Shown: positions 1 through 64,000 of the stretch, piece after piece
Position numbering within the stretch: position 1 is the stretch's first letter
Layout: each line of letters starts with the position of its first letter
DNA from: Gaiellaceae bacterium
GTDB lineage: Bacteria; Actinomycetota; Thermoleophilia; Gaiellales; Gaiellaceae
NCBI GenBank assembly: GCA_021323315.1
Contig: JAJTCQ010000006.1
Location: 26,731 to 90,730, forward strand
Reading direction: 5' to 3'
Length of the DNA stretch: 64,000 nt
Position numbers and translations under genes: made by a program
The notes under the pieces: model-generated
The model's input: only the letters and a program-made list of their open reading frames with translations
Database searches by the model: none
Told to the model about the DNA's origin: nothing

Positions 1-1
1 G

Positions 2-112
2 GCGCTGGGCGCGTACTCGGCTGCCCGTCAGGCCGATTCCGCGCTCTCCAGCGTCACCGTGCCGCTCGATCGCGGTCTCGAGCTGACGGTCGTCCTCGGC
101 CCAGGACCGTGA
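2..112 (+). CDS. C-terminal end of a CDS entering from the left edge (possibly LytR_C-like), partial
   Basis: Open frame from base 2 to TGA at 110-112: ALGAYSAARQADSALSSVTVPLDRGLELTVVLGPGP*; ending resembles LytR C-terminal domains (weak). Confidence 0.4.
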   Translation, partial: ALGAYSAARQADSALSSVTVPLDRGLELTVVLGPGP

Positions 113-263
113 ATTCAGCTCCCTCCATCCGCTCGGAGCGCGTATGCTGGCGCTACCGCGGAAAGGAGGTGGTCCGGCTTGAGCGATGACAGTACGGGCA
201 GTGGAGGTACCAGCGGGTAGAGGCGTGCCCCCGGGACCACCGGGAACCGCCTAGCCAGCGTAG

Positions 264-319
264 GGGGCTCGCGATTCGCGCTGTGCGTGCCGGGGCTCGC
301 GATTCGCGCTGTGCGTGCC
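264..319. repeat. 28-bp perfect tandem duplication (2 copies)
   Basis: ggggctcgcgattcgcgctgtgcgtgcc at 264-291 and again at 292-319. Confidence 0.95.
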
Positions 320-371
320 ACAAGGCTCGCGCCGGAAGCGCCTCTACTAATCCAACGCTGGTATCCGTTTC

Positions 372-397
372 GAGGGGCCGCGGTGACGCGGCCCCTC
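372..397 (+). terminator. Strong GC hairpin, probable intrinsic terminator
   Basis: gaggggccgcg-gtga-cgcggcccctc, 11-bp perfect stem, followed by a weak T-containing tail. Confidence 0.6.
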
Positions 398-513
398 GGC
401 GTCTTCTGCCCCGCAGACCGAAATCCGGCTCACGCCGGAGTTCCGGTCGCGACAACCCCTGAAGCCGTCCGCTTCGCGGCCGGGCCGCTGCGACCAGTCG
501 ACCGTGCTGTCGT

Positions 514-1074
514 TCAGGCAGCCGCTCTGAGCGGCTGGGCCTCTCGCACGAGCGTCGCGAGATGGTCGCGCAGGCGTTCCGCCACCAGGGGATCCACGAG
601 GTTGCCGTGGGCGTCGAACCGCTCGTGCGCAGTCGACACGGGCAGCTCGCCCCCGACGACGCGGGCGCCGGCGATTCCCAGCACGCGCTTCGCGTCCTGC
701 TGGGCCCAGATCGCCCCGTACTGGCCGGTGGTCGCGCCCGCGATCGCCACGGTCTTGTTGCGGAGCCAGCTCCCGCGGTGCCGCGCGGAGGCCCAGTCGA
801 TCGCGTTCTTCAGGACTCCGGTCAGCGTGCCGTTGTACTCGGGCGTGATGACGAGGAGCGCATCTGCCTCCTCGATCCGGCGACGGAGGTCTGCGACGGA
901 CTCGGGCGTCTCGACGTCCTCGTGATCGACGTCCTGGTCGTAGTGGGGCAGGAGCCCGAGCCCGTCGTAGATCTCGACCTCGACCCCGTCCGGCGCGAGC
1001 TCACGCGCCGCGCGTGCGAGCGCCGTGTTGAACGACTCTCGTCTGAGGCTGCCGGAGAGAGCGAGGATCTTCAT
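514..1074 (-). CDS. NADPH-dependent FMN reductase family protein
   Basis: MKILALSGSLRRESFNTALARAA...ITPEYNGTLTGVLKNAIDWAS flavodoxin-like motifs. Confidence 0.9.
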   Translation of the reverse strand: MKILALSGSLRRESFNTALARAARELAPDGVEVEIYDGLGLLPHYDQDVDHEDVETPESVADLRRRIEEADALLVITPEYNGTLTGVLKNAIDWASARHRGSWLRNKTVAIAGATTGQYGAIWAQQDAKRVLGIAGARVVGGELPVSTAHERFDAHGNLVDPLVAERLRDHLATLVREAQPLRAAA

Positions 1075-1075
1075 C

Positions 1076-1627
1076 TCAGGCAGCCCTCACCGCCGCGAAG
1101 GTCGCCCGCAGCGTCACGGCGTTGGGGAGGAGGAAGCCGCCGCCGGGAAGCGGTGCGTTCCACTCGAGACCGAACTCCGTTCGGTCGATCGTGCCCTCGA
1201 GCTCGAGACCGATCCGCTCGTTGCCGGCGAGATCCGGCCCGGTGCCCAGGAACCTGCCGGTGAGTTCGACCGGCTTCGTCGTCCCCTGGAGGGTGAGATC
1301 TCCGAGCACGCGCACCTCGTCGGCGTCGAACGAGACGTGCGTGGACGAGAAGTGGAGTTCCGGGTACCGCTCGGAGTCGAAGAAGTCGGGGGACTGCAGG
1401 TGACCATCCCGTGTCTCGTCGAAGGTCGTGATCGAGGTCGCGTCGACCGTCCCCTCGATCGAGGCCTCGTCGCCCCCCTCGATCGTCCCGTCGAAGCCCG
1501 GCACGCGACCCTTGATCGGAATCAGCCCGACCTTCCTGACCTCGAACTCGAGCGACGACCAGACGGGGTCGATGAACCAGGTTCCGGCGGGGATCTGCGT
1601 TGCCGGGGTCTCTGCGATGATGGACAT
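1076..1627 (-). CDS. YceI family protein
   Basis: IPAGTWFIDPVWSSLEFEVRKVG...HLQSPDFFDSERYPELHFSST typical YceI. Confidence 0.93.
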   Translation of the reverse strand: MSIIAETPATQIPAGTWFIDPVWSSLEFEVRKVGLIPIKGRVPGFDGTIEGGDEASIEGTVDATSITTFDETRDGHLQSPDFFDSERYPELHFSSTHVSFDADEVRVLGDLTLQGTTKPVELTGRFLGTGPDLAGNERIGLELEGTIDRTEFGLEWNAPLPGGGFLLPNAVTLRATFAAVRAA

Positions 1628-1652
1628 GGCACTCTCCTTTGCGTCCGCTACT

Positions 1653-1670
1653 ATTGACTACGCAAGCAAT
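1653..1670. promoter_or_regulatory. Imperfect inverted repeat between divergent yceI-like and marR genes; candidate MarR operator
   Basis: ATTGACTACGCAAGCAAT: ATTG/CAAT arms, in the divergent gap. Confidence 0.4.
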
Positions 1671-1685
1671 CCTAGAGGAAGAATA

Positions 1686-2162
1686 GTGAGCAGTCAAGTA
1701 TTGATCGAACAAGCGTCTGCGAAAGCCTTTGCCGCGCTGCTTCGCGCCCACGCCGCCGCCACGAGGGCTTTGAGCGCGCAGCTGTCGGCCGGGCACGGGT
1801 TGACGCTCAGCGACTACGAGGTGCTGCTGCGGCTTGCGCAAGCGCCGGAGCGCCGCATGCGACGGGTGGACCTCGCCGAGCAGGTGCTGCTGACGGCCTC
1901 GGGCATCACGCGGTTGCTGGATGGGCTCGAGGAGAGCGGCTTCGTCGAACGTGCTGCCTGCTCGGAGGACCGGCGCGTCGTGTACGCCGTCCTCACCGAG
2001 GACGGGCTGGAGAAGCTCCGCGGCGCATCCAAGTCGCACCTCAGCCAGATCGAGACGCACTTCCGCACACGGCTCGACGAGGGCGAGCTCGAAAACCTCA
2101 CGACGCTCCTCGGCCGCCTCGACGAGGCAGGCGAGGAGCCCGCCTGCGGGCCGCCCGAGTAG
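1686..2162 (+). CDS. MarR family transcriptional regulator
   Basis: GTG start in the 1428..2162 frame; wHTH: LTLSDYEVLLRLAQAPERRMRRVDLAEQVLLTASGITRLLDGLEESGFVER. Confidence 0.9.
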   Translation: MSSQVLIEQASAKAFAALLRAHAAATRALSAQLSAGHGLTLSDYEVLLRLAQAPERRMRRVDLAEQVLLTASGITRLLDGLEESGFVERAACSEDRRVVYAVLTEDGLEKLRGASKSHLSQIETHFRTRLDEGELENLTTLLGRLDEAGEEPACGPPE

Positions 2163-2165
2163 GGC

Positions 2166-2735
2166 TCACTCGCCGCCGAAGTTCTGCCAGTAGCGACTGG
2201 GCGTGGGTCCGCGCTGGCCCTGGTATTTCGAGCCGATTCCCTCCGAGCCGTAGGGCCGCTCGGCCGGTTCCGAGAGCTGGACGAAGGAGACCTGGCCGAT
2301 CTTCATCCCGGCGTAGATGGTGATCGGGAGGTTGGCGACGTTCGAGAGCTCGAGCGTCACGTGGCCGTCCCAGCCGGGGTCGATGAAGCCCGCGGTCGAA
2401 TGGATGAGCAGCCCGAGCCGGCCCAACGAGCTCTTCCCCTCGAGCCTGGCCACGAGGTCGTCCGGGAGGGTGACGCGCTCCAGGGTCGATCCGAGCACGA
2501 ATTCGCCCGGGTGCAGGATGAACGCCTCGTCCTCCGCGACCTCGACGAGCTCCGTCAGCTCCTCCTGCTGCGCCTTGACGTCGATGTACGGGTAGCGCGA
2601 GTTCCGGAAGACGCGGAAGTAGCGGTCGACGCGTACGTCCACGCTCGAGGGCTGCATGAGCGCCGGCTCGTACGGGTCGATGCCGATGCGTCCCTCCTCC
2701 AGCAGGCGCCGGATGGTGCGATCGGAGAGGATCAC
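2166..2735 (-). CDS. dcd: dCTP deaminase
   Basis: [43 protein letters not shown]...[33 protein letters not shown]. Confidence 0.96.
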
Positions 2736-2781
2736 GCGGCGATTCTACGAGCACTGCGATAAGGTCCACCCCCCGGTGTCG

Positions 2782-3963
2782 ATGCTGTTCCCACCCATCG
2801 ACCCGAACGAGCGGTTTCGCGAACGTCGGGCGACGGTCAGGCGGAGGAAGCGCCTCAGGCGTGCCGCTGCTGTGGCGACCGTCCTGATCGCAGTCCTCCT
2901 CCTCGGAATGGGTGCGCAGTTCGTGGGAACCGACGAGAGCGCCCAGTCCGTCACCGACCTCGCAACGCTTGCCGCCACGCCGTCCAGCGGGCCGCGGACG
3001 CTTCCGATCGAGCTCCGCGGCGTGCACGTGACGATGGGGCTCGCCTCGCTTCCCGGCAAGCTCGACGAGTACCTCGATCTCGAGCGGGACGGCTTGACGG
3101 CGCTCGAGCTCGATGTAAAGGACGAGAACGGCGAGATCGGTTTCGTCACGCCGGCCGTGCCCCGGCTCGCTGTCTCGATCGGGGCCGCCCGTGACTATTA
3201 CGAAGCGCGCGAGGCAGCGATTCGTGTTCACGACCGCGGGATCTACCTCGTCGGTCGCATCGTTGTCTTCGAAGACCCGGTGCTGTCTCAGGCGCGGCCA
3301 GACCTCGCGGTCCGTAGGTCGGGCGGCGGAGTCTGGCGCGATGCCGCCGGGCTCGGCTGGACGAACCCGTACGACAGACGCGTCTGGGAGTACAACGTCG
3401 ACGTCGCCGTCGCTGCCGCGAAGGCGGGGTTCGACGAGATCATGTTCGACTACGTGCGCTTCCCGTCCGACGGCGACGTGGCGAGTGCCGTGTATAGGAA
3501 CGAGCGCTCGCTCGCGAAACGCGAGGCGATCCCCCAGTTCCTGCGTTACGCCGAGAACCGCCTGGAGCCGTACGGCGTGCGCATCTCGGCAGCCGTGTTC
3601 GGGCTGTCGGGCGCGCGTGATCTCGGCATCGGCCAGCTTCCCCGCAAGATGGCGCCATACGTGGACACGGTGTATGCGATGACCTATCCGTCGCTCTTCG
3701 GAGCGGGCGAGCTCGGGCTGCAGGATCCCAGCACCGCGCCGGGTGCCACCGTGGCCCGGGCGCTGCGTCGGTTCGAGCTCGCGCTCCGCGGGCAGGATGC
3801 GCTCGTCGTCCCGTGGGTGCAGGACTTCAGCTTCTCCGTCCCGTACGACCTCGACGAGGTGCGCGCGCAGATCGACGCCGCGCGGCTCTCGGGCGCGAAG
3901 GGCTACATGCTCTGGAACGCGGAGGGGCTGTACACGGACGGCGCGCTCGCCCCGCCCTCCTAG
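2782..3963 (+). CDS. Membrane-anchored putative glycoside hydrolase (DUF4015-like)
   Basis: N-terminal TM; LRGVHVT...GLTALELDVKDENGEIGF...FDEIMFDYVRFPSDG...GAKGYMLWNA; start could also be GTG 2776. Confidence 0.8.
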   Translation: MLFPPIDPNERFRERRATVRRRKRLRRAAAVATVLIAVLLLGMGAQFVGTDESAQSVTDLATLAATPSSGPRTLPIELRGVHVTMGLASLPGKLDEYLDLERDGLTALELDVKDENGEIGFVTPAVPRLAVSIGAARDYYEAREAAIRVHDRGIYLVGRIVVFEDPVLSQARPDLAVRRSGGGVWRDAAGLGWTNPYDRRVWEYNVDVAVAAAKAGFDEIMFDYVRFPSDGDVASAVYRNERSLAKREAIPQFLRYAENRLEPYGVRISAAVFGLSGARDLGIGQLPRKMAPYVDTVYAMTYPSLFGAGELGLQDPSTAPGATVARALRRFELALRGQDALVVPWVQDFSFSVPYDLDEVRAQIDAARLSGAKGYMLWNAEGLYTDGALAPPS

Positions 3964-4538
3964 GGCGCGAGGCGCTCGCCGCGCCAGCCGTCGTCCTCGC
4001 GCGTGTACCGCACGCGGTCGTGGAGCCGGTCGTCACGGTGCGTCCAGAGCTCGATCGACTCGGGGATCAGGCGGTAGCCGCCCCAGAAGGGCGGGATGGG
4101 GACGTCCTGACCCGCGAATCGCTCCTCCGCCTCGGCGACGCGCGCGTCCAGCGCGGCCCGGTCCGTCAGCGGCCGTGACTGGGGCGACGCCCACGCCGCG
4201 ATCTGGCTACGTCGCGGCCGTCTCGCCCAGTAGGCCGCGGACTCCGCCGGCGCGATCTCCTCGACGCCGCCCTCGACCCGGACCTGGCGGCCGAGCTCCC
4301 ACCAGTGCATTGCGATGGCAGCCCGCGGGTTGGCGCTGAGCTCGTCGCCCTTCCGAGAGGTGCGGTTCGTGAAGAACGTCAGGCCTCGCTCGTCGAGACC
4401 GCGCAGAAGGACGATCCGTGCCGACGGCTTCCCGTCGGCCGTCGCCGTGGCCAACGTCATGACGTGCGGTTCGCCGACGACGGCGCGTGCCTCCTCGAGC
4501 CACGCCCGGAGCCGCGCGATCGGATCGGGGTCGGGCAT
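3960..4538 (-). CDS. pdxH: Pyridoxamine 5'-phosphate oxidase
   Basis: MTLATATADGKPSARIVLLRGLDERGLTFFTNRTSRKGDELSANPRAAIAMHWWELGRQVRVEG. Confidence 0.95.
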   Translation of the reverse strand: MPDPDPIARLRAWLEEARAVVGEPHVMTLATATADGKPSARIVLLRGLDERGLTFFTNRTSRKGDELSANPRAAIAMHWWELGRQVRVEGGVEEIAPAESAAYWARRPRRSQIAAWASPQSRPLTDRAALDARVAEAEERFAGQDVPIPPFWGGYRLIPESIELWTHRDDRLHDRVRYTREDDGWRGERLAP

Positions 4539-4571
4539 CGGACGGAGGATGCTTCATCTAGGCTCGCTCGC

Positions 4572-5897
4572 GTGGCGGCGACCCGCGTGATCGAGATCCG
4601 TACCGAGATCCCAGGCCCGCGGAGCCGCGAGATCCTCGCGCGAGAGCTCAAGGCGGTCGCGCATCCGCTGATCGTCCACGAGCCGATCGTCGCCGATCGG
4701 GCGCGCGGGTCGACGATCACGGACGTCGACGGCAACACGTTCGTCGACTTCGTCGGCGGAGTGGGGGTCGCGAACGTGGGCCACAACCATCCGCGAGTGC
4801 TGGAAGCGATCGCAGACCAGGCCGAGCGCTTCCTCCACACGGATTACACGGTCGTGCCCTACGAGGGCTACGTGGAGCTCGCAGAGCGGCTCGGCGCGCT
4901 CGTTCCGATCAGCGGAGAGACGCGTGCGGCGTTCTTCAATGCCGGCGCGGAGGCAGTCGAGAACGCGGTGAAGCTGTCTCGGCTGTACACCAAGCGCCAG
5001 GCCGTCATCGCATTCGAAGGCGCCTTCCACGGCCGCACCTGGATGGCGCTCACGATGACGTCGAAGACGCATCCCTACAAGCAGGGGCTCGGGCCCTTCG
5101 CTCCCGAGGTCTACCGGACGCCGTACCCCAACGCGTATCGCGGCCCCGATGCCAAGACGGCGCTCACCGCACTCGAGGGCCTGTTCACGACGCACGTCTC
5201 GCCCGAGCACGTCGCCGCGATCGTCTTCGAGCCGCAACAGGGCGAGGGCGGCTTCCTCCCCGCACCGCAGGAGTTCGTGAACGGGCTCCGGCGCATCTGC
5301 GACGACCACGGGATCGTGCTGGTCGCGGACGAGGTGCAGACGGGCTTCGGACGAACGGGACGCATGTTCGCGATGGAGCATTTCGGCGTCGAGCCCGACC
5401 TCGTCGTCGTCGCGAAGTCGATCGCGGGCGGGCTGCCGCTGTCGGGTGTGGTCGGGCGCGCGACGATCATGGACCGCCCGCACGCCGGCGCGATCGGCGG
5501 CACGTTCATCGGCAATCCCGTCGCGCTCGCGGCTGCCCTGGCCGTCCTCGAGGTCTTCGAGGAGGAGCAACTCGTCGAGCGCGCGCAGCTTCTCGGCGCT
5601 GCGCTGCGGGCGAGGATGCTCGACTGGCGGTCGCGCTGGACGCGAATCGGGGACGTCCGCGGGCTGGGGGCGATGCTGGCGATCGAGCTCGTGCGCGACC
5701 CGGAGACGAAAGAGCCGGCGCCGGAGCTCGTCGAGGCCGTCGTCGACGAGGCGCTGCAGCGAGGGGTACTGCTGCTGAAGGCCGGCGTGAACGGCAACTG
5801 CATCCGGGTGCTCTGTCCCCTCACGACCTCGGATGCCGAGCTCGACGACGGGCTCCGTGCGTGGGAAGACGCGCTCGCGGCTGTCCTGAGCTCGTAG
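4572..5897 (+). CDS. gabT: 4-aminobutyrate aminotransferase-like class III aminotransferase
   Basis: Class III PLP motifs: FFNAGAEAVENAVKLSR, VADEVQTGFGRTGRMFAMEHFGVEPDLVVVAKSIAGGLPLSGV. Confidence 0.85.
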   Translation: MAATRVIEIRTEIPGPRSREILARELKAVAHPLIVHEPIVADRARGSTITDVDGNTFVDFVGGVGVANVGHNHPRVLEAIADQAERFLHTDYTVVPYEGYVELAERLGALVPISGETRAAFFNAGAEAVENAVKLSRLYTKRQAVIAFEGAFHGRTWMALTMTSKTHPYKQGLGPFAPEVYRTPYPNAYRGPDAKTALTALEGLFTTHVSPEHVAAIVFEPQQGEGGFLPAPQEFVNGLRRICDDHGIVLVADEVQTGFGRTGRMFAMEHFGVEPDLVVVAKSIAGGLPLSGVVGRATIMDRPHAGAIGGTFIGNPVALAAALAVLEVFEEEQLVERAQLLGAALRARMLDWRSRWTRIGDVRGLGAMLAIELVRDPETKEPAPELVEAVVDEALQRGVLLLKAGVNGNCIRVLCPLTTSDAELDDGLRAWEDALAAVLSS

Positions 5898-6185
5898 CGC
5901 GCAACCCGTGAGGCGTGCGCTTTCGCGGCCGTGTCAGTGCTGCACCTTCGTCGCTGCGACCTCATCGATGAACCCTCCGCTCCGTGCAGACGGGTGAAGA
6001 GCGCAGCTCGTCACCGTTCTGTTCGCCGGCCTCGTCGCGTCGATCGCTTACGCGGGCGATCGAGAACCGAGCGCGTCCGCCCGCACTCCAGCGCTACGAC
6101 GATGCGCCGGGCGCCCGTGCGGAGGAGTGTTGCCGCGCTCGGGCTCGAAGTGGCATCACGCCCAGCGAGCGGCTGCTCGCCGTCG

Positions 6186-7199
6186 CTAGTAGAGGAGGCG
6201 CGCTCTCCGTTCGTGTCGCTCGAGCGCGAGTGCGATCAGGCGGTCGAGCAGTTCGGCGTAGGGAACGCCTGCCGCCTCGAAGAGCTTCGCGTACACGCTC
6301 GTCGCCGTGAAACCCGGGATCGTGTTGATCTCGTTCACCACGACCTCGTCGTCGGGACGCACGAAGAAGTCGATCCGAGCCATGCCCTCGCACTCGGTCG
6401 CGACGAACGACTCGACTGCGAGCTCGCGCACGCGTTCGTCCGCCTCGGGAGAGATTCGCGCCGGGATGACGAGATCCATGCCCCCCTCGTCGTACTTCGC
6501 CGCGTAGTCGTACCAGTCGGCGTGCGCCACGATCTCGCCCACCACTGAGGAGGTCGGATCGCGGTTGCCGAGGACGCCGCACTCGACTTCGACGCCGTCC
6601 ACGCCCTCCTCGATCAGGACTTTGTCGTCGTGTCTGCGTGCGAGCTCGACCGCGGCGACGAGCTCCTTGGCGTCCCGCACCTTCGAGATCCCCACCGAGG
6701 AACCGAGTCGAGCCGGTTTCACGAAGACCGGGTAGTCGAATCCGTGCCGCGGCTCGTCGCCGTCGCGGAGCGTCACGTTGCGGGCGACGGGAATCCCGCG
6801 GTCGCGGAGCACCGCCTTGGACAGGTCCTTGTCCATGCACAGCGCCGAGGCGGCGACGCCGGCGCCGACGTAGGGAACTCCCGCGAGCTCGAGGAGCCCC
6901 TGCACCGTGCCGTCTTCTCCGAACGGCCCGTGCAGGATCGGCAGGACGACGTCGACCTGACCCAGAGTGGCGGCCGGTGCCGAGTGTGCCACCACCGGAA
7001 GGGTCTCGACGGAGGCCTCCGGGAGCTCTGCGCGCCCTGAGCCGAGTTCCCAGCGCCCGGCCCTGTCGATCTCGACGACGACGGTCTCGTACCGCTCCGA
7101 GTCGAGGGCCTCGACGACCGAGCGCGCGGACGCAAGCGAGATCTCGTGCTCGCTCGAGCGGCCGCCCGCCAGCACGGCGACGCGTACGCGCCGGCTCAC
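6186..7199 (-). CDS. ddl: D-alanine--D-alanine ligase
   Basis: VAVLAGGRSSEHEISLASARSV...ILHGPFGEDGTVQGLLELAGVPYVGAGV...EINTIPGFTATS. Confidence 0.96.
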   Translation of the reverse strand: MSRRVRVAVLAGGRSSEHEISLASARSVVEALDSERYETVVVEIDRAGRWELGSGRAELPEASVETLPVVAHSAPAATLGQVDVVLPILHGPFGEDGTVQGLLELAGVPYVGAGVAASALCMDKDLSKAVLRDRGIPVARNVTLRDGDEPRHGFDYPVFVKPARLGSSVGISKVRDAKELVAAVELARRHDDKVLIEEGVDGVEVECGVLGNRDPTSSVVGEIVAHADWYDYAAKYDEGGMDLVIPARISPEADERVRELAVESFVATECEGMARIDFFVRPDDEVVVNEINTIPGFTATSVYAKLFEAAGVPYAELLDRLIALALERHERRARLLY

Positions 7200-9094
7200 G
7201 GGGTCGTCGTGGTCTCGTTCGTCTCCTCGCCGACGAAACGGCCGACGAAGAGGGTGATGATTGCGTTCGGTGCGGCCTGCGACCCGCCGATCGGGTCCTG
7301 TGCGGTCACGATCCCGTCCTGAGTGGCGTCGAACACGTCCTCGAGAACGACCCGCGACCGGAAGCCCGCGGCATCGAGGGTCGTCTGCGCGATGGAGACG
7401 TCCTGGGTGGTGACGTCCGGAACGGCGGAGGTCGTCGGCCCTCTCGAGACGTACACGGTCACGGTCGATCCCCGCGAGCCCTCGGACCCGCCGCTCGGCG
7501 TCTGGCGCGTGACGGTTCCCTCGGCCTGGTCGGAGTCCTCGTCGATCCGCGACACGACGAAGCCGGCGCCCTGGAGCTCGGCCGACGCCTGGTCGTACGG
7601 CAGGCCGACGACGCTCGGAATGGTGACCGGTCTCGGCCCCTTCGAGACGTTGATCCGCACCTGTGTGCCTTCGACGACGACCAGGCCCGCGCCGGGTGCC
7701 TGGCCCGTGACGGTGCCCTCTTCGCGGTCGGAGTTCACCTCGACGACCTGCGCGACGAGCCCGGCTCGCGTCAGCTCGGCGACCGCGTCCTCGCTCGTCT
7801 GGCCGATGACGCTGGGAATCGTGACCTCCGGCTTGCCGGAGGACACGTCGATCCGCACGACGTCACCGGGATCGACGCGCGTGCCTTCCTGCGGATCCTG
7901 GGCGAAGACGATGCCTTCCTCGACGTCCGAGTTCGACACGCGGCGCACCTGCGGTACGAGGCCCTCGTCCTCGATGTCCTCGACCGCAAGCGCGGCCTGG
8001 ATTCCGACGACGTAGGGAACGGCGACGGTGTCGGCGCCCTCGAGCTGGTCCTTGATCGGCTCGTACAGGAACCACGCGGCAATGAGCAGAGCGAGAAGCG
8101 CACCGATCCCCAGCAGCCATGGCCAGAGCGATCTCGTGCGGTCGGGCGGCTCGTACGGCTGCAGCGGCCGTCGGACGACCTGTGTCGCAGCCGTGGCGTC
8201 GAGCGCGCGCTCGCCGGAGAGGACCATCGTGGCTGCCTCGGCCGTCTCCGCAGCGACGCGACCGCCTCGCGCGACGGTCTCCAGGTCCGCGTCCATCGCG
8301 GCGGCCGACTGGTAGCGGTCGGCCGGCTCCTTCGCGAGCGCGCGGACGACGACGAGATCGAGGTCGGTCGGGACGTCCGGGCGGAGGTCCGACGGGGCGG
8401 GCGGTGTCTCCGAGAGGTGCTTCATCGCGATCTCGACCGGGCTGTCGCCCGTGAACGGCACCTCGCCCGTGAGCAGCTCGAAGAGCACGATTCCCGTCGA
8501 GTAGAGGTCGGACGTCTGGTCGACTGGCGCGCCGCGCGCCTGCTCCGGGGAGAGGTACTGGGCGGTGCCGATGATCGCGCCCTCCTCCGTCATCTGGCTC
8601 GCACCGGCGCGCGCGATGCCGAAGTCCGTGACCTTCACGACACCCTCGGAGTCGACGATGACGTTGTGCGGCTTGATGTCGCGGTGGATGACGCCGTTGC
8701 GGTGCGCGTAGCGGAGCGCGGCGAGGATCTGGCGCGTGTACGCGATCGCGACGGGGACGGGGCAGAGGCCGCGGGAGCGGATGAGCTCCTTGAGCGTTCG
8801 GCCTTCGACGTACTCCATGACGATGAAGTAGGAGCCGTCGAACTCGCCGCGGTCGAAGATCGAGACGATGTTCGGGTGGGACAGGCCGGCGGCGTGCGTG
8901 GCCTCTCGCCGGAAGCGCTCGACGAACTGGTCGTCGTTCACGTATCGGCTGTGCAGCATCTTCACGGCGACCCGGCGGCCGAGCTCCTGGTCCTCGGCGA
9001 GGTAGACGTCGGCCATGCCGCCTCCGCCGAGCTTCCGGGCGATGCGGTAGCGCCCCGCGAAGAGGGTGCCGGAGAGGGTGTCCTGTGTCGTCAT
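7196..9094 (-). CDS. pknB: Ser/Thr protein kinase with C-terminal PASTA repeats (PknB-like)
   Basis: GRYRIARKLGGGGMADVYLAED...HRDIKPHNVIVD...DFGIARA; TM; four PASTA-type repeats. Confidence 0.95.
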   Translation of the reverse strand: MTTQDTLSGTLFAGRYRIARKLGGGGMADVYLAEDQELGRRVAVKMLHSRYVNDDQFVERFRREATHAAGLSHPNIVSIFDRGEFDGSYFIVMEYVEGRTLKELIRSRGLCPVPVAIAYTRQILAALRYAHRNGVIHRDIKPHNVIVDSEGVVKVTDFGIARAGASQMTEEGAIIGTAQYLSPEQARGAPVDQTSDLYSTGIVLFELLTGEVPFTGDSPVEIAMKHLSETPPAPSDLRPDVPTDLDLVVVRALAKEPADRYQSAAAMDADLETVARGGRVAAETAEAATMVLSGERALDATAATQVVRRPLQPYEPPDRTRSLWPWLLGIGALLALLIAAWFLYEPIKDQLEGADTVAVPYVVGIQAALAVEDIEDEGLVPQVRRVSNSDVEEGIVFAQDPQEGTRVDPGDVVRIDVSSGKPEVTIPSVIGQTSEDAVAELTRAGLVAQVVEVNSDREEGTVTGQAPGAGLVVVEGTQVRINVSKGPRPVTIPSVVGLPYDQASAELQGAGFVVSRIDEDSDQAEGTVTRQTPSGGSEGSRGSTVTVYVSRGPTTSAVPDVTTQDVSIAQTTLDAAGFRSRVVLEDVFDATQDGIVTAQDPIGGSQAAPNAIITLFVGRFVGEETNETTTTP

Positions 9095-9117
9095 GGCTGC
9101 ACGCGAACCTCTAGAGG

Positions 9118-10605
9118 TTAGGGATTCTCCGTCCCCTGCAGGATTGCCTGCATGACCTCACGGGCGATCGGAGCGGCCGTCGTGCCTCCGGTGCCGCTTT
9201 GGTTTTGGAGAACGACTGCGATCGCGAGCTCCGGCGGCCGGTCCTCGTCCTCGCCGGCGAACGCGATGAACCACGTGATGTTCGAGCCGGGCACGCCCGT
9301 CTCGCCGGTTCCCGTCTTCCCTCCGATCGCATATCCGGAGATCTGCGCGGCCGTCCCGGTGCCGCGCTCGACGGCGAGCCGCATCATGTCCGCGACCGCG
9401 TCGGCGGTCTTCTTGCTTACGGCCCGCCTGATCAGGCGAGGACGCTGCCTCTCGATCACCTTGCCGCCCGGCGCGACGATGCGATTCACGACGTGAGGCT
9501 CCATGAGCCGTCCGCCGACGCCGATCGCGCCGGCGACCATCGCGTTCTGGAGCGCCGTCACGAGCACCCGCTCCTGGCCGAAGGCCATCCGGCCGGCATC
9601 GACGTTCGCATCCACCTTCGGGTAGAAGAGTCGGCCGTTGTCGTACAGGCCGCTGGCGAGGCGTTCGTCGGACGGCGTCTCGAGCGGGGGTTTCTCGTAG
9701 AACCCGAAGCGCTTGGCCGTGTCGAGGATCTTCTTCGCTCCGAGCTTCTTCCCGATGTTGCAGAAGACCGAGTTCACGGAATACGCGAGAGCGTTCGTGA
9801 GGTCGATGGTGCCGAAGGGGCGCGAGGTGTCGAAGTTGTTCACGCGCTTCCCGTACACGGTGCAGTAGCCGGGATCGACGAACGTCGAGTCGGGCGTGTA
9901 CCGCTTCGACTCGAGGGCGGCGGCGGCGGTGACGACCTTGAATGTCGATCCCGGCACGTACAGGCCCGCGCTGGCGCGGTTCACGAGCGGCGCCGCCGGC
10001 GTGCAGTCCGCCGTGATCTGCTCGATCTGGCCGAAGTTCTCCTCGACGAGATTCGGGTCGAAGCCGGGGGACGACGCCATCACGAGGAGCTTCCCCGTGC
10101 GCGGGTCGAGTGCCACGACGGCGCCGCAGTTCGCGCCGAGCGCCTCGTTGGCGACCTCCTGCGCGTCGAGGTCGAGCGTCGTGACGACGTCGTTGCCCTG
10201 GACGGGCTTGCCGCGGAGCTCGTCGAGCGTCTTGTCGAAGACGGTCGAGAGGCTCGAGTTGGACGCGGTGAGAAAGTCGTTGAGCGAGCGCTCGAGCCCG
10301 GTGCGCGAGCGGCCGACGGTCGAGTAGCCGACGACGTGCGCGGCGAGCGGGCCGTAGGGATAGCGGCGGAAGAAGAGCGTCCTGCCGTCGATCGCGCGCT
10401 GCCGGTTTCTCGCGAGACGCTTGCGAGGCTCGAATGAGAAGATGAGGCCGCGATCGATCGAGAACTCCGCGACGCGCCTGATCGAGTTGTCCTGGCGCTC
10501 GGCGAGGCTCGCTGCCGCCCACGTCTGCCAGTACGTCGTCATCAGAACAAGCACGGCGACGAGGATCAGCGCGACGTACGTGAGGCGGACGATCTGTGGG
10601 TTCAT
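9118..10605 (-). CDS. pbpA: Penicillin-binding protein 2 (PbpA-like transpeptidase)
   Basis: PGSTFKVVTAAAAL (SxxK), SVN motif, KTGTGE. Confidence 0.93.
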   Translation of the reverse strand: MNPQIVRLTYVALILVAVLVLMTTYWQTWAAASLAERQDNSIRRVAEFSIDRGLIFSFEPRKRLARNRQRAIDGRTLFFRRYPYGPLAAHVVGYSTVGRSRTGLERSLNDFLTASNSSLSTVFDKTLDELRGKPVQGNDVVTTLDLDAQEVANEALGANCGAVVALDPRTGKLLVMASSPGFDPNLVEENFGQIEQITADCTPAAPLVNRASAGLYVPGSTFKVVTAAAALESKRYTPDSTFVDPGYCTVYGKRVNNFDTSRPFGTIDLTNALAYSVNSVFCNIGKKLGAKKILDTAKRFGFYEKPPLETPSDERLASGLYDNGRLFYPKVDANVDAGRMAFGQERVLVTALQNAMVAGAIGVGGRLMEPHVVNRIVAPGGKVIERQRPRLIRRAVSKKTADAVADMMRLAVERGTGTAAQISGYAIGGKTGTGETGVPGSNITWFIAFAGEDEDRPPELAIAVVLQNQSGTGGTTAAPIAREVMQAILQGTENP

Positions 10606-11903
10606 CGCGGCTCGTTCGCCCGGTTGGAGACGAGGAGGAGGAGCGCGAGCAGCACGAAGTTGGCGACGATGCTCGTGCCGCCGTAGGAGACGAACGGCAG
10701 GGTGATCCCGGTGAGTGGGACGACGCGCAGAACGCCGCCGACGATGATGAACGTCTGCAAGGCGAAGCCGAACGTCAGCCCGGCCGCGAGGAGCTTCGAG
10801 AAGCCGTCGTCGGCCTGCAGCGCGACGCGCATGCCGCGCACGACGAAGAGCATGAACACGAGAAGGACCGCCGCCGCTCCGACGAGCCCGAGCTCCTGCG
10901 CGATCGCGGAGAAGATGAAGTCCGTGCGCAGGTACGGGATGAGCTGGGAGCCGTCGACCGACGTGAACGTCCCCTGGCCGAGTCCCGTGCCGCCGAAGCC
11001 TCCGTTGGCGATCGAGTAGAGGCTCTTCACGAGCTGATACGACGCGCAGTCCTGGCGCAGCGCGAGTTCGCCCGTGAGAGAGCAGTACACGGGCTCATCC
11101 GTCCACGGCTGCAGCCAGATCGTCACGCGGTCCTGCACGTGCCCGATCGCGTTGTAGAGGACGGCGGCGCCTCCCAGGAACAGCGTCAGCCCGGCTGCGA
11201 CGAACAGGGCCCGGCCAGTCGCGACGTAGAGCATCGCGAGGAAGATCCCGAAGTTCAGGAGCGCGCTGCCGAGGTCGTTCGTGACCACGATGACGAGCAT
11301 CGCCGCACCCCAGATCGCGAGCAGCGGTCCCACGTCCTTCAGCTGACCGCGCGCCAGCGACTCCCGCTTCTCGCGGAGATAGCCCGCGAGGAAGAGGATC
11401 AGGCAGATCTTCGCGAGCTCACCGGGCTGGAACTGGATCACGCCGAGGTCGACCCAGAGCCGCGCGCCGTTCACCGTCTCGCCGAGCCCAGGAAGCGACG
11501 GCAGCAGCAGCAGGGCGACCGCGCCGACACCGAACAGATACCGGTACGACTCGAGGACGCGGTAGTCGTGGCGGAACCAGAGCAGCGTCCCGGCGAGGGC
11601 GGCGACGCCCGCGGCGATCCATACAGCCTGGCGTCCGCCGTCGCCGGGGTCGAGCCGGTAGATCGTCGTCACACCGAACGCCGTCAGGACGGCGGTCAGC
11701 GGGAGGAGTGCGCCGTCAGCATTGGGCGCGGTGCGCCGGATCACCACGTGCGCGACGACGTACAGCCCGAGGAAGAGTGCTCCCCAGGTGACCACGTCGG
11801 GCGAGATCTCGGCGTCGCGCGCGAGCGTGACCGTCGCGAGCGCCACGCTCGCGATCAGGCCGGCGAGGACGAGCCCGAAGAGCTCGCGCCGGCGGGCGTT
11901 CAC
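10602..11903 (-). CDS. FtsW/RodA/SpoVE family
   Basis: Poly-TM SEDS protein: KICLILFLAGYLRE, GITLPFVSYGGTS; GTG start at 11903. Confidence 0.93.
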   Translation of the reverse strand: MNARRRELFGLVLAGLIASVALATVTLARDAEISPDVVTWGALFLGLYVVAHVVIRRTAPNADGALLPLTAVLTAFGVTTIYRLDPGDGGRQAVWIAAGVAALAGTLLWFRHDYRVLESYRYLFGVGAVALLLLPSLPGLGETVNGARLWVDLGVIQFQPGELAKICLILFLAGYLREKRESLARGQLKDVGPLLAIWGAAMLVIVVTNDLGSALLNFGIFLAMLYVATGRALFVAAGLTLFLGGAAVLYNAIGHVQDRVTIWLQPWTDEPVYCSLTGELALRQDCASYQLVKSLYSIANGGFGGTGLGQGTFTSVDGSQLIPYLRTDFIFSAIAQELGLVGAAAVLLVFMLFVVRGMRVALQADDGFSKLLAAGLTFGFALQTFIIVGGVLRVVPLTGITLPFVSYGGTSIVANFVLLALLLLVSNRANEPR

Positions 11904-12808
11904 CGACTGATGCCCCAGTACAGGGCGAGGGCGCCGACGACGACCACGAGCGCGACGAGCGCCAGCGACGTCAGCCGCCCGCCTGAGGCCGCGCCGTGTC
12001 GGCTCACGTCGGCCTCCGGGTCGGCGAGGGTGGCTTCGGCTGCGCCCTCGTCCGCTGCCGGCGGGTCGTCGTACGTGACGGGCTCCGGGTCGCCTTCGAC
12101 CAGCTCGAAGAGAACGACGGTGATGTTGTCCTCTCCGCCGCGCGCGTTCGCGGCCGCGACGAGCCGCTCGGCCGCCGCCTCGGGATCGCGGTCGGCTTCG
12201 AGGAGCGCGGACGCGATCTCGTCCTGCGAGAGCATGTCGGTGAGACCGTCCGAACACAGGAGCACGAGGTCGCCGCGCTCCGCCGGAACCCTGAACACGT
12301 CGACCTCGATCGCGCTCTCGGTACCCACAGCGCGCGTGATCGCGGAGCGCTGTGGGTGCCGCTCGGCCTCCTCGGGCGTGAGCACGCCGCTCTCGACGAG
12401 CTCCGCGACGAGCGAGTGGTCGGTGGTGATCTGCTCGAGCACGTCGCCGCGGAGGCGATAGGCACGCGAGTCACCCACGTGTCCGAACACGATCCCGGCG
12501 TCCACTGCATCGACGAGCGCCACGGTCACCGTCGTTCCCATCCCGGCTGTGGTCGGGTCGGCGACGGAGCGCTCCCAGACGCGCCGGTTCGCCTCCTCGA
12601 TGCTCGCCTCGAGGCTGGCCTCGTCGATCACGTCGCGCCGGCGGTCACGGAGCGCCGCGGCTGCGATGCCCGCGGCGACCTCACCTGCACGCGCCCCGCC
12701 CATCCCGTCCGCGATCGCGAACAGCGGCGGCTCGAAGACGTACGCGTCCTCGTTTCGCGTGCGCCTTCGGCCAGTGTCGGTCAGCCAGGCCGCGCGTCCG
12801 ATCTTCAC
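11900..12808 (-). CDS. PP2C-family protein phosphatase (PstP-like)
   Basis: AAWLTDTGRRRTRNEDAYVFEPPLFAIADGMGGARAGEVAAGIA; C-terminal TM. Confidence 0.94.
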   Translation of the reverse strand: MKIGRAAWLTDTGRRRTRNEDAYVFEPPLFAIADGMGGARAGEVAAGIAAAALRDRRRDVIDEASLEASIEEANRRVWERSVADPTTAGMGTTVTVALVDAVDAGIVFGHVGDSRAYRLRGDVLEQITTDHSLVAELVESGVLTPEEAERHPQRSAITRAVGTESAIEVDVFRVPAERGDLVLLCSDGLTDMLSQDEIASALLEADRDPEAAAERLVAAANARGGEDNITVVLFELVEGDPEPVTYDDPPAADEGAAEATLADPEADVSRHGAASGGRLTSLALVALVVVVGALALYWGISR

Positions 12809-13287
12809 GCCTGCACCTGCAGCTCGGTAGCGCCGATCCTGATCACGTCGCCGACCTTGGCGAGCTGTGCCCGCTCCAGCTTCGTGCCGTTCACGAAGGT
12901 CCCGTTCGTCGAGCCCAGGTCGTCGACCATCGCGCCTTCGGGCCGCGGCTCGATCCGCGCATGTCGCGCGGACACGAACTCGTCGTGCTCGAGGCGGATC
13001 CCACTCGCCGCGTCGCGACCCACCACCGTGGGTGCGGCCACTTCGATCGTTCTCCCCCGGCCCAACTCGGTGCTCGCGAGGACGAGGAGCCGTGCCGGTG
13101 CGAGCCCGTGTTGCGCCCGCAACGCGTTCGCCTCGGCCGCACCCAGGACGATGCTCTCCTGCGGGGCCTGGGCCATGCCTTTCGTCGCCGAGCGCACGAC
13201 GTAGAGGATGAACAGGTAGAGCAGCACGAGGAAGGCGATCTTCCCGATCAGGAGCGTTTCGTCGGTCTCGAGCGCGAGGGACGTCAC
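12805..13287 (-). CDS. FHA domain protein with N-terminal TM (FhaB/FipA-like)
   Basis: VGRDAASGIRLEHDEFVSARHARIEPRPEGAMVDDLGSTNGTFVNG. Confidence 0.92.
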   Translation of the reverse strand: MTSLALETDETLLIGKIAFLVLLYLFILYVVRSATKGMAQAPQESIVLGAAEANALRAQHGLAPARLLVLASTELGRGRTIEVAAPTVVGRDAASGIRLEHDEFVSARHARIEPRPEGAMVDDLGSTNGTFVNGTKLERAQLAKVGDVIRIGATELQVQA

Positions 13288-14057
13288 GGGAGCGCGCAGC
13301 CGAACACGACGTCCGTCGCGCCGAGCGTGATCCGATCGCCGTCGCGCAGCCGCGCGCGGTCGACGCGCTTGCCGTTGACCTCGAGACCGTTCGTCGAGCC
13401 GAGGTCGACGATCCAGTAGCCCGCCCCTTCCTGCCGGACCTCGGCGTGGCGACGCGAGACGTTCACGTCGGCGACGCGAACGTCTGCCTCCCGCGAGCGG
13501 CCGAGGACGACGCTCGTCGAGTTGACCTCGTGCACTCGTCCACCGATCGTCAGGGTGACGACCTCGCGCTCGGGCTCCGGTGGCGGCGCGTCGGCGACGA
13601 CGGGCGCCGGCGCCTTGTAGATCATCGTCTGCGCGGGCTGGTCGACGGGGAGCGAGGGAGGAGGCGAAGCCGGGCTCGGTGCCTCGGCCGAAGCCACGAG
13701 CCGCGTGGCGATCCCGAACTCGCCGACCGCGAGGTCGTCGTCCACGGTGACGAGCACGGTCGGCGCATCTAGAAGCGCGTAGCGCTCGCGTCGCGCGTGC
13801 TCGGCGAGGTACTCCTGGAGCTCCGCGACGAGAGCCTCTTCGTAGCCCTCGAACTGCTTGCGGTCGTCAAGCGAGAGGTAGACCGTGTACTCGTTGGGGA
13901 CGTAGACGTTCGCGACGGACACGTTGCGATGGTCGTCCATCTCCTTCACGAGCTTGCGCGCCAGCTCGATCGGCTGGACGTGCGTGCGGAACGCGCGACC
14001 GAAGACGCCTTCGAAGAGGCCTTCGATCTTCGCTTCGATGGTGCGCAGGACTGCCAT
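13284..14057 (-). CDS. DUF3662 + FHA domain protein (FhaA-like)
   Basis: IEGLFEGVFGRAFRTHVQPIELARKLVKEMDDHRNVSVANVYVPNEYTVYLS; FHA at C-terminus. Confidence 0.92.
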   Translation of the reverse strand: MAVLRTIEAKIEGLFEGVFGRAFRTHVQPIELARKLVKEMDDHRNVSVANVYVPNEYTVYLSLDDRKQFEGYEEALVAELQEYLAEHARRERYALLDAPTVLVTVDDDLAVGEFGIATRLVASAEAPSPASPPPSLPVDQPAQTMIYKAPAPVVADAPPPEPEREVVTLTIGGRVHEVNSTSVVLGRSREADVRVADVNVSRRHAEVRQEGAGYWIVDLGSTNGLEVNGKRVDRARLRDGDRITLGATDVVFGCALP

Positions 14058-14105
14058 GAGCAGGGAGTTCGCGACGAGTGTAGTTACCCGCTCGGTGCGT
14101 TCGGC

Positions 14106-15734
14106 TCAGGCCGCGCGGCGTGGTGTGGCCGCGGCCAGAGCGAACCCCGCCCAGGCGAGCATGACGACGATCGTGCTCGCGACGCCGGCTCCGGCGAGGA
14201 CGGATGCGCCTGTCACGACGAGTCCTACTCCGCCGGCGCCGAGCCGCGAGCAGCGGCGGGCCCACGGCAGGAGCGCGGATGCGGCTCCGACGAGGATCGC
14301 GGCAGCGAGGACGAGCGGCTCGTGGAGCAACCAGCCCCACACCGCTGTTGCGACGGAGCCGACCGAGTCGAGAGGCCCCAGCTCGAGCGCGGACGCGGTG
14401 CCGCCTGAGACGGGCAGGCGCTCGCCGGAGACGGCCGACAGCAGGACGACCGAGAGCACGGCAAGCGCGCCGTGCGCCGCGCGCCGAGCCGTGTTCTTGA
14501 CCGGAACCAGCGCCAGCGGCACGAGTGGCAGAAGGCCAACCGTCGCGAGGATCGGCCCGGCCATGAACCACAGGCTGTGGCGCGCATCACGCCAGTTCGC
14601 AGCCAGCCAGCCGGCAGCGAAGATCCCGTAGAGCCCCGCGAGGGCGACGGCGACGTTTCCGAGCGGAAAGAGCGGGACGGCGAGCGCGAGCGCCAGGCCG
14701 AGGCGAGGATCGAGCCAGGATGCGAGACCGGTCGCGACGATGAGCAGGGCGACGAGCTCCGGCGGCCAGAAGGGAAGGAACGTCGCGCCGAGCCCGGCGG
14801 TCACGGCGCCCAGAACGACGGGGAGAACACGACGCGCGTGCCGGCGGGCGGGAGCGACCGTCTCAGCAGGCGCTTCCTGGCGCGCCTTCCGGGGAGCTCG
14901 GCGCTCGGGGGCACGGGAGGCGTTCCTGAGCTCAGCGGCGAAGTCAGACGCGCTCGGGCGACGAGTCGGATCGATCGAGAGCGCCGTGTCGACGGCGGAC
15001 ACGAGCCGGCGCGGAAGCCCGCGTCGCTCCGTCGCGAGCGGAGGCGCGCCGGCCTGGATGGCCTGCGCGACCTCCTGTATCGGCATGCCCCAGAACGGAT
15101 GCCGACGGGTGAGCGTCTCCCAGAGCAGCACTCCGACGGACCACACGTCGCTCTGCGGGGTCGCGTCGCCGCCGTTCAGCCGCTCCGGCGCGATGTAGGC
15201 GAGGGTTCCGGGCACGTCGCCGACCGCCGTCAGCGTGTCGGCGCCGTCGAACTGGGCGAGACCGAAGTCGAGGAGCCGCACGGCGACCTCGTCGCGGTCC
15301 TCGAGCAGGATGTTCGCGGGCTTCACGTCCCGGTGGACGATTCCGGCCCGGTGTGCGTGCGCGAGTGCGTCGAGGACCTGCGCGGCCGCGGTCACGGCGT
15401 CGTGATCGCCGAGCGCGCCGGTGCGGATCGCGTCGCGCATCGTGCGGCCGGGCACGTACTCGTAGGCGATGTAGACGTGGTCCGTGTCGTGACCGACGTC
15501 GTACGCGCGAACGCATCTGTCGTGACGGAGGCGGCGGGCCGCGAGCGCCTCGCGCTCGGCGCGCGCCGCGGCCTTGCCCTCGCGCGGGATGATCTTCAGC
15601 GCGACGTCGAGGCCGTTCTGCTCGTCGAGGGCGAGCCAGACCGAGCCCGAACCTCCGGTTCCGAGCGGTCGCACGGGCCGGTAGCGCCCGAGGACGAGCT
15701 CCTGAGTTGAGGGGACGATCGCGACCGAGGACAC
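14106..15734 (-). CDS. Ser/Thr protein kinase with C-terminal multi-TM region
   Basis: GRYRPVRPLGTGGSGSVWLALDEQ...HRDVKPANILLED...DFGLAQFD; long hydrophobic C-terminus; GTG start 15734. Confidence 0.88.
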   Translation of the reverse strand: MSSVAIVPSTQELVLGRYRPVRPLGTGGSGSVWLALDEQNGLDVALKIIPREGKAAARAEREALAARRLRHDRCVRAYDVGHDTDHVYIAYEYVPGRTMRDAIRTGALGDHDAVTAAAQVLDALAHAHRAGIVHRDVKPANILLEDRDEVAVRLLDFGLAQFDGADTLTAVGDVPGTLAYIAPERLNGGDATPQSDVWSVGVLLWETLTRRHPFWGMPIQEVAQAIQAGAPPLATERRGLPRRLVSAVDTALSIDPTRRPSASDFAAELRNASRAPERRAPRKARQEAPAETVAPARRHARRVLPVVLGAVTAGLGATFLPFWPPELVALLIVATGLASWLDPRLGLALALAVPLFPLGNVAVALAGLYGIFAAGWLAANWRDARHSLWFMAGPILATVGLLPLVPLALVPVKNTARRAAHGALAVLSVVLLSAVSGERLPVSGGTASALELGPLDSVGSVATAVWGWLLHEPLVLAAAILVGAASALLPWARRCSRLGAGGVGLVVTGASVLAGAGVASTIVVMLAWAGFALAAATPRRAA

Positions 15735-15819
15735 GGCTCCCCACTCTTTGCCGTGGCCGCGCCGACTCCTTGCGACCGCTGGAAGCTCCGGCCAAGCGTC
15801 TAGAGTGGCGACTCGGCGC

Positions 15820-16968
15820 ATGAGTACGCGCGACGAAGACATCCTGGATTTCGACTTCTTCGACGAGGAGGACGCCCCGGCGTGGGAGGAGCCCGAAGGC
15901 TTCGAGCCGGCTCCGCCCAGCGATCGCGGCCGTCGTGGCGGCGGCTCGCGGTTCGGCCCGCCGCGCAACCTCGCGCCGTTGCTGCGCCTGATCGGGCTCA
16001 TCGCGCTCGCGATCCTCGTCGTCGTCCTCCTCGCGGTCTGGGTCGAGGGCTGCACGGCGGACGCGAAGCGGGATCGCAACAGCACGTACCTTGCGGAGAT
16101 CGGCGCGATCGGGAACGCGTCGGCGCGGCTCGGCCAGCAGGTGAGCACCTTGCTCACGACGCCCGGGCTGAACCAGGAGGACCTCGACGCGAGGCTCGGC
16201 GGCTACGCGCAAACGGCCGAGAACCAGGTGCAGCGCGCGGGGGATCTCGACCCGCCCGGACCCATGGTCGGTCCGAACACGGGCGCTGTCGAGTCCCTCC
16301 AGTACCGCGCGAACGGACTGCGCGGGCTCCAGAACGCCTTCAGGGAGACGGTCGATGAGACGGATGCGAGCATCGCGGGCGAGCAGCTCCTCGCGCAGAC
16401 GCAGCGTCTGCTCGCGAGCGACATCATCTGGACGGACTCGTTCCAGGCTCCGGCCGAGGCCGTCCTCACCGACGAGGGCATCGAAGGCCTCGATGTCCCG
16501 TCCTCCGAGTTCATTACGTCCGAGGACTTCGTGAGCCAGAGCGATCTGGCCGCGATCTGGCAGCGGATCCAGGGGGCGTCGACAGGCGGCCCGACGACCG
16601 GCCTCCACGGCAACCAGATCGAGTTCGTCCGCGCGCTCCCGAGCGAGCAGGACCTGTCGACGACGACCGAGACGACCATCGAGGTCACGGACCAGCTCGC
16701 GTTCGAGGTCGGGATCACCGACTCGGGCGAGAGCCAGGAGGTGCGCGTGAAGGTCACGCTCACGATCCCGAAGCAGCCCGAGCCGATCGTCAAGACTGCG
16801 ACGATCCCCCTGATCGACGCGGGAGAGACGAAGACCGTCAGGTTCCAGGTCGGTGCGCTCGTGCCGTTCGGTGAGCAGACGACCGTGAAAGTCGACGTCG
16901 ACCCGGTACCGGGCGAGACGAACACGTCCAACAACTCGTATGAGTATCCGGTCATCTTCACGCTGTGA
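15820..16968 (+). CDS. Single-pass membrane protein with CARDB-like C-terminal domain, unknown function
   Basis: Acidic N-terminus, one TM (LLRLIGLIALAILVVVLLAVWV), C-terminal VDPVPGETNTSNNSYEYPV. Confidence 0.75.
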   Translation: MSTRDEDILDFDFFDEEDAPAWEEPEGFEPAPPSDRGRRGGGSRFGPPRNLAPLLRLIGLIALAILVVVLLAVWVEGCTADAKRDRNSTYLAEIGAIGNASARLGQQVSTLLTTPGLNQEDLDARLGGYAQTAENQVQRAGDLDPPGPMVGPNTGAVESLQYRANGLRGLQNAFRETVDETDASIAGEQLLAQTQRLLASDIIWTDSFQAPAEAVLTDEGIEGLDVPSSEFITSEDFVSQSDLAAIWQRIQGASTGGPTTGLHGNQIEFVRALPSEQDLSTTTETTIEVTDQLAFEVGITDSGESQEVRVKVTLTIPKQPEPIVKTATIPLIDAGETKTVRFQVGALVPFGEQTTVKVDVDPVPGETNTSNNSYEYPVIFTL

Positions 16969-17435
16969 CCGCGGAGCTCGTGGTCGCGATAGCAGCCTGT
17001 GTGGCGGCCGGGGTCGCGCTCGCGGTCGTGCTCGGCCTCTGGCGGCGCACGTCGCGCCTGGCGGCCGCCCAGTCGGTCGTCCTGGGGCAGGGCTCGGCCG
17101 ACCTGCTCGAGTTCGCGGTCTCGCTCCAGGGGCGAGTCGACGATCTCTACCGCGCGGTCGACGAAGTCGCCGCGGGACTCTCACGCGTCGATCGCCGCGT
17201 GGACGGCGCGGTGAGCAACACGGCAGTCGTTCGCTACGACGCCTACGAGGGCACGGGGGGACAGCAGTCCGCGTCGGTCGCGTTGCTCGACGCGACCCGC
17301 ACGGGAACGATCGTCACCGCCATCCAAGGCCGTGACTATGCGCGCATCTACGTCAAGGATCTCGATCGCGGACGCTCGTCGGTCGCGTTGTCGCCCGAGG
17401 AGCAGGAGGCCGTCGATCGCGCCATGGCGCGCTGA
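16965..17435 (+). CDS. DUF4446 family protein
   Basis: AVSNTAVVRYDAYEGTGGQQSASVALLDATRTGTIVTAIQGRDYARIYVKDLDRG...SPEEQEAV. Confidence 0.85.
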   Translation: MTAELVVAIAACVAAGVALAVVLGLWRRTSRLAAAQSVVLGQGSADLLEFAVSLQGRVDDLYRAVDEVAAGLSRVDRRVDGAVSNTAVVRYDAYEGTGGQQSASVALLDATRTGTIVTAIQGRDYARIYVKDLDRGRSSVALSPEEQEAVDRAMAR

Positions 17436-17899
17436 TGGCCTCCTCCGGAGCGCTTCCGCAACGCGCTGACAACATCCTCCTGCAGACGTTCCGCACGGGT
17501 CATGCCGTGCGGGAGCTGATGGAGCACGCCGTCGCGGGCACCGGAGTGAGCGCGGACGAGTGGGCCGTCCTGAGCGCAGTGGGATTGTTTCGATCCGTCG
17601 CGCCCACGCAGCTGGCGACCGTCCTGCGCGTACCGCCGACGAGCATCTCGCGCTACGTCGCACGACTCGCGGGCAACGATCTCGTCGTGCGCCTGCCGAA
17701 CGAGGCCGACCGGCGTTCGTACCTGCTCGAGCTCACCCACGAGGGGCAACGCACGGTGGATGCCATCGCGCCGCGGTTTCGCGCGCTCGTGACCGGGCTC
17801 GAGGAGCGCGCCGACGTGCGGGCGATCGAGTCGGCCCTCCTCGAGCTCGAGCAGGCCGCCAAGGCCCTCGACGTTGACAGACGTACTGCCAGTCGGTAG
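17435..17899 (+). CDS. MarR family transcriptional regulator
   Basis: GVSADEWAVLSAVGLFRSVAPTQLATVLRVPPTSISRYVARLAGNDLVVRLPNEADRRSYLLELT. Confidence 0.88.
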   Translation: MASSGALPQRADNILLQTFRTGHAVRELMEHAVAGTGVSADEWAVLSAVGLFRSVAPTQLATVLRVPPTSISRYVARLAGNDLVVRLPNEADRRSYLLELTHEGQRTVDAIAPRFRALVTGLEERADVRAIESALLELEQAAKALDVDRRTASR

Positions 17900-17905
17900 T
17901 ACTAT
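17874..17905 (+). promoter_or_regulatory. Promoter-like element with embedded inverted repeat, inside the 3' end of the marR gene
   Basis: TTGACA at 17874; GTACTGCC-AGTC-GGTAGTAC at 17883-17902; TAGTACTAT just upstream of ATG 17914. Confidence 0.5.
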
Positions 17906-17913
17906 GCTTCCAG

Positions 17914-18864
17914 ATGGAAGTATCCGCCCGCCGCGTGCTCATCCCTGCCGCCTGCCTCGGCGCGATAGGAATGACGGTGATGTCCGCGTCGGCGGCCACC
18001 GATGCAGGACGGACGTTCGCTCCGGTACGCGTGGTGGCCAAGATCTCGACCGGTGCGGGGCCGTGCGTCGCGACCCCGATCCGTGGGCGTATCTGGGTGT
18101 CGAACTTCAACGGCTGGACGCTCGTGCGGGTCGACCCGACGACGAACCGGGTCGTCGGGCGGCCGATCGACGTCGGCAAGCAGCCGTGCGGGCTCGCCTT
18201 CGGGGCAGGGAGCGTGTGGGTCGGCCCCTTCGGGACGCGCACGGTCGAGCGAGTTCGCCCCACGTCCGGGAGGCGGAGGCGGATCGTCATCGGAGGGACG
18301 CCGTGGGACGTCGCCTTCCACGACGGGAGCCTGTGGGCCACGAGCTCGAGCGCGGGCGCGATCGTCCGGGTCGATCCGCGTACGAACCGCGTCGCCGCCC
18401 GCATCGTGACTGGCGGCACGCCGGCGAACCTGACGGTCGCGTTCGGCTCGCTGTGGGCCGGTTCCGCGACGGGCACGGCCGTGTTTCGCATCGACCCCGA
18501 GACCAACACCGCCACGCGCGTCGAGACCGGAGGCGAGGGCCCTGGCTCGGTCGAGCCCGTCGACGACGCGCTCTGGGTGTCGCAACAGGGAAGCAACTCC
18601 GTCGCCAAGCTCGACCCCGAGACCGGAGAGGTGCTCGCCACCGTCTCCGTCGGGACCGCTCCCGTCTGGCCCGCCGATGCCGGCGACGGGACGCTCCTCG
18701 TCCCCAACGCCCGCTCGGACACGGTCTCGCGGATCGACACGACGACGAATCAGGTCGTCCAGACGATCCGCGTCGGTGGCGGCCCGGTGGTGTTCAGGCG
18801 CGCGTTCGGAGACCTCTGGCTCACCCACCTCCGCGGCGTGCTCTGGCGCCTGCGTGTCGGCTGA
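17914..18864 (+). CDS. Secreted YncE/Vgb-like beta-propeller protein
   Basis: Signal peptide; repeated VxRVDPxTNRV and GxxPxGxAFGxGSxWV blades. Confidence 0.85.
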   Translation: MEVSARRVLIPAACLGAIGMTVMSASAATDAGRTFAPVRVVAKISTGAGPCVATPIRGRIWVSNFNGWTLVRVDPTTNRVVGRPIDVGKQPCGLAFGAGSVWVGPFGTRTVERVRPTSGRRRRIVIGGTPWDVAFHDGSLWATSSSAGAIVRVDPRTNRVAARIVTGGTPANLTVAFGSLWAGSATGTAVFRIDPETNTATRVETGGEGPGSVEPVDDALWVSQQGSNSVAKLDPETGEVLATVSVGTAPVWPADAGDGTLLVPNARSDTVSRIDTTTNQVVQTIRVGGGPVVFRRAFGDLWLTHLRGVLWRLRVG

Positions 18865-18870
18865 CGACGA

Positions 18871-19392
18871 TCAGGCCGCGGCTGCTGCCGCTTCGAGCCC
18901 CGGCAGGTAGCGACGCCACACGTCCGGCACGTGCTCGGTCGCAAGGCGGATGAAGAGCACGGGCGTCGGCGGCCGCGGCGGCCGGTGGAGTGTCATCGAC
19001 GTCTCCTCGAGGAGCCGGTCGCCCTTGCGATGGTTGCACGGCGCGCACGAGGTCACGACGTTCTCCCACACCGACGTCCCTCCGCGGGAGCGGGGGACGA
19101 CGTGGTCGAGCGTGAGTCGGTTGCCCTCCGTTCCGCAGTAGACGCACTTCCAGCCGTCTCGGGCGAACAGCACACGGCGCGAGATCCGCTTCGTGACGCC
19201 GCGCGGCACGCGGACGTACGTCACGAGCCGGATGACGTGCGGCCGCGTGAACGTCGACGACGAGGTGCGCAGCGGCTGGCCGTGGCTCTCGAGCACCTCG
19301 GCCTTCCCCTTCCACACGAGAACGTGCGCGCGGCGCACAGAGCACACGTTCAAGGGCTCGTAGCTCGCATTGAGGACGAGGACGCGCTCCAC
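18871..19392 (-). CDS. HNH endonuclease
   Basis: RVLFARDGWKCVYCGTEGNRLTLDHVVPRSRGGTSVWENVVTSCAPCNHRKGDR. Confidence 0.93.
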   Translation of the reverse strand: MERVLVLNASYEPLNVCSVRRAHVLVWKGKAEVLESHGQPLRTSSSTFTRPHVIRLVTYVRVPRGVTKRISRRVLFARDGWKCVYCGTEGNRLTLDHVVPRSRGGTSVWENVVTSCAPCNHRKGDRLLEETSMTLHRPPRPPTPVLFIRLATEHVPDVWRRYLPGLEAAAAAA

Positions 19393-19441
19393 CGCGCGGG
19401 CAATGTAGCAGGCACTCTCCCGCTCACCTAGGCGATGCTAC

Positions 19442-19478
19442 TGCATGATACGCAAAACATATGCATAATACGATGCAT
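19442..19478. promoter_or_regulatory. AT-rich ARG-box-like operator upstream of argC
   Basis: tgcatgatacgca...TGCATaatacgATGCA (19462-19477 perfect IR) in a GC-rich background, with argR in the same cluster. Confidence 0.6.
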
Positions 19479-20469
19479 GGCAACTGTCGCGATCGTGGGT
19501 GCTTCGGGATACGCCGGCCAGGAGATCCTCGACCGCGTCCTTGCGCATCCCGCGCTCGAGCTGTACGCGCTCGGATCGGACTCCCTCGCCGGAGAGCCGG
19601 CGAGCACGCTCGACCCGCGACTCGGCAGGAACGGTTGGAGCCGGATCCCGCGGTTCATCACGAACGCCGCTGCGCTGGCGTCGGGGGCCGACGTGACTCT
19701 TCTGTGCGTGTCGCACGAAGAGGCGGCGGCGCTCGACGTCCCGTCGCGCGGCGTCGTCGTCGACCTCTCGGGCGCGCATCGCTTCCTCGACCCTGTCGTG
19801 TACGAGGACTGGTACGGCTTCGAGCATCCACGGCCCGACGCGCTGCCCAGCTGGTCATACGGGCTCCCCGAGCTGGGCCTGACCGCGGGGCGCCTCGTGG
19901 CGAATCCCGGCTGCTACGCCACCGCGGCGCTTCTCGCGCTTGCGCCGATCGCAGCGGAGATCGAGCCGGTCGGCGTCGTCATCGACGCGAAGTCGGGGAT
20001 GACCGGAGCGGGGCGTACGCCGCGTGCGTCGTCGCATGCCGGGGTCGTTCTCGAGAACGTTGCGCCCTACCGCATCGGTACGCATCAGCACGCACCCGAG
20101 ATCGCGGCTCACCTCGGCTTTGGCGTCACGTTCGTACCCCACCTCCTGCCGGTGCGGCGCGGGTTGCTCGCGACCTGCGTCGTTCGCTCCCGGGGCGCCG
20201 ACCTGCGTAGGGTGCTCGAGGAGCGCTACGCGAAGAGCCGCGTCGTCGACGTCCTGTCCGAGGGCGTGGTCCCGGAGCTCGCGCGTGTCCAGCAGACCGA
20301 CGGCGTCGAGATCGGCGTCTTCGACGATCGCTCGACCGGCGCCACGATCGTCGTCTGTGCGCTCGACAACTTGGGGAAGGGTGCAGCGGGCCAGGCGATC
20401 CAGAACGTCAACGTCCTCTTCGGGCTCGACGAGACGACGGGGCTGCGGCTCTCGGGAGTCCTCGTCTGA
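19477..20469 (+). CDS. argC: N-acetyl-gamma-glutamyl-phosphate reductase
   Basis: MATVAIVGASGYAGQEILDRVLAHP...VANPGCYATAALLAL...DNLGKGAAGQAIQNVN. Confidence 0.96.
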   Translation: MATVAIVGASGYAGQEILDRVLAHPALELYALGSDSLAGEPASTLDPRLGRNGWSRIPRFITNAAALASGADVTLLCVSHEEAAALDVPSRGVVVDLSGAHRFLDPVVYEDWYGFEHPRPDALPSWSYGLPELGLTAGRLVANPGCYATAALLALAPIAAEIEPVGVVIDAKSGMTGAGRTPRASSHAGVVLENVAPYRIGTHQHAPEIAAHLGFGVTFVPHLLPVRRGLLATCVVRSRGADLRRVLEERYAKSRVVDVLSEGVVPELARVQQTDGVEIGVFDDRSTGATIVVCALDNLGKGAAGQAIQNVNVLFGLDETTGLRLSGVLV

Positions 20470-21632
20470 TGTCGGTCACGGGCGCCGAGGGATTCGTCGC
20501 GAGCGGCGTTCGCGCGGGAATCCGGCGGGCGGGGCCGGATCTCGCAATCGTGCGGTCGACGGCGCCGGCCGTCGGGGCAGCCGTGTGGACGACGAATCGC
20601 GTGCTCGCAGCTCCGGTCGTCGTGTCGAAGCGGCACCTCGAACTCGCCGAGCCGCAGGCGGTCGTGATCAACGCCGGCGTCGCCAACGCCGCAACCGGCG
20701 ACGCGGGGATCGCCGACGCTGAACGCACCGCCGCTGAGGTCGGGAAGGCGCTCGCGCTCGCCCCCGAGCAGATCGTCGTGCTCTCGACGGGGGTCATCGG
20801 GGTCCGGCTTCCCATGTGCGCCGTCCTCACGGGCGTGAACGAGGCGGCGGCGGCGCTCGGTCCCGAGGGCGCTGATGCCGCTGCGGCCGCGATTCTCACG
20901 ACCGACCGGTGGCCGAAACAGGCAGTGGCTGAGGGCGACGGGTTCGTCGTCGGGGGGATGGCCAAAGGCGCGGGCATGATTCATCCGCGGCTGGCGACGA
21001 TGCTTGCCGTCGTCACGACGGACTACCCGCTCGAGGCGGGCGAGCCGGCCGGGTTCCTCCGAGACGCCGTCGCTGCGAGCTTCAACCGCATCTCGGTCGA
21101 CGGCGAGTGTTCGACGAACGACGCGGTGGTCCTGCTCGCCAACGGCGCCGGGAGCGTCGAGCGGACGGTCGCGGACGACGAGCGGTTCGCGGCCGCACTC
21201 GGCGAGGTCTGCGCGGCTCTCGCGCGGGAGATCGTCTCGGACGGGGAGGGCTCGACGGTTCTCCTCGAGATCGCCGTCTCGGGCGCGGCGTCGAATGCAG
21301 AGGCAGAGGCGGTCGCCCGCAGGATCGCGACTTCTCCGCTCGTGAAGACCGCCGCCTTCGGCCGTGACCCCAACTGGGGGCGCGTCCTTGCTGCGGCGGG
21401 GTCCGCACCGTGGAACGGTGGGTTTGCGGAGGTCGACGCGGATCGCCTCACCGTCTCGTTCGACGGCACGCCCGTGTTCGTTCGCGGCGAGCCGACGGGA
21501 ACGACGCCGGCCCTCGGCGGCACCGCGGTCGCGATCGACCTCGACCTCGGCCTCGGCATCGGAAAGGCGTCCTACCTGGCCTCGGACCTGACCTACGACT
21601 ACGTGAAGCTGAACGCCGAGTACACGACGTGA
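20469..21632 (+). CDS. argJ: Bifunctional glutamate N-acetyltransferase/amino-acid acetyltransferase
   Basis: MAKGAGMIHPRLATMLAVVTTD autocleavage region; RDPNWGRVLAAAG. Confidence 0.96.
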   Translation: MSVTGAEGFVASGVRAGIRRAGPDLAIVRSTAPAVGAAVWTTNRVLAAPVVVSKRHLELAEPQAVVINAGVANAATGDAGIADAERTAAEVGKALALAPEQIVVLSTGVIGVRLPMCAVLTGVNEAAAALGPEGADAAAAAILTTDRWPKQAVAEGDGFVVGGMAKGAGMIHPRLATMLAVVTTDYPLEAGEPAGFLRDAVAASFNRISVDGECSTNDAVVLLANGAGSVERTVADDERFAAALGEVCAALAREIVSDGEGSTVLLEIAVSGAASNAEAEAVARRIATSPLVKTAAFGRDPNWGRVLAAAGSAPWNGGFAEVDADRLTVSFDGTPVFVRGEPTGTTPALGGTAVAIDLDLGLGIGKASYLASDLTYDYVKLNAEYTT

Positions 21633-22297
21633 CCAGGGTCGTCCTGAAGCTCGGCGGCGCGGTTGCGAGCGAGTCGATCGGCCTCGCGCTCGCCCACCAC
21701 GCGGCGGGCGACGAGGTCGTGGTCGTCCACGGCGCAGGCCCGCAGATCACCGCGGAGCTTCGCGCGCGCGGCCTCGGGACGCGATTCGTGCGCGGCCGCA
21801 GGTACACGGATCCGGCTGCGCTCGCGGTCGTACGAGAGTCGCTGGTCGCTGTGGGAGCCGGGCTGACCACCGCACTGGGTGCTGTGGCTCTCCACCTCGT
21901 GGGCGACGAGATCGGCCTCGCAGCGGCGCCGCTCGTCGAGCTCGGGCTTGTGGGCCAGCCGATTCCCTGTGCACCGGCTGCAGTCGAGCAGGCTCTCGCC
22001 GCGGGTCGGATCACCGTGGTGACCCCCGTCGCGGTCGGGCCGCTGAACGTGAACGCCGACGAGGCGGCAGCGGCCCTCGCTGCCGGCCTCGGCGCCGAGC
22101 GGCTGATCTTCGTCTCGGACGTGCGGGGTGTATACGTCGACGGCGGCGTGGCACGGGAGCTCCGTGCGGACGCGGCCGACGAGCTACTCGCAGCGGGCGC
22201 GTTCGAGGGCGGGATCGTTCCGAAGCTCCTCGCGGCGGCCCGGGCCGCCCGGCTCGGCATCGCCGCCGAGATCGGCGAGACGGCGGTCGTCGCGTGA
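21629..22297 (+). CDS. argB: Acetylglutamate kinase-like, unusually short (222 aa)
   Basis: VVLKLGGAVAS, VHGAGPQI, NVNADEAAAALA, FVSDVRGVYVDGG, GGIVPKL; located between argJ and argD. Confidence 0.85.
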   Translation: MTRVVLKLGGAVASESIGLALAHHAAGDEVVVVHGAGPQITAELRARGLGTRFVRGRRYTDPAALAVVRESLVAVGAGLTTALGAVALHLVGDEIGLAAAPLVELGLVGQPIPCAPAAVEQALAAGRITVVTPVAVGPLNVNADEAAAALAAGLGAERLIFVSDVRGVYVDGGVARELRADAADELLAAGAFEGGIVPKLLAAARAARLGIAAEIGETAVVA

Positions 22298-23439
22298 CCG
22301 CCACGTCGAGCGAGACGGCGTCGCGAGGGGTCGAGCGGCTGCTGCCGACCTACGCGCGTGCCGACTTGACGATCGTGCGCGGCGACGGCTGCCGCGTCTG
22401 GGACGTCGCCGGCCGTGAGTACCTCGACTTCGGCGGCGGCATCGCGGTCGTCTCGCTCGGGCATTGCCATCCCGCGCCGGCTGCCGCGGCACGGGCACAG
22501 CTCGACCGGCTCTGGCACGTGTCCAATCTGTATCGCTCCGAGCCGGCGGAGGAGCTTGCGTCGTCGCTGTCCGACCGCTTTGGCGGCGCGCAGGCGTTCT
22601 TCTGCAACTCGGGCGCCGAGGCAGCCGAGGCAGCGCTGAAGTACGCCCGCAAGGCGACCGGGAAGGCGGGCGTCGTCGCCCTCGAAGGCGGCTTCCACGG
22701 CCGGACGCTGGGTGCGCTCTCCGCCACGGGGCAACCCGCGAAGCGCGCGCCGTTCACACCGTTGGTTCCGGGAGTGCGGTTCGTGGGGCCGAACGACGTC
22801 GCAGCGCTGCGCGCGGCCGTCGACGCAGAGGTCGGGCTGATCCTGCTCGAGCCGATCCTGGGTGAGGGTGGCGTGATCCCGCTCGAGCGGGCCTTCGTCG
22901 AGGCTGCCGCCGAGCTCGAGCCGCTTCTCTGCTTCGACGAGGTGCAGACGGGCGCCGGCCGAACGGGAACGTTCTTCGCATTCGAGCAGCTCGGCGTGCG
23001 ACCCGAGCTCGTCACGCTCGCGAAGGGGCTCGCGAACGGGCTCCCGATCGGAGCCCTGCTCGTCGCGGACGGCGCTGTCGGCGCCTTCACGCCAGGCGAT
23101 CACGGCTCCACGTTCGGCGGGAACCCGGTGTCGTGTGCCGCTGCTCTGGGCGTTCTCGAGACCGTGGACGAGGCGCTGCTCGAGAACGTGCGCAAGCGAG
23201 GCTCTCAGCTCACAGCGGGGCTCGAAGGCCTCGCCGGAGTGGTGTCGGTCCGCGGTCGTGGGCTCCTGCTCGGGGCCGTGATCGACGGCAACGCCGCAGA
23301 GGCCGTCGATGCCGCGCGCGGGGACGGGCTCCTCGTGCTCACCGCCGGGGATGACGTGGTTCGGCTGGCGCCACCGCTGACCGTCACGGGGGATGAAGTC
23401 GACGAGGCACTGTCCGTGCTCGCTCGCATATTCTGCTAA
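22294..23439 (+). CDS. argD: Acetylornithine aminotransferase
   Basis: [20 protein letters not shown]...[23 protein letters not shown]...[19 protein letters not shown]. Confidence 0.95.
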
Positions 23440-23450
23440 TATATCGCATA
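23426..23450. promoter_or_regulatory. ARG-box-like AT-rich inverted repeat upstream of argR
   Basis: GCATATTctgctAATATatcGCATA: ATATT/AATAT IR at 23428-23442, GCATA direct repeat 20 bp apart. Confidence 0.5.
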
Positions 23451-23452
23451 CT

Positions 23453-23917
23453 ATGAATCGCAGGGAGCGACAGAGCGCCATCATCGACCTCGTACGGGAG
23501 CGTGCGCTCTCCACGCAGGCCGAGGTCGCGTCCGCTCTCGGTGAGAGCGGCTTCGAGGTCGTACAGACGACTGTGTCGCGCGACATCGCAGAGCTGGGAC
23601 TCGTCAAGGTGCGTGCGCCGAGTGGCCGCCTGGTCTACGCGCCTCCGGGGACCACGGACGCCGACCGGCTGCGGGCGCTCGGCGCCGCGATGCGGCGCTA
23701 CGCCATGGCGGTCGAGGCTGCGGGACCCCTCGTCGTGCTGACGACGCCCTCGGGTTACGCGAGCGCGCTCGCCCAGGCGATCGACGAGGCCGCGCATCCT
23801 GCGATCGCCGGCACGATTGCCGGCGACAACACGATCTTCGTCGCCGCCCGCGACGGCGGCTCCGCGCAGTCGCTCCGAGACGAGCTCTCGGGGTACCTCC
23901 TGCAGGGAGCCGCATGA
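23453..23917 (+). CDS. argR: Arginine repressor
   Basis: [53 protein letters not shown]...[15 protein letters not shown]. Confidence 0.95.
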
Positions 23918-25119
23918 GAGCAGCGGTCGTCGCGTACTCGGGCGGGCTCGACACGAGTTGCATCCTGGCGTGGCTCAAGGAGGACTGGTACGGGTTCGAC
24001 GAGGTCGTCGCGGTGCTCGTCGACGTCGGGCAGGAATTCGACCTCGAGGAATCGATCACGCGGGCGAAGGCCGCCCTCGCGGACGACGTCCTCCTCGTCG
24101 ATCGCAAGGACGCGTTCGCGGACGAGCAGTGCGCGCGGGCGATCCTGACCAACGCCCTCTACGAAGGGAAGTACCCGCTCGTGTCGGCTCTCTCCCGCCC
24201 CGTGATCGCCCAGGCGGTCGCCGAGATCGCGCTCCAGCTCGGTGCCGAGGCGGTCGTCCACGGCTGCACCGGCAAGGGCAACGACCAGCTGCGCTTCGAG
24301 CTCGCGTTCAAGGCGCATTCTCCGGGGGTGAAGGTGATCGCCCCGCTCCGCGACCGGATCTGGACGCGTGACGAGGAGATCGAGTACGCGGTCGCCAAGG
24401 GCGTCCCGGTCGTCCAGACGGCGGCGTCCCCGTTCTCGATCGACGAGAATCTGTTCGGGCGCGCGATCGAGGCCGGTGTCCTCGAGAACCCGTGGAACGC
24501 GCCGCCCGAGGAGCCGTACGCCCTGACGTCGGACCCGACGACCGCGCCGCCGCCGCTCGAGATCGTCGTCGCCTTCGAAAATGGCCTCCCAATCTCGCTG
24601 GACGGCGAGGAGCTGCCGCTCGCGGAGTTGATCGCGCATGTCAACCGGCTCGCTGGCGCGTACGGGATCGGGCGGATCGACATGATCGAGAACCGCGCGG
24701 TCGGCATCAAGAGCCGCGAGGTGTACGAGGCACCCGGCGCGATGACGCTCATCGCAGCCCACTCCGCGCTCGAGGACGTCGTCCTCACGAAGGACGAGGC
24801 GAGGCTCAAGCGACCGCTCGAGCAGCGCTGGACGGAGATCGTCTACGAGGGCCGGTGGTTCAGCCCGGCGCGCGAGGCGATCGACGCATTCGTCGACTCC
24901 ACGCAAGAGCTCGTCACGGGTGAGGTTCGACTCGAGCTGCGGCCGAACGCCCCGGTCGTCACGGGGCGCCGCTCGCCGCACATGCTGTACGCCACCGAGC
25001 TCGCCTCCTACGGCGCCGGCGAGACGTTCCCGCACGACGCTGCGGAGGGCTTTATCCGCATCTCGTCGCTCGAGACCGAATTGCACGCAGCGCGCGAGCG
25101 CGCCAAGATCGGCATGTGA
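23914..25119 (+). CDS. argG: Argininosuccinate synthase
   Basis: [20 protein letters not shown]...[14 protein letters not shown]...[22 protein letters not shown]. Confidence 0.97.
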
Positions 25120-26348
25120 CGACTTGGCAGGGGCGGGTCGAGGGTTCCCTCGACCCCGACGTGTGGCGCTTTCTCCGCGTCGACGACGCCGAGCTTCTCC
25201 CGTACGACTGCGAGGCCACCGCCGAGCACGCGCGCAGGCTCGCAGCCGCAGGGCTGCTCACCGACGACGAGCTCGACGAGGCCGAGTCCCGGCTCGCGGA
25301 GATCGCGCAGGATCCCGACGGCTACCTCGAGTCCGACGAGGACGTCCACTCCGCGATCGAGCGGCTCCTCGGCGAGGTCGGCCGCAAGATCCACGCCGGG
25401 CGCTCGCGGAACGACCAGGTCGCGGCTGCGTTCCGAATGTACGTGCTCGACGCCTGCGCGGAGGCGCGCGAGGCGATCGACGCGCTCGCCCTCGTCGTCC
25501 TCTCGTTCGCCGAGTCGGAGACCGAGACGGTGATGCCGGGGTACACGCACCTCCAGCGCGCCCAGCCGGTGACGCTCGGACACCACTTGCTCGCGTGGGT
25601 CGAGATGCTCGACCGCGACCGGACGCGGTTCGCCGCGGCCGCCGAAGTCGCCGCTGAGAGCCCGCTGGGCGCCGGTGCCCTGGCCGGCTCGACGCTCGAG
25701 CTTCCGCCGCCTCCCGGGCAGATGCGCAATTCGATCGATGCGGTGGCCGATCGCGACTTCGCGCTCGACTACCTGTACGCCTCGGCCGTGCTGTTCACCC
25801 ACCTCTCGCGCATCGGCGAGGAGATCGTCCTCTGGGCGACGTCGGAGTTCGGGTTCGTGCGACTGCCGGAGAGCGCGGCGACGGGCTCGTCCATGATGCC
25901 GCAGAAGCTCAACCCCGATGTCGCCGAGCTGGTGCGCGGTAAGGCCGGGACGGTCATCGGACGCCTCACCGGGCTGCTCGCCACCGTGAAGGGGCTGCCG
26001 CTCGCCTACGACCGCGACCTGCAGGAGGACAAGGCCCCGGTCATCTCGACGCGACACGAGACGCGCCTCGCGCTCCGGGCGCTGACCGTGCTCGTGAGCG
26101 GGCTGGGGGTCGACCGCCCGCGCATGGCAAAGGCGGCGTCGGATCCGCTCCTGCTCGCGACGGACGCGGCCGAGGCGCTCGTGCGAGACGGCGTTCCCTT
26201 CCGGGACGCGCACGAGCAGGTTGCGGAGAGCGTCCGGAAGGGTTCGTTCAAGAAGCCGCGCAAGCGCGCGAAGCGCGGATCACCCGGCCCGGACGGGATC
26301 CGCGATGCGCTCGCTGACGCACGCCGGCGCTTCGTCGACAACCTCTAG
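25116..26348 (+). CDS. argH: Argininosuccinate lyase
   Basis: KIHAGRSRNDQVAAAFRMYV...PGYTHLQRAQPVTLGHHLLA...ATGSSMMPQKLNPD. Confidence 0.97.
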   Translation: MTTWQGRVEGSLDPDVWRFLRVDDAELLPYDCEATAEHARRLAAAGLLTDDELDEAESRLAEIAQDPDGYLESDEDVHSAIERLLGEVGRKIHAGRSRNDQVAAAFRMYVLDACAEAREAIDALALVVLSFAESETETVMPGYTHLQRAQPVTLGHHLLAWVEMLDRDRTRFAAAAEVAAESPLGAGALAGSTLELPPPPGQMRNSIDAVADRDFALDYLYASAVLFTHLSRIGEEIVLWATSEFGFVRLPESAATGSSMMPQKLNPDVAELVRGKAGTVIGRLTGLLATVKGLPLAYDRDLQEDKAPVISTRHETRLALRALTVLVSGLGVDRPRMAKAASDPLLLATDAAEALVRDGVPFRDAHEQVAESVRKGSFKKPRKRAKRGSPGPDGIRDALADARRRFVDNL

Positions 26349-26357
26349 GGGTTGTCG
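26336..26357 (+). terminator. Hairpin over the argH stop codon
   Basis: CGACAACC-tctagg-GGTTGTCG, 8-bp perfect stem with the TAG stop in the loop; no T-tract. Confidence 0.45.
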
Positions 26358-26545
26358 CCTCGAAACACGTCAGCCCGAAGTCCGCGAGAGCTGCTCCCTG
26401 GTCCCTATCAGACGTCCCTGCGGCGCCAGGCCGGACTCGACGGCGGAGCCCCCCGTCGCCGGGTTGCAAGTTGTCACAAAGCTGCGTGACGTCAGTGCGG
26501 CGCGGCGGCGTACTCGCTATGTCACCGACGTGAGCGGAGGTTCCG

Positions 26546-27247
26546 ATGAAGCGCATGCTCCTACTCGTTGCCGCAGGTCTGACCGTCGTCGCGCTCGCGG
26601 GCGCCGTCGGGCTCCCCGATCTCGCTGGCGCGCAGGATCCGGCGGACACACAGGACACCGTCACGGTCAGCGGTGTCGGCTCCGTCGACGCCGTTCCGAA
26701 CGAGGCGAAGATGTCGTTCGGCGCGGAAACGCGAGCCGCGACCGCGAAGGCTGCCGTCTCGGCGAACGCCGACACGATGCGGAAGATCCTGAACGCACTG
26801 CGCCAGGCCGGCGGACGCGAGCTCGCGACCGAGTGGGTGAGCGTCTACCCCTACACGGACGAGGCCGGGACGGTGAACGGCTACACGGCGTCGAACAGCG
26901 TGTCCGCCGTGAGCGACGTGGGAGACGCGCCTGCGCTCATCGACGCGGCCTCCGAGGCCGGCGCGAACCAGATCTCCGGACCCGGCCTCAGCTCCTCGAA
27001 CGCCGAGGCGCTCTACCGGCAGGCGCTCGGGAACGCGATCGACGATGCTCGGCTCGATGCCCAGGCGCTCGCCAGGGCCGCCGGCCGGTCGCTCGGTCCG
27101 ATCACCACGATCGTCGAGGGCGGCGTCTCCGGCGGGCCTGAGCCGCTCTACCGCGCCGAGGCGCAGGCTGCGGATTCGGCCACCCCGATCGTCCCCGGCG
27201 AGCAGGAAACCTCGGCAACGGTCAGCGTCACCTTCTCGCTGGGCTGA
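26546..27247 (+). CDS. SIMPL (DUF541) domain secreted protein
   Basis: Signal peptide; DTVTVSGVGSVDAVPNEAKMSFGAETRAATAKAAVSANADTM. Confidence 0.9.
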   Translation: MKRMLLLVAAGLTVVALAGAVGLPDLAGAQDPADTQDTVTVSGVGSVDAVPNEAKMSFGAETRAATAKAAVSANADTMRKILNALRQAGGRELATEWVSVYPYTDEAGTVNGYTASNSVSAVSDVGDAPALIDAASEAGANQISGPGLSSSNAEALYRQALGNAIDDARLDAQALARAAGRSLGPITTIVEGGVSGGPEPLYRAEAQAADSATPIVPGEQETSATVSVTFSLG

Positions 27248-27265
27248 TCCGCGAGAACCCCTGGG

Positions 27266-27280
27266 GGCCGCTTCGCGGCC
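27266..27280 (+). terminator. Short GC hairpin downstream of the SIMPL gene
   Basis: GGCCGC-TTC-GCGGCC. Confidence 0.35.
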
Positions 27281-27337
27281 GCCTCTGCGCGACAGGACGG
27301 GCGCCGCCTTGGCGCGCACACACCGACTGGCCGGTTC

Positions 27338-28468
27338 GTGAAGATGGGCGGCATGTCGGAGACCATCGACCGCAGCGCTCGCGTCTCGACACTCGAGCTC
27401 TTCTTCGACCTCGTCTTCGTCTTCACGATCACGCAGCTGACGGGCGTCCTGGTCGCGGGTGGGGACGCGGCGAGCGCGCTCCAGGTGGTCGTGATGCTGG
27501 CCGTGATCTGGTGGATGTACGACGGCTACGCGTGGCTGACGAACGCGATCGCAACCGACCTGCTGCGCTTCCGGCTCCTGCTCCTCGGCGGGATGGGCGC
27601 GTTCCTCGTCATCGCGCTCGCCATCCCGAGCGCGTACGACTCGACCGGCCTCGCGTTCGGGCTCGCGTATGCGGTTGTCGTCCTCCTTCACGCAGGCATG
27701 TACGCCAAGGGCACCTCCGTCTCCGAGGTGGCGGCGATCCTTCGAATCGTCCCCTTCAATCTCACGGCTGCGGGGATGGTGCTTCTCGGGGGCGCCCTCG
27801 GGGGCCGACCGCAGGATCTCCTGTGGGGCGGGGCCGCGCTCCTTCTCTGGCTCACGCCCTGGCTCACGAGCACCGAGGGCTTCGTCATCGCGGCCGAGCA
27901 CTTCTGCGAGCGGCACGGCCTGGTGATCATCGTCGCCCTCGGGGAGTCGATCGTCGTGATCGGCGCAGGCGCGGTCGGCGTCCCGCTCGATCCTCGGCTC
28001 GCGGTCGTGGCCCTGCTCTCGCTCGCGTTGAGTGCCGCGCTGTGGTGGCTGTACTTCCGCGACGAGCAGGCTGTCGAGCACGCGATGAAAGCGGCGTCGG
28101 ACGATCGGCGCGCGCGCCTCGCGCTCGTCGGGTTCGGCTACTGGCACTACGGTTTGCTCCTGGGGGTCGTCGCGCTCGCTGCAGGGCTCAAGAAGGCGAT
28201 CGGAGACCCGTACGAACCGCTCGCCGGCTGGATCGGGACCGAGCTCGGCGTCGGCGTCGCGCTCTTCACGGTTTGCACCGTCGGCTTCCGCACGACGCTT
28301 GGCATCGGTGTCAGCCGCTCACGGCTCGTCGCGGCGGCCGCTGCGCTCGCGACGATCCCGATCGGAACCGAGTGGTCGGCCGTGGGCGAGCTCGCCGTGC
28401 TCACGGCGATCGTCGTCGCCGCCCTCGTGATCGAGGCCAGACACGCGGTCGAGCTTCCCGGCGCCTGA
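27338..28468 (+). CDS. Low temperature requirement protein A (LtrA) family membrane protein
   Basis: VSTLELFFDLVFVFTITQLTGVL; about 11 TM segments. Confidence 0.88.
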   Translation: MKMGGMSETIDRSARVSTLELFFDLVFVFTITQLTGVLVAGGDAASALQVVVMLAVIWWMYDGYAWLTNAIATDLLRFRLLLLGGMGAFLVIALAIPSAYDSTGLAFGLAYAVVVLLHAGMYAKGTSVSEVAAILRIVPFNLTAAGMVLLGGALGGRPQDLLWGGAALLLWLTPWLTSTEGFVIAAEHFCERHGLVIIVALGESIVVIGAGAVGVPLDPRLAVVALLSLALSAALWWLYFRDEQAVEHAMKAASDDRRARLALVGFGYWHYGLLLGVVALAAGLKKAIGDPYEPLAGWIGTELGVGVALFTVCTVGFRTTLGIGVSRSRLVAAAAALATIPIGTEWSAVGELAVLTAIVVAALVIEARHAVELPGA

Positions 28469-28477
28469 CGGCGCTGT

Positions 28478-28506
28478 TTGACCTCGTCCAGCCCGGGCGC
28501 TAAGGT
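28478..28506 (+). promoter_or_regulatory. Sigma70-like promoter for the ABC operon
   Basis: TTGACC - 17 nt - TAAGGT. Confidence 0.65.
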
Positions 28507-28514
28507 GGCGGGCT

Positions 28515-28538
28515 GTGAAGCTCCTCGCGCGTATCTGA
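28515..28538 (+). CDS. Candidate leaderless 7-codon leader peptide (VKLLARI*)
   Basis: GTG AAG CTC CTC GCG CGT ATC TGA, 8 nt after the -10 and followed by hairpins. Confidence 0.4.
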   Translation: MKLLARI

Positions 28539-28540
28539 GA

Positions 28541-28607
28541 CACCGGTTGCCGGGGCCCACCGGTGGCTCTTTTGAGATCTCTCAAAGGAGCCGGGGCCGG
28601 GCACTGG
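28541..28607 (+). promoter_or_regulatory. Structured 5' leader with alternative hairpins ahead of the ABC operon
   Basis: CACCGGT/ACCGGTG (28541-28565) followed by GCTCTTTT; 12-bp hairpin GGCTCTTTTGAG-atct-CTCAAAGGAGCC (28565-28592); 28543-28553 can instead pair with 28597-28607. Confidence 0.55.
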
Positions 28608-28649
28608 CTTACACGTTTCTCGCTACGCAGTTTCACGAAGGAGCCACAG

Positions 28650-29510
28650 ATGATCGACACGCAAGAAGCAGTCATGGAGGCCGTACCCGTTCGAAAGGAC
28701 GTGGCCGTCGAGGTGCGCGAGCTCCGCAAGGAGTTCGTGCTGCGCGACCGCAAGAAGGGCCGGTTCGGCAAGCGGACCCGGGTCGCCCTCGACGGCGTGA
28801 CGTTCTCGATGGAGCGGGGTGAGACCGTCGCGATCCTCGGCCAGAACGGCTCGGGGAAGTCGACGCTCGTTCGCCTGCTCTCCACCCTCCTGCTGCCGGA
28901 CGGGGGGTCGGCCCGGATCCTCGGCCACGACGTGGTCGCGGAGCACCGGGCCGTGCGCCGGGTCGTGAACCGCGTCTCGGTCGAGGCCTCGTTCTTCAAG
29001 AAGATGTCCGCTTCCGAGAACTTGAGCTACGCGGCGCGCTATTACGGCATGACCTCGAAGCAAACGCGCGAGAAGATCCCGGCGATCCTCGGGCGCGTCG
29101 GATTCCCGCACGACCGTCGGGACGAGCCGATGGAGAACCTCTCGCGCGGAATGCAGCAGAAGGTCGCACTCGCGCGGGCTCTGCTCACCTCGCCGGTGGT
29201 GCTCCTGCTGGACGAGCCGACGACGGGGCTCGATCCCCGCTCGAAACTCGAGGTGCAGGACTTCATCCGTGAGATCCGCACATCGCACGACTCGACGATC
29301 CTGCTCTGTACGCACGACCTCGGAGAGGCCGAGATCCTCGCCGAGCGCGTCGGCATCCTCGACCGGGGTCGGTTGCTCCTGCTCGAGCCGGCCGACGAGA
29401 TCAAGCAGCGCTACGGCGCGTCGACCCTCGAGGAAGCGTTCTTCGCCGCCACGGGACGCGAGTTCGAGGCCGAGCTGGACGAGGACGACGACCGGGAGGT
29501 GATGGCATGA
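28650..29510 (+). CDS. ABC transporter ATP-binding protein
   Basis: GQNGSGKSTLVRLLSTL, LSRGMQQKVALARALL, LLLDEPTTGLDP. Confidence 0.94.
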   Translation: MIDTQEAVMEAVPVRKDVAVEVRELRKEFVLRDRKKGRFGKRTRVALDGVTFSMERGETVAILGQNGSGKSTLVRLLSTLLLPDGGSARILGHDVVAEHRAVRRVVNRVSVEASFFKKMSASENLSYAARYYGMTSKQTREKIPAILGRVGFPHDRRDEPMENLSRGMQQKVALARALLTSPVVLLLDEPTTGLDPRSKLEVQDFIREIRTSHDSTILLCTHDLGEAEILAERVGILDRGRLLLLEPADEIKQRYGASTLEEAFFAATGREFEAELDEDDDREVMA

Positions 29511-30343
29511 AGGCTCTCATGGGAACGATGCGCGCCGAGCTCGTGGGCGCCGGCGGCGTCGTCGAGCGGAACGCCTATCTCACCAAGCGCTACATCTGGT
29601 GGGACGTCGCCTGGTTCGTCTGGACCGTCGCCAACACGCTGACGATCGTCTTCATCGCGAAAGGGATCGAGGCGACGGGCGGCTCGCTCGACGTCAACGC
29701 GACGATGACGACGCTGCTCATCGGCGCCGTCGTCTGGGCCTACCTCGGGATCCTCTTCGAGTTCCTCATGGAGACCGTCGCGTGGGAGCGCTGGGAGGGG
29801 ACGATCGAGTACACATTCATGGCCCCGCTCTCGCGTGCGATGCACCTGGCGGGCCAGGGCATCTTCGCGATCCTCTACGGGCTCCTGCGGGCGACGTTCC
29901 TGTTCATCATCTGCGCGTTCGTCTTCTTCGACCTCGTGATCCCCGACGCCAACTACGTCGCGGCGCTCGTCGTGCTCATGGTCGCGTCGGTCTCGTTCAT
30001 CGGGATCGGGATGATGATGTCGGTGCTGCCGCTCATCTCCCCCGAGAAGGGCACGCAGCTGGGGTTTGTCGCCCAGGGGACCCTGCTCGTGGTGTCCGGT
30101 GTCTACTACCCGGTCGAGGTGCTTCCGGGCTGGATGCAGGCGATCGCGACGATCTCGCCCGCGACGTACGCGCTCGACGGCATCCGCGAGGCGATCCTCG
30201 AGGGTCAGGGGCTCACTGCGATGTGGGACGAGCTGTGGCCGCTGATCATCATCGGCGTCGTCTCGATCCCGCTCGGCCTCTGGGTCTTCTCGCGCGGGGA
30301 GCAGTACGCGAAGAAGCACGGGAAGCTCAAGCGGAGCGGGTGA
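29507..30343 (+). CDS. ABC-2 type transporter permease
   Basis: 6-TM ABC-2 pattern; PVEVLPGWMQAIATISPATYALDGIREA. Confidence 0.92.
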   Translation: MKALMGTMRAELVGAGGVVERNAYLTKRYIWWDVAWFVWTVANTLTIVFIAKGIEATGGSLDVNATMTTLLIGAVVWAYLGILFEFLMETVAWERWEGTIEYTFMAPLSRAMHLAGQGIFAILYGLLRATFLFIICAFVFFDLVIPDANYVAALVVLMVASVSFIGIGMMMSVLPLISPEKGTQLGFVAQGTLLVVSGVYYPVEVLPGWMQAIATISPATYALDGIREAILEGQGLTAMWDELWPLIIIGVVSIPLGLWVFSRGEQYAKKHGKLKRSG

Positions 30344-31323
30344 TGGACGCAGCGGTGCACGTCCAGGGCTTGCTGAAGGTCTTCGACGTCCCCGAGCGGG
30401 AACCCGGCCTGGTCGCCGCGGCGAAGAGCCTCGTCCGTCGCAAGACGCGCGAGGTGCGCGCCGTTGACGCGATCTCGTTCGAGGTCGCGCCCGGCGAGGT
30501 CGTCGGCTTCCTCGGCCCGAACGGCGCCGGCAAGACGACCACGCTGAAGATGCTCTCCGGTCTCCTCTATCCGACCGGCGGCACGGGGCTCGTCCTCGGC
30601 TATGTGCCCTCGAAACGACAGCGCGAGTTCCTGAGCCGGATCACCCTCGTCATGGGGAACCGCAATCAGCTGCAGTGGGACCTCCCCGCCCTCGACTCGT
30701 TCGAGCTCAACCGCGCGATCTACCGGATTCCGCGCGAGGACTTCGTGCCGATGCGCGACGAGCTCATCGAGTTGCTCGAAATCGGCGACCTCGTCCGCAA
30801 GCCGATCCGGCAGCTCTCCCTCGGTGAGCGCATGAAGGCGGAGATCGTCGGTGCGCTGCTCCACCGGCCGCAGGTCCTCTTCCTGGACGAGCCGACGATC
30901 GGCCTCGACGTGACGATGCAGAAGCGCATCCGGTCGTTCGTGGCCGACTACAACGCACGCTTCGGTGCGACCGTGCTGCTCACGAGCCACTACATGGCGG
31001 ATGTCGAGGCGCTGTGCAAGCGCGTCGTCGTCATCCACCATGGGCGGATCCTCTACGACGGCGCGTTGACGGGGCTCGCCGACACGTTCGCTGCGTACAA
31101 GACGATCGGGGTCGCGCTCGAGAACGGGCAGGCTGACCTGTCGCGCTACGGCGACGTCATCCACCGTGACGGCGACTGGATCACACTCCGCGTGCCGAAG
31201 GCCGAGACCTCGAGCATCACAGCCCAGCTCCTCGCCGACGAGGACGTGCTCGATCTGAACGTCGAGGACCCGCCGATCGAGGACGTCATCGAGCTCGTGT
31301 TCGCGCAGGAGAAGCCGGAGTGA
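30343..31323 (+). CDS. ABC transporter ATP-binding protein (COG4586-like)
   Basis: GPNGAGKTTTLKMLSGLLYPTGG, LSLGERMKAEIVGALLHRPQVLFLDEPTIGLD. Confidence 0.93.
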   Translation: MDAAVHVQGLLKVFDVPEREPGLVAAAKSLVRRKTREVRAVDAISFEVAPGEVVGFLGPNGAGKTTTLKMLSGLLYPTGGTGLVLGYVPSKRQREFLSRITLVMGNRNQLQWDLPALDSFELNRAIYRIPREDFVPMRDELIELLEIGDLVRKPIRQLSLGERMKAEIVGALLHRPQVLFLDEPTIGLDVTMQKRIRSFVADYNARFGATVLLTSHYMADVEALCKRVVVIHHGRILYDGALTGLADTFAAYKTIGVALENGQADLSRYGDVIHRDGDWITLRVPKAETSSITAQLLADEDVLDLNVEDPPIEDVIELVFAQEKPE

Positions 31324-32168
31324 CAGTCGTCCCGGAGGCCGCGCCGCGCCGCGAGGCCGGCCGCTTCCGGTCGATGGTCGACCTCTATCTGACGACTGCC
31401 CGCACCGCGGTTCAGGCCGAGTTCCAGTACCGCACCGGCCACTACTTCTTCATGCTCGGCATGGTCGCCGAGCCGGTGATCTATCTCGTCGTCTGGACGA
31501 CGATCGCGGAGCAGCAGGGCGGCTCGGTCAACGGGCTCACCGCCGGGTACTTCGCGGCGTACTACATCGTCTGGACGCTCGTCCGGAACATGAACATCGT
31601 CTTCGGCGCCCCGTACTGGGAGTACCGGATACGCGAGGGGGACCTGAACCGCGACCTCCTGCGGCCGGTGCTACCGCTCCACTACGACATCGCGTGGTTC
31701 GCCGGCTGGAAGGTCGTGATGATCGTGCTCTGGATCCCGATCGCGATCGGGCTCTCGATCGCGTTCGACCCGACCCTCGACCCACGGCCCGCAGAAATAG
31801 CCACGTTCGCGGTTGCGATCTGGGGCGCCTACCTCATCCGCACGATGCTGCAGGAGAGTCTCGGGATGCTCTGCTTCTGGACGACGCGCGGGGCCGCGAT
31901 ATTCGACCTGTACATGATGACGGAGCTCCTCCTGTCCGGACGCCTCGTCCCGTTGCCGCTCATGCCGGACTGGGTGCAGGACGTCGCGCGGTTCCTCCCC
32001 TTCCAGTGGGCGTTCTACTTCCCGATCGAGAGCCTCGTCGGCGACCTGTCGAATGCCGAGCTCGTACGCGGCCTCTTCGTGCAGCTGCTCTGGATCCTCA
32101 TCGGCCTCGCGATCTTCCGTGTCGCCTGGCGGTTCGCGATCCGGCGCTACTCCGCGGTGGGAGGTTGA
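31320..32168 (+). CDS. ABC-2 family transporter permease (COG4587-like)
   Basis: FQYRTGHYFFMLGMVAEPVIYLVVWTTIAEQQGG...PYWEYRIREGDLNRDLLRPV. Confidence 0.9.
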   Translation: MTVVPEAAPRREAGRFRSMVDLYLTTARTAVQAEFQYRTGHYFFMLGMVAEPVIYLVVWTTIAEQQGGSVNGLTAGYFAAYYIVWTLVRNMNIVFGAPYWEYRIREGDLNRDLLRPVLPLHYDIAWFAGWKVVMIVLWIPIAIGLSIAFDPTLDPRPAEIATFAVAIWGAYLIRTMLQESLGMLCFWTTRGAAIFDLYMMTELLLSGRLVPLPLMPDWVQDVARFLPFQWAFYFPIESLVGDLSNAELVRGLFVQLLWILIGLAIFRVAWRFAIRRYSAVGG

Positions 32169-32169
32169 C

Positions 32170-32955
32170 CTGAACGCCTTCCGCGTCAGCTGGCTCTTCT
32201 TCAAGCTCGGCGTGCTGAACGAGCTGCAGTACCGCGTGAACTTCTTCGTTGCGCTCTTGCAGTCCGCTCTCGCGCTCGCCGTCGGCCTCGCCGTGCTCGC
32301 CCTCGTCTACTCCCAGACGGACGAGCTGAACGGGTGGACGCAGTCAGAGCTTCTCTGCCTGCTCGGCGTGCAGATCCTCATGGGCGGGTTGATCAAGACC
32401 TCGATCCAGCCGAACATGACGCGGCTGATCGAGGACGTGCGTGAGGGGAAGCTCGACTTCGCGCTCACGAAGCCGGAGGACGCGCAGGTCCTCGTCAGCG
32501 TGCGCGAGGTGCGGATCTGGCAGGTCATCGACGTTGCCTCCGGGCTGATCGTCCTGGGTGTCGGCCTATCGCGGATCACGACGGAGGTCGGGCTCGCCGA
32601 CACAGCCGCCTTCGGCGTGGCGCTTCTCCTGGGCGTCGTGCTCATCTACTGCTTCTGGCTCGTCATCGCGACCGTCGCTTTCTGGGTCGTGAACATGTGG
32701 CACGCGGTCGAGCTCTTCGACGGCGTGTTCCAGACCGGACGCTGGCCGATCGGCATCTACCCGGGATGGCTGCGCTACAGCGTGACGTTCCTCGTGCCGA
32801 TCGCGTTCGCCGTCACCGTGCCGGCGGAAGCGCTCACGTCCAGGCTCGACTGGGAGACGCTCGCCCTCGCCATCGGGTTCGCGGTCGTCTTCTTCACGTT
32901 CACGCGCTGGTTCTGGCGCTTCGGCCTCTCGCGCTACTCGGGCGCCTCGGCGTGA
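32170..32955 (+). CDS. ABC-2 family transporter permease (COG3694-like), probable CTG start
   Basis: (L/M)NAFRVSWLFFKLGVLNELQYRVNFFVALLQS; GGGAGG 6 nt upstream of CTG 32170. Confidence 0.85.
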   Translation: MNAFRVSWLFFKLGVLNELQYRVNFFVALLQSALALAVGLAVLALVYSQTDELNGWTQSELLCLLGVQILMGGLIKTSIQPNMTRLIEDVREGKLDFALTKPEDAQVLVSVREVRIWQVIDVASGLIVLGVGLSRITTEVGLADTAAFGVALLLGVVLIYCFWLVIATVAFWVVNMWHAVELFDGVFQTGRWPIGIYPGWLRYSVTFLVPIAFAVTVPAEALTSRLDWETLALAIGFAVVFFTFTRWFWRFGLSRYSGASA

Positions 32956-33074
32956 CGGATTCCGCGCCCTTTCGCGCAGGCCTCGATGTACTTCACGCAC
33001 GAGCTCGTGCTCATGCTCGAGGCGGCACGGTTCGTCGGCGTTTCCTTGCTGGTTACGAGAACCGGCCGGGAACG

Positions 33075-33114
33075 GGTGACGACACAGTCACCGTTTTCGT
33101 GGCCACGAAACCGG
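33075..33114. promoter_or_regulatory. Two abutting palindromes upstream of glnA
   Basis: GGTGAC-gacaca-GTCACC (33075-33092); perfect 16-bp palindrome TTTCGTGGCCACGAAA (33095-33110) within imperfect 24-bp 33091-33114. Confidence 0.65.
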
Positions 33115-33168
33115 CATCGTGATCCGCGAGGCCTGCTAGAGTCGCGCCGTCTTCGTTGAGGCGACGTG

Positions 33169-33200
33169 GCCTCGGACGGGAGCCCCGTCCGGGGCTTTTT
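33169..33200 (+). terminator. Terminator-like attenuator hairpin in the glnA 5' region
   Basis: GCCTCGGACGGG-agc-CCCGTCCGGGGC (12 bp incl. one G-T) + TTTTT; glnA ATG is only 20 nt downstream. Confidence 0.65.
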
Positions 33201-33219
33201 CCATTTCGAGGGAGGTTTC

Positions 33220-34629
33220 ATGGCACGACCGAGGACGCAGGGGAAGAGCACGATGGTGAGGAGCAAGGATCGTGCGACGTCGAGCCTGACGGCGCGGCGT
33301 GCGGTGCTCAAGCGCATCAGGGACGAGGGCGTCGAGCACGTCCTCTTCTGGTTCACGGATCTGGAGGGCCATCTCAAGTCGTTCGCGATCACACCCGCCG
33401 AGATGGAGGAGGCGCTGAACGACGGGATGGGCTTCGACGGGTCGTCGATCACGGGCTTCAACGCGATCGAGGAGTCGGACATGGTGGCGATCCCTGACCC
33501 GGCGAGCTTCCAGCTCATGCCCCGTCCGCTCGACGAGCACGGGCACGCGCTCGGCGCGAACGTCGCGCGAATGATCTGCGACGTCGTCACGCCCGACGGC
33601 TCGCCGTACGAGGGCGATCCCCGCTACGTGCTTCGCAAGGCGCTCGACCGCATGAAGTCGATGGGCTTCGACGCGTTCAACGTCGGCCCCGAGCTCGAGT
33701 ACTTCCTCTTCGAGGACGATCAGGGCACCGAGACGCTCGACGAGGGCGGCTACTTCGCGATGACTGCGCAGGATGCGGCGACCGAGGTCCGCAACGACAC
33801 GATCCACGCGCTCGAAGCGGTCGGCATCCCCATCGAGTACCACCACCACGAGGTCGGCCCCTCGCAGCACGAGATCGATATGCGCTACGCCGACGCGCTC
33901 GCCATGGCCGACTACACGATCACGTACCGGCTGATCGTGAAGGAGGTCGCCGCCTGGCACGGTTACTACGCCACCTTCATGCCGAAGCCGCTCTTCGGCG
34001 AGAACGGGTCGGGCATGCACACGCACATGTCGCTGTTCAAGGGCAACCGCAACCAGTTCTTCGACCGGCGCGACGAGCACCACCTGTCCCCGGCGGCGAA
34101 GAGCTTCATCGCCGGGCTACTCGTGCACGCGCGCGAGATCTCGGCGGTCCTCGCGCAGTGGGTCAACTCCTACAAGCGGCTCGTGCCCGGCTACGAGGCC
34201 CCGGTGTACGTCGCCTGGTCGCAGCGCAACCGGTCGGCGCTGATCCGAATCCCGCTGTACAAGCCGGGCTCGGAGCAGGCAACGCGCGCGGAGATCCGCT
34301 GCCCCGACCCGGCCTGCAACCCGTATCTCGCCTTCGCCGCGCTGCTGCATGCGGGGCTCGAGGGCATCGAGGCAGGCTACGAACTCCCGGACCCGATGGA
34401 GCGGAACCTCTATCGGCTCACCGCCACCGAGCGGCGCGAGCAGGGGATTGTCTCGCTCCCCGAGTCGCTCGGAGAGGCGATCGACGAGCTCGCCGGCTCG
34501 GAGCTGATGAAGAAGACGCTCGGGGAGCACATCTTCCCGCGCTACGTCGAGCTGAAGCGGCGCGAGTGGGACGAATACCGCGTCCAGGTCACGGAATGGG
34601 AGAAGGAGAAGTATCTGGCTGCGCTGTGA
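33220..34629 (+). CDS. glnA: Glutamine synthetase
   Basis: VLFWFTDLEGHLKSFAITP...GMGFDGSSITGFNAIEESDMVAIPD...NGSGMHTHMSLFKG...EQATRAEIRCPDPACNPYLAFAALLHAG. Confidence 0.96.
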   Translation: MARPRTQGKSTMVRSKDRATSSLTARRAVLKRIRDEGVEHVLFWFTDLEGHLKSFAITPAEMEEALNDGMGFDGSSITGFNAIEESDMVAIPDPASFQLMPRPLDEHGHALGANVARMICDVVTPDGSPYEGDPRYVLRKALDRMKSMGFDAFNVGPELEYFLFEDDQGTETLDEGGYFAMTAQDAATEVRNDTIHALEAVGIPIEYHHHEVGPSQHEIDMRYADALAMADYTITYRLIVKEVAAWHGYYATFMPKPLFGENGSGMHTHMSLFKGNRNQFFDRRDEHHLSPAAKSFIAGLLVHAREISAVLAQWVNSYKRLVPGYEAPVYVAWSQRNRSALIRIPLYKPGSEQATRAEIRCPDPACNPYLAFAALLHAGLEGIEAGYELPDPMERNLYRLTATERREQGIVSLPESLGEAIDELAGSELMKKTLGEHIFPRYVELKRREWDEYRVQVTEWEKEKYLAAL

Positions 34630-34913
34630 TGGTTCGGGCTTGAACTCAGCCGGCGAAAGTCGGATGATGCGCGGTGCAGGGTCAGCCGCAAGGCGAGCGG
34701 TGAGCCCTGTATCTGACGGCCGATCGCGGGCTCCCTGGTGTGGAGCCCGTGGTCGTTGTGGGCGGGTGGAAACCTGCGGTTCCCCCCGCCGGCCCCCCTT
34801 CCCTTTCCGTCGAGCCACCTCCGGCCGCGCTTGGCCTCCCGGCCGGCGGAGCCGGGCTCCGGCGATCGACGCCCTGCATCCTTGGTCCTTCCGGACGGCG
34901 ACCGCTAACAGCG

Positions 34914-36371
34914 CTACCCGGGTCTGCGAATGCCCCACACGTCTCGTGCGAACACGCGCAGGGCATGGTGGGTCGTTTCCGCCGAGCGCGTCAGCGCCCT
35001 GTCGTTCACGTTCGCGAGCGTGTCGCAGGCGCGGTGGTAGCACGGGTCGTACAGGTCTCCCGCGCGACCGCCGAACTTCGCGGCCTCCGCCTGGGACTTC
35101 TTCCCGTCGGCTCCAGTGAAGATCCCGCCGACGGGGATGCCGGCCGTCACGAATGGCGCATGATCGGACCTGGCGCCGATCGCGGTCTCTCCGAACGGGA
35201 TGCGGCGCGAGCGCAGGTAGCGTGCGAGCACGCGCTCGATCGCTGCCGAGCCGGCGGCACGCGACGAGCTGTCGCCGTCGTACACGAGGAGCACGTAGTT
35301 CGGGGAGCCGACCATGTCGAGGTTGAGGTAGAGCGCGTGGTCACGCCGTTCGTTCCGCGAGAGACGCCGCGTGTAGTGACGCGAGCCGAGGAGGCCGAGC
35401 TCTTCACCGGCCCACCAGACGAAGCGAAGGCGGTTGCTCGGCCGGGTCGTCGCGAGCCGCTCGGCCACCTCGAGGAGCACCGCCGACCCGCTCGCGTTGT
35501 CGTTGATTCCAGGCCCGTCGCGCACGCTGTCGAGGTGTGCGCCTGCGACCACGAGGTTGCGAGCGTCCCCTGTCCGGGTCTCGGCGATGACGTTGCGCGT
35601 CCGTCTCGTCTCCGCGACGACGTCGGCTCTCAGCTCGGCCGCGACGCCTGTAGCTCCGCTCCGCGTTCCGCGTCTGAGCGACTCTCCGACTGCGAAGCTC
35701 GCCGCCATGGCGGGGATGCTCACCTGAGGAGTGCCGAGAGTGGCAGCGAAGAGCTCGCGCCGGCCGGGGTTCCCTTCGTTGAAGACGACGACGGAGCTCG
35801 CGCCTCCCGCTACGGCGTTCGCGACCTTCGTGCGGAAGAAGCAGGTTCCTCGCTGGAGGAGGGCGATCGCGCCTCGAGGGAAGCCGGCGAAATCGGCCGG
35901 TTCGCAGCCGCTCGTGGATGCGTTGGGCCGCGGGCTCGGGACGAGCAGGTCCACCGCGACCACCTCGGCCTCGACCCTGCCGGCGCCCGAGTAGGCGAGC
36001 GTCGCGTAGTCGCGGTTCGCCCGAAAGCGCCAGTTGGCGGGTCCGGTCGTCCGCAGGAGCGGGGGAGACCTGTCGACGACGTACGGGAACGCGAACTCCT
36101 GCAGGCGGACCGCGTATCCGGCGCGGCGCATGCGGGTCGCGACGTAGCGCGCGGATGCGTCGTAGCCGGCGTTCCCGGTCGCACGGTTTCCTCCGTTGCG
36201 ATCGGCGATTCGTTGCAGTGCGGCCAGGTGCTCGCGGACAGCCGAGGCGGGAATGCGTGGCCCGGCCTGCACCGCCTCGAGCGGCGACCGGGCGGCCGAC
36301 CGCGCTGCTCCTCCGAGTGCGAGGGCGGCGACGGCGCTCACGAGGGCGATCCCGAGAGCCGTGTTGCGCAC
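34914..36371 (-). CDS. Secreted M28 family aminopeptidase with PA domain
   Basis: NLVVAGAHLDSVRDGPGINDNASGSAVLLEVAERL...RFVWWAGEELGLLGS. Confidence 0.92.
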   Translation of the reverse strand: MRNTALGIALVSAVAALALGGAARSAARSPLEAVQAGPRIPASAVREHLAALQRIADRNGGNRATGNAGYDASARYVATRMRRAGYAVRLQEFAFPYVVDRSPPLLRTTGPANWRFRANRDYATLAYSGAGRVEAEVVAVDLLVPSPRPNASTSGCEPADFAGFPRGAIALLQRGTCFFRTKVANAVAGGASSVVVFNEGNPGRRELFAATLGTPQVSIPAMAASFAVGESLRRGTRSGATGVAAELRADVVAETRRTRNVIAETRTGDARNLVVAGAHLDSVRDGPGINDNASGSAVLLEVAERLATTRPSNRLRFVWWAGEELGLLGSRHYTRRLSRNERRDHALYLNLDMVGSPNYVLLVYDGDSSSRAAGSAAIERVLARYLRSRRIPFGETAIGARSDHAPFVTAGIPVGGIFTGADGKKSQAEAAKFGGRAGDLYDPCYHRACDTLANVNDRALTRSAETTHHALRVFARDVWGIRRPG

Positions 36372-36398
36372 GCGCTCAGAGTACGTGGCGAACGCGCG

Positions 36399-36863
36399 TC
36401 AGCTCGGCTTGCCGGACATTGCCCACACGGCGACCAGCGCGGCGGCGAGGACGATCAGCGCGATGACCATCGCGGCTTTCAGCAGTCCCTCTCCGCGGCC
36501 GTCTCGCAGGCGGCGCACCCCGATCCCGCCCAGGATCAGCGCAAGCAGCGTGAGGACCGCTCCGACGTCCGCGACGATGTAGCCGATCCCGATCCACGTG
36601 GGATCGTCGACTCCCTCCGGCAGCACGTCGTCGTATTTCGTGTACAGCCACTCAGCGCCGATTCGCATGACGATGTAGCCGGGCAGCGCGACCGCCAGGA
36701 GCGTCCAGTAGCCGAGGCGCAGGAAGCGCCCGTCTCCGCGGGCGAACGCGATCGAACTCGCACCGGTGAGAAGGCCGCCGACGAGGATCATCGCCCCGAG
36801 GACGTGCACGAGCAGCGGGAAGTCCCAGCTGTCGGGCCTGGCCGCTGCGAGCACGCTGGTCAT
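36399..36863 (-). CDS. Small integral membrane protein, DUF2269-like
   Basis: 4 TM; LLVHVLGAMILVGGLLTGASSIAFARGD; paired with next gene. Confidence 0.65.
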   Translation of the reverse strand: MTSVLAAARPDSWDFPLLVHVLGAMILVGGLLTGASSIAFARGDGRFLRLGYWTLLAVALPGYIVMRIGAEWLYTKYDDVLPEGVDDPTWIGIGYIVADVGAVLTLLALILGGIGVRRLRDGRGEGLLKAAMVIALIVLAAALVAVWAMSGKPS

Positions 36864-37339
36864 GCGCCGGGCTTCCAGATCATGTCGATGAGGATGAGCA
36901 GCAACACGACGCTCGCTGCTGTGTGCAGCCAGAGCCCGCGCTGTGTGCGGTTGACAGCGAGGAGCTCGGCGCTGGGGCCGTTCTGGCCCGCTGCCTCGAG
37001 CTCCTTGGCCCTGGTCATGCCCGCGGTGAACTCGACTCCGGTGCGCTGGCCGATTCCCCCGGCGACGGCCCACAGCACGAGCGCGATGATGATCCACGGA
37101 TCCCAGATGTCATATCCGCCGACCGAGAACGCGAGCCAGAGGCCGAAGATCAGCGTCCCGCCGACCCCGACCGCGACGGCGCCGTTGCCGACCTTCACGA
37201 TCGGCTCCATGCGGATCGTCTCGTCCGGAGTGTCCGCGCGCCTCACGGCAGCGATGAGCACCCAGAACAGAACGATCGCGGCGACGTACGCGAACGCGCT
37301 CAGAACGTGGAGGGCGAGGATCCAATCGTCGAAGCTCAC
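36860..37339 (-). CDS. Small integral membrane protein, DUF2269-like
   Basis: WILALHVLSAFAYVAAIVLFWVLIAAVRR, 4 TM; GTG start 37339. Confidence 0.65.
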   Translation of the reverse strand: MSFDDWILALHVLSAFAYVAAIVLFWVLIAAVRRADTPDETIRMEPIVKVGNGAVAVGVGGTLIFGLWLAFSVGGYDIWDPWIIIALVLWAVAGGIGQRTGVEFTAGMTRAKELEAAGQNGPSAELLAVNRTQRGLWLHTAASVVLLLILIDMIWKPGA

Positions 37340-37357
37340 GCATCCGATCCTAGGACA

Positions 37358-38773
37358 ATGAGCCTCGTGGATGCGACCGCGAGGCACCTTCGCCTCCTCA
37401 CCGAGACGATCGAGGCGGTCAACTCGTCGCTCGACCTGCAGGAGGTGCTCGAGCTCGTCGCGAGCAAGGTGGCCGACGCGCTCGGCACCGATGCCTGCTT
37501 CGTCTACCTCTACGACGAGCAGGCGGACGAGCTCGTCCTGCGCGCGACGCATGGCACGCGGGTCGAGGAGCTCACGCGCACGCCGCGCATGCGTCCGGGC
37601 GAGGGGATCACGGGGGTCGCGGCCGCCGAGCGCGCGCCCGTCATGATCGCCGCGCAGGCGCACCTGGACCCGCGCTTCAAGCAGTTCCCGAACCTGCCCG
37701 AGGACGAGTACGAGTCGATCCTGGCGGTCCCCATCGTGACGCGTGCCGACGAGCTCGAGGGCGCGTTGAACGTCCGGACGCGCGAGGCGCGGGCTTTCAC
37801 CGGCGCCGAGATCGAGCTCCTCGTCGCCATCGCCTTGCAGGTTGCGCAGACGATCGAGCATGCGAAGCTCTACGAACGCGCCCAGCGCCGAGTGGCCGAG
37901 CTCGAGGCGCTCGCGCGCATCTCGGAAGCCGTCTCGGAGTCGCTCTACCTCGAGGAGTCACTCGAGGCGATCGTGAAGACGACCATGGAGTCGCTGAACG
38001 CGACCGGGGCGGCGCTCGTGCTCGAGGACGGAAACATCGCGTGGCCGGAGGGCCGCGCCGGCGCGTACAACGTTCGGCTTCCGCTTCGGTGGAAGCGCCG
38101 GCAGATCGGCGAGCTCGTCTGCGACCGCGACACGCCGTTCACGGCCGATGACGAGGCCCTGCTCGAGGCGATCGCGCATCATGCTGCGGTCGCGCTCGAA
38201 CACGGTCGAGCCGTGATGCGGGGTGTGCTCGCCCAAGAGATCCACCACCGCGTGAAGAACAACCTGCAGTCGGTGGCCTCGCTCCTGCGCGTTCAGGCGC
38301 GCGCCGACCACGTCGACGCGCGGAAGTCGCTGAGCGACTCCGTGAACCGGATCCTCGCAATCGCTGCCGTCCACGAGGTGCTGACCGAGCATCGCGAGGA
38401 CGACGTCGATCTCGGCGAGCTCGTCGACCGGCTCCGCGCGATGCTCGTGCAGGGGCTGGCGGCGGGCAAGGACGTGACGGCGGAGCTCGAGCCCATCTCC
38501 CTCGCCGGCCAGCGCGCCACGGCGCTCGCCCTCGTGTTCACGGAGCTCTTCCAGAACGCGCTCGAGCACGGCGGCGACAACGTGTCGATCGCCCTGGCGC
38601 AGCGGAACGGCAACGTCGTGCTCACGATCGCCGACGACGGCGCCGGGTTCGACGGCGCCGCGGCCGGAACAGGGCTGTCGATCGTGCGAGCGCTCGTGCG
38701 CGACGAGCTGCGCGGAGAGCTCGCGCTCGAGAACGCGGGCGGTCTCCGCGTCGAGGTGGTGTTTCCCGCGTGA
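37358..38773 (+). CDS. GAF-domain sensor histidine kinase (HisKA_2/HWE type)
   Basis: Two GAF-like regions; VLAQEIHHRVKNNLQSVASLLRVQA; DDGAGFDGAAAGTGLSIVRALV. Confidence 0.92.
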   Translation: MSLVDATARHLRLLTETIEAVNSSLDLQEVLELVASKVADALGTDACFVYLYDEQADELVLRATHGTRVEELTRTPRMRPGEGITGVAAAERAPVMIAAQAHLDPRFKQFPNLPEDEYESILAVPIVTRADELEGALNVRTREARAFTGAEIELLVAIALQVAQTIEHAKLYERAQRRVAELEALARISEAVSESLYLEESLEAIVKTTMESLNATGAALVLEDGNIAWPEGRAGAYNVRLPLRWKRRQIGELVCDRDTPFTADDEALLEAIAHHAAVALEHGRAVMRGVLAQEIHHRVKNNLQSVASLLRVQARADHVDARKSLSDSVNRILAIAAVHEVLTEHREDDVDLGELVDRLRAMLVQGLAAGKDVTAELEPISLAGQRATALALVFTELFQNALEHGGDNVSIALAQRNGNVVLTIADDGAGFDGAAAGTGLSIVRALVRDELRGELALENAGGLRVEVVFPA

Positions 38774-39366
38774 TGCGGGTACTCATCGCCGAGGACGAGA
38801 CGCTCATCCGGCTCGATCTCAGGGGCCTGCTCGAGGCAGCCGGCCTCGAGGTTTGCGCGGAGGCGCGGGACGGCGAGGAGGCCGTCTGGCTCGCCCGCGA
38901 GACCGAGCCCGACGTCGCACTCCTCGACGTGAAGATGCCACGGCTCGACGGGATCGAGGCGGCCCGGCGCATCCTCGACGAGCGGCCGATCCCGATCGTG
39001 ATGGTGACGGCCTACGGTGAGCGTGAGCTCGTATCGCGAGCGGTCGAGGCAGGCGTCTTCGGCTATCTCGTGAAGCCCTTCCGCGAGACCGATCTCCTGC
39101 CGGCGATCGCCACTGCGACCGCGCGCCACGAGGAACTGCGCGTGCTGCGCGAGGAGGCCGACTCGCTCGCGGAGGCGCTCGCGGCGCGGAAAGCGATCGA
39201 GCGGGCGAAGGGGATCCTCATGACGCGCGAGGGGCTCTCCGAGGACGAGGCGTTCGCACGGCTTCGCAAGGCGAGCCAGATCTCGGGACGGCCGCTGAAG
39301 ATCGTCGCGGAGGCGCTGATCGCAGCCCTCGGCGGCGATGGCGGAGCTTCTCCACCCCGACACTGA
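38770..39366 (+). CDS. Response regulator with ANTAR RNA-binding output domain
   Basis: VLIAEDETLIRLDLRGLLEAAG...DVKMPRLDGIEAARRI; ALAARKAIERAKGILMTREGLSEDEAFARLRKASQISGRPLKIVAEAL. Confidence 0.94.
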   Translation: MMRVLIAEDETLIRLDLRGLLEAAGLEVCAEARDGEEAVWLARETEPDVALLDVKMPRLDGIEAARRILDERPIPIVMVTAYGERELVSRAVEAGVFGYLVKPFRETDLLPAIATATARHEELRVLREEADSLAEALAARKAIERAKGILMTREGLSEDEAFARLRKASQISGRPLKIVAEALIAALGGDGGASPPRH

Positions 39367-39374
39367 TTCGACGC

Positions 39375-39391
39375 GTGTCCAAAACGGACAC
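39375..39391. terminator. Small hairpin between convergent genes
   Basis: GTGTCC-aaaac-GGACAC. Confidence 0.35.
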
Positions 39392-39418
39392 CCCACCTGG
39401 GTACGGCCGCCGAGCCGC

Positions 39419-40453
39419 CTACGCCGCGAGGAGGCGCTCCTCCTCGTGCCGGCGGTAGAGCCTGCGGCTGAGCCAGGCTGCGAACGCGACGAGCGCGAAC
39501 GGCGCGAGGACGATCAGTGCCCCGAGCGCGAGTACGCCCTCCCAGGCCAGGACGTTCAGCGCCTCCTCGACCGCGCGGTCGATGCGCGAGGGCGGTGCGA
39601 CGGCGCCAAAGGTGCCGGGCGTCACGACCGTCATCTGGATCGTCGACATCCGCGCCTCGGCGCGGAGGACGCCGAGCCTCGCGCGCATGCCACGCAGGTC
39701 GGCCTTGAGATTCCTCAGCCGAGCTTCGAGGCTCGCGCGGGTCTCGGCGTCGAGCGACGCGGACTCGAGCCGGGCGTTCACGAGCGCGATCTGCGACAGC
39801 AGTGATCGGCTCCGGCGCTGGAAGGCGTCGATGCTCTCCTGGCGGTCCTCGACGGTCACCTGCTGCGAGACGATGCGGCCGAGCCCGGAGAGGCCCGCGA
39901 TGGCGTCCTGAACCTTGTCCACCGGCACGCGAACGGTGAGCGCGGCGCTCCCCTGCTCACCGGTCGCGACCGACGACGTGACGACGAAGCCGCCGAGCGA
40001 GCGCGTGAGGTCGAGGGCGTCCTGAGCGGCACGAGAGACGGCTTCCGAGTCGCTCACCTCGACGGTGAGCGTGGCGCTGACCTTCCGCGCTCGGTCGGCA
40101 CCGGCCGCCGCACCCAAAGCTTGAGCCTGGTCGAGAAGCTTGCCGGCCTCCGCGGACGGTGCCGAGGGAGCGGTCTGAGTTTCGAGGGACTCAGCCGTGT
40201 CGCGCTGCGCGAGCGACCCGGTGCCCGGCGCATCCGAGTTCGCGAGACCGATCACGCCTGCGGTCGCGAATGCGAGAGCAGCTGCGGCCGGCACGGCCAC
40301 CAGCACGCCGCGTCTGAGGGGAATCCGCCAGGTCGCCCAAGGAGCGGGTTTCGGTTGAGCGGTCGCGATCTCTCGCACCCGGGCGCGGAGGTCGAGTGGA
40401 GCCGACGGGCGCGAGGCTCGTAGCTCGTGGATCAGGTCAGGCGACGACGTCAT
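39419..40453 (-). CDS. DUF4349 domain protein, possible anti-sigma partner
   Basis: VSDSEAVSRAAQDALDLTRSLGGFVVTSSV...coiled coil...C-terminal TM; coupled to ECF sigma. Confidence 0.88.
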   Translation of the reverse strand: MTSSPDLIHELRASRPSAPLDLRARVREIATAQPKPAPWATWRIPLRRGVLVAVPAAAALAFATAGVIGLANSDAPGTGSLAQRDTAESLETQTAPSAPSAEAGKLLDQAQALGAAAGADRARKVSATLTVEVSDSEAVSRAAQDALDLTRSLGGFVVTSSVATGEQGSAALTVRVPVDKVQDAIAGLSGLGRIVSQQVTVEDRQESIDAFQRRSRSLLSQIALVNARLESASLDAETRASLEARLRNLKADLRGMRARLGVLRAEARMSTIQMTVVTPGTFGAVAPPSRIDRAVEEALNVLAWEGVLALGALIVLAPFALVAFAAWLSRRLYRRHEEERLLAA

Positions 40454-40979
40454 GGTCTCTCATCCTCTCTTCGAGCTTCGAAAGCGCGCGACTCAGACGT
40501 GTGGAGACGGCGGTCACCGAAATCCCCAGCAGGCGCGCGGTCTCCTCGCCGTCGAGATCGAGGACGATCCGCAGCGCGACGACCTCGCGCTCGCCGGCGC
40601 TGAGCGCGCGGAGGGCGTCATCGAGCTCGGTGGAGAAGCCCTCGCCGAACGAGCCGGTGTCGTCGCGGCGTTCGGCGGCCTCGGCACGCTCCTCGCGCTT
40701 GCGGCGGCGGGCGTCGGAGCGGAACCAGTCGAGCGCGGTCGTTCGGGCGATCGCGAGCAGCCATGCGCGTGCGGTGCCCCGACCGGGGTCGAAGCGGCGC
40801 CACTTCGCGAGCGCGGCCTCGAACGTCTCGCTCGTGAGGTCTTCCGCGACCGCCCAGTTCTTCGTGAGGTAGAGCAAGTAGCCGTACACGTCGTCGAGCA
40901 GCTCCTCGGCGACGGCGGCGAAACCCGGCGCGGCTGTGGTACCGACCGGGCGAGGTCTGTCGAAGGTCACCGCATGCAC
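40437..40979 (-). CDS. RNA polymerase sigma-70 family (ECF) factor
   Basis: VYGYLLYLTKNWAVAEDLTSETFEAALAKWRRFDPGRGTARAWLLAIARTTALDWFRSDARR; sigma4 region. Confidence 0.93.
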   Translation of the reverse strand: MHAVTFDRPRPVGTTAAPGFAAVAEELLDDVYGYLLYLTKNWAVAEDLTSETFEAALAKWRRFDPGRGTARAWLLAIARTTALDWFRSDARRRKREERAEAAERRDDTGSFGEGFSTELDDALRALSAGEREVVALRIVLDLDGEETARLLGISVTAVSTRLSRALSKLEERMRDHDVVA

Positions 40980-41010
40980 GACCTCTGTACGCCGCCGGGT
41001 GCCACCGGCG

Positions 41011-42900
41011 TCACGTCGCGTGCGCCTCCTCGAACAGCACCTCCCAGCGCGCGAGGAGCGCGGTGAGCTCGTCGCGGGCTGCCCGGTGCGCGGTCAGGAC
41101 GTCCATGTTCGTCCAGTCGTCGGAGAGGGTTCGCTCGATCTCGGCCACGCGTGCCTCGGCTGCGGCGATCTGGGCCTCGAGCCCCTCGAGCTCGGAGGGA
41201 GCACGCTCGACCGGCCGAGGGCGCGCCGGCTTCGCGGTGTCGACCGCTGGCGACGGCGCGGGCTCGGCTGGCGTCGCTGGTGCGCTTCGCTCGCGCTCCA
41301 AGTCGGCCCAGCCGCCGTCGTACGACCGCAAGCGCCCGTCTTCGATGGCGACCATCCGGTCGGGCACGGCGTCGAGGAGCGCCCGGTCGTGTGAGACGAG
41401 CAGCACCGTGCCGGGAAACGCCTCGAGCGCGGCCTCGAGCGCCTCGCGAGACTCGACGTCGAGGTGGTTCGTCGGCTCGTCGAGCACGAGGAAGTTCGAG
41501 CCGGAGGCGACGAGCAGCGCGAGCGCAAGCCGCCTTCGCTCCCCTCCCGAGAGCGCCGTGACGGGCCGCTCGTGTGTCTCCCAACCGGAGAAGAGGAAGC
41601 GGCCGAGCAGGTTCTGCGCCCGCGGGCGCTGCAGGCCGGTAGCGGCAGCCGTGGCATCGAGCACCGATCCGCTCGTGGGTAGCTCGAGCCCGTGCTGGGA
41701 GAAGTAGCCGGGGACGACTCCGTGCCCGAGACGGATCGACCCGCTCTCCAGAGGATGGCCGTCGAAAATCGCCGCGAGCAGGGTCGTCTTGCCGGCGCCG
41801 TTCGGGCCCACGAGCCCGACCTTCTCCCCGCGCTCGACGACGAGCGTCGCGCCGTCGAGGAGCTGCTTGTCGCCCGCGCGGAGCGTGACGTCCTCCGCCT
41901 CGAGGACGATCCGGCCGCTGCGCGGCGGGTCGAGGAAGTCGAAGCCCAGCGTGCGGCGCTTCTTCGTGAGCGACTCGATCTCGTGGCGTGCCTCCGAGCG
42001 CTCCTGCTCGAGGCGGGCGATCTGCGTGAGCTTCGCCTGCGCCTGCTTCGCCTTGTCCTTCTTGTAGCGGAACCGCTCGACGAAGCGCTCCAGCCGGGCG
42101 ATGTCCACCGACACGCGGTCTGCGGCCTTCCCCGCCGCCGTCGCCCGCGCGGCCTTTTCCTGGCGCCACTCGTGCCACGGGCCGGAGAAGTAGTGCGCGC
42201 CACCCGGTGCGAGCTCGAGCACCGATGTGGTGACGGCCTCGAGGAACCAGCGGTCGTGTGCGACGAGGATGACGCCGGCATCGATCGTTTCGAGCTCACG
42301 CTCGAGCCACTCGAGGTTCTGGACGTCGAGATGGTTCGTCGGCTCGTCGAGGAGGAGCAGGTCGGGGCTGCCCGCGAGCGCGCGCGCGAGCGACGCGCGC
42401 GTCAGCTCGCCGCCCGAGAACGTCCCGAGGGGGCGGTCGAGCGCGTGGTCGTTGAACCCGAGCCCGCGCACCGCAGCGGCAGCGCGGTCGCGCCAGCCCC
42501 ATCCACCCACGTGCTCGAGCCTGGCCTGCGCCTCGGAGTAGCGGCGAAGCGTGGCGTCGTCGTGCGCGCCCTCGGACATCGCGTTCTCCAGGCGTCGGAG
42601 CTCGCTCTCGACCTCGAGCAGGTCGCGGGCACCCGAGAGCGCGTACTCGCGGAGCGTGATGTCGAACTCGAGCGGCGGCCGCTGGTCATGGAGGGCGACT
42701 CTGGTCCCCTTCGCGAACGCGAGCTTGCCGCCCTGCAGCGACGTCTCGCCGGCGATCGCGCGGAGCAGGGTGGTCTTCCCGGCGCCGTTCGCCCCCGCCA
42801 GCGACAGGCGATCCTTGCGGCCGACGGTGAACGAGACGTTCTCGAACAGCGGATCGCCGGCGAACTCCTTGCGCAGCTCGGATGCGATGAGGACGGCCAT
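41011..42900 (-). CDS. ABC-F family ATPase
   Basis: Two ATPase domains, LLLDEPTNHLDVQNLEWLE and VLDEPTNHLDVESREALE; no TM. Confidence 0.95.
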   Translation of the reverse strand: MAVLIASELRKEFAGDPLFENVSFTVGRKDRLSLAGANGAGKTTLLRAIAGETSLQGGKLAFAKGTRVALHDQRPPLEFDITLREYALSGARDLLEVESELRRLENAMSEGAHDDATLRRYSEAQARLEHVGGWGWRDRAAAAVRGLGFNDHALDRPLGTFSGGELTRASLARALAGSPDLLLLDEPTNHLDVQNLEWLERELETIDAGVILVAHDRWFLEAVTTSVLELAPGGAHYFSGPWHEWRQEKAARATAAGKAADRVSVDIARLERFVERFRYKKDKAKQAQAKLTQIARLEQERSEARHEIESLTKKRRTLGFDFLDPPRSGRIVLEAEDVTLRAGDKQLLDGATLVVERGEKVGLVGPNGAGKTTLLAAIFDGHPLESGSIRLGHGVVPGYFSQHGLELPTSGSVLDATAAATGLQRPRAQNLLGRFLFSGWETHERPVTALSGGERRRLALALLVASGSNFLVLDEPTNHLDVESREALEAALEAFPGTVLLVSHDRALLDAVPDRMVAIEDGRLRSYDGGWADLERERSAPATPAEPAPSPAVDTAKPARPRPVERAPSELEGLEAQIAAAEARVAEIERTLSDDWTNMDVLTAHRAARDELTALLARWEVLFEEAHAT

Positions 42901-42927
42901 GACCGCCGAAGGGTAGTGCCGGTGCGG

Positions 42928-44787
42928 CTAGGTGGCTCGAACGGCGCGGGCGACGAGTTGTCGTGCCGCAGCGGCGATGTGCTCGGAGTCGATGCCGGCG
43001 TCGGCCAGGAGCTCCTCCGGCTTGCCAGACCTCGGCATCTCCGTGACGGCGAGCTTCACGATCCGCGGCGGCTCGTCCGAATCCGCGAGCGCCGCGGCGA
43101 CGGCGTCGCCGAGCCCACCCTCTGCCCAGTGGTCCTCGACGGTGACGAGGCGTCCGCCCGTCGCCTCGGCGGCGGCCCTCAGGGTCTCGACGTCGAGCGG
43201 CTTGATCGAGTAGAGGTCGATCACGCGCGCGCCGATGCCCTCCTCCGCGAGCGCCTCGGCCGCTCTCAGCGCCTCGTGCACGGTGATCCCGGCTCCGATC
43301 AGCGCGACCTCGTCCTCGTCGCCGCCACACAGGATGCGGCTCCCACCGATCGGGAACTCCTCGTCCGGCGCGTAGAGCACCGGCGTCGCCGGGCGGAGCG
43401 TCCGCAGGTACGAGATGCCCTCCGTGTCCGCCATTGCCGCGACGAGCTTCGCCGTCTGGTTCGCATCGCAGGGGTGGAGAACGGTCGATCCGTGGACGGC
43501 TCGGAGCTCTGCGATGTCCTCGAGCGCCATCTGCGACGGGCCGTCCTCGCCGATCGAGATGCCCGCATGCGAGCCGCACAGCGCGAACGTCGCGTGGCTG
43601 ATCGCCGCCATGCGCACGAAGTCGTAGGCGCGCGAGAGGAACGCCGCGAACGTCGACGCGAAGGGCGTCCAGCCGACGGCCTGCAGCCCGACGGCAGCGG
43701 CGACCAGCTGCTGCTCGGCGATGAACATCTCGAAGAAGCGGTCGGGATGGGCCTTCTCGAACGTCTCCGCGAACGTCGAGTTCGAGACCTCGCCGTCGAG
43801 GGCGACGACGTCGGGGCGCGCCTCGCCGAGCGCCGCGAGCGCGTCGCCGTACGCCGCGCGCGTCGCCACCTTCTCGCCCAGCTCGTACCGCGGGAGCTCG
43901 AGTGTGCCGGCAGGCGGTCGCTCCGGAGCGCCGGCGTCCGGCTCGGCCACGTCGACGCGAACGTCGGTCACTCCTCCGAGCTCGGCTATCGCCGCTTCCG
44001 GGTGGTCGAGAGGCTTGCCATGCCAGCCGTTCTGGTTCTCGACGGCCGCGACGCCCTTTCCCTTCATCGTCCGGGCGACGACGACCGTGGGCTTGCCGGA
44101 GCCGGCGACCGCGGTCGCGAACGCGGTGTCGATCGCCGCCAGGTCGTGCCCGTCGATCGCGATCGCGTTCCAGCCGAACGCCTCAGCGCGCGCGACGTAG
44201 GTGTCGAGGTCCCAGCCGACCATCGTCTCGCCGCGCTGCCCGAGCCGGTTGACGTCGATGATCGCCGTCAGGTTGTCGAGCTCGTAGTGCGCGGCGTGCT
44301 CGAACGCCTCCCACATCGAGCCCTCGGCCATCTCGCTGTCGCCGCACAGCACCCAGACGCGGTTGGAGACGCGGTCGAGGTGCTTGCCCGCGATGGCCAT
44401 GCCGACCCCGATGGGCAGGCCCTGGCCCAGCGAGCCCGTCGCGACGTCCACCCACGGGATGCGTGGCGTCGGGTGGCCCTCGAGCATGCTCCTGACCTTG
44501 CGGTACTCGAGGATGTCGTCGTCGGAGACGACGCCGGCCGCGCGGTAGAACGCGTACAGCAGCACCGACGCGTGACCCTTCGAGAGCACCAGGCGGTCGT
44601 TCGCGGGACTCCTGGGATCGGAGAAGTCGAAGCGCAGGTATCCCTCGACGAGCACGGCGAGGAGATCCGCCGCGGACATCGACGAGGTCGGATGACCGGA
44701 CTTCGCGGCCGCGCTCATACGCACCGAATCGACGCGGAACTGCTGCGCGAGCTGCCGCCGCTTCTCTTCCGTGGTCACGACCGCCAT
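42928..44787 (-). CDS. tkt: Transketolase
   Basis: FRVDSVRMSAAAKSGHPTSSMSAADLLAVL...GSLGQGLPIGVGMA...CGDSEMAEGSMWEAFEHAA. Confidence 0.93.
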   Translation of the reverse strand: MAVVTTEEKRRQLAQQFRVDSVRMSAAAKSGHPTSSMSAADLLAVLVEGYLRFDFSDPRSPANDRLVLSKGHASVLLYAFYRAAGVVSDDDILEYRKVRSMLEGHPTPRIPWVDVATGSLGQGLPIGVGMAIAGKHLDRVSNRVWVLCGDSEMAEGSMWEAFEHAAHYELDNLTAIIDVNRLGQRGETMVGWDLDTYVARAEAFGWNAIAIDGHDLAAIDTAFATAVAGSGKPTVVVARTMKGKGVAAVENQNGWHGKPLDHPEAAIAELGGVTDVRVDVAEPDAGAPERPPAGTLELPRYELGEKVATRAAYGDALAALGEARPDVVALDGEVSNSTFAETFEKAHPDRFFEMFIAEQQLVAAAVGLQAVGWTPFASTFAAFLSRAYDFVRMAAISHATFALCGSHAGISIGEDGPSQMALEDIAELRAVHGSTVLHPCDANQTAKLVAAMADTEGISYLRTLRPATPVLYAPDEEFPIGGSRILCGGDEDEVALIGAGITVHEALRAAEALAEEGIGARVIDLYSIKPLDVETLRAAAEATGGRLVTVEDHWAEGGLGDAVAAALADSDEPPRIVKLAVTEMPRSGKPEELLADAGIDSEHIAAAARQLVARAVRAT

Positions 44788-44834
44788 CTTACGGCGGCTG
44801 TTTGTGGAACGGACGGAGAGGTAACGTTGCGAGG

Positions 44835-45932
44835 GTGAGCAGTCGTCTGCAAGAGCTATCCGAGCGAGGAGTCAGCGTCTGGTTCGACTCGCTCTCCCGG
44901 GAGATGCTGGAAACGGGCGAGCTGAAGCGGCTCATAAACGAGGACGCGGTGGTCGGAGTGACCTCGAACCCGACGATCTTCGAAAAGGCGCTGTCGAGCG
45001 GCGACTGGTACGACGAGCAGCTGCGGCAGCTGCTCGAGCGCACGGACGATACCCGTGAGGTCTTTTTCTTGCTCGCGATCGAGGACATCAAGCGCGCATG
45101 CGACCTTCTGCGGCCGGTATGGGACCGTACGGGCGGCGTCGACGGGTTCGTCTCGCTCGAGGTCGACCCCGACCTCGCGTACGAGCGGGAGGAGACGACC
45201 GAGCAGGCCAAGCGGTTCCACGAGCTCGTCGACAGGCGGAACCTGTACGTGAAGATCCCCGCGACGGTGCCCGGCGTCGGAGCGATCGAGGACTCGATCG
45301 CGGCCGGGCGCTCCATCAACGTCACGCTCATCTTCTCGCTCGAGCGACATGCCGCCGTCGCCGAAGCGTACGTCCGCGGGCTCGAGCGGCTCGTGGAGGC
45401 GGGCGGCGACCCCACGCACGTCGCATCGGTGGCGAGCTTCTTCGTGTCCCGCGTCGACACGGAGGCGGATCGCCGGCTGGCGGAGGTCGGTCGAGAGGAC
45501 CTTCAGGGCAGGCTCGCCGTCGACAACGCGAAGCTCGCGTATCAGCACTATCTCGAGGCGTTCTCCGGTCCGCGGTGGGAGGCGCTCGTTGCCGCAGGCG
45601 CGCGGCCGCAGCGCTGCCTGTGGGCGTCGACGTCGACGAAGAACCCGGCGTACCGCGACGTCCTCTACGTCGAGGAGCTGATCGGGCCGGACACGGTGAA
45701 CACGATGCCGCTCGAGACGATCGAGGCGTTCCAGGCTCACGGCGAGGTGCGAGGCGACACCCTGCTCGAGGGCGTGGACGCTGCGCGCGCGCTGCTCGAC
45801 GAGCTCGCTGCGGCCGGCGTCGACTACGACGACGTCACGGAGACGCTCGAGCGTGAGGGCGTCCAGAAGTTCTCGGACTCGTTCGCATCGCTCCTCGAGG
45901 GCGTCGACGCGAAGCGCGCCGTTCTCGCCTGA
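44835..45932 (+). CDS. tal: Transaldolase
   Basis: LSERGVSVWFDSLSREMLETGELKRLINEDAVVGVTSNPTIFEKAL...NLYVKIPATVPG. Confidence 0.95.
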   Translation: MSSRLQELSERGVSVWFDSLSREMLETGELKRLINEDAVVGVTSNPTIFEKALSSGDWYDEQLRQLLERTDDTREVFFLLAIEDIKRACDLLRPVWDRTGGVDGFVSLEVDPDLAYEREETTEQAKRFHELVDRRNLYVKIPATVPGVGAIEDSIAAGRSINVTLIFSLERHAAVAEAYVRGLERLVEAGGDPTHVASVASFFVSRVDTEADRRLAEVGREDLQGRLAVDNAKLAYQHYLEAFSGPRWEALVAAGARPQRCLWASTSTKNPAYRDVLYVEELIGPDTVNTMPLETIEAFQAHGEVRGDTLLEGVDAARALLDELAAAGVDYDDVTETLEREGVQKFSDSFASLLEGVDAKRAVLA

Positions 45933-45933
45933 G

Positions 45934-46671
45934 CTAGCTCTCGTTTCCGAGAGCGGCGAGCAGCTCGTCGTGGATGAGGCCGTTCGACGCGACGGCGCTG
46001 CCCCTGTCGATCCGGGCCTCTCCGTGGCGGTCCGAGAAGCGTCCGCCGGCCTCCTCGACGATGACCTGCGTCGCCGCCAGGTCCCACTCGCCCACTCCGG
46101 GACCGTCGGCGGCGCCGTCCACGGAACCCTCCGCGATCAGCATGTACGACCAGAAGTCGCCGAAGCCGCGCGCGTGCCACGCGCGCTTGGCGATCGCCGG
46201 CACGTTGTCCTCGATCGCGAACGACAGCACCGAGTCCTCGATCTTCGAGACCGCAGAGACGTGGATCGGTTCCCCGTCCGCGAACGCGCCGGCTCCGCGC
46301 TCTGCCCACCAGCGATGAGACAGCGCGGGCGCGGAGACCATGCCGAGCTGGACGACCCCGTCCTCCTCGAGCGCGATGAGCGTGCCCCAGACCGGGATGC
46401 CGCGCGCGTAGTTCCGCGTGCCGTCGATCGGATCGAGGATCCAGCGGCGTGAGCCGGAGCCCGCTGCGCCCTGCTCTTCTCCGAGGATGGCGTCGCCGGG
46501 CCGCTCGTCCGCCAGAATCCGGCGTAGCTCGACCTCCACCGCCCGATCAGCTTCGGTCACGGGCGTGAGGTCCGGCTTCGTCTCGATCGCGAGGCCCGTT
46601 CGGAAGCGTGGCAGCGAGATCGCGTCGGCGGCGTCTGCCAGCCGGCGTGCGAGCTCGAGGTCGGTGCTCAC
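45934..46671 (-). CDS. Inositol monophosphatase family (possibly histidinol-phosphatase)
   Basis: FRTGLAIETKPDLTPVTEADRAVE...RRWILDPIDGTRNYARGIPVWGT. Confidence 0.9.
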   Translation of the reverse strand: MSTDLELARRLADAADAISLPRFRTGLAIETKPDLTPVTEADRAVEVELRRILADERPGDAILGEEQGAAGSGSRRWILDPIDGTRNYARGIPVWGTLIALEEDGVVQLGMVSAPALSHRWWAERGAGAFADGEPIHVSAVSKIEDSVLSFAIEDNVPAIAKRAWHARGFGDFWSYMLIAEGSVDGAADGPGVGEWDLAATQVIVEEAGGRFSDRHGEARIDRGSAVASNGLIHDELLAALGNES

Positions 46672-46672
46672 G

Positions 46673-46789
46673 TCAATCCAGTTGCAGGTACAGCACGGCG
46701 ACGACGAACGTGCCGGCGAAGAGGAGCCAGAACAGGAGGAACAGCGCCCACCCGAAGCGGAGGTTTCGGCGGGAGAGCTCGGGATCCAT
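46673..46789 (-). CDS. 38-aa single-pass membrane protein in the oxidase cluster
   Basis: MDPELSRRNLRFGWALFLLFWLLFAGTFVVAVLYLQLD*, overlapping the ctaB stop. Confidence 0.6.
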   Translation of the reverse strand: MDPELSRRNLRFGWALFLLFWLLFAGTFVVAVLYLQLD

Positions 46790-48039
46790 CAGACGAGCAC
46801 CGGGTCGAGCGCCGCGGCGGTGAAGAGCAGAGCGAGGTAGAGGAGCGAGTAGTGGAAGAGCACCTTCGCGTGCGCGCGTGAGAGGTCGCGTCGCAGCAGA
46901 ACCGCCAGCGCGACGAACACGGCGCCGAGCACGACCGCCGCCACCGTGTACAGGGGCCCGAGCCAGATCCCCACGACGACCGTGAACGCGACCATCGCCA
47001 GCGAGTAGAGCACGATCTGGCGCGCGGTCTCGCGGTCGCCGCGCACGACAGGCAGCATCGGCACGCCAGCGGCCGCGTACGCGCTCTTGATCATCAGCGC
47101 GAGCGCCCAGAAGTGCGGCGGCGTCCACAGGAACACGATGAGGAAGAGCCACAGCGCGGGCAGCGCCAGCGATCCGGTCGCCGCGGCGTAGCCGACGAGC
47201 GGCGGCACGGCCCCTGCGGCGCCTCCGATGACGATGTTCTGCGGCGTCGACCGCTTCAGCCAGCGCGTGTAGACGAGGACGTAGAAGAGGTTCCCGACGA
47301 GCGCGAGGACCGCGGTGAGCACGTTGACCGCCGAGGCCAGGAGTGCGAACGAGGCGGCGGAGAGGACGACACCGAACTCCAATGCCTGGTCCGGCGTCAC
47401 GCGCCCGGACGCGACCGGACGTCGCTCGGTTCGCGATCCCATGAGCACGTCGATGTCGCGATCGAGCACGTGGTTGAGCGCCGAGGCTCCCCCGCAGGCG
47501 AGCGCGAGCCCGAGCATGGTCACCCCGAACAGCCCGAGGGGCGGCACGCCCTGCGCGCCGACGAACATCCCGGCGGCGCCCGTCAGCAGCAGCAGCGTCA
47601 TGATCCGCGGCTTCGTCAGCGTGAGGTAGTCGCGCATCGAAGCGAGCGGGACGGCCTCTCCGCGAAACGCACCGGCCACGGCGACGAGCGCGAGCCCGAG
47701 CGCGACGGCGGAGGCTCCGACGTGCGCCGCTGCCGCCGACGTTGCGTTCCCGCTCCACGCGACGATGCCTCCGAGCGCGATCGCGACGATGAACCCTGCG
47801 AGCGCGACGATCGTCCGCAGAAGGAGTCCGGGATAGGCGAGCCACGCGAGCACGACGTTCGCGACGAGGAGCGGGAGCGCGACCAGCGCGATCCCCCAGT
47901 GCGTCGTCCCGAGCTCGAGCACCGCGCTGACGACCACGAGGCCGACCGCAGCGGCTCCGGCGACCGTGCAGGCCCGGAAGACCGCGCCGGGCCCGACCCG
48001 CGCTGCGCTAGGCAGGTTCGCGCTCGCCACGTTGCTCAC
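46789..48039 (-). CDS. ctaB: Protoheme IX farnesyltransferase with an N-terminal TM extension
   Basis: YLTLTKPRIMTLLLLTGAAGMFVG...LNHVLDRDIDVLMGSRTERRPVASG; about 4 extra TM at N-terminus; GTG start with AAGGAGG. Confidence 0.9.
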   Translation of the reverse strand: MSNVASANLPSAARVGPGAVFRACTVAGAAAVGLVVVSAVLELGTTHWGIALVALPLLVANVVLAWLAYPGLLLRTIVALAGFIVAIALGGIVAWSGNATSAAAAHVGASAVALGLALVAVAGAFRGEAVPLASMRDYLTLTKPRIMTLLLLTGAAGMFVGAQGVPPLGLFGVTMLGLALACGGASALNHVLDRDIDVLMGSRTERRPVASGRVTPDQALEFGVVLSAASFALLASAVNVLTAVLALVGNLFYVLVYTRWLKRSTPQNIVIGGAAGAVPPLVGYAAATGSLALPALWLFLIVFLWTPPHFWALALMIKSAYAAAGVPMLPVVRGDRETARQIVLYSLAMVAFTVVVGIWLGPLYTVAAVVLGAVFVALAVLLRRDLSRAHAKVLFHYSLLYLALLFTAAALDPVLV

Positions 48040-49669
48040 GCAGCCTCCTTCGCAGGTCGTAGAGGGGCCTGGCACTGGTTACGTAGGGCACGTCGTCGAA
48101 GTTGTGCGGAGGCGGCGGCGAGGTCGTGTACCACTCGAGGGTGTCCGCCTGCCACGGGTCGTTACCGACTCGCCGGCCGCTCGCGCGCGTCTTCAGTACG
48201 TTGATCGCGAAGAGCAGGATCGCGATGGCCATGATCCACGAGCCGATCGTCGAGGCGAGGTTGTAGCCCTCCCACTCCTCGTTCGCGTAGGTGTACACCC
48301 GCCGTGGCATGCCCTCGAGCCCCACGAAGTGCTGCGGCATGAACGCGACGTTGAAGCCGACGAAGAGCAGCCAGAACTGCCATTTGCCGAGCTTCTCGTC
48401 GAGCATGCGCCCGAACATCTTCGGCCACCAGTAGAAGAGCCCCGCGAAGATCGCGAACACCACGCCGCCGAGCAGCGTGTAGTGGAAGTGCGCGACGACG
48501 AAGTAGCTGTCGTGCACCTGCCAGTCGATCGGGAACGCCGCGAGGTAGATCCCCGTGAGCCCGCCGATGACGAAGAGTGAGAGGAAGCCGAGCGCGAACA
48601 GCATCGGCGTCTCGAAGCTGAGATTCCCGCGCCAGAGCGTGGCGAGCCAGTTGAAGATCTTAATCCCCGTCGGGACCGCGATCACCATCGACGAGATCAT
48701 GAAGAAGGCCTGCAACGAGAACGGCAGTCCGATCGTGAACATGTGGTGCGCCCACACGAGCATCGAGAAGAAGCCGATCGCGACGGTCGAGGCGACGATC
48801 GCCTTGTAGCCGAAGATCGGCTTGCGGGCGAAGACCGGGAGAACCTCCGAGATCATCCCGAAGGCCGGGAGCACGATGATGTACACCTCGGGGTGGCCGA
48901 AGAACCAGAACGCGTGCTGGTAGAGCACGGCCGAGCCGCCGTCCTCCGGGTTGAAGAAGTCCGTCTGCACGTCCACCGGGCCGATCGAGATGCCGCGGTC
49001 GAGGAGCAGCATCGTCAGGGCCGCCGAGAGCACGGGCATCACGGCCATGATCAGCCATCCGAAGAGAAGGATCGACCAGACGAAGAGCGGCATGCGCGTC
49101 CAGGTCATCCCACGTGTGCGCATGTTGTGGATCGTCACGATGAAGTTCACCGCCCCGGCCACCGTCGAGACCGTGAGCAGGTGGAGCGAGAGGATCCAGA
49201 GGTCCTGCCCGTTGCCGGGTGCCTGGATCGAGAGCGGCGCGTATGCCGTCCAGCCCGTGTCGGCGGCACCGCCGTCGGCGAAGAAGCTCAGCATGAGCAC
49301 GCTGCCGCCGAACAGGAAGAACCAGTACGAGAGGGCGTTCAGGCGTGGGAACGCCACGTCCGACGCGCCGATCATGAGCGGCACGAGGAAGTTCGCAAAG
49401 CCTGCGAGAATCGGGACGCCGACGAGGAACACCATCGACGTGCCGTGGATCGTGACGAGCTCGTTGTAGCGCTCCGGGCCGACGATGTCCGCATCGGCCT
49501 GCGCGAGCTGGAGGCGCATCACGAGCGCCATCAGCCCCGAGAGGACGAGGAAGACGAGCGACGTCGTGATGTAGAGGATCCCGATCCGCTTGTGGTCCGT
49601 CGTGACGAGCCAGCTCGCGACCCTGCCGCGCTGCCAGGCGGGAACCGTTGCTTCCGCTCTAGCTGCCAC
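48008..49669 (-). CDS. ctaD: Cytochrome c oxidase subunit I
   Basis: WLVTTDHKRIGILYITTS...QHAFWFFGHPEVYIIVLPAFGMISE...VAHFHYTLLGGVVFAIFAG. Confidence 0.96.
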   Translation of the reverse strand: MAARAEATVPAWQRGRVASWLVTTDHKRIGILYITTSLVFLVLSGLMALVMRLQLAQADADIVGPERYNELVTIHGTSMVFLVGVPILAGFANFLVPLMIGASDVAFPRLNALSYWFFLFGGSVLMLSFFADGGAADTGWTAYAPLSIQAPGNGQDLWILSLHLLTVSTVAGAVNFIVTIHNMRTRGMTWTRMPLFVWSILLFGWLIMAVMPVLSAALTMLLLDRGISIGPVDVQTDFFNPEDGGSAVLYQHAFWFFGHPEVYIIVLPAFGMISEVLPVFARKPIFGYKAIVASTVAIGFFSMLVWAHHMFTIGLPFSLQAFFMISSMVIAVPTGIKIFNWLATLWRGNLSFETPMLFALGFLSLFVIGGLTGIYLAAFPIDWQVHDSYFVVAHFHYTLLGGVVFAIFAGLFYWWPKMFGRMLDEKLGKWQFWLLFVGFNVAFMPQHFVGLEGMPRRVYTYANEEWEGYNLASTIGSWIMAIAILLFAINVLKTRASGRRVGNDPWQADTLEWYTTSPPPPHNFDDVPYVTSARPLYDLRRRLREQRGEREPA

Positions 49670-50582
49670 TGGGCGGGTTCTCCGTCAGGTAGCTCACGAG
49701 CGCCCTGATCTGCTCGTCCGTCCAGCCGGCGCCGACTGCGGGCATGGCGCCGCGCCCATTGTGGACGAGGTTGCCGAGCGCCTCGGCGTCGGTGAGCGTC
49801 GGCGAGCCCGCGATACGCGGGCCGATGCCGCCCTCGCCGTTCATGCCATGGCACTTTGCGCAGACGCCCTCCCATTCCTCCTGGCCGAGCTCGGCGGGGT
49901 CGTCGGCGCGTTCCGCGAGCCAGGCGTCGAACTCGTCCTGCGAGACGACTTCGACCGAGGCGAGCATCCGCGCGTGCTCGAGGCCGCACAGCTCGGCGCA
50001 CTGCCCCGAGTACGTCCCCTCGGTCTCGGCCTGGAACCACGTCTCGTTCGTGGTTCCGGGAATGGCGTCGATCTTCCCGCCGAGCGACGGGATCCACCAG
50101 GAGTGGATCACGTCCGCGTCAGGGGCGCTGACCTCGAGGCGGACGGGCACTCCGACCGGCGCTTGCATCGTGTCGACGGCGATGACGCCGTTCGGGTACT
50201 CGTACTCCCAGTAGAACTGGCGCCCCGACACCTTGATCTCGAGCTGTTCTTCGCCGGCGGCTGCGTCGGGCACGTCCTTGATGCCGGGCAGCTCGATGAA
50301 GACGAACGCCGCGATGAGGAAGAGCACGACCACAGGACCGGCCGTCCACGCCAGCTCGAGCTTCGTCGCCCCGTGCACCTGCGCTGCATCCGCGAATCGT
50401 CCGCGCTTTTGACGACGGTACTTCCACACGAACGCGATCAGCAGGCTCTCGACGAGGACGAAGATCGCGAAGACGAAGATGGAGATGAAGAGCCAGCTGT
50501 CGCGGATCCCCTCTGCGTTCGGCGACTCGGGCGCCACGGGCGCGAACTGGGCCAGGAGGGAGGAGACGGCCACGGCTGCCAT
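49659..50582 (-). CDS. ctaC: Cytochrome c oxidase subunit II fused to cytochrome c (caa3 type)
   Basis: CuA motif QCAELCGLEHARM; C-terminal VCAKCHGMNGEGG heme-c site. Confidence 0.95.
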   Translation of the reverse strand: MAAVAVSSLLAQFAPVAPESPNAEGIRDSWLFISIFVFAIFVLVESLLIAFVWKYRRQKRGRFADAAQVHGATKLELAWTAGPVVVLFLIAAFVFIELPGIKDVPDAAAGEEQLEIKVSGRQFYWEYEYPNGVIAVDTMQAPVGVPVRLEVSAPDADVIHSWWIPSLGGKIDAIPGTTNETWFQAETEGTYSGQCAELCGLEHARMLASVEVVSQDEFDAWLAERADDPAELGQEEWEGVCAKCHGMNGEGGIGPRIAGSPTLTDAEALGNLVHNGRGAMPAVGAGWTDEQIRALVSYLTENPPSGS

Positions 50583-50585
50583 TCT

Positions 50586-50891
50586 ATGAAGGTGTCCGAG
50601 AGCCCGCCCCGGGGAACTCGCGTCCGCCTCCCTGCCGACGTCGTGCGGCCGTTCGACGTCTTCGTGAACGGCATCGAGCAGCACGAGGGCGTCGACTACC
50701 ACATCGACGGTCGCACGCTCGTCTTCGAGCGCGAGCTGAGGACCGAGGGCAAGCTCGGCTTCTGGCGCTGGCTCTCGCTCTGGGTGGGAATTGCCGGCAC
50801 GTACCGCCAGAACGACTCCGTGGACGTGGCGTACAAGCGTGCCGGGAAGCCGGTGGTGGCCACGAAGCTCCCGCTCGAGCCGCTGGCTTGA
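50586..50891 (+). CDS. Conserved-looking hypothetical protein (101 aa)
   Basis: MKVSESPPRGTRVRLPADVVRPFDVFVNGIEQHEGVDYHIDGRTLVFERELRTEGKLGFWRW. Confidence 0.7.
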   Translation: MKVSESPPRGTRVRLPADVVRPFDVFVNGIEQHEGVDYHIDGRTLVFERELRTEGKLGFWRWLSLWVGIAGTYRQNDSVDVAYKRAGKPVVATKLPLEPLA

Positions 50892-50973
50892 GGCACTCCT
50901 CCAGCCCGTCGTTCCAATGTGCGCTGAGGACACACGGCGACCGCGGCCGCGAAGCGGACGCCTTCAGGGATCT

Positions 50974-51015
50974 CGCGCGAGCGGGGTTCGCGTTAGCGAA
51001 TCCCCGTCTTGCGCG
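50974..51015. promoter_or_regulatory. Long imperfect hairpin just upstream of the second ABC operon
   Basis: cgcgcgagcggggttcgc-gtta-gcgaatccccgtcttgcgcg; about 18 bp stem with two 1-nt bulges. Confidence 0.55.
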
Positions 51016-51034
51016 CTGGGGCTAGTGTTGGACG

Positions 51035-52018
51035 GTGACGGACGGGAACGGGATCGAGGTCAGGGGGCTCGTCCGCGAGTACAAGAAAGGGCCGAGGGCG
51101 GTCGACGGCATCGACCTCACCGTCGAGCCGGGCGAGATCTACGGCTTCCTCGGACCGAACGGAGCCGGGAAGTCCACGACCGTGCACGTCCTGACGACGC
51201 TGCTGCCACCGACGGCGGGGACGGCGCTGGTCGGCGGCTACGACGTCGTGAAGGACGGGCCGAGGATCCGCGGGCTGATCGGCGTCGCGCTGCAGGAGGC
51301 CGCGCTCGACCCGCTCCTGACCGCACGCGACCATCTCCGCCTGCAGGCGACCCTCCAGAGCGTCCCCAAGGAGCAGCGGAGCTCGCGAGCCGACGAGCTC
51401 ATCCATCGGGTCGGGCTGGTGGAGGCGGCCGACCGGAAGGTCCAGGGCTACTCGGGCGGGATGAAGCGGCGCCTCGACCTCGCCCTCGCGCTCGTCCACA
51501 CGCCGCGCATCCTCTTCCTCGACGAGCCGACGACGGGCCTCGACCCGCAGAGCCGCACGGACATCTGGAACGAGGTCGCGCTCATGCGGCGCGAGGCGGG
51601 GGTGACCGTCTTCCTGACGACGCAGTATCTCGAGGAGGCGGACGTCCTCGCCGACCGCGTCGGGATCATCGACGCGGGCAAGATCGTCGCGGAGGGAACT
51701 CCCGCCGAGCTCAAGGCGGAGATCGGACGGCCGAGCGTGCACGCGATCCCTCGCACCGAGGACGACCGGCCGAAGATCGCGGAGTTCCTCGCGCGCTTCG
51801 GCGAGCCGCTCGCGTCGACGCGCGACGTGGCCGTGCGCCTCGGCGACGGGCTCGGGCTCACCGACATCGTGCGCGCGGTGGACGCCGACGGCGTCGACAT
51901 CGCGGACCTCGAACTGCACGCTCCGACTCTCGACGACGTGTTCCTGGCGAAGACCGGGCGTACGCTCGAGGGCGCCGCCGAGGAGGCCGAGGAGGCGCAG
52001 CAGGAGAAGCGGAAGTGA
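51035..52018 (+). CDS. ABC transporter ATP-binding protein (DrrA-like)
   Basis: GPNGAGKSTTVHVLTTLLPPTAG...YSGGMKRRLDLALALVHTPRILFLDEPTTGLDP. Confidence 0.94.
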   Translation: MTDGNGIEVRGLVREYKKGPRAVDGIDLTVEPGEIYGFLGPNGAGKSTTVHVLTTLLPPTAGTALVGGYDVVKDGPRIRGLIGVALQEAALDPLLTARDHLRLQATLQSVPKEQRSSRADELIHRVGLVEAADRKVQGYSGGMKRRLDLALALVHTPRILFLDEPTTGLDPQSRTDIWNEVALMRREAGVTVFLTTQYLEEADVLADRVGIIDAGKIVAEGTPAELKAEIGRPSVHAIPRTEDDRPKIAEFLARFGEPLASTRDVAVRLGDGLGLTDIVRAVDADGVDIADLELHAPTLDDVFLAKTGRTLEGAAEEAEEAQQEKRK

Positions 52019-52043
52019 GCACCGCTCGCCTTCGGCTCGCGGT

Positions 52044-52155
52044 CGCGGGGGAAACCATGTTTCCCCCGCGTGCCCCGCTCTTCTTGAGAACGTGGGGAAC
52101 CTCCCGGCTCCCCACGCCCCTCCCCGCTCATAGGCCACAGGTCGGCCTATGAGCG
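52044..52155 (+). promoter_or_regulatory. Three consecutive strong hairpins between ATPase and permease genes
   Basis: 52044-52070 12-bp stem/CAT loop; 52091-52116 8-bp plus inner pairs; 52125-52155 12-bp stem containing ATG 52149. Confidence 0.8.
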
Positions 52156-52925
52156 CCGCTACGACGCAGGTCGGCGCGATCGCGCGCCGCTCGGTCGTGC
52201 GCACGTCGCGTCAGCCGGCGAGCATCATCCCGCCTCTCGTCTTCCCGGTCGCGCTGATGGCGGTCAACGCGGGCGGGCTCGCATCGTCGACAGACCTTCC
52301 CGGCTTCCCGACCGATTCGTTCCTCGCGTTCGCGCTCGCCGTGCCGTTCATCCAGGGCGCGCTCTTCTCGACCATGAATGCGGGCAGCGACATCGCGCGG
52401 GACGTCCAGACGGGCTTCATCAACCGCCTCTCGCTGACCGGACTGCGCGACTGGGCGCTGCTCTCGGGGCAGCTCGCGGGGATCGTCGTGCTCGGCGTCG
52501 TGCAGGTGCTCTTCTACATCGCGGTCGGGCTGGCCGCCGGCGTCACCTTCCAGTCGGGGCCGGCCGGGATCGCGGTGTTGCTGGTCTACGGTGCGGTCGT
52601 CGCGCTGTGCTTCGGTGCGCTCGGTGCGTGGCTGGCCTACCGCACGGGATCGGGCGAGACGATCCAGGCGCTCTTCCCCGTGCTCTTCGTCTTCCTGTTC
52701 ATCTCGTCCATGAACGCGCCGCGCGACCTCATCGGCGTCGAGTGGTTCCGGATCGCTGCGACCCTGAACCCGGTCTCGTACATGATCGAGTGCGTCCGCA
52801 GCCTGATCATCACCGGCTGGGACTGGCAGGCGCTCGCGCTCGGCTTCGGGTTCGTGATCCTGCTCGGGATCATCTCGTTCTTCCTGGCGTCGAACGCCCT
52901 GCGCACGAGGATGACGCGCACATGA
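52149..52925 (+). CDS. ABC-2 type permease
   Basis: 6-TM DrrB-like: GFINRLSLTGLRDWALLSGQLAG; FLFISSMNAPRDLIGVEWFRIAATLNPVSYMIE. Confidence 0.92.
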   Translation: MSAATTQVGAIARRSVVRTSRQPASIIPPLVFPVALMAVNAGGLASSTDLPGFPTDSFLAFALAVPFIQGALFSTMNAGSDIARDVQTGFINRLSLTGLRDWALLSGQLAGIVVLGVVQVLFYIAVGLAAGVTFQSGPAGIAVLLVYGAVVALCFGALGAWLAYRTGSGETIQALFPVLFVFLFISSMNAPRDLIGVEWFRIAATLNPVSYMIECVRSLIITGWDWQALALGFGFVILLGIISFFLASNALRTRMTRT

Positions 52926-53692
52926 GCTACTGGAACGTCGTTTCCGCGGTGGCGTGGCGGACGCTCAAGAACGCCCTTACGAACCCGCAGATCCTGCTGC
53001 CGACGATGATGTTCCCGCTCTTCTTCTTCACCGCGTTCGCCGGTGGGCTGTCGCAGGTCTCGCAGGTGCCCGGCTTCGACTTCCCGCCCGGGTACACGGC
53101 GTTCCAGTTCGTGTTCGTGCTCCTGCAGTCGGCCGCATTCGGCGGTGTCTTCACCGGCTTCGGGGTCGCGCGCGACTTCGAGGGCGGCTTCGCGAAGCGA
53201 CTCATGCTCGCTGCGCCGAGGCGCAGCGGGATCGTCGCCGGTTATGCGCTGGCGGCGTTCGTCCGCTGGGTGCTGGTCGCGGTGATGCTGACCGTCATCG
53301 CGTTCGCGGTCGGGATGAACGTCGGCGGCGGCGCGGTCGACCTGGTCGGCCTCTTCACGCTCGCGGCGCTCGTCAACCTCTGCGGCTTCTTCTGGGCGGG
53401 CGGGATCGCGATGCGCTTCCGCACGATCCAGGCGGCGCCGCTCATGCAGATGCCCGTGTTCCTGATCCTGTTCTTCGCTCCGGTGTACGTGCCGCTCGAG
53501 CTTCTCGACGGGTGGATCGAGGGCGTCGCCTCGGTGAACCCGGTGACGTATCTCCTCGAGACGGGGCGCGGCTTCGTCGCCGGCGACGCGCCGCACATCG
53601 CAGGCGCGTTCGCGATCGCGATCGGGCTCGGGCTCTTCTTCTGGGTCTGGGCGTTCCGCGGCCTGCGGAACGCAGAAGCGGCCGGCGCCTAG
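52922..53692 (+). CDS. ABC-2 type permease
   Basis: DFEGGFAKRLMLAAPRRSGIVAGYALA; FFAPVYVPLELLDGWIEGVASVNPVTYLLE. Confidence 0.92.
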   Translation: MSYWNVVSAVAWRTLKNALTNPQILLPTMMFPLFFFTAFAGGLSQVSQVPGFDFPPGYTAFQFVFVLLQSAAFGGVFTGFGVARDFEGGFAKRLMLAAPRRSGIVAGYALAAFVRWVLVAVMLTVIAFAVGMNVGGGAVDLVGLFTLAALVNLCGFFWAGGIAMRFRTIQAAPLMQMPVFLILFFAPVYVPLELLDGWIEGVASVNPVTYLLETGRGFVAGDAPHIAGAFAIAIGLGLFFWVWAFRGLRNAEAAGA

Positions 53693-56331
53693 TCGAGCAC
53701 GCGCAGGAGCGCGTCCACGACCTGCGGATCGAACTGGGCCCCGGACGCTTCGACGAGCCGGCGCTTCGCCTCGTCCTCGCCCAGTGACCTCCGGTACGGA
53801 CGACCGGTCGTCATGGCGTGATATGCGTCGCAGGCGAGGACGATGCGCGACTCGAGCGGGATCCGATCGCCGGCGAGGCGGTCGGGATAGCCGGTGCCGT
53901 CGAAGTGCTCGTGCGCGCAGCGGACGATGAGGCGCACCTCGCCGAGCTGCTCGATCGGGGCCAGGATGCGCTCGCCGAGGATCGGATGCGTCTCGACGAC
54001 CGCGCGCTCCTCCGCTGTGAGCGGAGCGGCCTTGGCCAGGATCCGCGCCGGGATCCCGATCTTCCCGATGTCGTGGAACAGTGCGCCGAGCTCGAGGCGC
54101 TTCAGCTCGTGCGGCTCGAGGCCGAGCTCCTCGCCCACCTGCAGCGCGAGGTCGGTGATCCAGCGCGCGTGCGTCGACGTGTGCTCGTCGTTGGCCTCGA
54201 GTGCGTTGGCGAGTGCCTCGACCGTCGCCAGGAAGGTGCGCTCGAGTGTCTCGTAGCTCGTGGCGGTCTGCAGCGCCAGCCGTGTCTGGCGGGCGATGCT
54301 CGCGAGCAGCTCGAGCTCTCTGTCCTCCGGTGCCGTGTGCAGCGCGATCGCAGCGGCGACCACGCCGCCCCAGCGTCCGTCGACGAGGAACGGCGCGATG
54401 GCGAACCGTCCCTGCGTACCTCGGGGCGCGATGGCCGCATAGTGCTCGGGATCGACCGTGAACGGCTCCGTGCGGCCGAGCCACGGCTCGATGAACTCGG
54501 CCGGGACGCGGAGCACCCCCGGGTCGTGCGGCGCAGGCTCAGGATGGAGCGCGAGCCGCTCGAGCACGCCGTCGTTTGCGCTCTGCAACCAGACGGACGT
54601 GCTCGGGCTCTCGAGGATGCTGGCCGCGCCTCGCGTCACCCGCTCGGCGACGTCGCGGATGCCGGCTGCCTCGGCGAGGTCGCGGGAGAAGGCGAGCAGC
54701 GCTTTCGCACTCTCCGCCTCGCGGCGCTGCGCCTCGTAGAGCCTCGCGTTCTCGAGGGCGACTGACGCGTGACCGGCCAGCACCTCGAGCAGTCGGAGAT
54801 CGTCCGCATCGAACTGCGCGAGGCCGAGCTTCGAGACCACGATCACGCCGGTCACGCGTGCCCCGTACTTCAGCGGAACGACCAGCAGCGACTCCTCGAT
54901 CTCCGCCGTGCCCTCGATCAGCTCGCCGTACGCGTGCTTGGCGGCGTCGTCGACGAGGAGCGAGACCCCCGTCTCGGCGACCCGTCCCGTGATCCCGCGA
55001 CCCACCGCCGTCGGGAGGAGCCGTGTCGGGTCGCCCGGGGTCGTGCCGGTCAGGTCGCCGCGAAACGCGAGCGGCACGAGCTCGTCCGCGTCGCGGAGGA
55101 AGACGCGGCAGTTGTGGTAATCGATGAGCAATCGCAACTCGTCCGAGATCGTGAGACCGATCTGCTCGACGTCGTTGAGCCGCGAGAGCTTCCCGGACAG
55201 GCTCTGGAGCATCTTCAGGTGGGCGATCGAGCGGACGTCGCGGCGCAGGCTCTCCTCCGCCGGGCGCTCTTGCTCGCTCTCGTCGAACGGCACGATCAGG
55301 CCGTGCCCGCGCGCCTTCGCCGTCATCATCGCGGCTTCCGCACAGGCGACGAGCTCACGCGGGTTCGCGGCGTGCTCAGGGCCGACGGCGATGCCAGCGG
55401 ACATGGTGAGGTGGCCGACGGCGTCTGCCTGGAGCTTCGCGAGCTCGTCTCCGACTCGCTCCGCCAGCGCGGTGGAGCTGCGGAGGTCACCGGAGGGCAG
55501 GATGACCGCGAACTCCTCGCCTCCCACCCGGCAGACGACGTCGCTGGTCCGGACCGTGGTGCGCAGGACGTCCGCGACCTGGTTCAGGAGCTGGTCGCCG
55601 ACGCCGTGGCCGTACACGTCGTTCACCTTCTTGAAGTCGTCGAGGTCGAGCATCACGACCGCGACCGTGTCATGGGCGGCGGACGCGGTCACGAGCGCCT
55701 GGCGCAGCCGGTCGTGGAAGGCGCGGTGGTTGTACAGGCCCGTCAGCGCGTCGGTCTCCGCCTGGTGCTCCAGACGCGCGCGGATGTGCGCGTTGTCGAT
55801 CGCGAGCGCGGCAGCGTCGCCGAAGCGCTTCGCGAGGAGGAACTCCTCGTCGGAGAACGCTGCATCCTCGCCGACCCGGTAGATGTTGAGCGTGCCCTTG
55901 AGCTGACCGCGTGCGACGAGCGGCACGGCGATGAGCGCTTCGGGCTCGATGGGCGTTCCCGGCACGAAGCGCACGCGGGGGTCGAGATGCGCCTTGTTCG
56001 CCAGCACGGCCTCCCGGTGGTCGACGGCCCAGCCGGTGATGCCCTCGCCGAACGAGAAGATCTCGCTCTTGACCTCGTCCTCCCACTCGCCTCGCGCCAG
56101 GACTGCGTGAAGCTCGCGCTTCGCCTCGTCCGCCTCGTAAATGTGCACGTCCTCGTAGGGAATGAGCACGGCGAGCGCGTCCGCGATCCGCTCCAGGACC
56201 GCATCGAGGCTCTGCTCCGAGAGCACGTCGTGGAAGATCTCGGCAAGACGCCGGTACGGCTCGGCAGAGCCCGCCGTGACGAGGCTCACGTGCGGCCGAG
56301 GCGTCGGCTCGATGCGGGCAGGGTCGGGCAT
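53689..56331 (-). CDS. GAF-GGDEF-GAF-GAF-HD-GYP cyclic-di-GMP signalling protein
   Basis: VGGEEFAVIL (GGEEF); LFHDIGKIGIPARIL...CAHEHFDGTGYPDRLAGDRIPLESRIVLACDAYHAMT. Confidence 0.93.
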   Translation of the reverse strand: MPDPARIEPTPRPHVSLVTAGSAEPYRRLAEIFHDVLSEQSLDAVLERIADALAVLIPYEDVHIYEADEAKRELHAVLARGEWEDEVKSEIFSFGEGITGWAVDHREAVLANKAHLDPRVRFVPGTPIEPEALIAVPLVARGQLKGTLNIYRVGEDAAFSDEEFLLAKRFGDAAALAIDNAHIRARLEHQAETDALTGLYNHRAFHDRLRQALVTASAAHDTVAVVMLDLDDFKKVNDVYGHGVGDQLLNQVADVLRTTVRTSDVVCRVGGEEFAVILPSGDLRSSTALAERVGDELAKLQADAVGHLTMSAGIAVGPEHAANPRELVACAEAAMMTAKARGHGLIVPFDESEQERPAEESLRRDVRSIAHLKMLQSLSGKLSRLNDVEQIGLTISDELRLLIDYHNCRVFLRDADELVPLAFRGDLTGTTPGDPTRLLPTAVGRGITGRVAETGVSLLVDDAAKHAYGELIEGTAEIEESLLVVPLKYGARVTGVIVVSKLGLAQFDADDLRLLEVLAGHASVALENARLYEAQRREAESAKALLAFSRDLAEAAGIRDVAERVTRGAASILESPSTSVWLQSANDGVLERLALHPEPAPHDPGVLRVPAEFIEPWLGRTEPFTVDPEHYAAIAPRGTQGRFAIAPFLVDGRWGGVVAAAIALHTAPEDRELELLASIARQTRLALQTATSYETLERTFLATVEALANALEANDEHTSTHARWITDLALQVGEELGLEPHELKRLELGALFHDIGKIGIPARILAKAAPLTAEERAVVETHPILGERILAPIEQLGEVRLIVRCAHEHFDGTGYPDRLAGDRIPLESRIVLACDAYHAMTTGRPYRRSLGEDEAKRRLVEASGAQFDPQVVDALLRVLD

Positions 56332-56399
56332 GCTGCCAGAGGGTCATCGGACGGTCCCGGAATCGGCTTGATAGCGCCCTCTGCGAAGATCCGGCCGCG

Positions 56400-57143
56400 A
56401 TGGGGACGATCGACGCACGGCGCGCGCTCCTCGCGCGCCTGATCGACCACGCGCCGACGTTCCCGCCGGCGTCGCTCCCGCCCCCCGAGGCGCTGGCCGA
56501 GGACGCGCATGCGGCCGCGAGCCCGCATGCATTCGTGCTCGCGCGGCTCGTATGGCCGGCATCGTCGCTCGCACAGCTGGCGTCGAGCGACCGCGCCGTC
56601 AGCGCTGTTCTCGACGCCCCGCTCCCCGAGGACGCGCGCGTCGAATCGGTCGAGACGCGGGACGTCGTACGGGACCGGATCCCGTCGCACGTGACCGAGA
56701 TCTACGTGGAGACGCCCGTCGACGACGGGCTCGAGGATCGTCTCGACCATCTTTCGGCGGACGGGCTCCGAGCAAAGGTCCGGTGTGGTGGCCCCGAAGT
56801 GCCGGGCGACGCCGATCTCGCGCGCTTCGTCAGGTCGTGCCGCGAGCGCGGACTCGTGTTCAAGGCCACCGCCGGCCTCCACCGTGCCGTTCGCGGAGAC
56901 GGGGAGCACGGCTTCCTCAACCTCCTGGCTGCGGTGGTCTTCAAGGGCGACGAGGAGGATGCGCTCGCGGAGACGGAACCGGAGGCGTTCGGGCTCGACG
57001 CGGCCGCGTTCAGCTGGCGCGACCGCTCGGCGTCGGGCGAGGAGATCGCCCGCGTCCGCCGGGGGCTCTTCCACTCGATGGGGAGCTGCAGTTTCTTCGA
57101 GCCGGTCGGGGAGCTGGAAGCGCTCGGGATGCTGCCGCCGTGA
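56400..57143 (+). CDS. Conserved-looking protein of unknown function, coupled to fumarylacetoacetase
   Basis: 247-aa ORF overlapping the GTG of the next gene; RERGLVFKATAGLHRAVRGDGEHGFLNLLAAVVF. Confidence 0.75.
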   Translation: MGTIDARRALLARLIDHAPTFPPASLPPPEALAEDAHAAASPHAFVLARLVWPASSLAQLASSDRAVSAVLDAPLPEDARVESVETRDVVRDRIPSHVTEIYVETPVDDGLEDRLDHLSADGLRAKVRCGGPEVPGDADLARFVRSCRERGLVFKATAGLHRAVRGDGEHGFLNLLAAVVFKGDEEDALAETEPEAFGLDAAAFSWRDRSASGEEIARVRRGLFHSMGSCSFFEPVGELEALGMLPP

Positions 57144-58279
57144 GGGGCGGAGTCGGTTTCGGCGTGTTCTCGGTCGGCGACGACGCGCCGCGCGTCGGGT
57201 TCCGCGTCGGAGAGGGGATCCTCGATCTCGTCGCCGCCGGACTCGGCTCGGTCTTCGAGTCGAGCTCGCTCAACGCGTTCCTCGCGCTCGGGCGCTCGTC
57301 GTGGGAGGACACCGTCGCGCGGGTCGACGAGCTCGTCACCGTCGGGACAGAGCTCGTGCCCCTCGAGAGTGCGACCGCGCACCTGCCGTTCGAGGTCGCC
57401 GACTACGTCGACTTCTACTCGTCGCTCGAGCACGCGACGAACCTCGGACGACTGTTCCGTCCCGATGCCGAGCCGCTGCTTCCGAACTGGCGGCACCTGC
57501 CGGTCGGCTACCACGGCCGGGCGGGCACCGTCGTCGTCAGCGGGACGCAGGTCGTCCGTCCGTGCGGGCAGGTGAAGTCGCCGCAGGATGCCGAGCCGCG
57601 CTTCGGTCCGAGCACGCGGCTCGACATCGAGCTCGAGCTCGGCTTCGTCGTCGGCGTGGGGAGCCGCCTCGGCGAGCCGGTGGCGGCGTCCGCGTTTCGC
57701 GATCACGTCTTCGGGGTGCTGCTCGTGAACGACTGGAGCGCGCGCGACATCCAGGCCTGGGAGTACCAGCCGCTGGGGCCGTTCCTCGGCAAGTCGTTCG
57801 CGACCTCGATCGCCGCCTGGGTGACGCCGCTCGTCCTCCTCGAGGACCGGTTCGTCGCCTCGCCACCGCAGGATCCGGAGCCGCTGCCGTACCTCTCCAC
57901 TGCCGGTGACTGGGCAGTCGATCTCGACCTCGAGGTCGAGCTCTCCGGCACCGTGATCGCGCGTGGTAATGCGCGTTCGCTCTACTGGACGATGTCGCAG
58001 CAACTCGCGCACGCCACGGTGAACGGCTCGTCGATCAGGACGGGCGATCTCTTCGCTTCCGGGACGATCTCCGGCGTCCAGCCGGGCTCGCAGGGGTCGC
58101 TCATCGAGCTCACCTGGAACGGTGAGCGGCCGGTGCAACTCGCAGACGGGTCGGAGCGCACGTTCCTCGAGGACGGAGACGAGGTCGTCCTCCGTGGCCG
58201 CGCGGGTGACGTCGAGCTCGGCGAGGTGCGTGGGGCGATCGTGCCGGCGCGCTACGAGGGAAACGAGCCGGCGCGGTAG
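57140..58279 (+). CDS. fahA: Fumarylacetoacetase
   Basis: DYVDFYSSLEHATNLGRLFRP...NWRHLPVGYHGRAGTVVVSGT...LVNDWSARDIQAWEYQPLGPFLGKSF. Confidence 0.95.
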   Translation: MRGGVGFGVFSVGDDAPRVGFRVGEGILDLVAAGLGSVFESSSLNAFLALGRSSWEDTVARVDELVTVGTELVPLESATAHLPFEVADYVDFYSSLEHATNLGRLFRPDAEPLLPNWRHLPVGYHGRAGTVVVSGTQVVRPCGQVKSPQDAEPRFGPSTRLDIELELGFVVGVGSRLGEPVAASAFRDHVFGVLLVNDWSARDIQAWEYQPLGPFLGKSFATSIAAWVTPLVLLEDRFVASPPQDPEPLPYLSTAGDWAVDLDLEVELSGTVIARGNARSLYWTMSQQLAHATVNGSSIRTGDLFASGTISGVQPGSQGSLIELTWNGERPVQLADGSERTFLEDGDEVVLRGRAGDVELGEVRGAIVPARYEGNEPAR

Positions 58280-59160
58280 AGCTGGCCGTCGAGGCGTCGT
58301 CCGAGCAGCTCGGCGAGCCACGCCGCGACGCCGATCAGCGCTTCCAGGTTTACGCCGGTTTCGACACCCTCTCGTTCGAGCAGGTAGACGAGATCCTCCG
58401 TCGCGATGTTCCCGGTCGCGTTCGGCGCGAAGGGGCAGCCGCCGAGACCCCCGACCGAGGCGTCGAGCACGACCGCGCCCGCATCGAGCGCAGCCAGCGC
58501 ATTCGCGTATCCCGTGTTGCGCGTGTTGTGGAAGTGCCCTCCGACCGGGACTCCAGAAGCGGCCACCCGCGCGACGAGTGATCGCACGGCGCCCGGAGCA
58601 GCGACGCCGATGGTGTCGGCGAGCACCAGCACGTCGGGAGCCCCCGCGTCGACGACCCGCCGCGCAACCGCGAGCACGTGCGCCGGATCGATCTCGCCCT
58701 CGAACGGGCAGCCGAAGGCGACGCTCAGCGTCACGGTCGAGCGCAGGCCGTCCTCACGAGCACGCGAGACGATGCGCGTCGCGGCCGCGAGGGACTCGTC
58801 GACGCTTGCTCCCTGATTCCGCTGGTTGAACGACTCGGTCAACCCGAACGCGAAACGCACCTCGTCGAGCCCGGACGCAACGAGCCGATCGTAGCCCCGC
58901 TCGTTCAGGGCGAGTCCGGCGCGCGTCACGCCCGACGTTCCGCCGACCGCGGCGACCACGTCCTCGCCGTTTGCCATCTGCGGAACACGCCGTGGGTCGA
59001 CGAAGCTCGCCACCTCGATCCCTGGAACTCCGGTGGCGACCAGCCTGCGTACGAGCTCGGCGCGCGTCTGGACGTCCAGGACCTCGGGCTCGTTCTGCAG
59101 GCCGTCGCGCGGGCCGACGTCGTACAGGGTCACACGACGCGTGCTCATGGCCGCGGCCAC
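58252..59160 (-). CDS. Hydroxymethylglutaryl-CoA lyase
   Basis: VTLYDVGPRDGLQNEPEVLDVQTRAELVRRLVATGVPGIEVASFV...GCPFAPNATGNIATEDLVYLLE. Confidence 0.93.
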   Translation of the reverse strand: MAAAMSTRRVTLYDVGPRDGLQNEPEVLDVQTRAELVRRLVATGVPGIEVASFVDPRRVPQMANGEDVVAAVGGTSGVTRAGLALNERGYDRLVASGLDEVRFAFGLTESFNQRNQGASVDESLAAATRIVSRAREDGLRSTVTLSVAFGCPFEGEIDPAHVLAVARRVVDAGAPDVLVLADTIGVAAPGAVRSLVARVAASGVPVGGHFHNTRNTGYANALAALDAGAVVLDASVGGLGGCPFAPNATGNIATEDLVYLLEREGVETGVNLEALIGVAAWLAELLGRRLDGQLYRAGSFPS

Positions 59161-59193
59161 CTTACTCGCACCGGGCGGCGGTAGGCTGGGGTG

Positions 59194-59649
59194 GTGAGCA
59201 AGCCGATCGTGGTAGGGATCGACGGGTCGGACGCCTCGCGGGAGGCACTGCGCTGGGCGGCCGAGGAGGCTCGCCTGCGCTCCGCGCCGCTCGTCGCGGT
59301 CTACGCGTGGTCGTTCATCCCGCCGCAGACGATCGGCGATCCGGGACTGCTCGCGGTGCCCGCCGGCGACTTCCCCGGTCAGCTGGAGGCCGAGCGCGAG
59401 GCCGCGTCAGGCGCGCTCGAGGCTGCGGTGGCGGACGCGTTGGCGGCCGCGCCCGGCATCGAGGTCGAGCAGAGGCTGGTCGAAGGCGACCCGGGAGACG
59501 CGCTCGTGAAGGAGAGCGAGTCGGCGCAGCTCGTGGTGGTCGGCTCCCACGGGCGCAGCGGGATTCAGGCCGCGCTCCTCGGATCGGTCAGCAGGCACGT
59601 GACGACACATGCCGCCTGCCCGGTCGTCGTCGTCAAGGCCTCGAGCTAG
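59194..59649 (+). CDS. Universal stress protein (UspA) family
   Basis: PIVVGIDGSDASREALRWAAEEA...VVVGSHGRSGIQAALLGSVSRHVTTHAACPVVVVK. Confidence 0.95.
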   Translation: MSKPIVVGIDGSDASREALRWAAEEARLRSAPLVAVYAWSFIPPQTIGDPGLLAVPAGDFPGQLEAEREAASGALEAAVADALAAAPGIEVEQRLVEGDPGDALVKESESAQLVVVGSHGRSGIQAALLGSVSRHVTTHAACPVVVVKASS

Positions 59650-59882
59650 AGCCGTCCGGACTTCTCGGCAAGCTCGCGATCGCGGTCGGTGACACCGCCG
59701 GCCGTGTGCGTCCACCAGCGCAGCGTCACGCGGTTGTAGTGGATCGCGATGTCCGGATGGTGGTTCTCCGACTCTGCCAGCTCGCCGACGCGGTTCACGA
59801 ACGCGAGGGCATCGACGAAGTTCTCGACCTCGAAGGTGCGCTCGAGCGCGTTGTCGACCTCTGTCCAGCCCTCGGGAGTCAT
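59646..59882 (-). CDS. Pterin-4a-carbinolamine dehydratase family
   Basis: FVNRVGELAESENHHPDIAIHYNRVTLRWWTHTAGGVTDRDRELA. Confidence 0.9.
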   Translation of the reverse strand: MTPEGWTEVDNALERTFEVENFVDALAFVNRVGELAESENHHPDIAIHYNRVTLRWWTHTAGGVTDRDRELAEKSGRL

Positions 59883-59908
59883 CGCACCAGTATCTACGAT
59901 CGTGCGCG

Positions 59909-60703
59909 ATGAGTGCCTCGACCGAGGACAGACAGTCTTCGGCCGACGCGAGGCGGGCGGGGCGGGAGCTTCTCCTCGAGCTGGTCTTCGGGCCGCTGTC
60001 GAGCGTCCTCGTTGCCGGGCTTCGCCGTCTGGGGATCCCGCCTCATGCCGTCGTGCTCGCGAATGCGACGGCCGGCCTCGGCGCGGCGCTCGTCCTCGCT
60101 CGGGGAGAGCTGGTCGCCGCAGCCGTGCTGCTGCAGCTGAAGACCCTGCTTGACAACGCCGACGGCCAGCTCGCGCGGGCGACCGGGCGGGTGACGCTCG
60201 CCGGCCGCTACCTGGACACGATCGCCGACCTCGTCGTGAATGCGGCACTGTTCGCAGCCCTCGGCTATTTGACGGACAAGCCGGTTCTCGCAGTCGCGGG
60301 CTTCGTCGCGCTTACCGTCGTGCTCGCCGCCGACTTCAACGCCACCGAGCTCTATCGGCAGACACACCGGATCCCGACACCGCACCCAGCGGCGACAGGC
60401 GGGCGGGTCGAGCGCGTGTTGGAGGGGGTCTACGGCGTGGTGTTCGGCCCGCTCGACCGCGCGCTGCGGGCGCTCGCAGCGCGCCGCTTCGGTGAACGCG
60501 GTGGCTACGACCGGTTCACGGTGACTGCACTCGCGAACCTCGGCCTCACCACCCAGCTCCTCGTTCTCGGCGTGTGCCTCGTGCTCGGCGCGCCGACGGC
60601 GTACCTGTGGTTCGTGCTCGCCTGCCTCGCCGCGCTCGCCCCGCTGCAGCTCCGCGCGGAGCGGCAAGCGCGTCAGGCGGCGCCGCGCAGCGTCACCCGC
60701 TGA
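59909..60703 (+). CDS. CDP-alcohol phosphatidyltransferase family membrane protein
   Basis: DNADGQLARATGRVTLAGRYLDTIAD matches D-G-x2-A-R-x8-G-x3-D-x3-D; multi-TM. Confidence 0.92.
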   Translation: MSASTEDRQSSADARRAGRELLLELVFGPLSSVLVAGLRRLGIPPHAVVLANATAGLGAALVLARGELVAAAVLLQLKTLLDNADGQLARATGRVTLAGRYLDTIADLVVNAALFAALGYLTDKPVLAVAGFVALTVVLAADFNATELYRQTHRIPTPHPAATGGRVERVLEGVYGVVFGPLDRALRALAARRFGERGGYDRFTVTALANLGLTTQLLVLGVCLVLGAPTAYLWFVLACLAALAPLQLRAERQARQAAPRSVTR

Positions 60704-61386
60704 CCGTTCATCGATGACGCTGCGTCCGAGCAGAGATATGAGATCGCGGTGGCGATCTCCTCGGCCGGCGTGAAGGTCGAGAAGTCCTTGTCAGAGCTCT
60801 CTGCACGCATCTGCGACGTGACGATCGCGCCGACGACCACGACGTTCGCGGTCGCGCTCGTCCCCTTGAACCGATCCGCGAGCGCGAGCGTCCACGCCTC
60901 CGCTGCGGCCTTCGCGGCGGCGTAGACGGCGTTCGGGTGAGTCGGCGACTGCGCCTGACCGGCGGAGACCAGTACGAATCGGCCAGGTCCGCTCGCGATG
61001 AGGTGCGGCGCGAACGCCTGGGTCGCATGCTGGACGGTTCGCACGAGCAGCGCGCTGAGGACGTCCCAGTCCTCGAGAGGTGCCTCCTCGATCGGCTTGC
61101 CGCCGCGCCAGCCCCCGACCAGGTGGACGAGCCCGTCGACGCGGCCGTCGTGTCGCGCCGCGAGATCCGACGCCCAGCCTCTGGTCCCGTCGGCGTCGAG
61201 CAGGTCGACGACATCGGTCTCGATCGGCTGCTCGATCTCGGCGGCGAGGTCGTCGAGCCCCGCTTGGTGGCGGCCACACACGCACGGCAGCGCGCCTTTC
61301 TCCGCGAGGCGCTGGACGACGGCCGGGCCGACATTTCCGGCCCCCCCGGCGACCGCGATCACCCGCCCTTCCAACGTGCCCGCCAC
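60673..61386 (-). CDS. Short-chain dehydrogenase/reductase
   Basis: RVIAVAGGAGNVGPAVVQRLAEKGA...PNAVYAAAKAAAEAWTLALADRF. Confidence 0.9.
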   Translation of the reverse strand: MAGTLEGRVIAVAGGAGNVGPAVVQRLAEKGALPCVCGRHQAGLDDLAAEIEQPIETDVVDLLDADGTRGWASDLAARHDGRVDGLVHLVGGWRGGKPIEEAPLEDWDVLSALLVRTVQHATQAFAPHLIASGPGRFVLVSAGQAQSPTHPNAVYAAAKAAAEAWTLALADRFKGTSATANVVVVGAIVTSQMRAESSDKDFSTFTPAEEIATAISYLCSDAASSMNGQRVTLRGAA

Positions 61387-61461
61387 GCATTCACGCTACC
61401 AAGGCCTGGCTCGCAGATCGTACGCTGCCGCTCGTGACCTCCTCAGCCCTCGGACCGTCTG

Positions 61462-62193
61462 ATGGGTGAAGCCTTCGTCTGGGGTCTCGTCGGAGGCTCC
61501 TCGCTCGTGATCGGCGGGGTCGTCGCACTTCGCGTCGCGATCACGCGGCGCGTGCTCGGCCTGATCATGGCGTTCGGCGCAGGGGTGCTGATCAGTGCCG
61601 TGGCCTACGAACTCGTCCACGAGGCGTTCGAGACCTCAGCCGGGGACGGTGGGATCGCCCTCGGTCTCCTTGCAGGCTCGGCCGTCTTCTTCGGAGCGGA
61701 GATCCTGATCGACCGGCTGGGCGGAGGCGAGCCACCGGACTCAGGCGGAGGACACGCGGCCCAAGCCGGACGGGCACTCGTCCTCGGGATCATCCTCGAC
61801 GGCATCCCCGAGTCGCTCGTCCTCGGCCTCACGGTGCTCGAGGCGGGCACGGTGAGCGTTGCATTCCTTGCCGCCGTCTTCCTCGCAAACCTCCCGGAGG
61901 CGATCGCGGCGACGACAGCCCTCTCCCGAGCGGGCCGGAACAGCACCCGCATCATCCGCTTCTGGGTACTGGTGGCACTCGGGTTCGGCGTGACGTCGCT
62001 GGCGGGCTACGTCGTTCTGGACAGCGCCTCGCAAAGGACTGTCGCGATCGTTCTCGCGTTCGCCGGTGGCGCCGTACTGACGATGCTCGCCAATACCATG
62101 ATGCCGGAGGCCCTCCACTACGGCGGCAAGCTTGCGGGCTTCATGACGACGCTCGGCTTCGCTCTCGCGTTCGCGATCAGCTCGGTGCAGTAG
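61462..62193 (+). CDS. ZIP family metal transporter-like protein
   Basis: GIILDGIPESLVLGLTVLEAG...FLANLPEAIAATTAL; 8 TM. Confidence 0.88.
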   Translation: MGEAFVWGLVGGSSLVIGGVVALRVAITRRVLGLIMAFGAGVLISAVAYELVHEAFETSAGDGGIALGLLAGSAVFFGAEILIDRLGGGEPPDSGGGHAAQAGRALVLGIILDGIPESLVLGLTVLEAGTVSVAFLAAVFLANLPEAIAATTALSRAGRNSTRIIRFWVLVALGFGVTSLAGYVVLDSASQRTVAIVLAFAGGAVLTMLANTMMPEALHYGGKLAGFMTTLGFALAFAISSVQ

Positions 62194-62233
62194 CTCCGGT
62201 CGGACTCCCGCACCCTTCACTCCTCATACGACG

Positions 62234-63214
62234 TTGCCCGCGGCGGTGGTGGCTCCGAAGGACATGCGGGACGTCGCGCGAAGGGAGTCGGTCGTGGGCT
62301 GGCGGCGGGACGAGACGTGGCTCGACGACGAGCTTGTCTGGCTCGGCGAGCCCGGCGTCGCGTTGTTCGAGACCCACGCGCCGTCGTTCTGGAAGCTCAC
62401 CGCCGAGGCGCTCGAGGCCAAGATCCCGGACGGCCTCGTCGAGTCCCGCCGGCGTCGGGCCGACCGTCGCCGCCGGCGCTCGGCACGAAGAGCACGCGCC
62501 GCCGCGCTCATGGTCGGTCCGGCGATGGCGCTGACGCTCGCCGGCCCGCGACCGAGTGGGGCGGCGCGGCCGACGAAGGTGCTCCCGGAGGATCCGCCGA
62601 GCCAGACGCTCCGCGTGCGGCCGACCGAACGGGAACGGTCCGTCGGAGCTCGTCCCGAACCAGTGGAGAGGACGGACGAACCCTTCCCGACCATTCGGTG
62701 GGCCCGCGCCGACTCACACGGCCTGCCCTATGCGGGCCGACTCTCGTCCGGCACGGCGCTGCCCGTCGACGGGCCGGACTGGGTGACCTGGAATCCGGTG
62801 GCGGACGAGGTGCCCAACCGGTCGCACCGGCTCTACGGTCACGAACGCACGATCCGCGCGGTCCTGGCCGTGTCTGCCGCGTACGCCGCGGCAAACCCGC
62901 ATGCGCCGCGCATCGTCGTCGGGGACATCAGCTTCCGGCACGGTGGCCCGATGGAGCTCCACCACTCGCACCAGAACGGGCTCGACGTGGACGTCTATTA
63001 CCCGCGGCAAGACGGCGTCGAGCGAGCGCCGGTGGCGGGACGACAGATCGACCGTGCCTTGGCTCAGGATCTTCTCGAGCGCTTCCTGGCGGTCGGCGCG
63101 GACGTGATCTTCGTCGGGTATTCGCTCGGCCTCGTCGGCCCGAGCGATCGCGTGGTTCCGTATCCGAACCACGCAGACCACATGCATGTCCGCTTCACGC
63201 TCCCGCCGGACTGA
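62234..63214 (+). CDS. Penicillin-insensitive murein endopeptidase-like (MepA family)
   Basis: VGDISFRHGGPMELHHSHQNGLDVDVYYPRQDG...PYPNHADHMHVRF. Confidence 0.85.
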   Translation: MPAAVVAPKDMRDVARRESVVGWRRDETWLDDELVWLGEPGVALFETHAPSFWKLTAEALEAKIPDGLVESRRRRADRRRRRSARRARAAALMVGPAMALTLAGPRPSGAARPTKVLPEDPPSQTLRVRPTERERSVGARPEPVERTDEPFPTIRWARADSHGLPYAGRLSSGTALPVDGPDWVTWNPVADEVPNRSHRLYGHERTIRAVLAVSAAYAAANPHAPRIVVGDISFRHGGPMELHHSHQNGLDVDVYYPRQDGVERAPVAGRQIDRALAQDLLERFLAVGADVIFVGYSLGLVGPSDRVVPYPNHADHMHVRFTLPPD

Positions 63215-63247
63215 GAGACGTGCGAAGGGCCGTTTCGTCCGTGGGAG

Positions 63248-63275
63248 TGCCCCCGGCATGAATCGAACATGCGCA
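63248..63275 (-). other. tRNA 3'-end fragment (T-arm + acceptor strand)
   Basis: Minus strand GCATG-TTCGATT-CATGC-CGGGGGC-A; no matching 5' tRNA half found upstream. Confidence 0.7.
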
Positions 63276-63436
63276 CGCGGTTTCGTCGATTCGAGCAGCG
63301 ACCAGATCACACTCATCGAGCGCGTGATTGGCCCTGCGGTGCAGCGTGCATCTCAGTAGGGTGCTCGTCGTTCCCAGGAATGAGCACCGCCGCAAACATC
63401 GCCGCGAGGTGGTGAGCTACGCTCCGGCCCGTCCGA

Positions 63437-63509
63437 GCCCTCGTAGCTCAGTGGATAGAGCGACCGCCTCCTAAGCGGTAGGCCGCACGTTCGATTCGTG
63501 CCGGGGGCA
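63437..63509 (+). tRNA. tRNA-Arg (anticodon CCT)
   Basis: GCCCTCG TAGCTCAGTGGATAGAGC ACCGC-CTCCTAA-GCGGT ... GCACG-TTCGATT-CGTGC CGGGGGC A; CCA not encoded. Confidence 0.96.
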
Positions 63510-63514
63510 TGCTC

Positions 63515-64000
63515 TCAGCGGCCTAGCCAGACCTCAAAGAGGTCAGCCAGGAACCTCCGTCCCTCTTCGAATGTCATCGGCGTCTCTGGAAGACGCTCAT
63601 TTGTGTGCCGGAAGTAGTTGGCCGTCTGTGTGAAGCGGCTTCTCGTCGATTTGCCAAGCGCGGCTTCGACCGCCTTCTGGCCACCGAGCCCGGCGCGGAC
63701 GGCCTCGTACGCTCCGTATAGAGCCGGCCAGTCATCCGCCTTCGCGTAGACGCGGAGCCCATCCGCTAGTTCGTTGTCCGCCCAGCTCCTTAGGAGCCAG
63801 GTCTTCAGCGGGTCTGGTGGCGGTGATACCGGACGGCCGTCGGGGCCGATGTGCTCCTCGACGCCGCTCACGGTCATCCGCACTTCGACCGTTGCCGAGT
63901 CGAGGTAGTCGCGCCCTCCGCCCGCTTTCAGTACGACGACCCCACCGAATCGAATCCCGTCATGACTAGTGTCGCGAAGCCGAAGGAGGCCGTTGATGTG
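63515..64000 (-). CDS. Hypothetical protein, 5' end beyond the right edge
   Basis: The 63515..63883 ORF stays open to base 64000: ...HINGLLRLRDTSHDGIRFGGVVVLKAGGGRDYLDSATVEVRMTVSGVEEHIGPDGRPV... Confidence 0.7.
   Translation of the reverse strand, partial: HINGLLRLRDTSHDGIRFGGVVVLKAGGGRDYLDSATVEVRMTVSGVEEHIGPDGRPVSPPPDPLKTWLLRSWADNELADGLRVYAKADDWPALYGAYEAVRAGLGGQKAVEAALGKSTRSRFTQTANYFRHTNERLPETPMTFEEGRRFLADLFEVWLGR

Follow-up and report, generated by a model that had tools for sequence, protein, structure and literature searches.

The closest described systems to the one discussed here are the ANTAR-target RNAs of EutV/eutP (E. faecalis), nasF/NasR, and amiE/AmiR. In these systems a hairpin (P2) with a C-G-closed hexaloop that carries a G at position 4 (G4) excludes the formation of an intrinsic terminator, the protein is a REC-ANTAR response regulator that works with a histidine kinase, and nitrogen genes are found downstream. 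Known ANTAR antitermination requires two hairpins in vivo (PMC3369931, PMC8934654), and in the eut system of E. faecalis the first of these (P1) was required in vivo (PMC3369931). In the work on the EutV structure, the dimer is held to bind a single hexaloop, and P1 is described as a recruitment hairpin that is needed during polymerase movement; single-hexaloop sites may exist where the constraint of polymerase timing is absent (PMC8934654). ANTAR control of nitrogen genes is already known, as it was reported in 2012 that ANTAR targets precede the genes encoding PII, ammonium transporters (amt), and glutamine/glutamate synthases in other bacteria such as Desulfotomaculum (Ramesh 2012, PMC3369931).

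Two further systems from Actinobacteria are relevant. The mycobacterial pair PdtaS-PdtaR (Rv3220c-Rv1626) resembles the pair of proteins described below, in which the regulator is nearest to Rv1626 and the kinase has GAF and HisKA_2 domains, and the PdtaS-PdtaR literature that we found deals with host-stress, iron/redox, and antibiotic responses rather than with glnA attenuation. The main text of a survey of actinobacterial ANTAR RNAs (PMC8164766) describes dual stem-loops with relaxed A1/G4 conservation, similar to leaders found in this study; few of the surveyed RNAs have an overlapping terminator, and no glutamine synthetase is mentioned there as a target.

In this study, the leader of glnA was analysed in a window of 64,000 nucleotides from a Gaiellaceae bacterium (contig C23 of genome G000, which is 53% complete). 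We consider it probable that this leader is a transcription attenuator that is read, through predicted binding and readthrough, by a PdtaR/EutV-like ANTAR protein controlling a nitrogen-assimilation regulon. Like the targets of EutV, NasR, and AmiR, the leader has a C-G-closed hexaloop hairpin with G4 that excludes an intrinsic terminator, it precedes a nitrogen gene, and a REC-ANTAR regulator with a histidine kinase is encoded nearby. Unlike these targets, the glnA leader has one hairpin, position 1 of its loop is mostly G, and its hairpin is separated from the predicted start of the RNA by only some 8 nt.

Comparison Set

Relatives were gathered by similarity to glnA and are mostly Thermoleophilia metagenome genomes; a GlnA protein match was present in 57 of the 61 relatives searched. 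Families are labeled f1 (the family of the window), f2 and f3 (other families, f3 being of the same order), and f16 (elsewhere in the phylum). Covariance models were built from the glnA leaders of the family (R1) and from 21 aligned leaders with two hexaloops (R2).

The glnA Leader

The features of the locus are collected in Table 1.

Table 1. Features of the glnA locus (positions in the window; loop in brackets)
Feature	Position	Strand	Basis	Remarks
Frameshifted methyltransferase gene remnant	32983..33120	+	tblastn vs G007	contains both palindromes; outside the switch
-10 element TAGAGT	33137..33142	+	TAnnnT conservation, leader alignment	TGC before it (extended -10-like)
P2 antiterminator hairpin (predicted)	33158..33173	+	conserved in family glnA leaders	GAGGC[GACGUG]GCCUC
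Intrinsic terminator	33169..33200	+	terminator search, covariation	GCCUCGGACGGG-AGC-CCCGUCCGGGGC + UUUUU; hairpin 33169-33195, U5 33196-33200
glnA SD	about 33210-33215	+		ATG at 33220
glnA	33220..34629	+	Pfam PF00120 E 3.5e-131	glutamine synthetase type I, controlled gene
GAF + HisKA_2 histidine kinase	37352..38773	+	Pfam	predicted ANTAR partner; start codon uncertain
REC-ANTAR response regulator	38770..39366	+	PF03861 E 1.4e-19	predicted antiterminator protein

A sigma-70 consensus scan of the leader found no promoter, and the -10 element was recognized by its conservation instead. TAnnnT ends 10-17 nt upstream of P2 in 33/33 glnA leaders (2.5 expected from shuffles), which confirms the earlier suggestion that TAGAGT could be a real -10 and places the predicted RNA start at about 33149-33151. 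The loop of P2 (33163-33168) has a purine at position 1 and G4 at 33166. The sequence GCCUC (33169-33173) is both the 3' arm of P2 and part of the 5' arm of the terminator, so the two pairings are mutually exclusive. The computed free energy is -9.7 kcal/mol for P2 alone versus -25.2 for the terminator, and the leader fold beats 200 of 200 shuffles (z -3.4). Two terminator-like sites were found versus 0.4 expected, and a strong terminator precedes glnA.

An initial annotation of this DNA had proposed an attenuator in which the 5' arm of the terminator is shared with an alternative hairpin, and this architecture is borne out, as both pairings are kept in the aligned leaders. The strings it reported (GAGGCC at 33128-33133, GGCCTC at 33168-33173, the terminator, its T tract, and the SD and ATG of glnA) were all found in place. 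The upstream strand that it assigned to the pairing was the wrong one, however: GAGGCC is not conserved and, because it lies 5' of a -10 that is conserved in all of these glnA leaders, it is probably not transcribed. Its pairing with GGCCTC was rejected, and the conserved pairing is that of GAGGC (33158-33162) with GCCTC (33169-33173). A leader peptide was also rejected, as the codons around GAGGC show no conserved start. No Rfam covariance model scored above its gathering score at the leader, nor was there anything meaningful at a relaxed threshold, in agreement with the earlier statement that no known glutamine riboswitch is matched.

The family glnA leaders share TAnnnT, a spacing of 10-17 nt, GAGGC[R A Y G N N]GCCTC, and a terminator that runs from the same GCCTC to GGGGC-Un. 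R1 matches 5' of glnA in nearly all family genomes with E values of 1e-9 to 1e-16. A comparison of related glnA leaders had been named as the check on the attenuator proposal, and both conservation and covariation were seen, the latter in the terminator, where 5 of 11 pairs have compensatory changes on both sides and 96.9% of the cells are paired (24 aligned leaders). The stem of P2 does not vary in the family glnA leaders and has no covariation of its own, so the evidence for P2 is sequence conservation: its loop (R-A-Y-G) and stem are strictly conserved across 33 glnA leaders from many genera. Position 1 of the loop is G in 25 (including the window) and A in 8 of these leaders, and A in 33/43 of the other regulon leaders. 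The purine at position 1 and G4 are present in 76/76 classified leaders, a combination that the hairpin scan demanded, although R1 and R2 located the loci independently of that demand. No hexaloop-terminator unit was found in the f3 glnA upstream regions or at the second glutamine synthetase (GS) of f2.

Two glnA-type leaders stand apart. The leader L026 (G014:C43) has the hexaloop GATAAG, in which G4 is lost, and no ANTAR gene was found in its genome, which is 92% complete. The locus L143 (G005:C54:12614-12691) is an extra single-hairpin leader of the glnA type that is not directly followed by a GS gene and may be an orphan copy or an assembly artefact.

The initial annotation also read two palindromes upstream of the leader as a double operator. 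The sequences GGTGAC-GACACA-GTCACC (33075-33092) and the 24-bp palindrome (33091-33114) are indeed there, but both are located in the decayed remnant of a methyltransferase gene. In G007 the intact methyltransferase gene ends just upstream of the glnA leader; its 3' end is matched by the remnant with a tblastn E value of 2.8e-7 for MYFTHELVLMLEAARFVGVSL, after which DDTVTVFVATKP, in a different frame, aligns to DDDFIVFIAKKP of the G007 methyltransferase. The palindromes are conserved in no relative compared, and no conservation among relatives was seen in the region 5' of the glnA -10. Because both palindromes fall within the remnant, they are best explained as coincidences of coding sequence, and on present evidence their role as operators is ruled out. 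A broader version of this idea is that GAGGC-N6-GCCTC and the upstream palindromes together are DNA operators for a GlnR/TetR-like repressor, with the downstream hairpin acting as an ordinary terminator for a transcript that comes from upstream. In its favor, the element is a palindrome near the promoter, and the palindromes further upstream are almost perfect. We nevertheless find this explanation very improbable, given the fate of the upstream palindromes, the fact that GCCTC is common to P2 and the terminator in 24/24 aligned glnA leaders and that the terminator covaries, and the presence elsewhere of a covarying RNA hairpin (P1) inserted between promoter and P2, which is hard to reconcile with an operator.

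Dual-Hexaloop Leaders and the Regulon

R1 also matches second copies of the leader that are located directly 5' of glnA2 (GS-I), GSII, amt, PII, stand-alone receivers, and a few other genes. In the genome of the window, such a leader (G000:C14:9661-9736) precedes an ammonium transporter gene (Amt Pfam E 2.5e-111). Most non-glnA leaders, among them this one before the ammonium transporter gene, have two hexaloop hairpins, P1 followed by P2. Examples of P1 are CCGCC[GCCGAA]GGCGG and GGCGTC[GCTGAA]GACGCC, and examples of P2 outside glnA are AGGC[AGTGAC]GCCT and the loops [ATCGAA], [ACTGAG], and [AATGGA]. Dual hexaloops with G4, the overlap of P2 with the terminator, and the nitrogen genes downstream match the definition of ANTAR targets derived from EutV, NasR, and AmiR (PMC3369931).

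In the R2 alignment, for which P1 of L144 and L153 was chosen by eye and L210 and L156 were omitted, 9 pairs have changes on both sides, 4 of them among the 5 pairs of the P1 stem, which thus covaries strongly. The proportion of paired cells is 93.4% versus 30-46% in slid controls, a value that is favored by cutting the sequences at the hairpins prior to alignment, although the cutting is not the source of the both-side changes. The covariation score of the whole structure was reached by 0/500 shuffles and by no slid control. R2 matches were found in 99/399 genomes of the class, nearly all of which belong to f1 or f2, and in a few others across the phylum. In f16, a set of R2 matches whose two hairpins both have canonical A1/G4 loops precedes a glutamate dehydrogenase gene, which provides independent support that R2 recognizes ANTAR targets. 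The regulon is similar to the Desulfotomaculum-type ANTAR nitrogen regulons found by covariance search (PMC3369931) with its PII, ammonium transporter, and glutamine/glutamate synthase targets. It differs from them in its lineage (Thermoleophilia, Gaiellales-like), in the GSII and stand-alone receiver targets, and in having a single-hexaloop member.

Several leaders have unusual arrangements or neighbors. Tandem pairs of complete dual-hexaloop-terminator units, ~75 nt apart, occur at L261, G235:C78, G242:C141, and G163:C24, and those of L261 (G168) precede an ammonium transporter gene. Receiver proteins are encoded behind the dual leaders L243, L258, L267, and L280; for the three of the four that were tested, an identity as ANTAR regulators was rejected, as they have a receiver domain only. 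These receivers might be phosphate sinks that feed back on the ANTAR regulator. L156 (G018:C80:5578-5645), L251, and L260 precede genes encoding a HAD-type phosphatase, a FAD-dependent oxidoreductase (DAO), and a GNAT acetyltransferase, which are possible non-obvious members of the regulon.

The ANTAR Regulator and Its Predicted Kinase

The genes encoding the ANTAR regulator and its predicted kinase are located ~4.5 kb downstream of glnA, and the stop codon of the kinase gene overlaps the start codon of the regulator gene. The solved proteins closest to the regulator are Rv1626/PdtaR (E 3.5e-48) and EutV (E 1.9e-36). By alignment, the G4-contacting residues R142, K149, and E160 of EutV are retained and Y164 is conservatively replaced by F, while M172 and N173/R175/R177 in the alpha7-alpha8 loop are not retained, the window protein having Q, I, G, and P there (EutV residues from PMC8934654). 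The regulator gene is the sole ANTAR gene found in the 53% of the genome that is available, and the nearly complete genomes G003 and G006 (both 97%) also have a single ANTAR gene each. In 18 tabulated genomes, namely those with glnA and an ANTAR gene on one contig, the ANTAR gene is found 1.9-7.2 kb downstream of glnA on the same strand.

The initial annotation had favored a riboswitch-like effector, and the comparative evidence favors an RNA-binding ANTAR protein instead. A different effector for this attenuator, with P2 serving as a small aptamer of a riboswitch or as the target of a non-ANTAR protein, is in our judgment rather improbable. This possibility draws on the single hairpin at glnA with its mostly G position 1, on the fact that the binding of P2 by the ANTAR protein is itself predicted, and on the f3 genomes, in which ANTAR genes are present yet no such leader is found 5' of glnA. 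It is opposed by the lack of an Rfam family that matches the leader, by the dual-hexaloop ANTAR geometry of the other regulon leaders, and by the synteny of the ANTAR gene with glnA. In addition, the 16-nt hairpin is below the size of known riboswitch aptamers.

Between glnA and the kinase gene, the window also contains a conserved, structured intergenic RNA candidate (34638-34764, + strand). It carries a promoter-like TTGnnn/TAnnnT of its own, and it has one hairpin at the 5' side and another, CUGACGGCCGAnnGCG...CGUGGUCGUU, that is near-invariant at the 3' side. With a model of this RNA, matches were obtained beside glnA in ~20 relatives, in either orientation with respect to glnA, and an Rfam search with the candidate gave no match. 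EutX/Rli55 are sRNAs linked to ANTAR circuits, and by analogy the candidate might be an sRNA that is perhaps tied to the ANTAR circuit described here.

Absence of P1 at glnA

P1 was defined as a hexaloop hairpin with a stem of at least 4 pairs, a C-G closing pair, a purine at position 1, G4, and a linker of at most 16 nt. By this rule, P1 was found in 0/33 family glnA leaders, including that of the window, and in 39/43 leaders of glnA2, GSII, amt, PII, and receivers, counts from which 9 leaders classed '?' were omitted; shuffles gave <1 per class. The difference has a Fisher value of 1.8e-17 when kinship among the leaders is ignored. A -10 spacing of 10-17 nt before P2 occurs in 0/43 non-glnA leaders, where TAnnnT is mostly 27-40 nt before P2. 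The promoter of glnA thus occupies the place of P1, so that P1 cannot be transcribed from it. The glnA leader of f2 is a dual hexaloop, which suggests that loss of P1 in f1 is the simpler history.

The lack of P1 at glnA is in conflict with the current model, which holds P1 to be obligatory. One explanation is degeneration of an ANTAR target: with P1 lost, the glnA leader would be left as a constitutive, partial terminator and would fix glnA at a basal, unregulated level. We regard this as unlikely. The requirement for P1 in the eut system of E. faecalis (PMC3369931) speaks for it, and the strictness of the P2 loop and stem in the 33 glnA leaders, which would be needless for a constitutive terminator, speaks against it, as does, with a single data point, the loss of G4 in G014, a genome without an identified ANTAR gene. 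The alternative, for which we judge the chances to be about even, is that one 5'-proximal hexaloop suffices for regulated ANTAR antitermination in vivo. The family f1 would then have lost P1 at glnA alone, with every other target class keeping it, giving glnA a different threshold or different kinetics, and the rule that P1 is obligatory would not be general.

Proposed Mechanism

The following scheme for ANTAR control of glnA builds on what was observed, namely the conservation and covariation, the mutual exclusion of the pairings, the membership of the regulon, the synteny with the ANTAR gene, and the absence of P1. The glnA RNA would begin near 33150 and, by default, the leader would fold into the terminator and RNA polymerase would stop at the U tract. 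Given the large difference in stability in favor of the terminator, P2 would need a stabilizer to persist; as the terminator wins without one, off by default and on with the ANTAR protein is the natural reading of the direction of control. The GAF-HisKA_2 kinase is predicted to phosphorylate the ANTAR response regulator, presumably upon nitrogen limitation, and the phosphorylated regulator would bind the P2 hexaloop. The bound regulator would keep GAGGC/GCCUC paired and block the closing of the lower stem of the terminator, allowing glnA to be transcribed. The same regulator would govern glnA2, GSII, amt, and PII via the two-hexaloop leaders.

Conclusions

As far as the openly searchable literature shows, what is new is the lineage, how far the regulon extends, and the glnA leader with its single hexaloop. 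In this deep lineage of Actinobacteria, most of which is uncultured, nitrogen assimilation is probably controlled via ANTAR antitermination of a regulon. The glnA leaders are a natural experiment on why ANTAR targets carry two hairpins, as they would be single-hexaloop cis-antiterminators that operate under the time constraint of the polymerase beside dual-hexaloop leaders for the same protein. The glnA leader would be an exception to the current view of the need for P1 in vivo (PMC3369931) and of single-hexaloop sites (PMC8934654).
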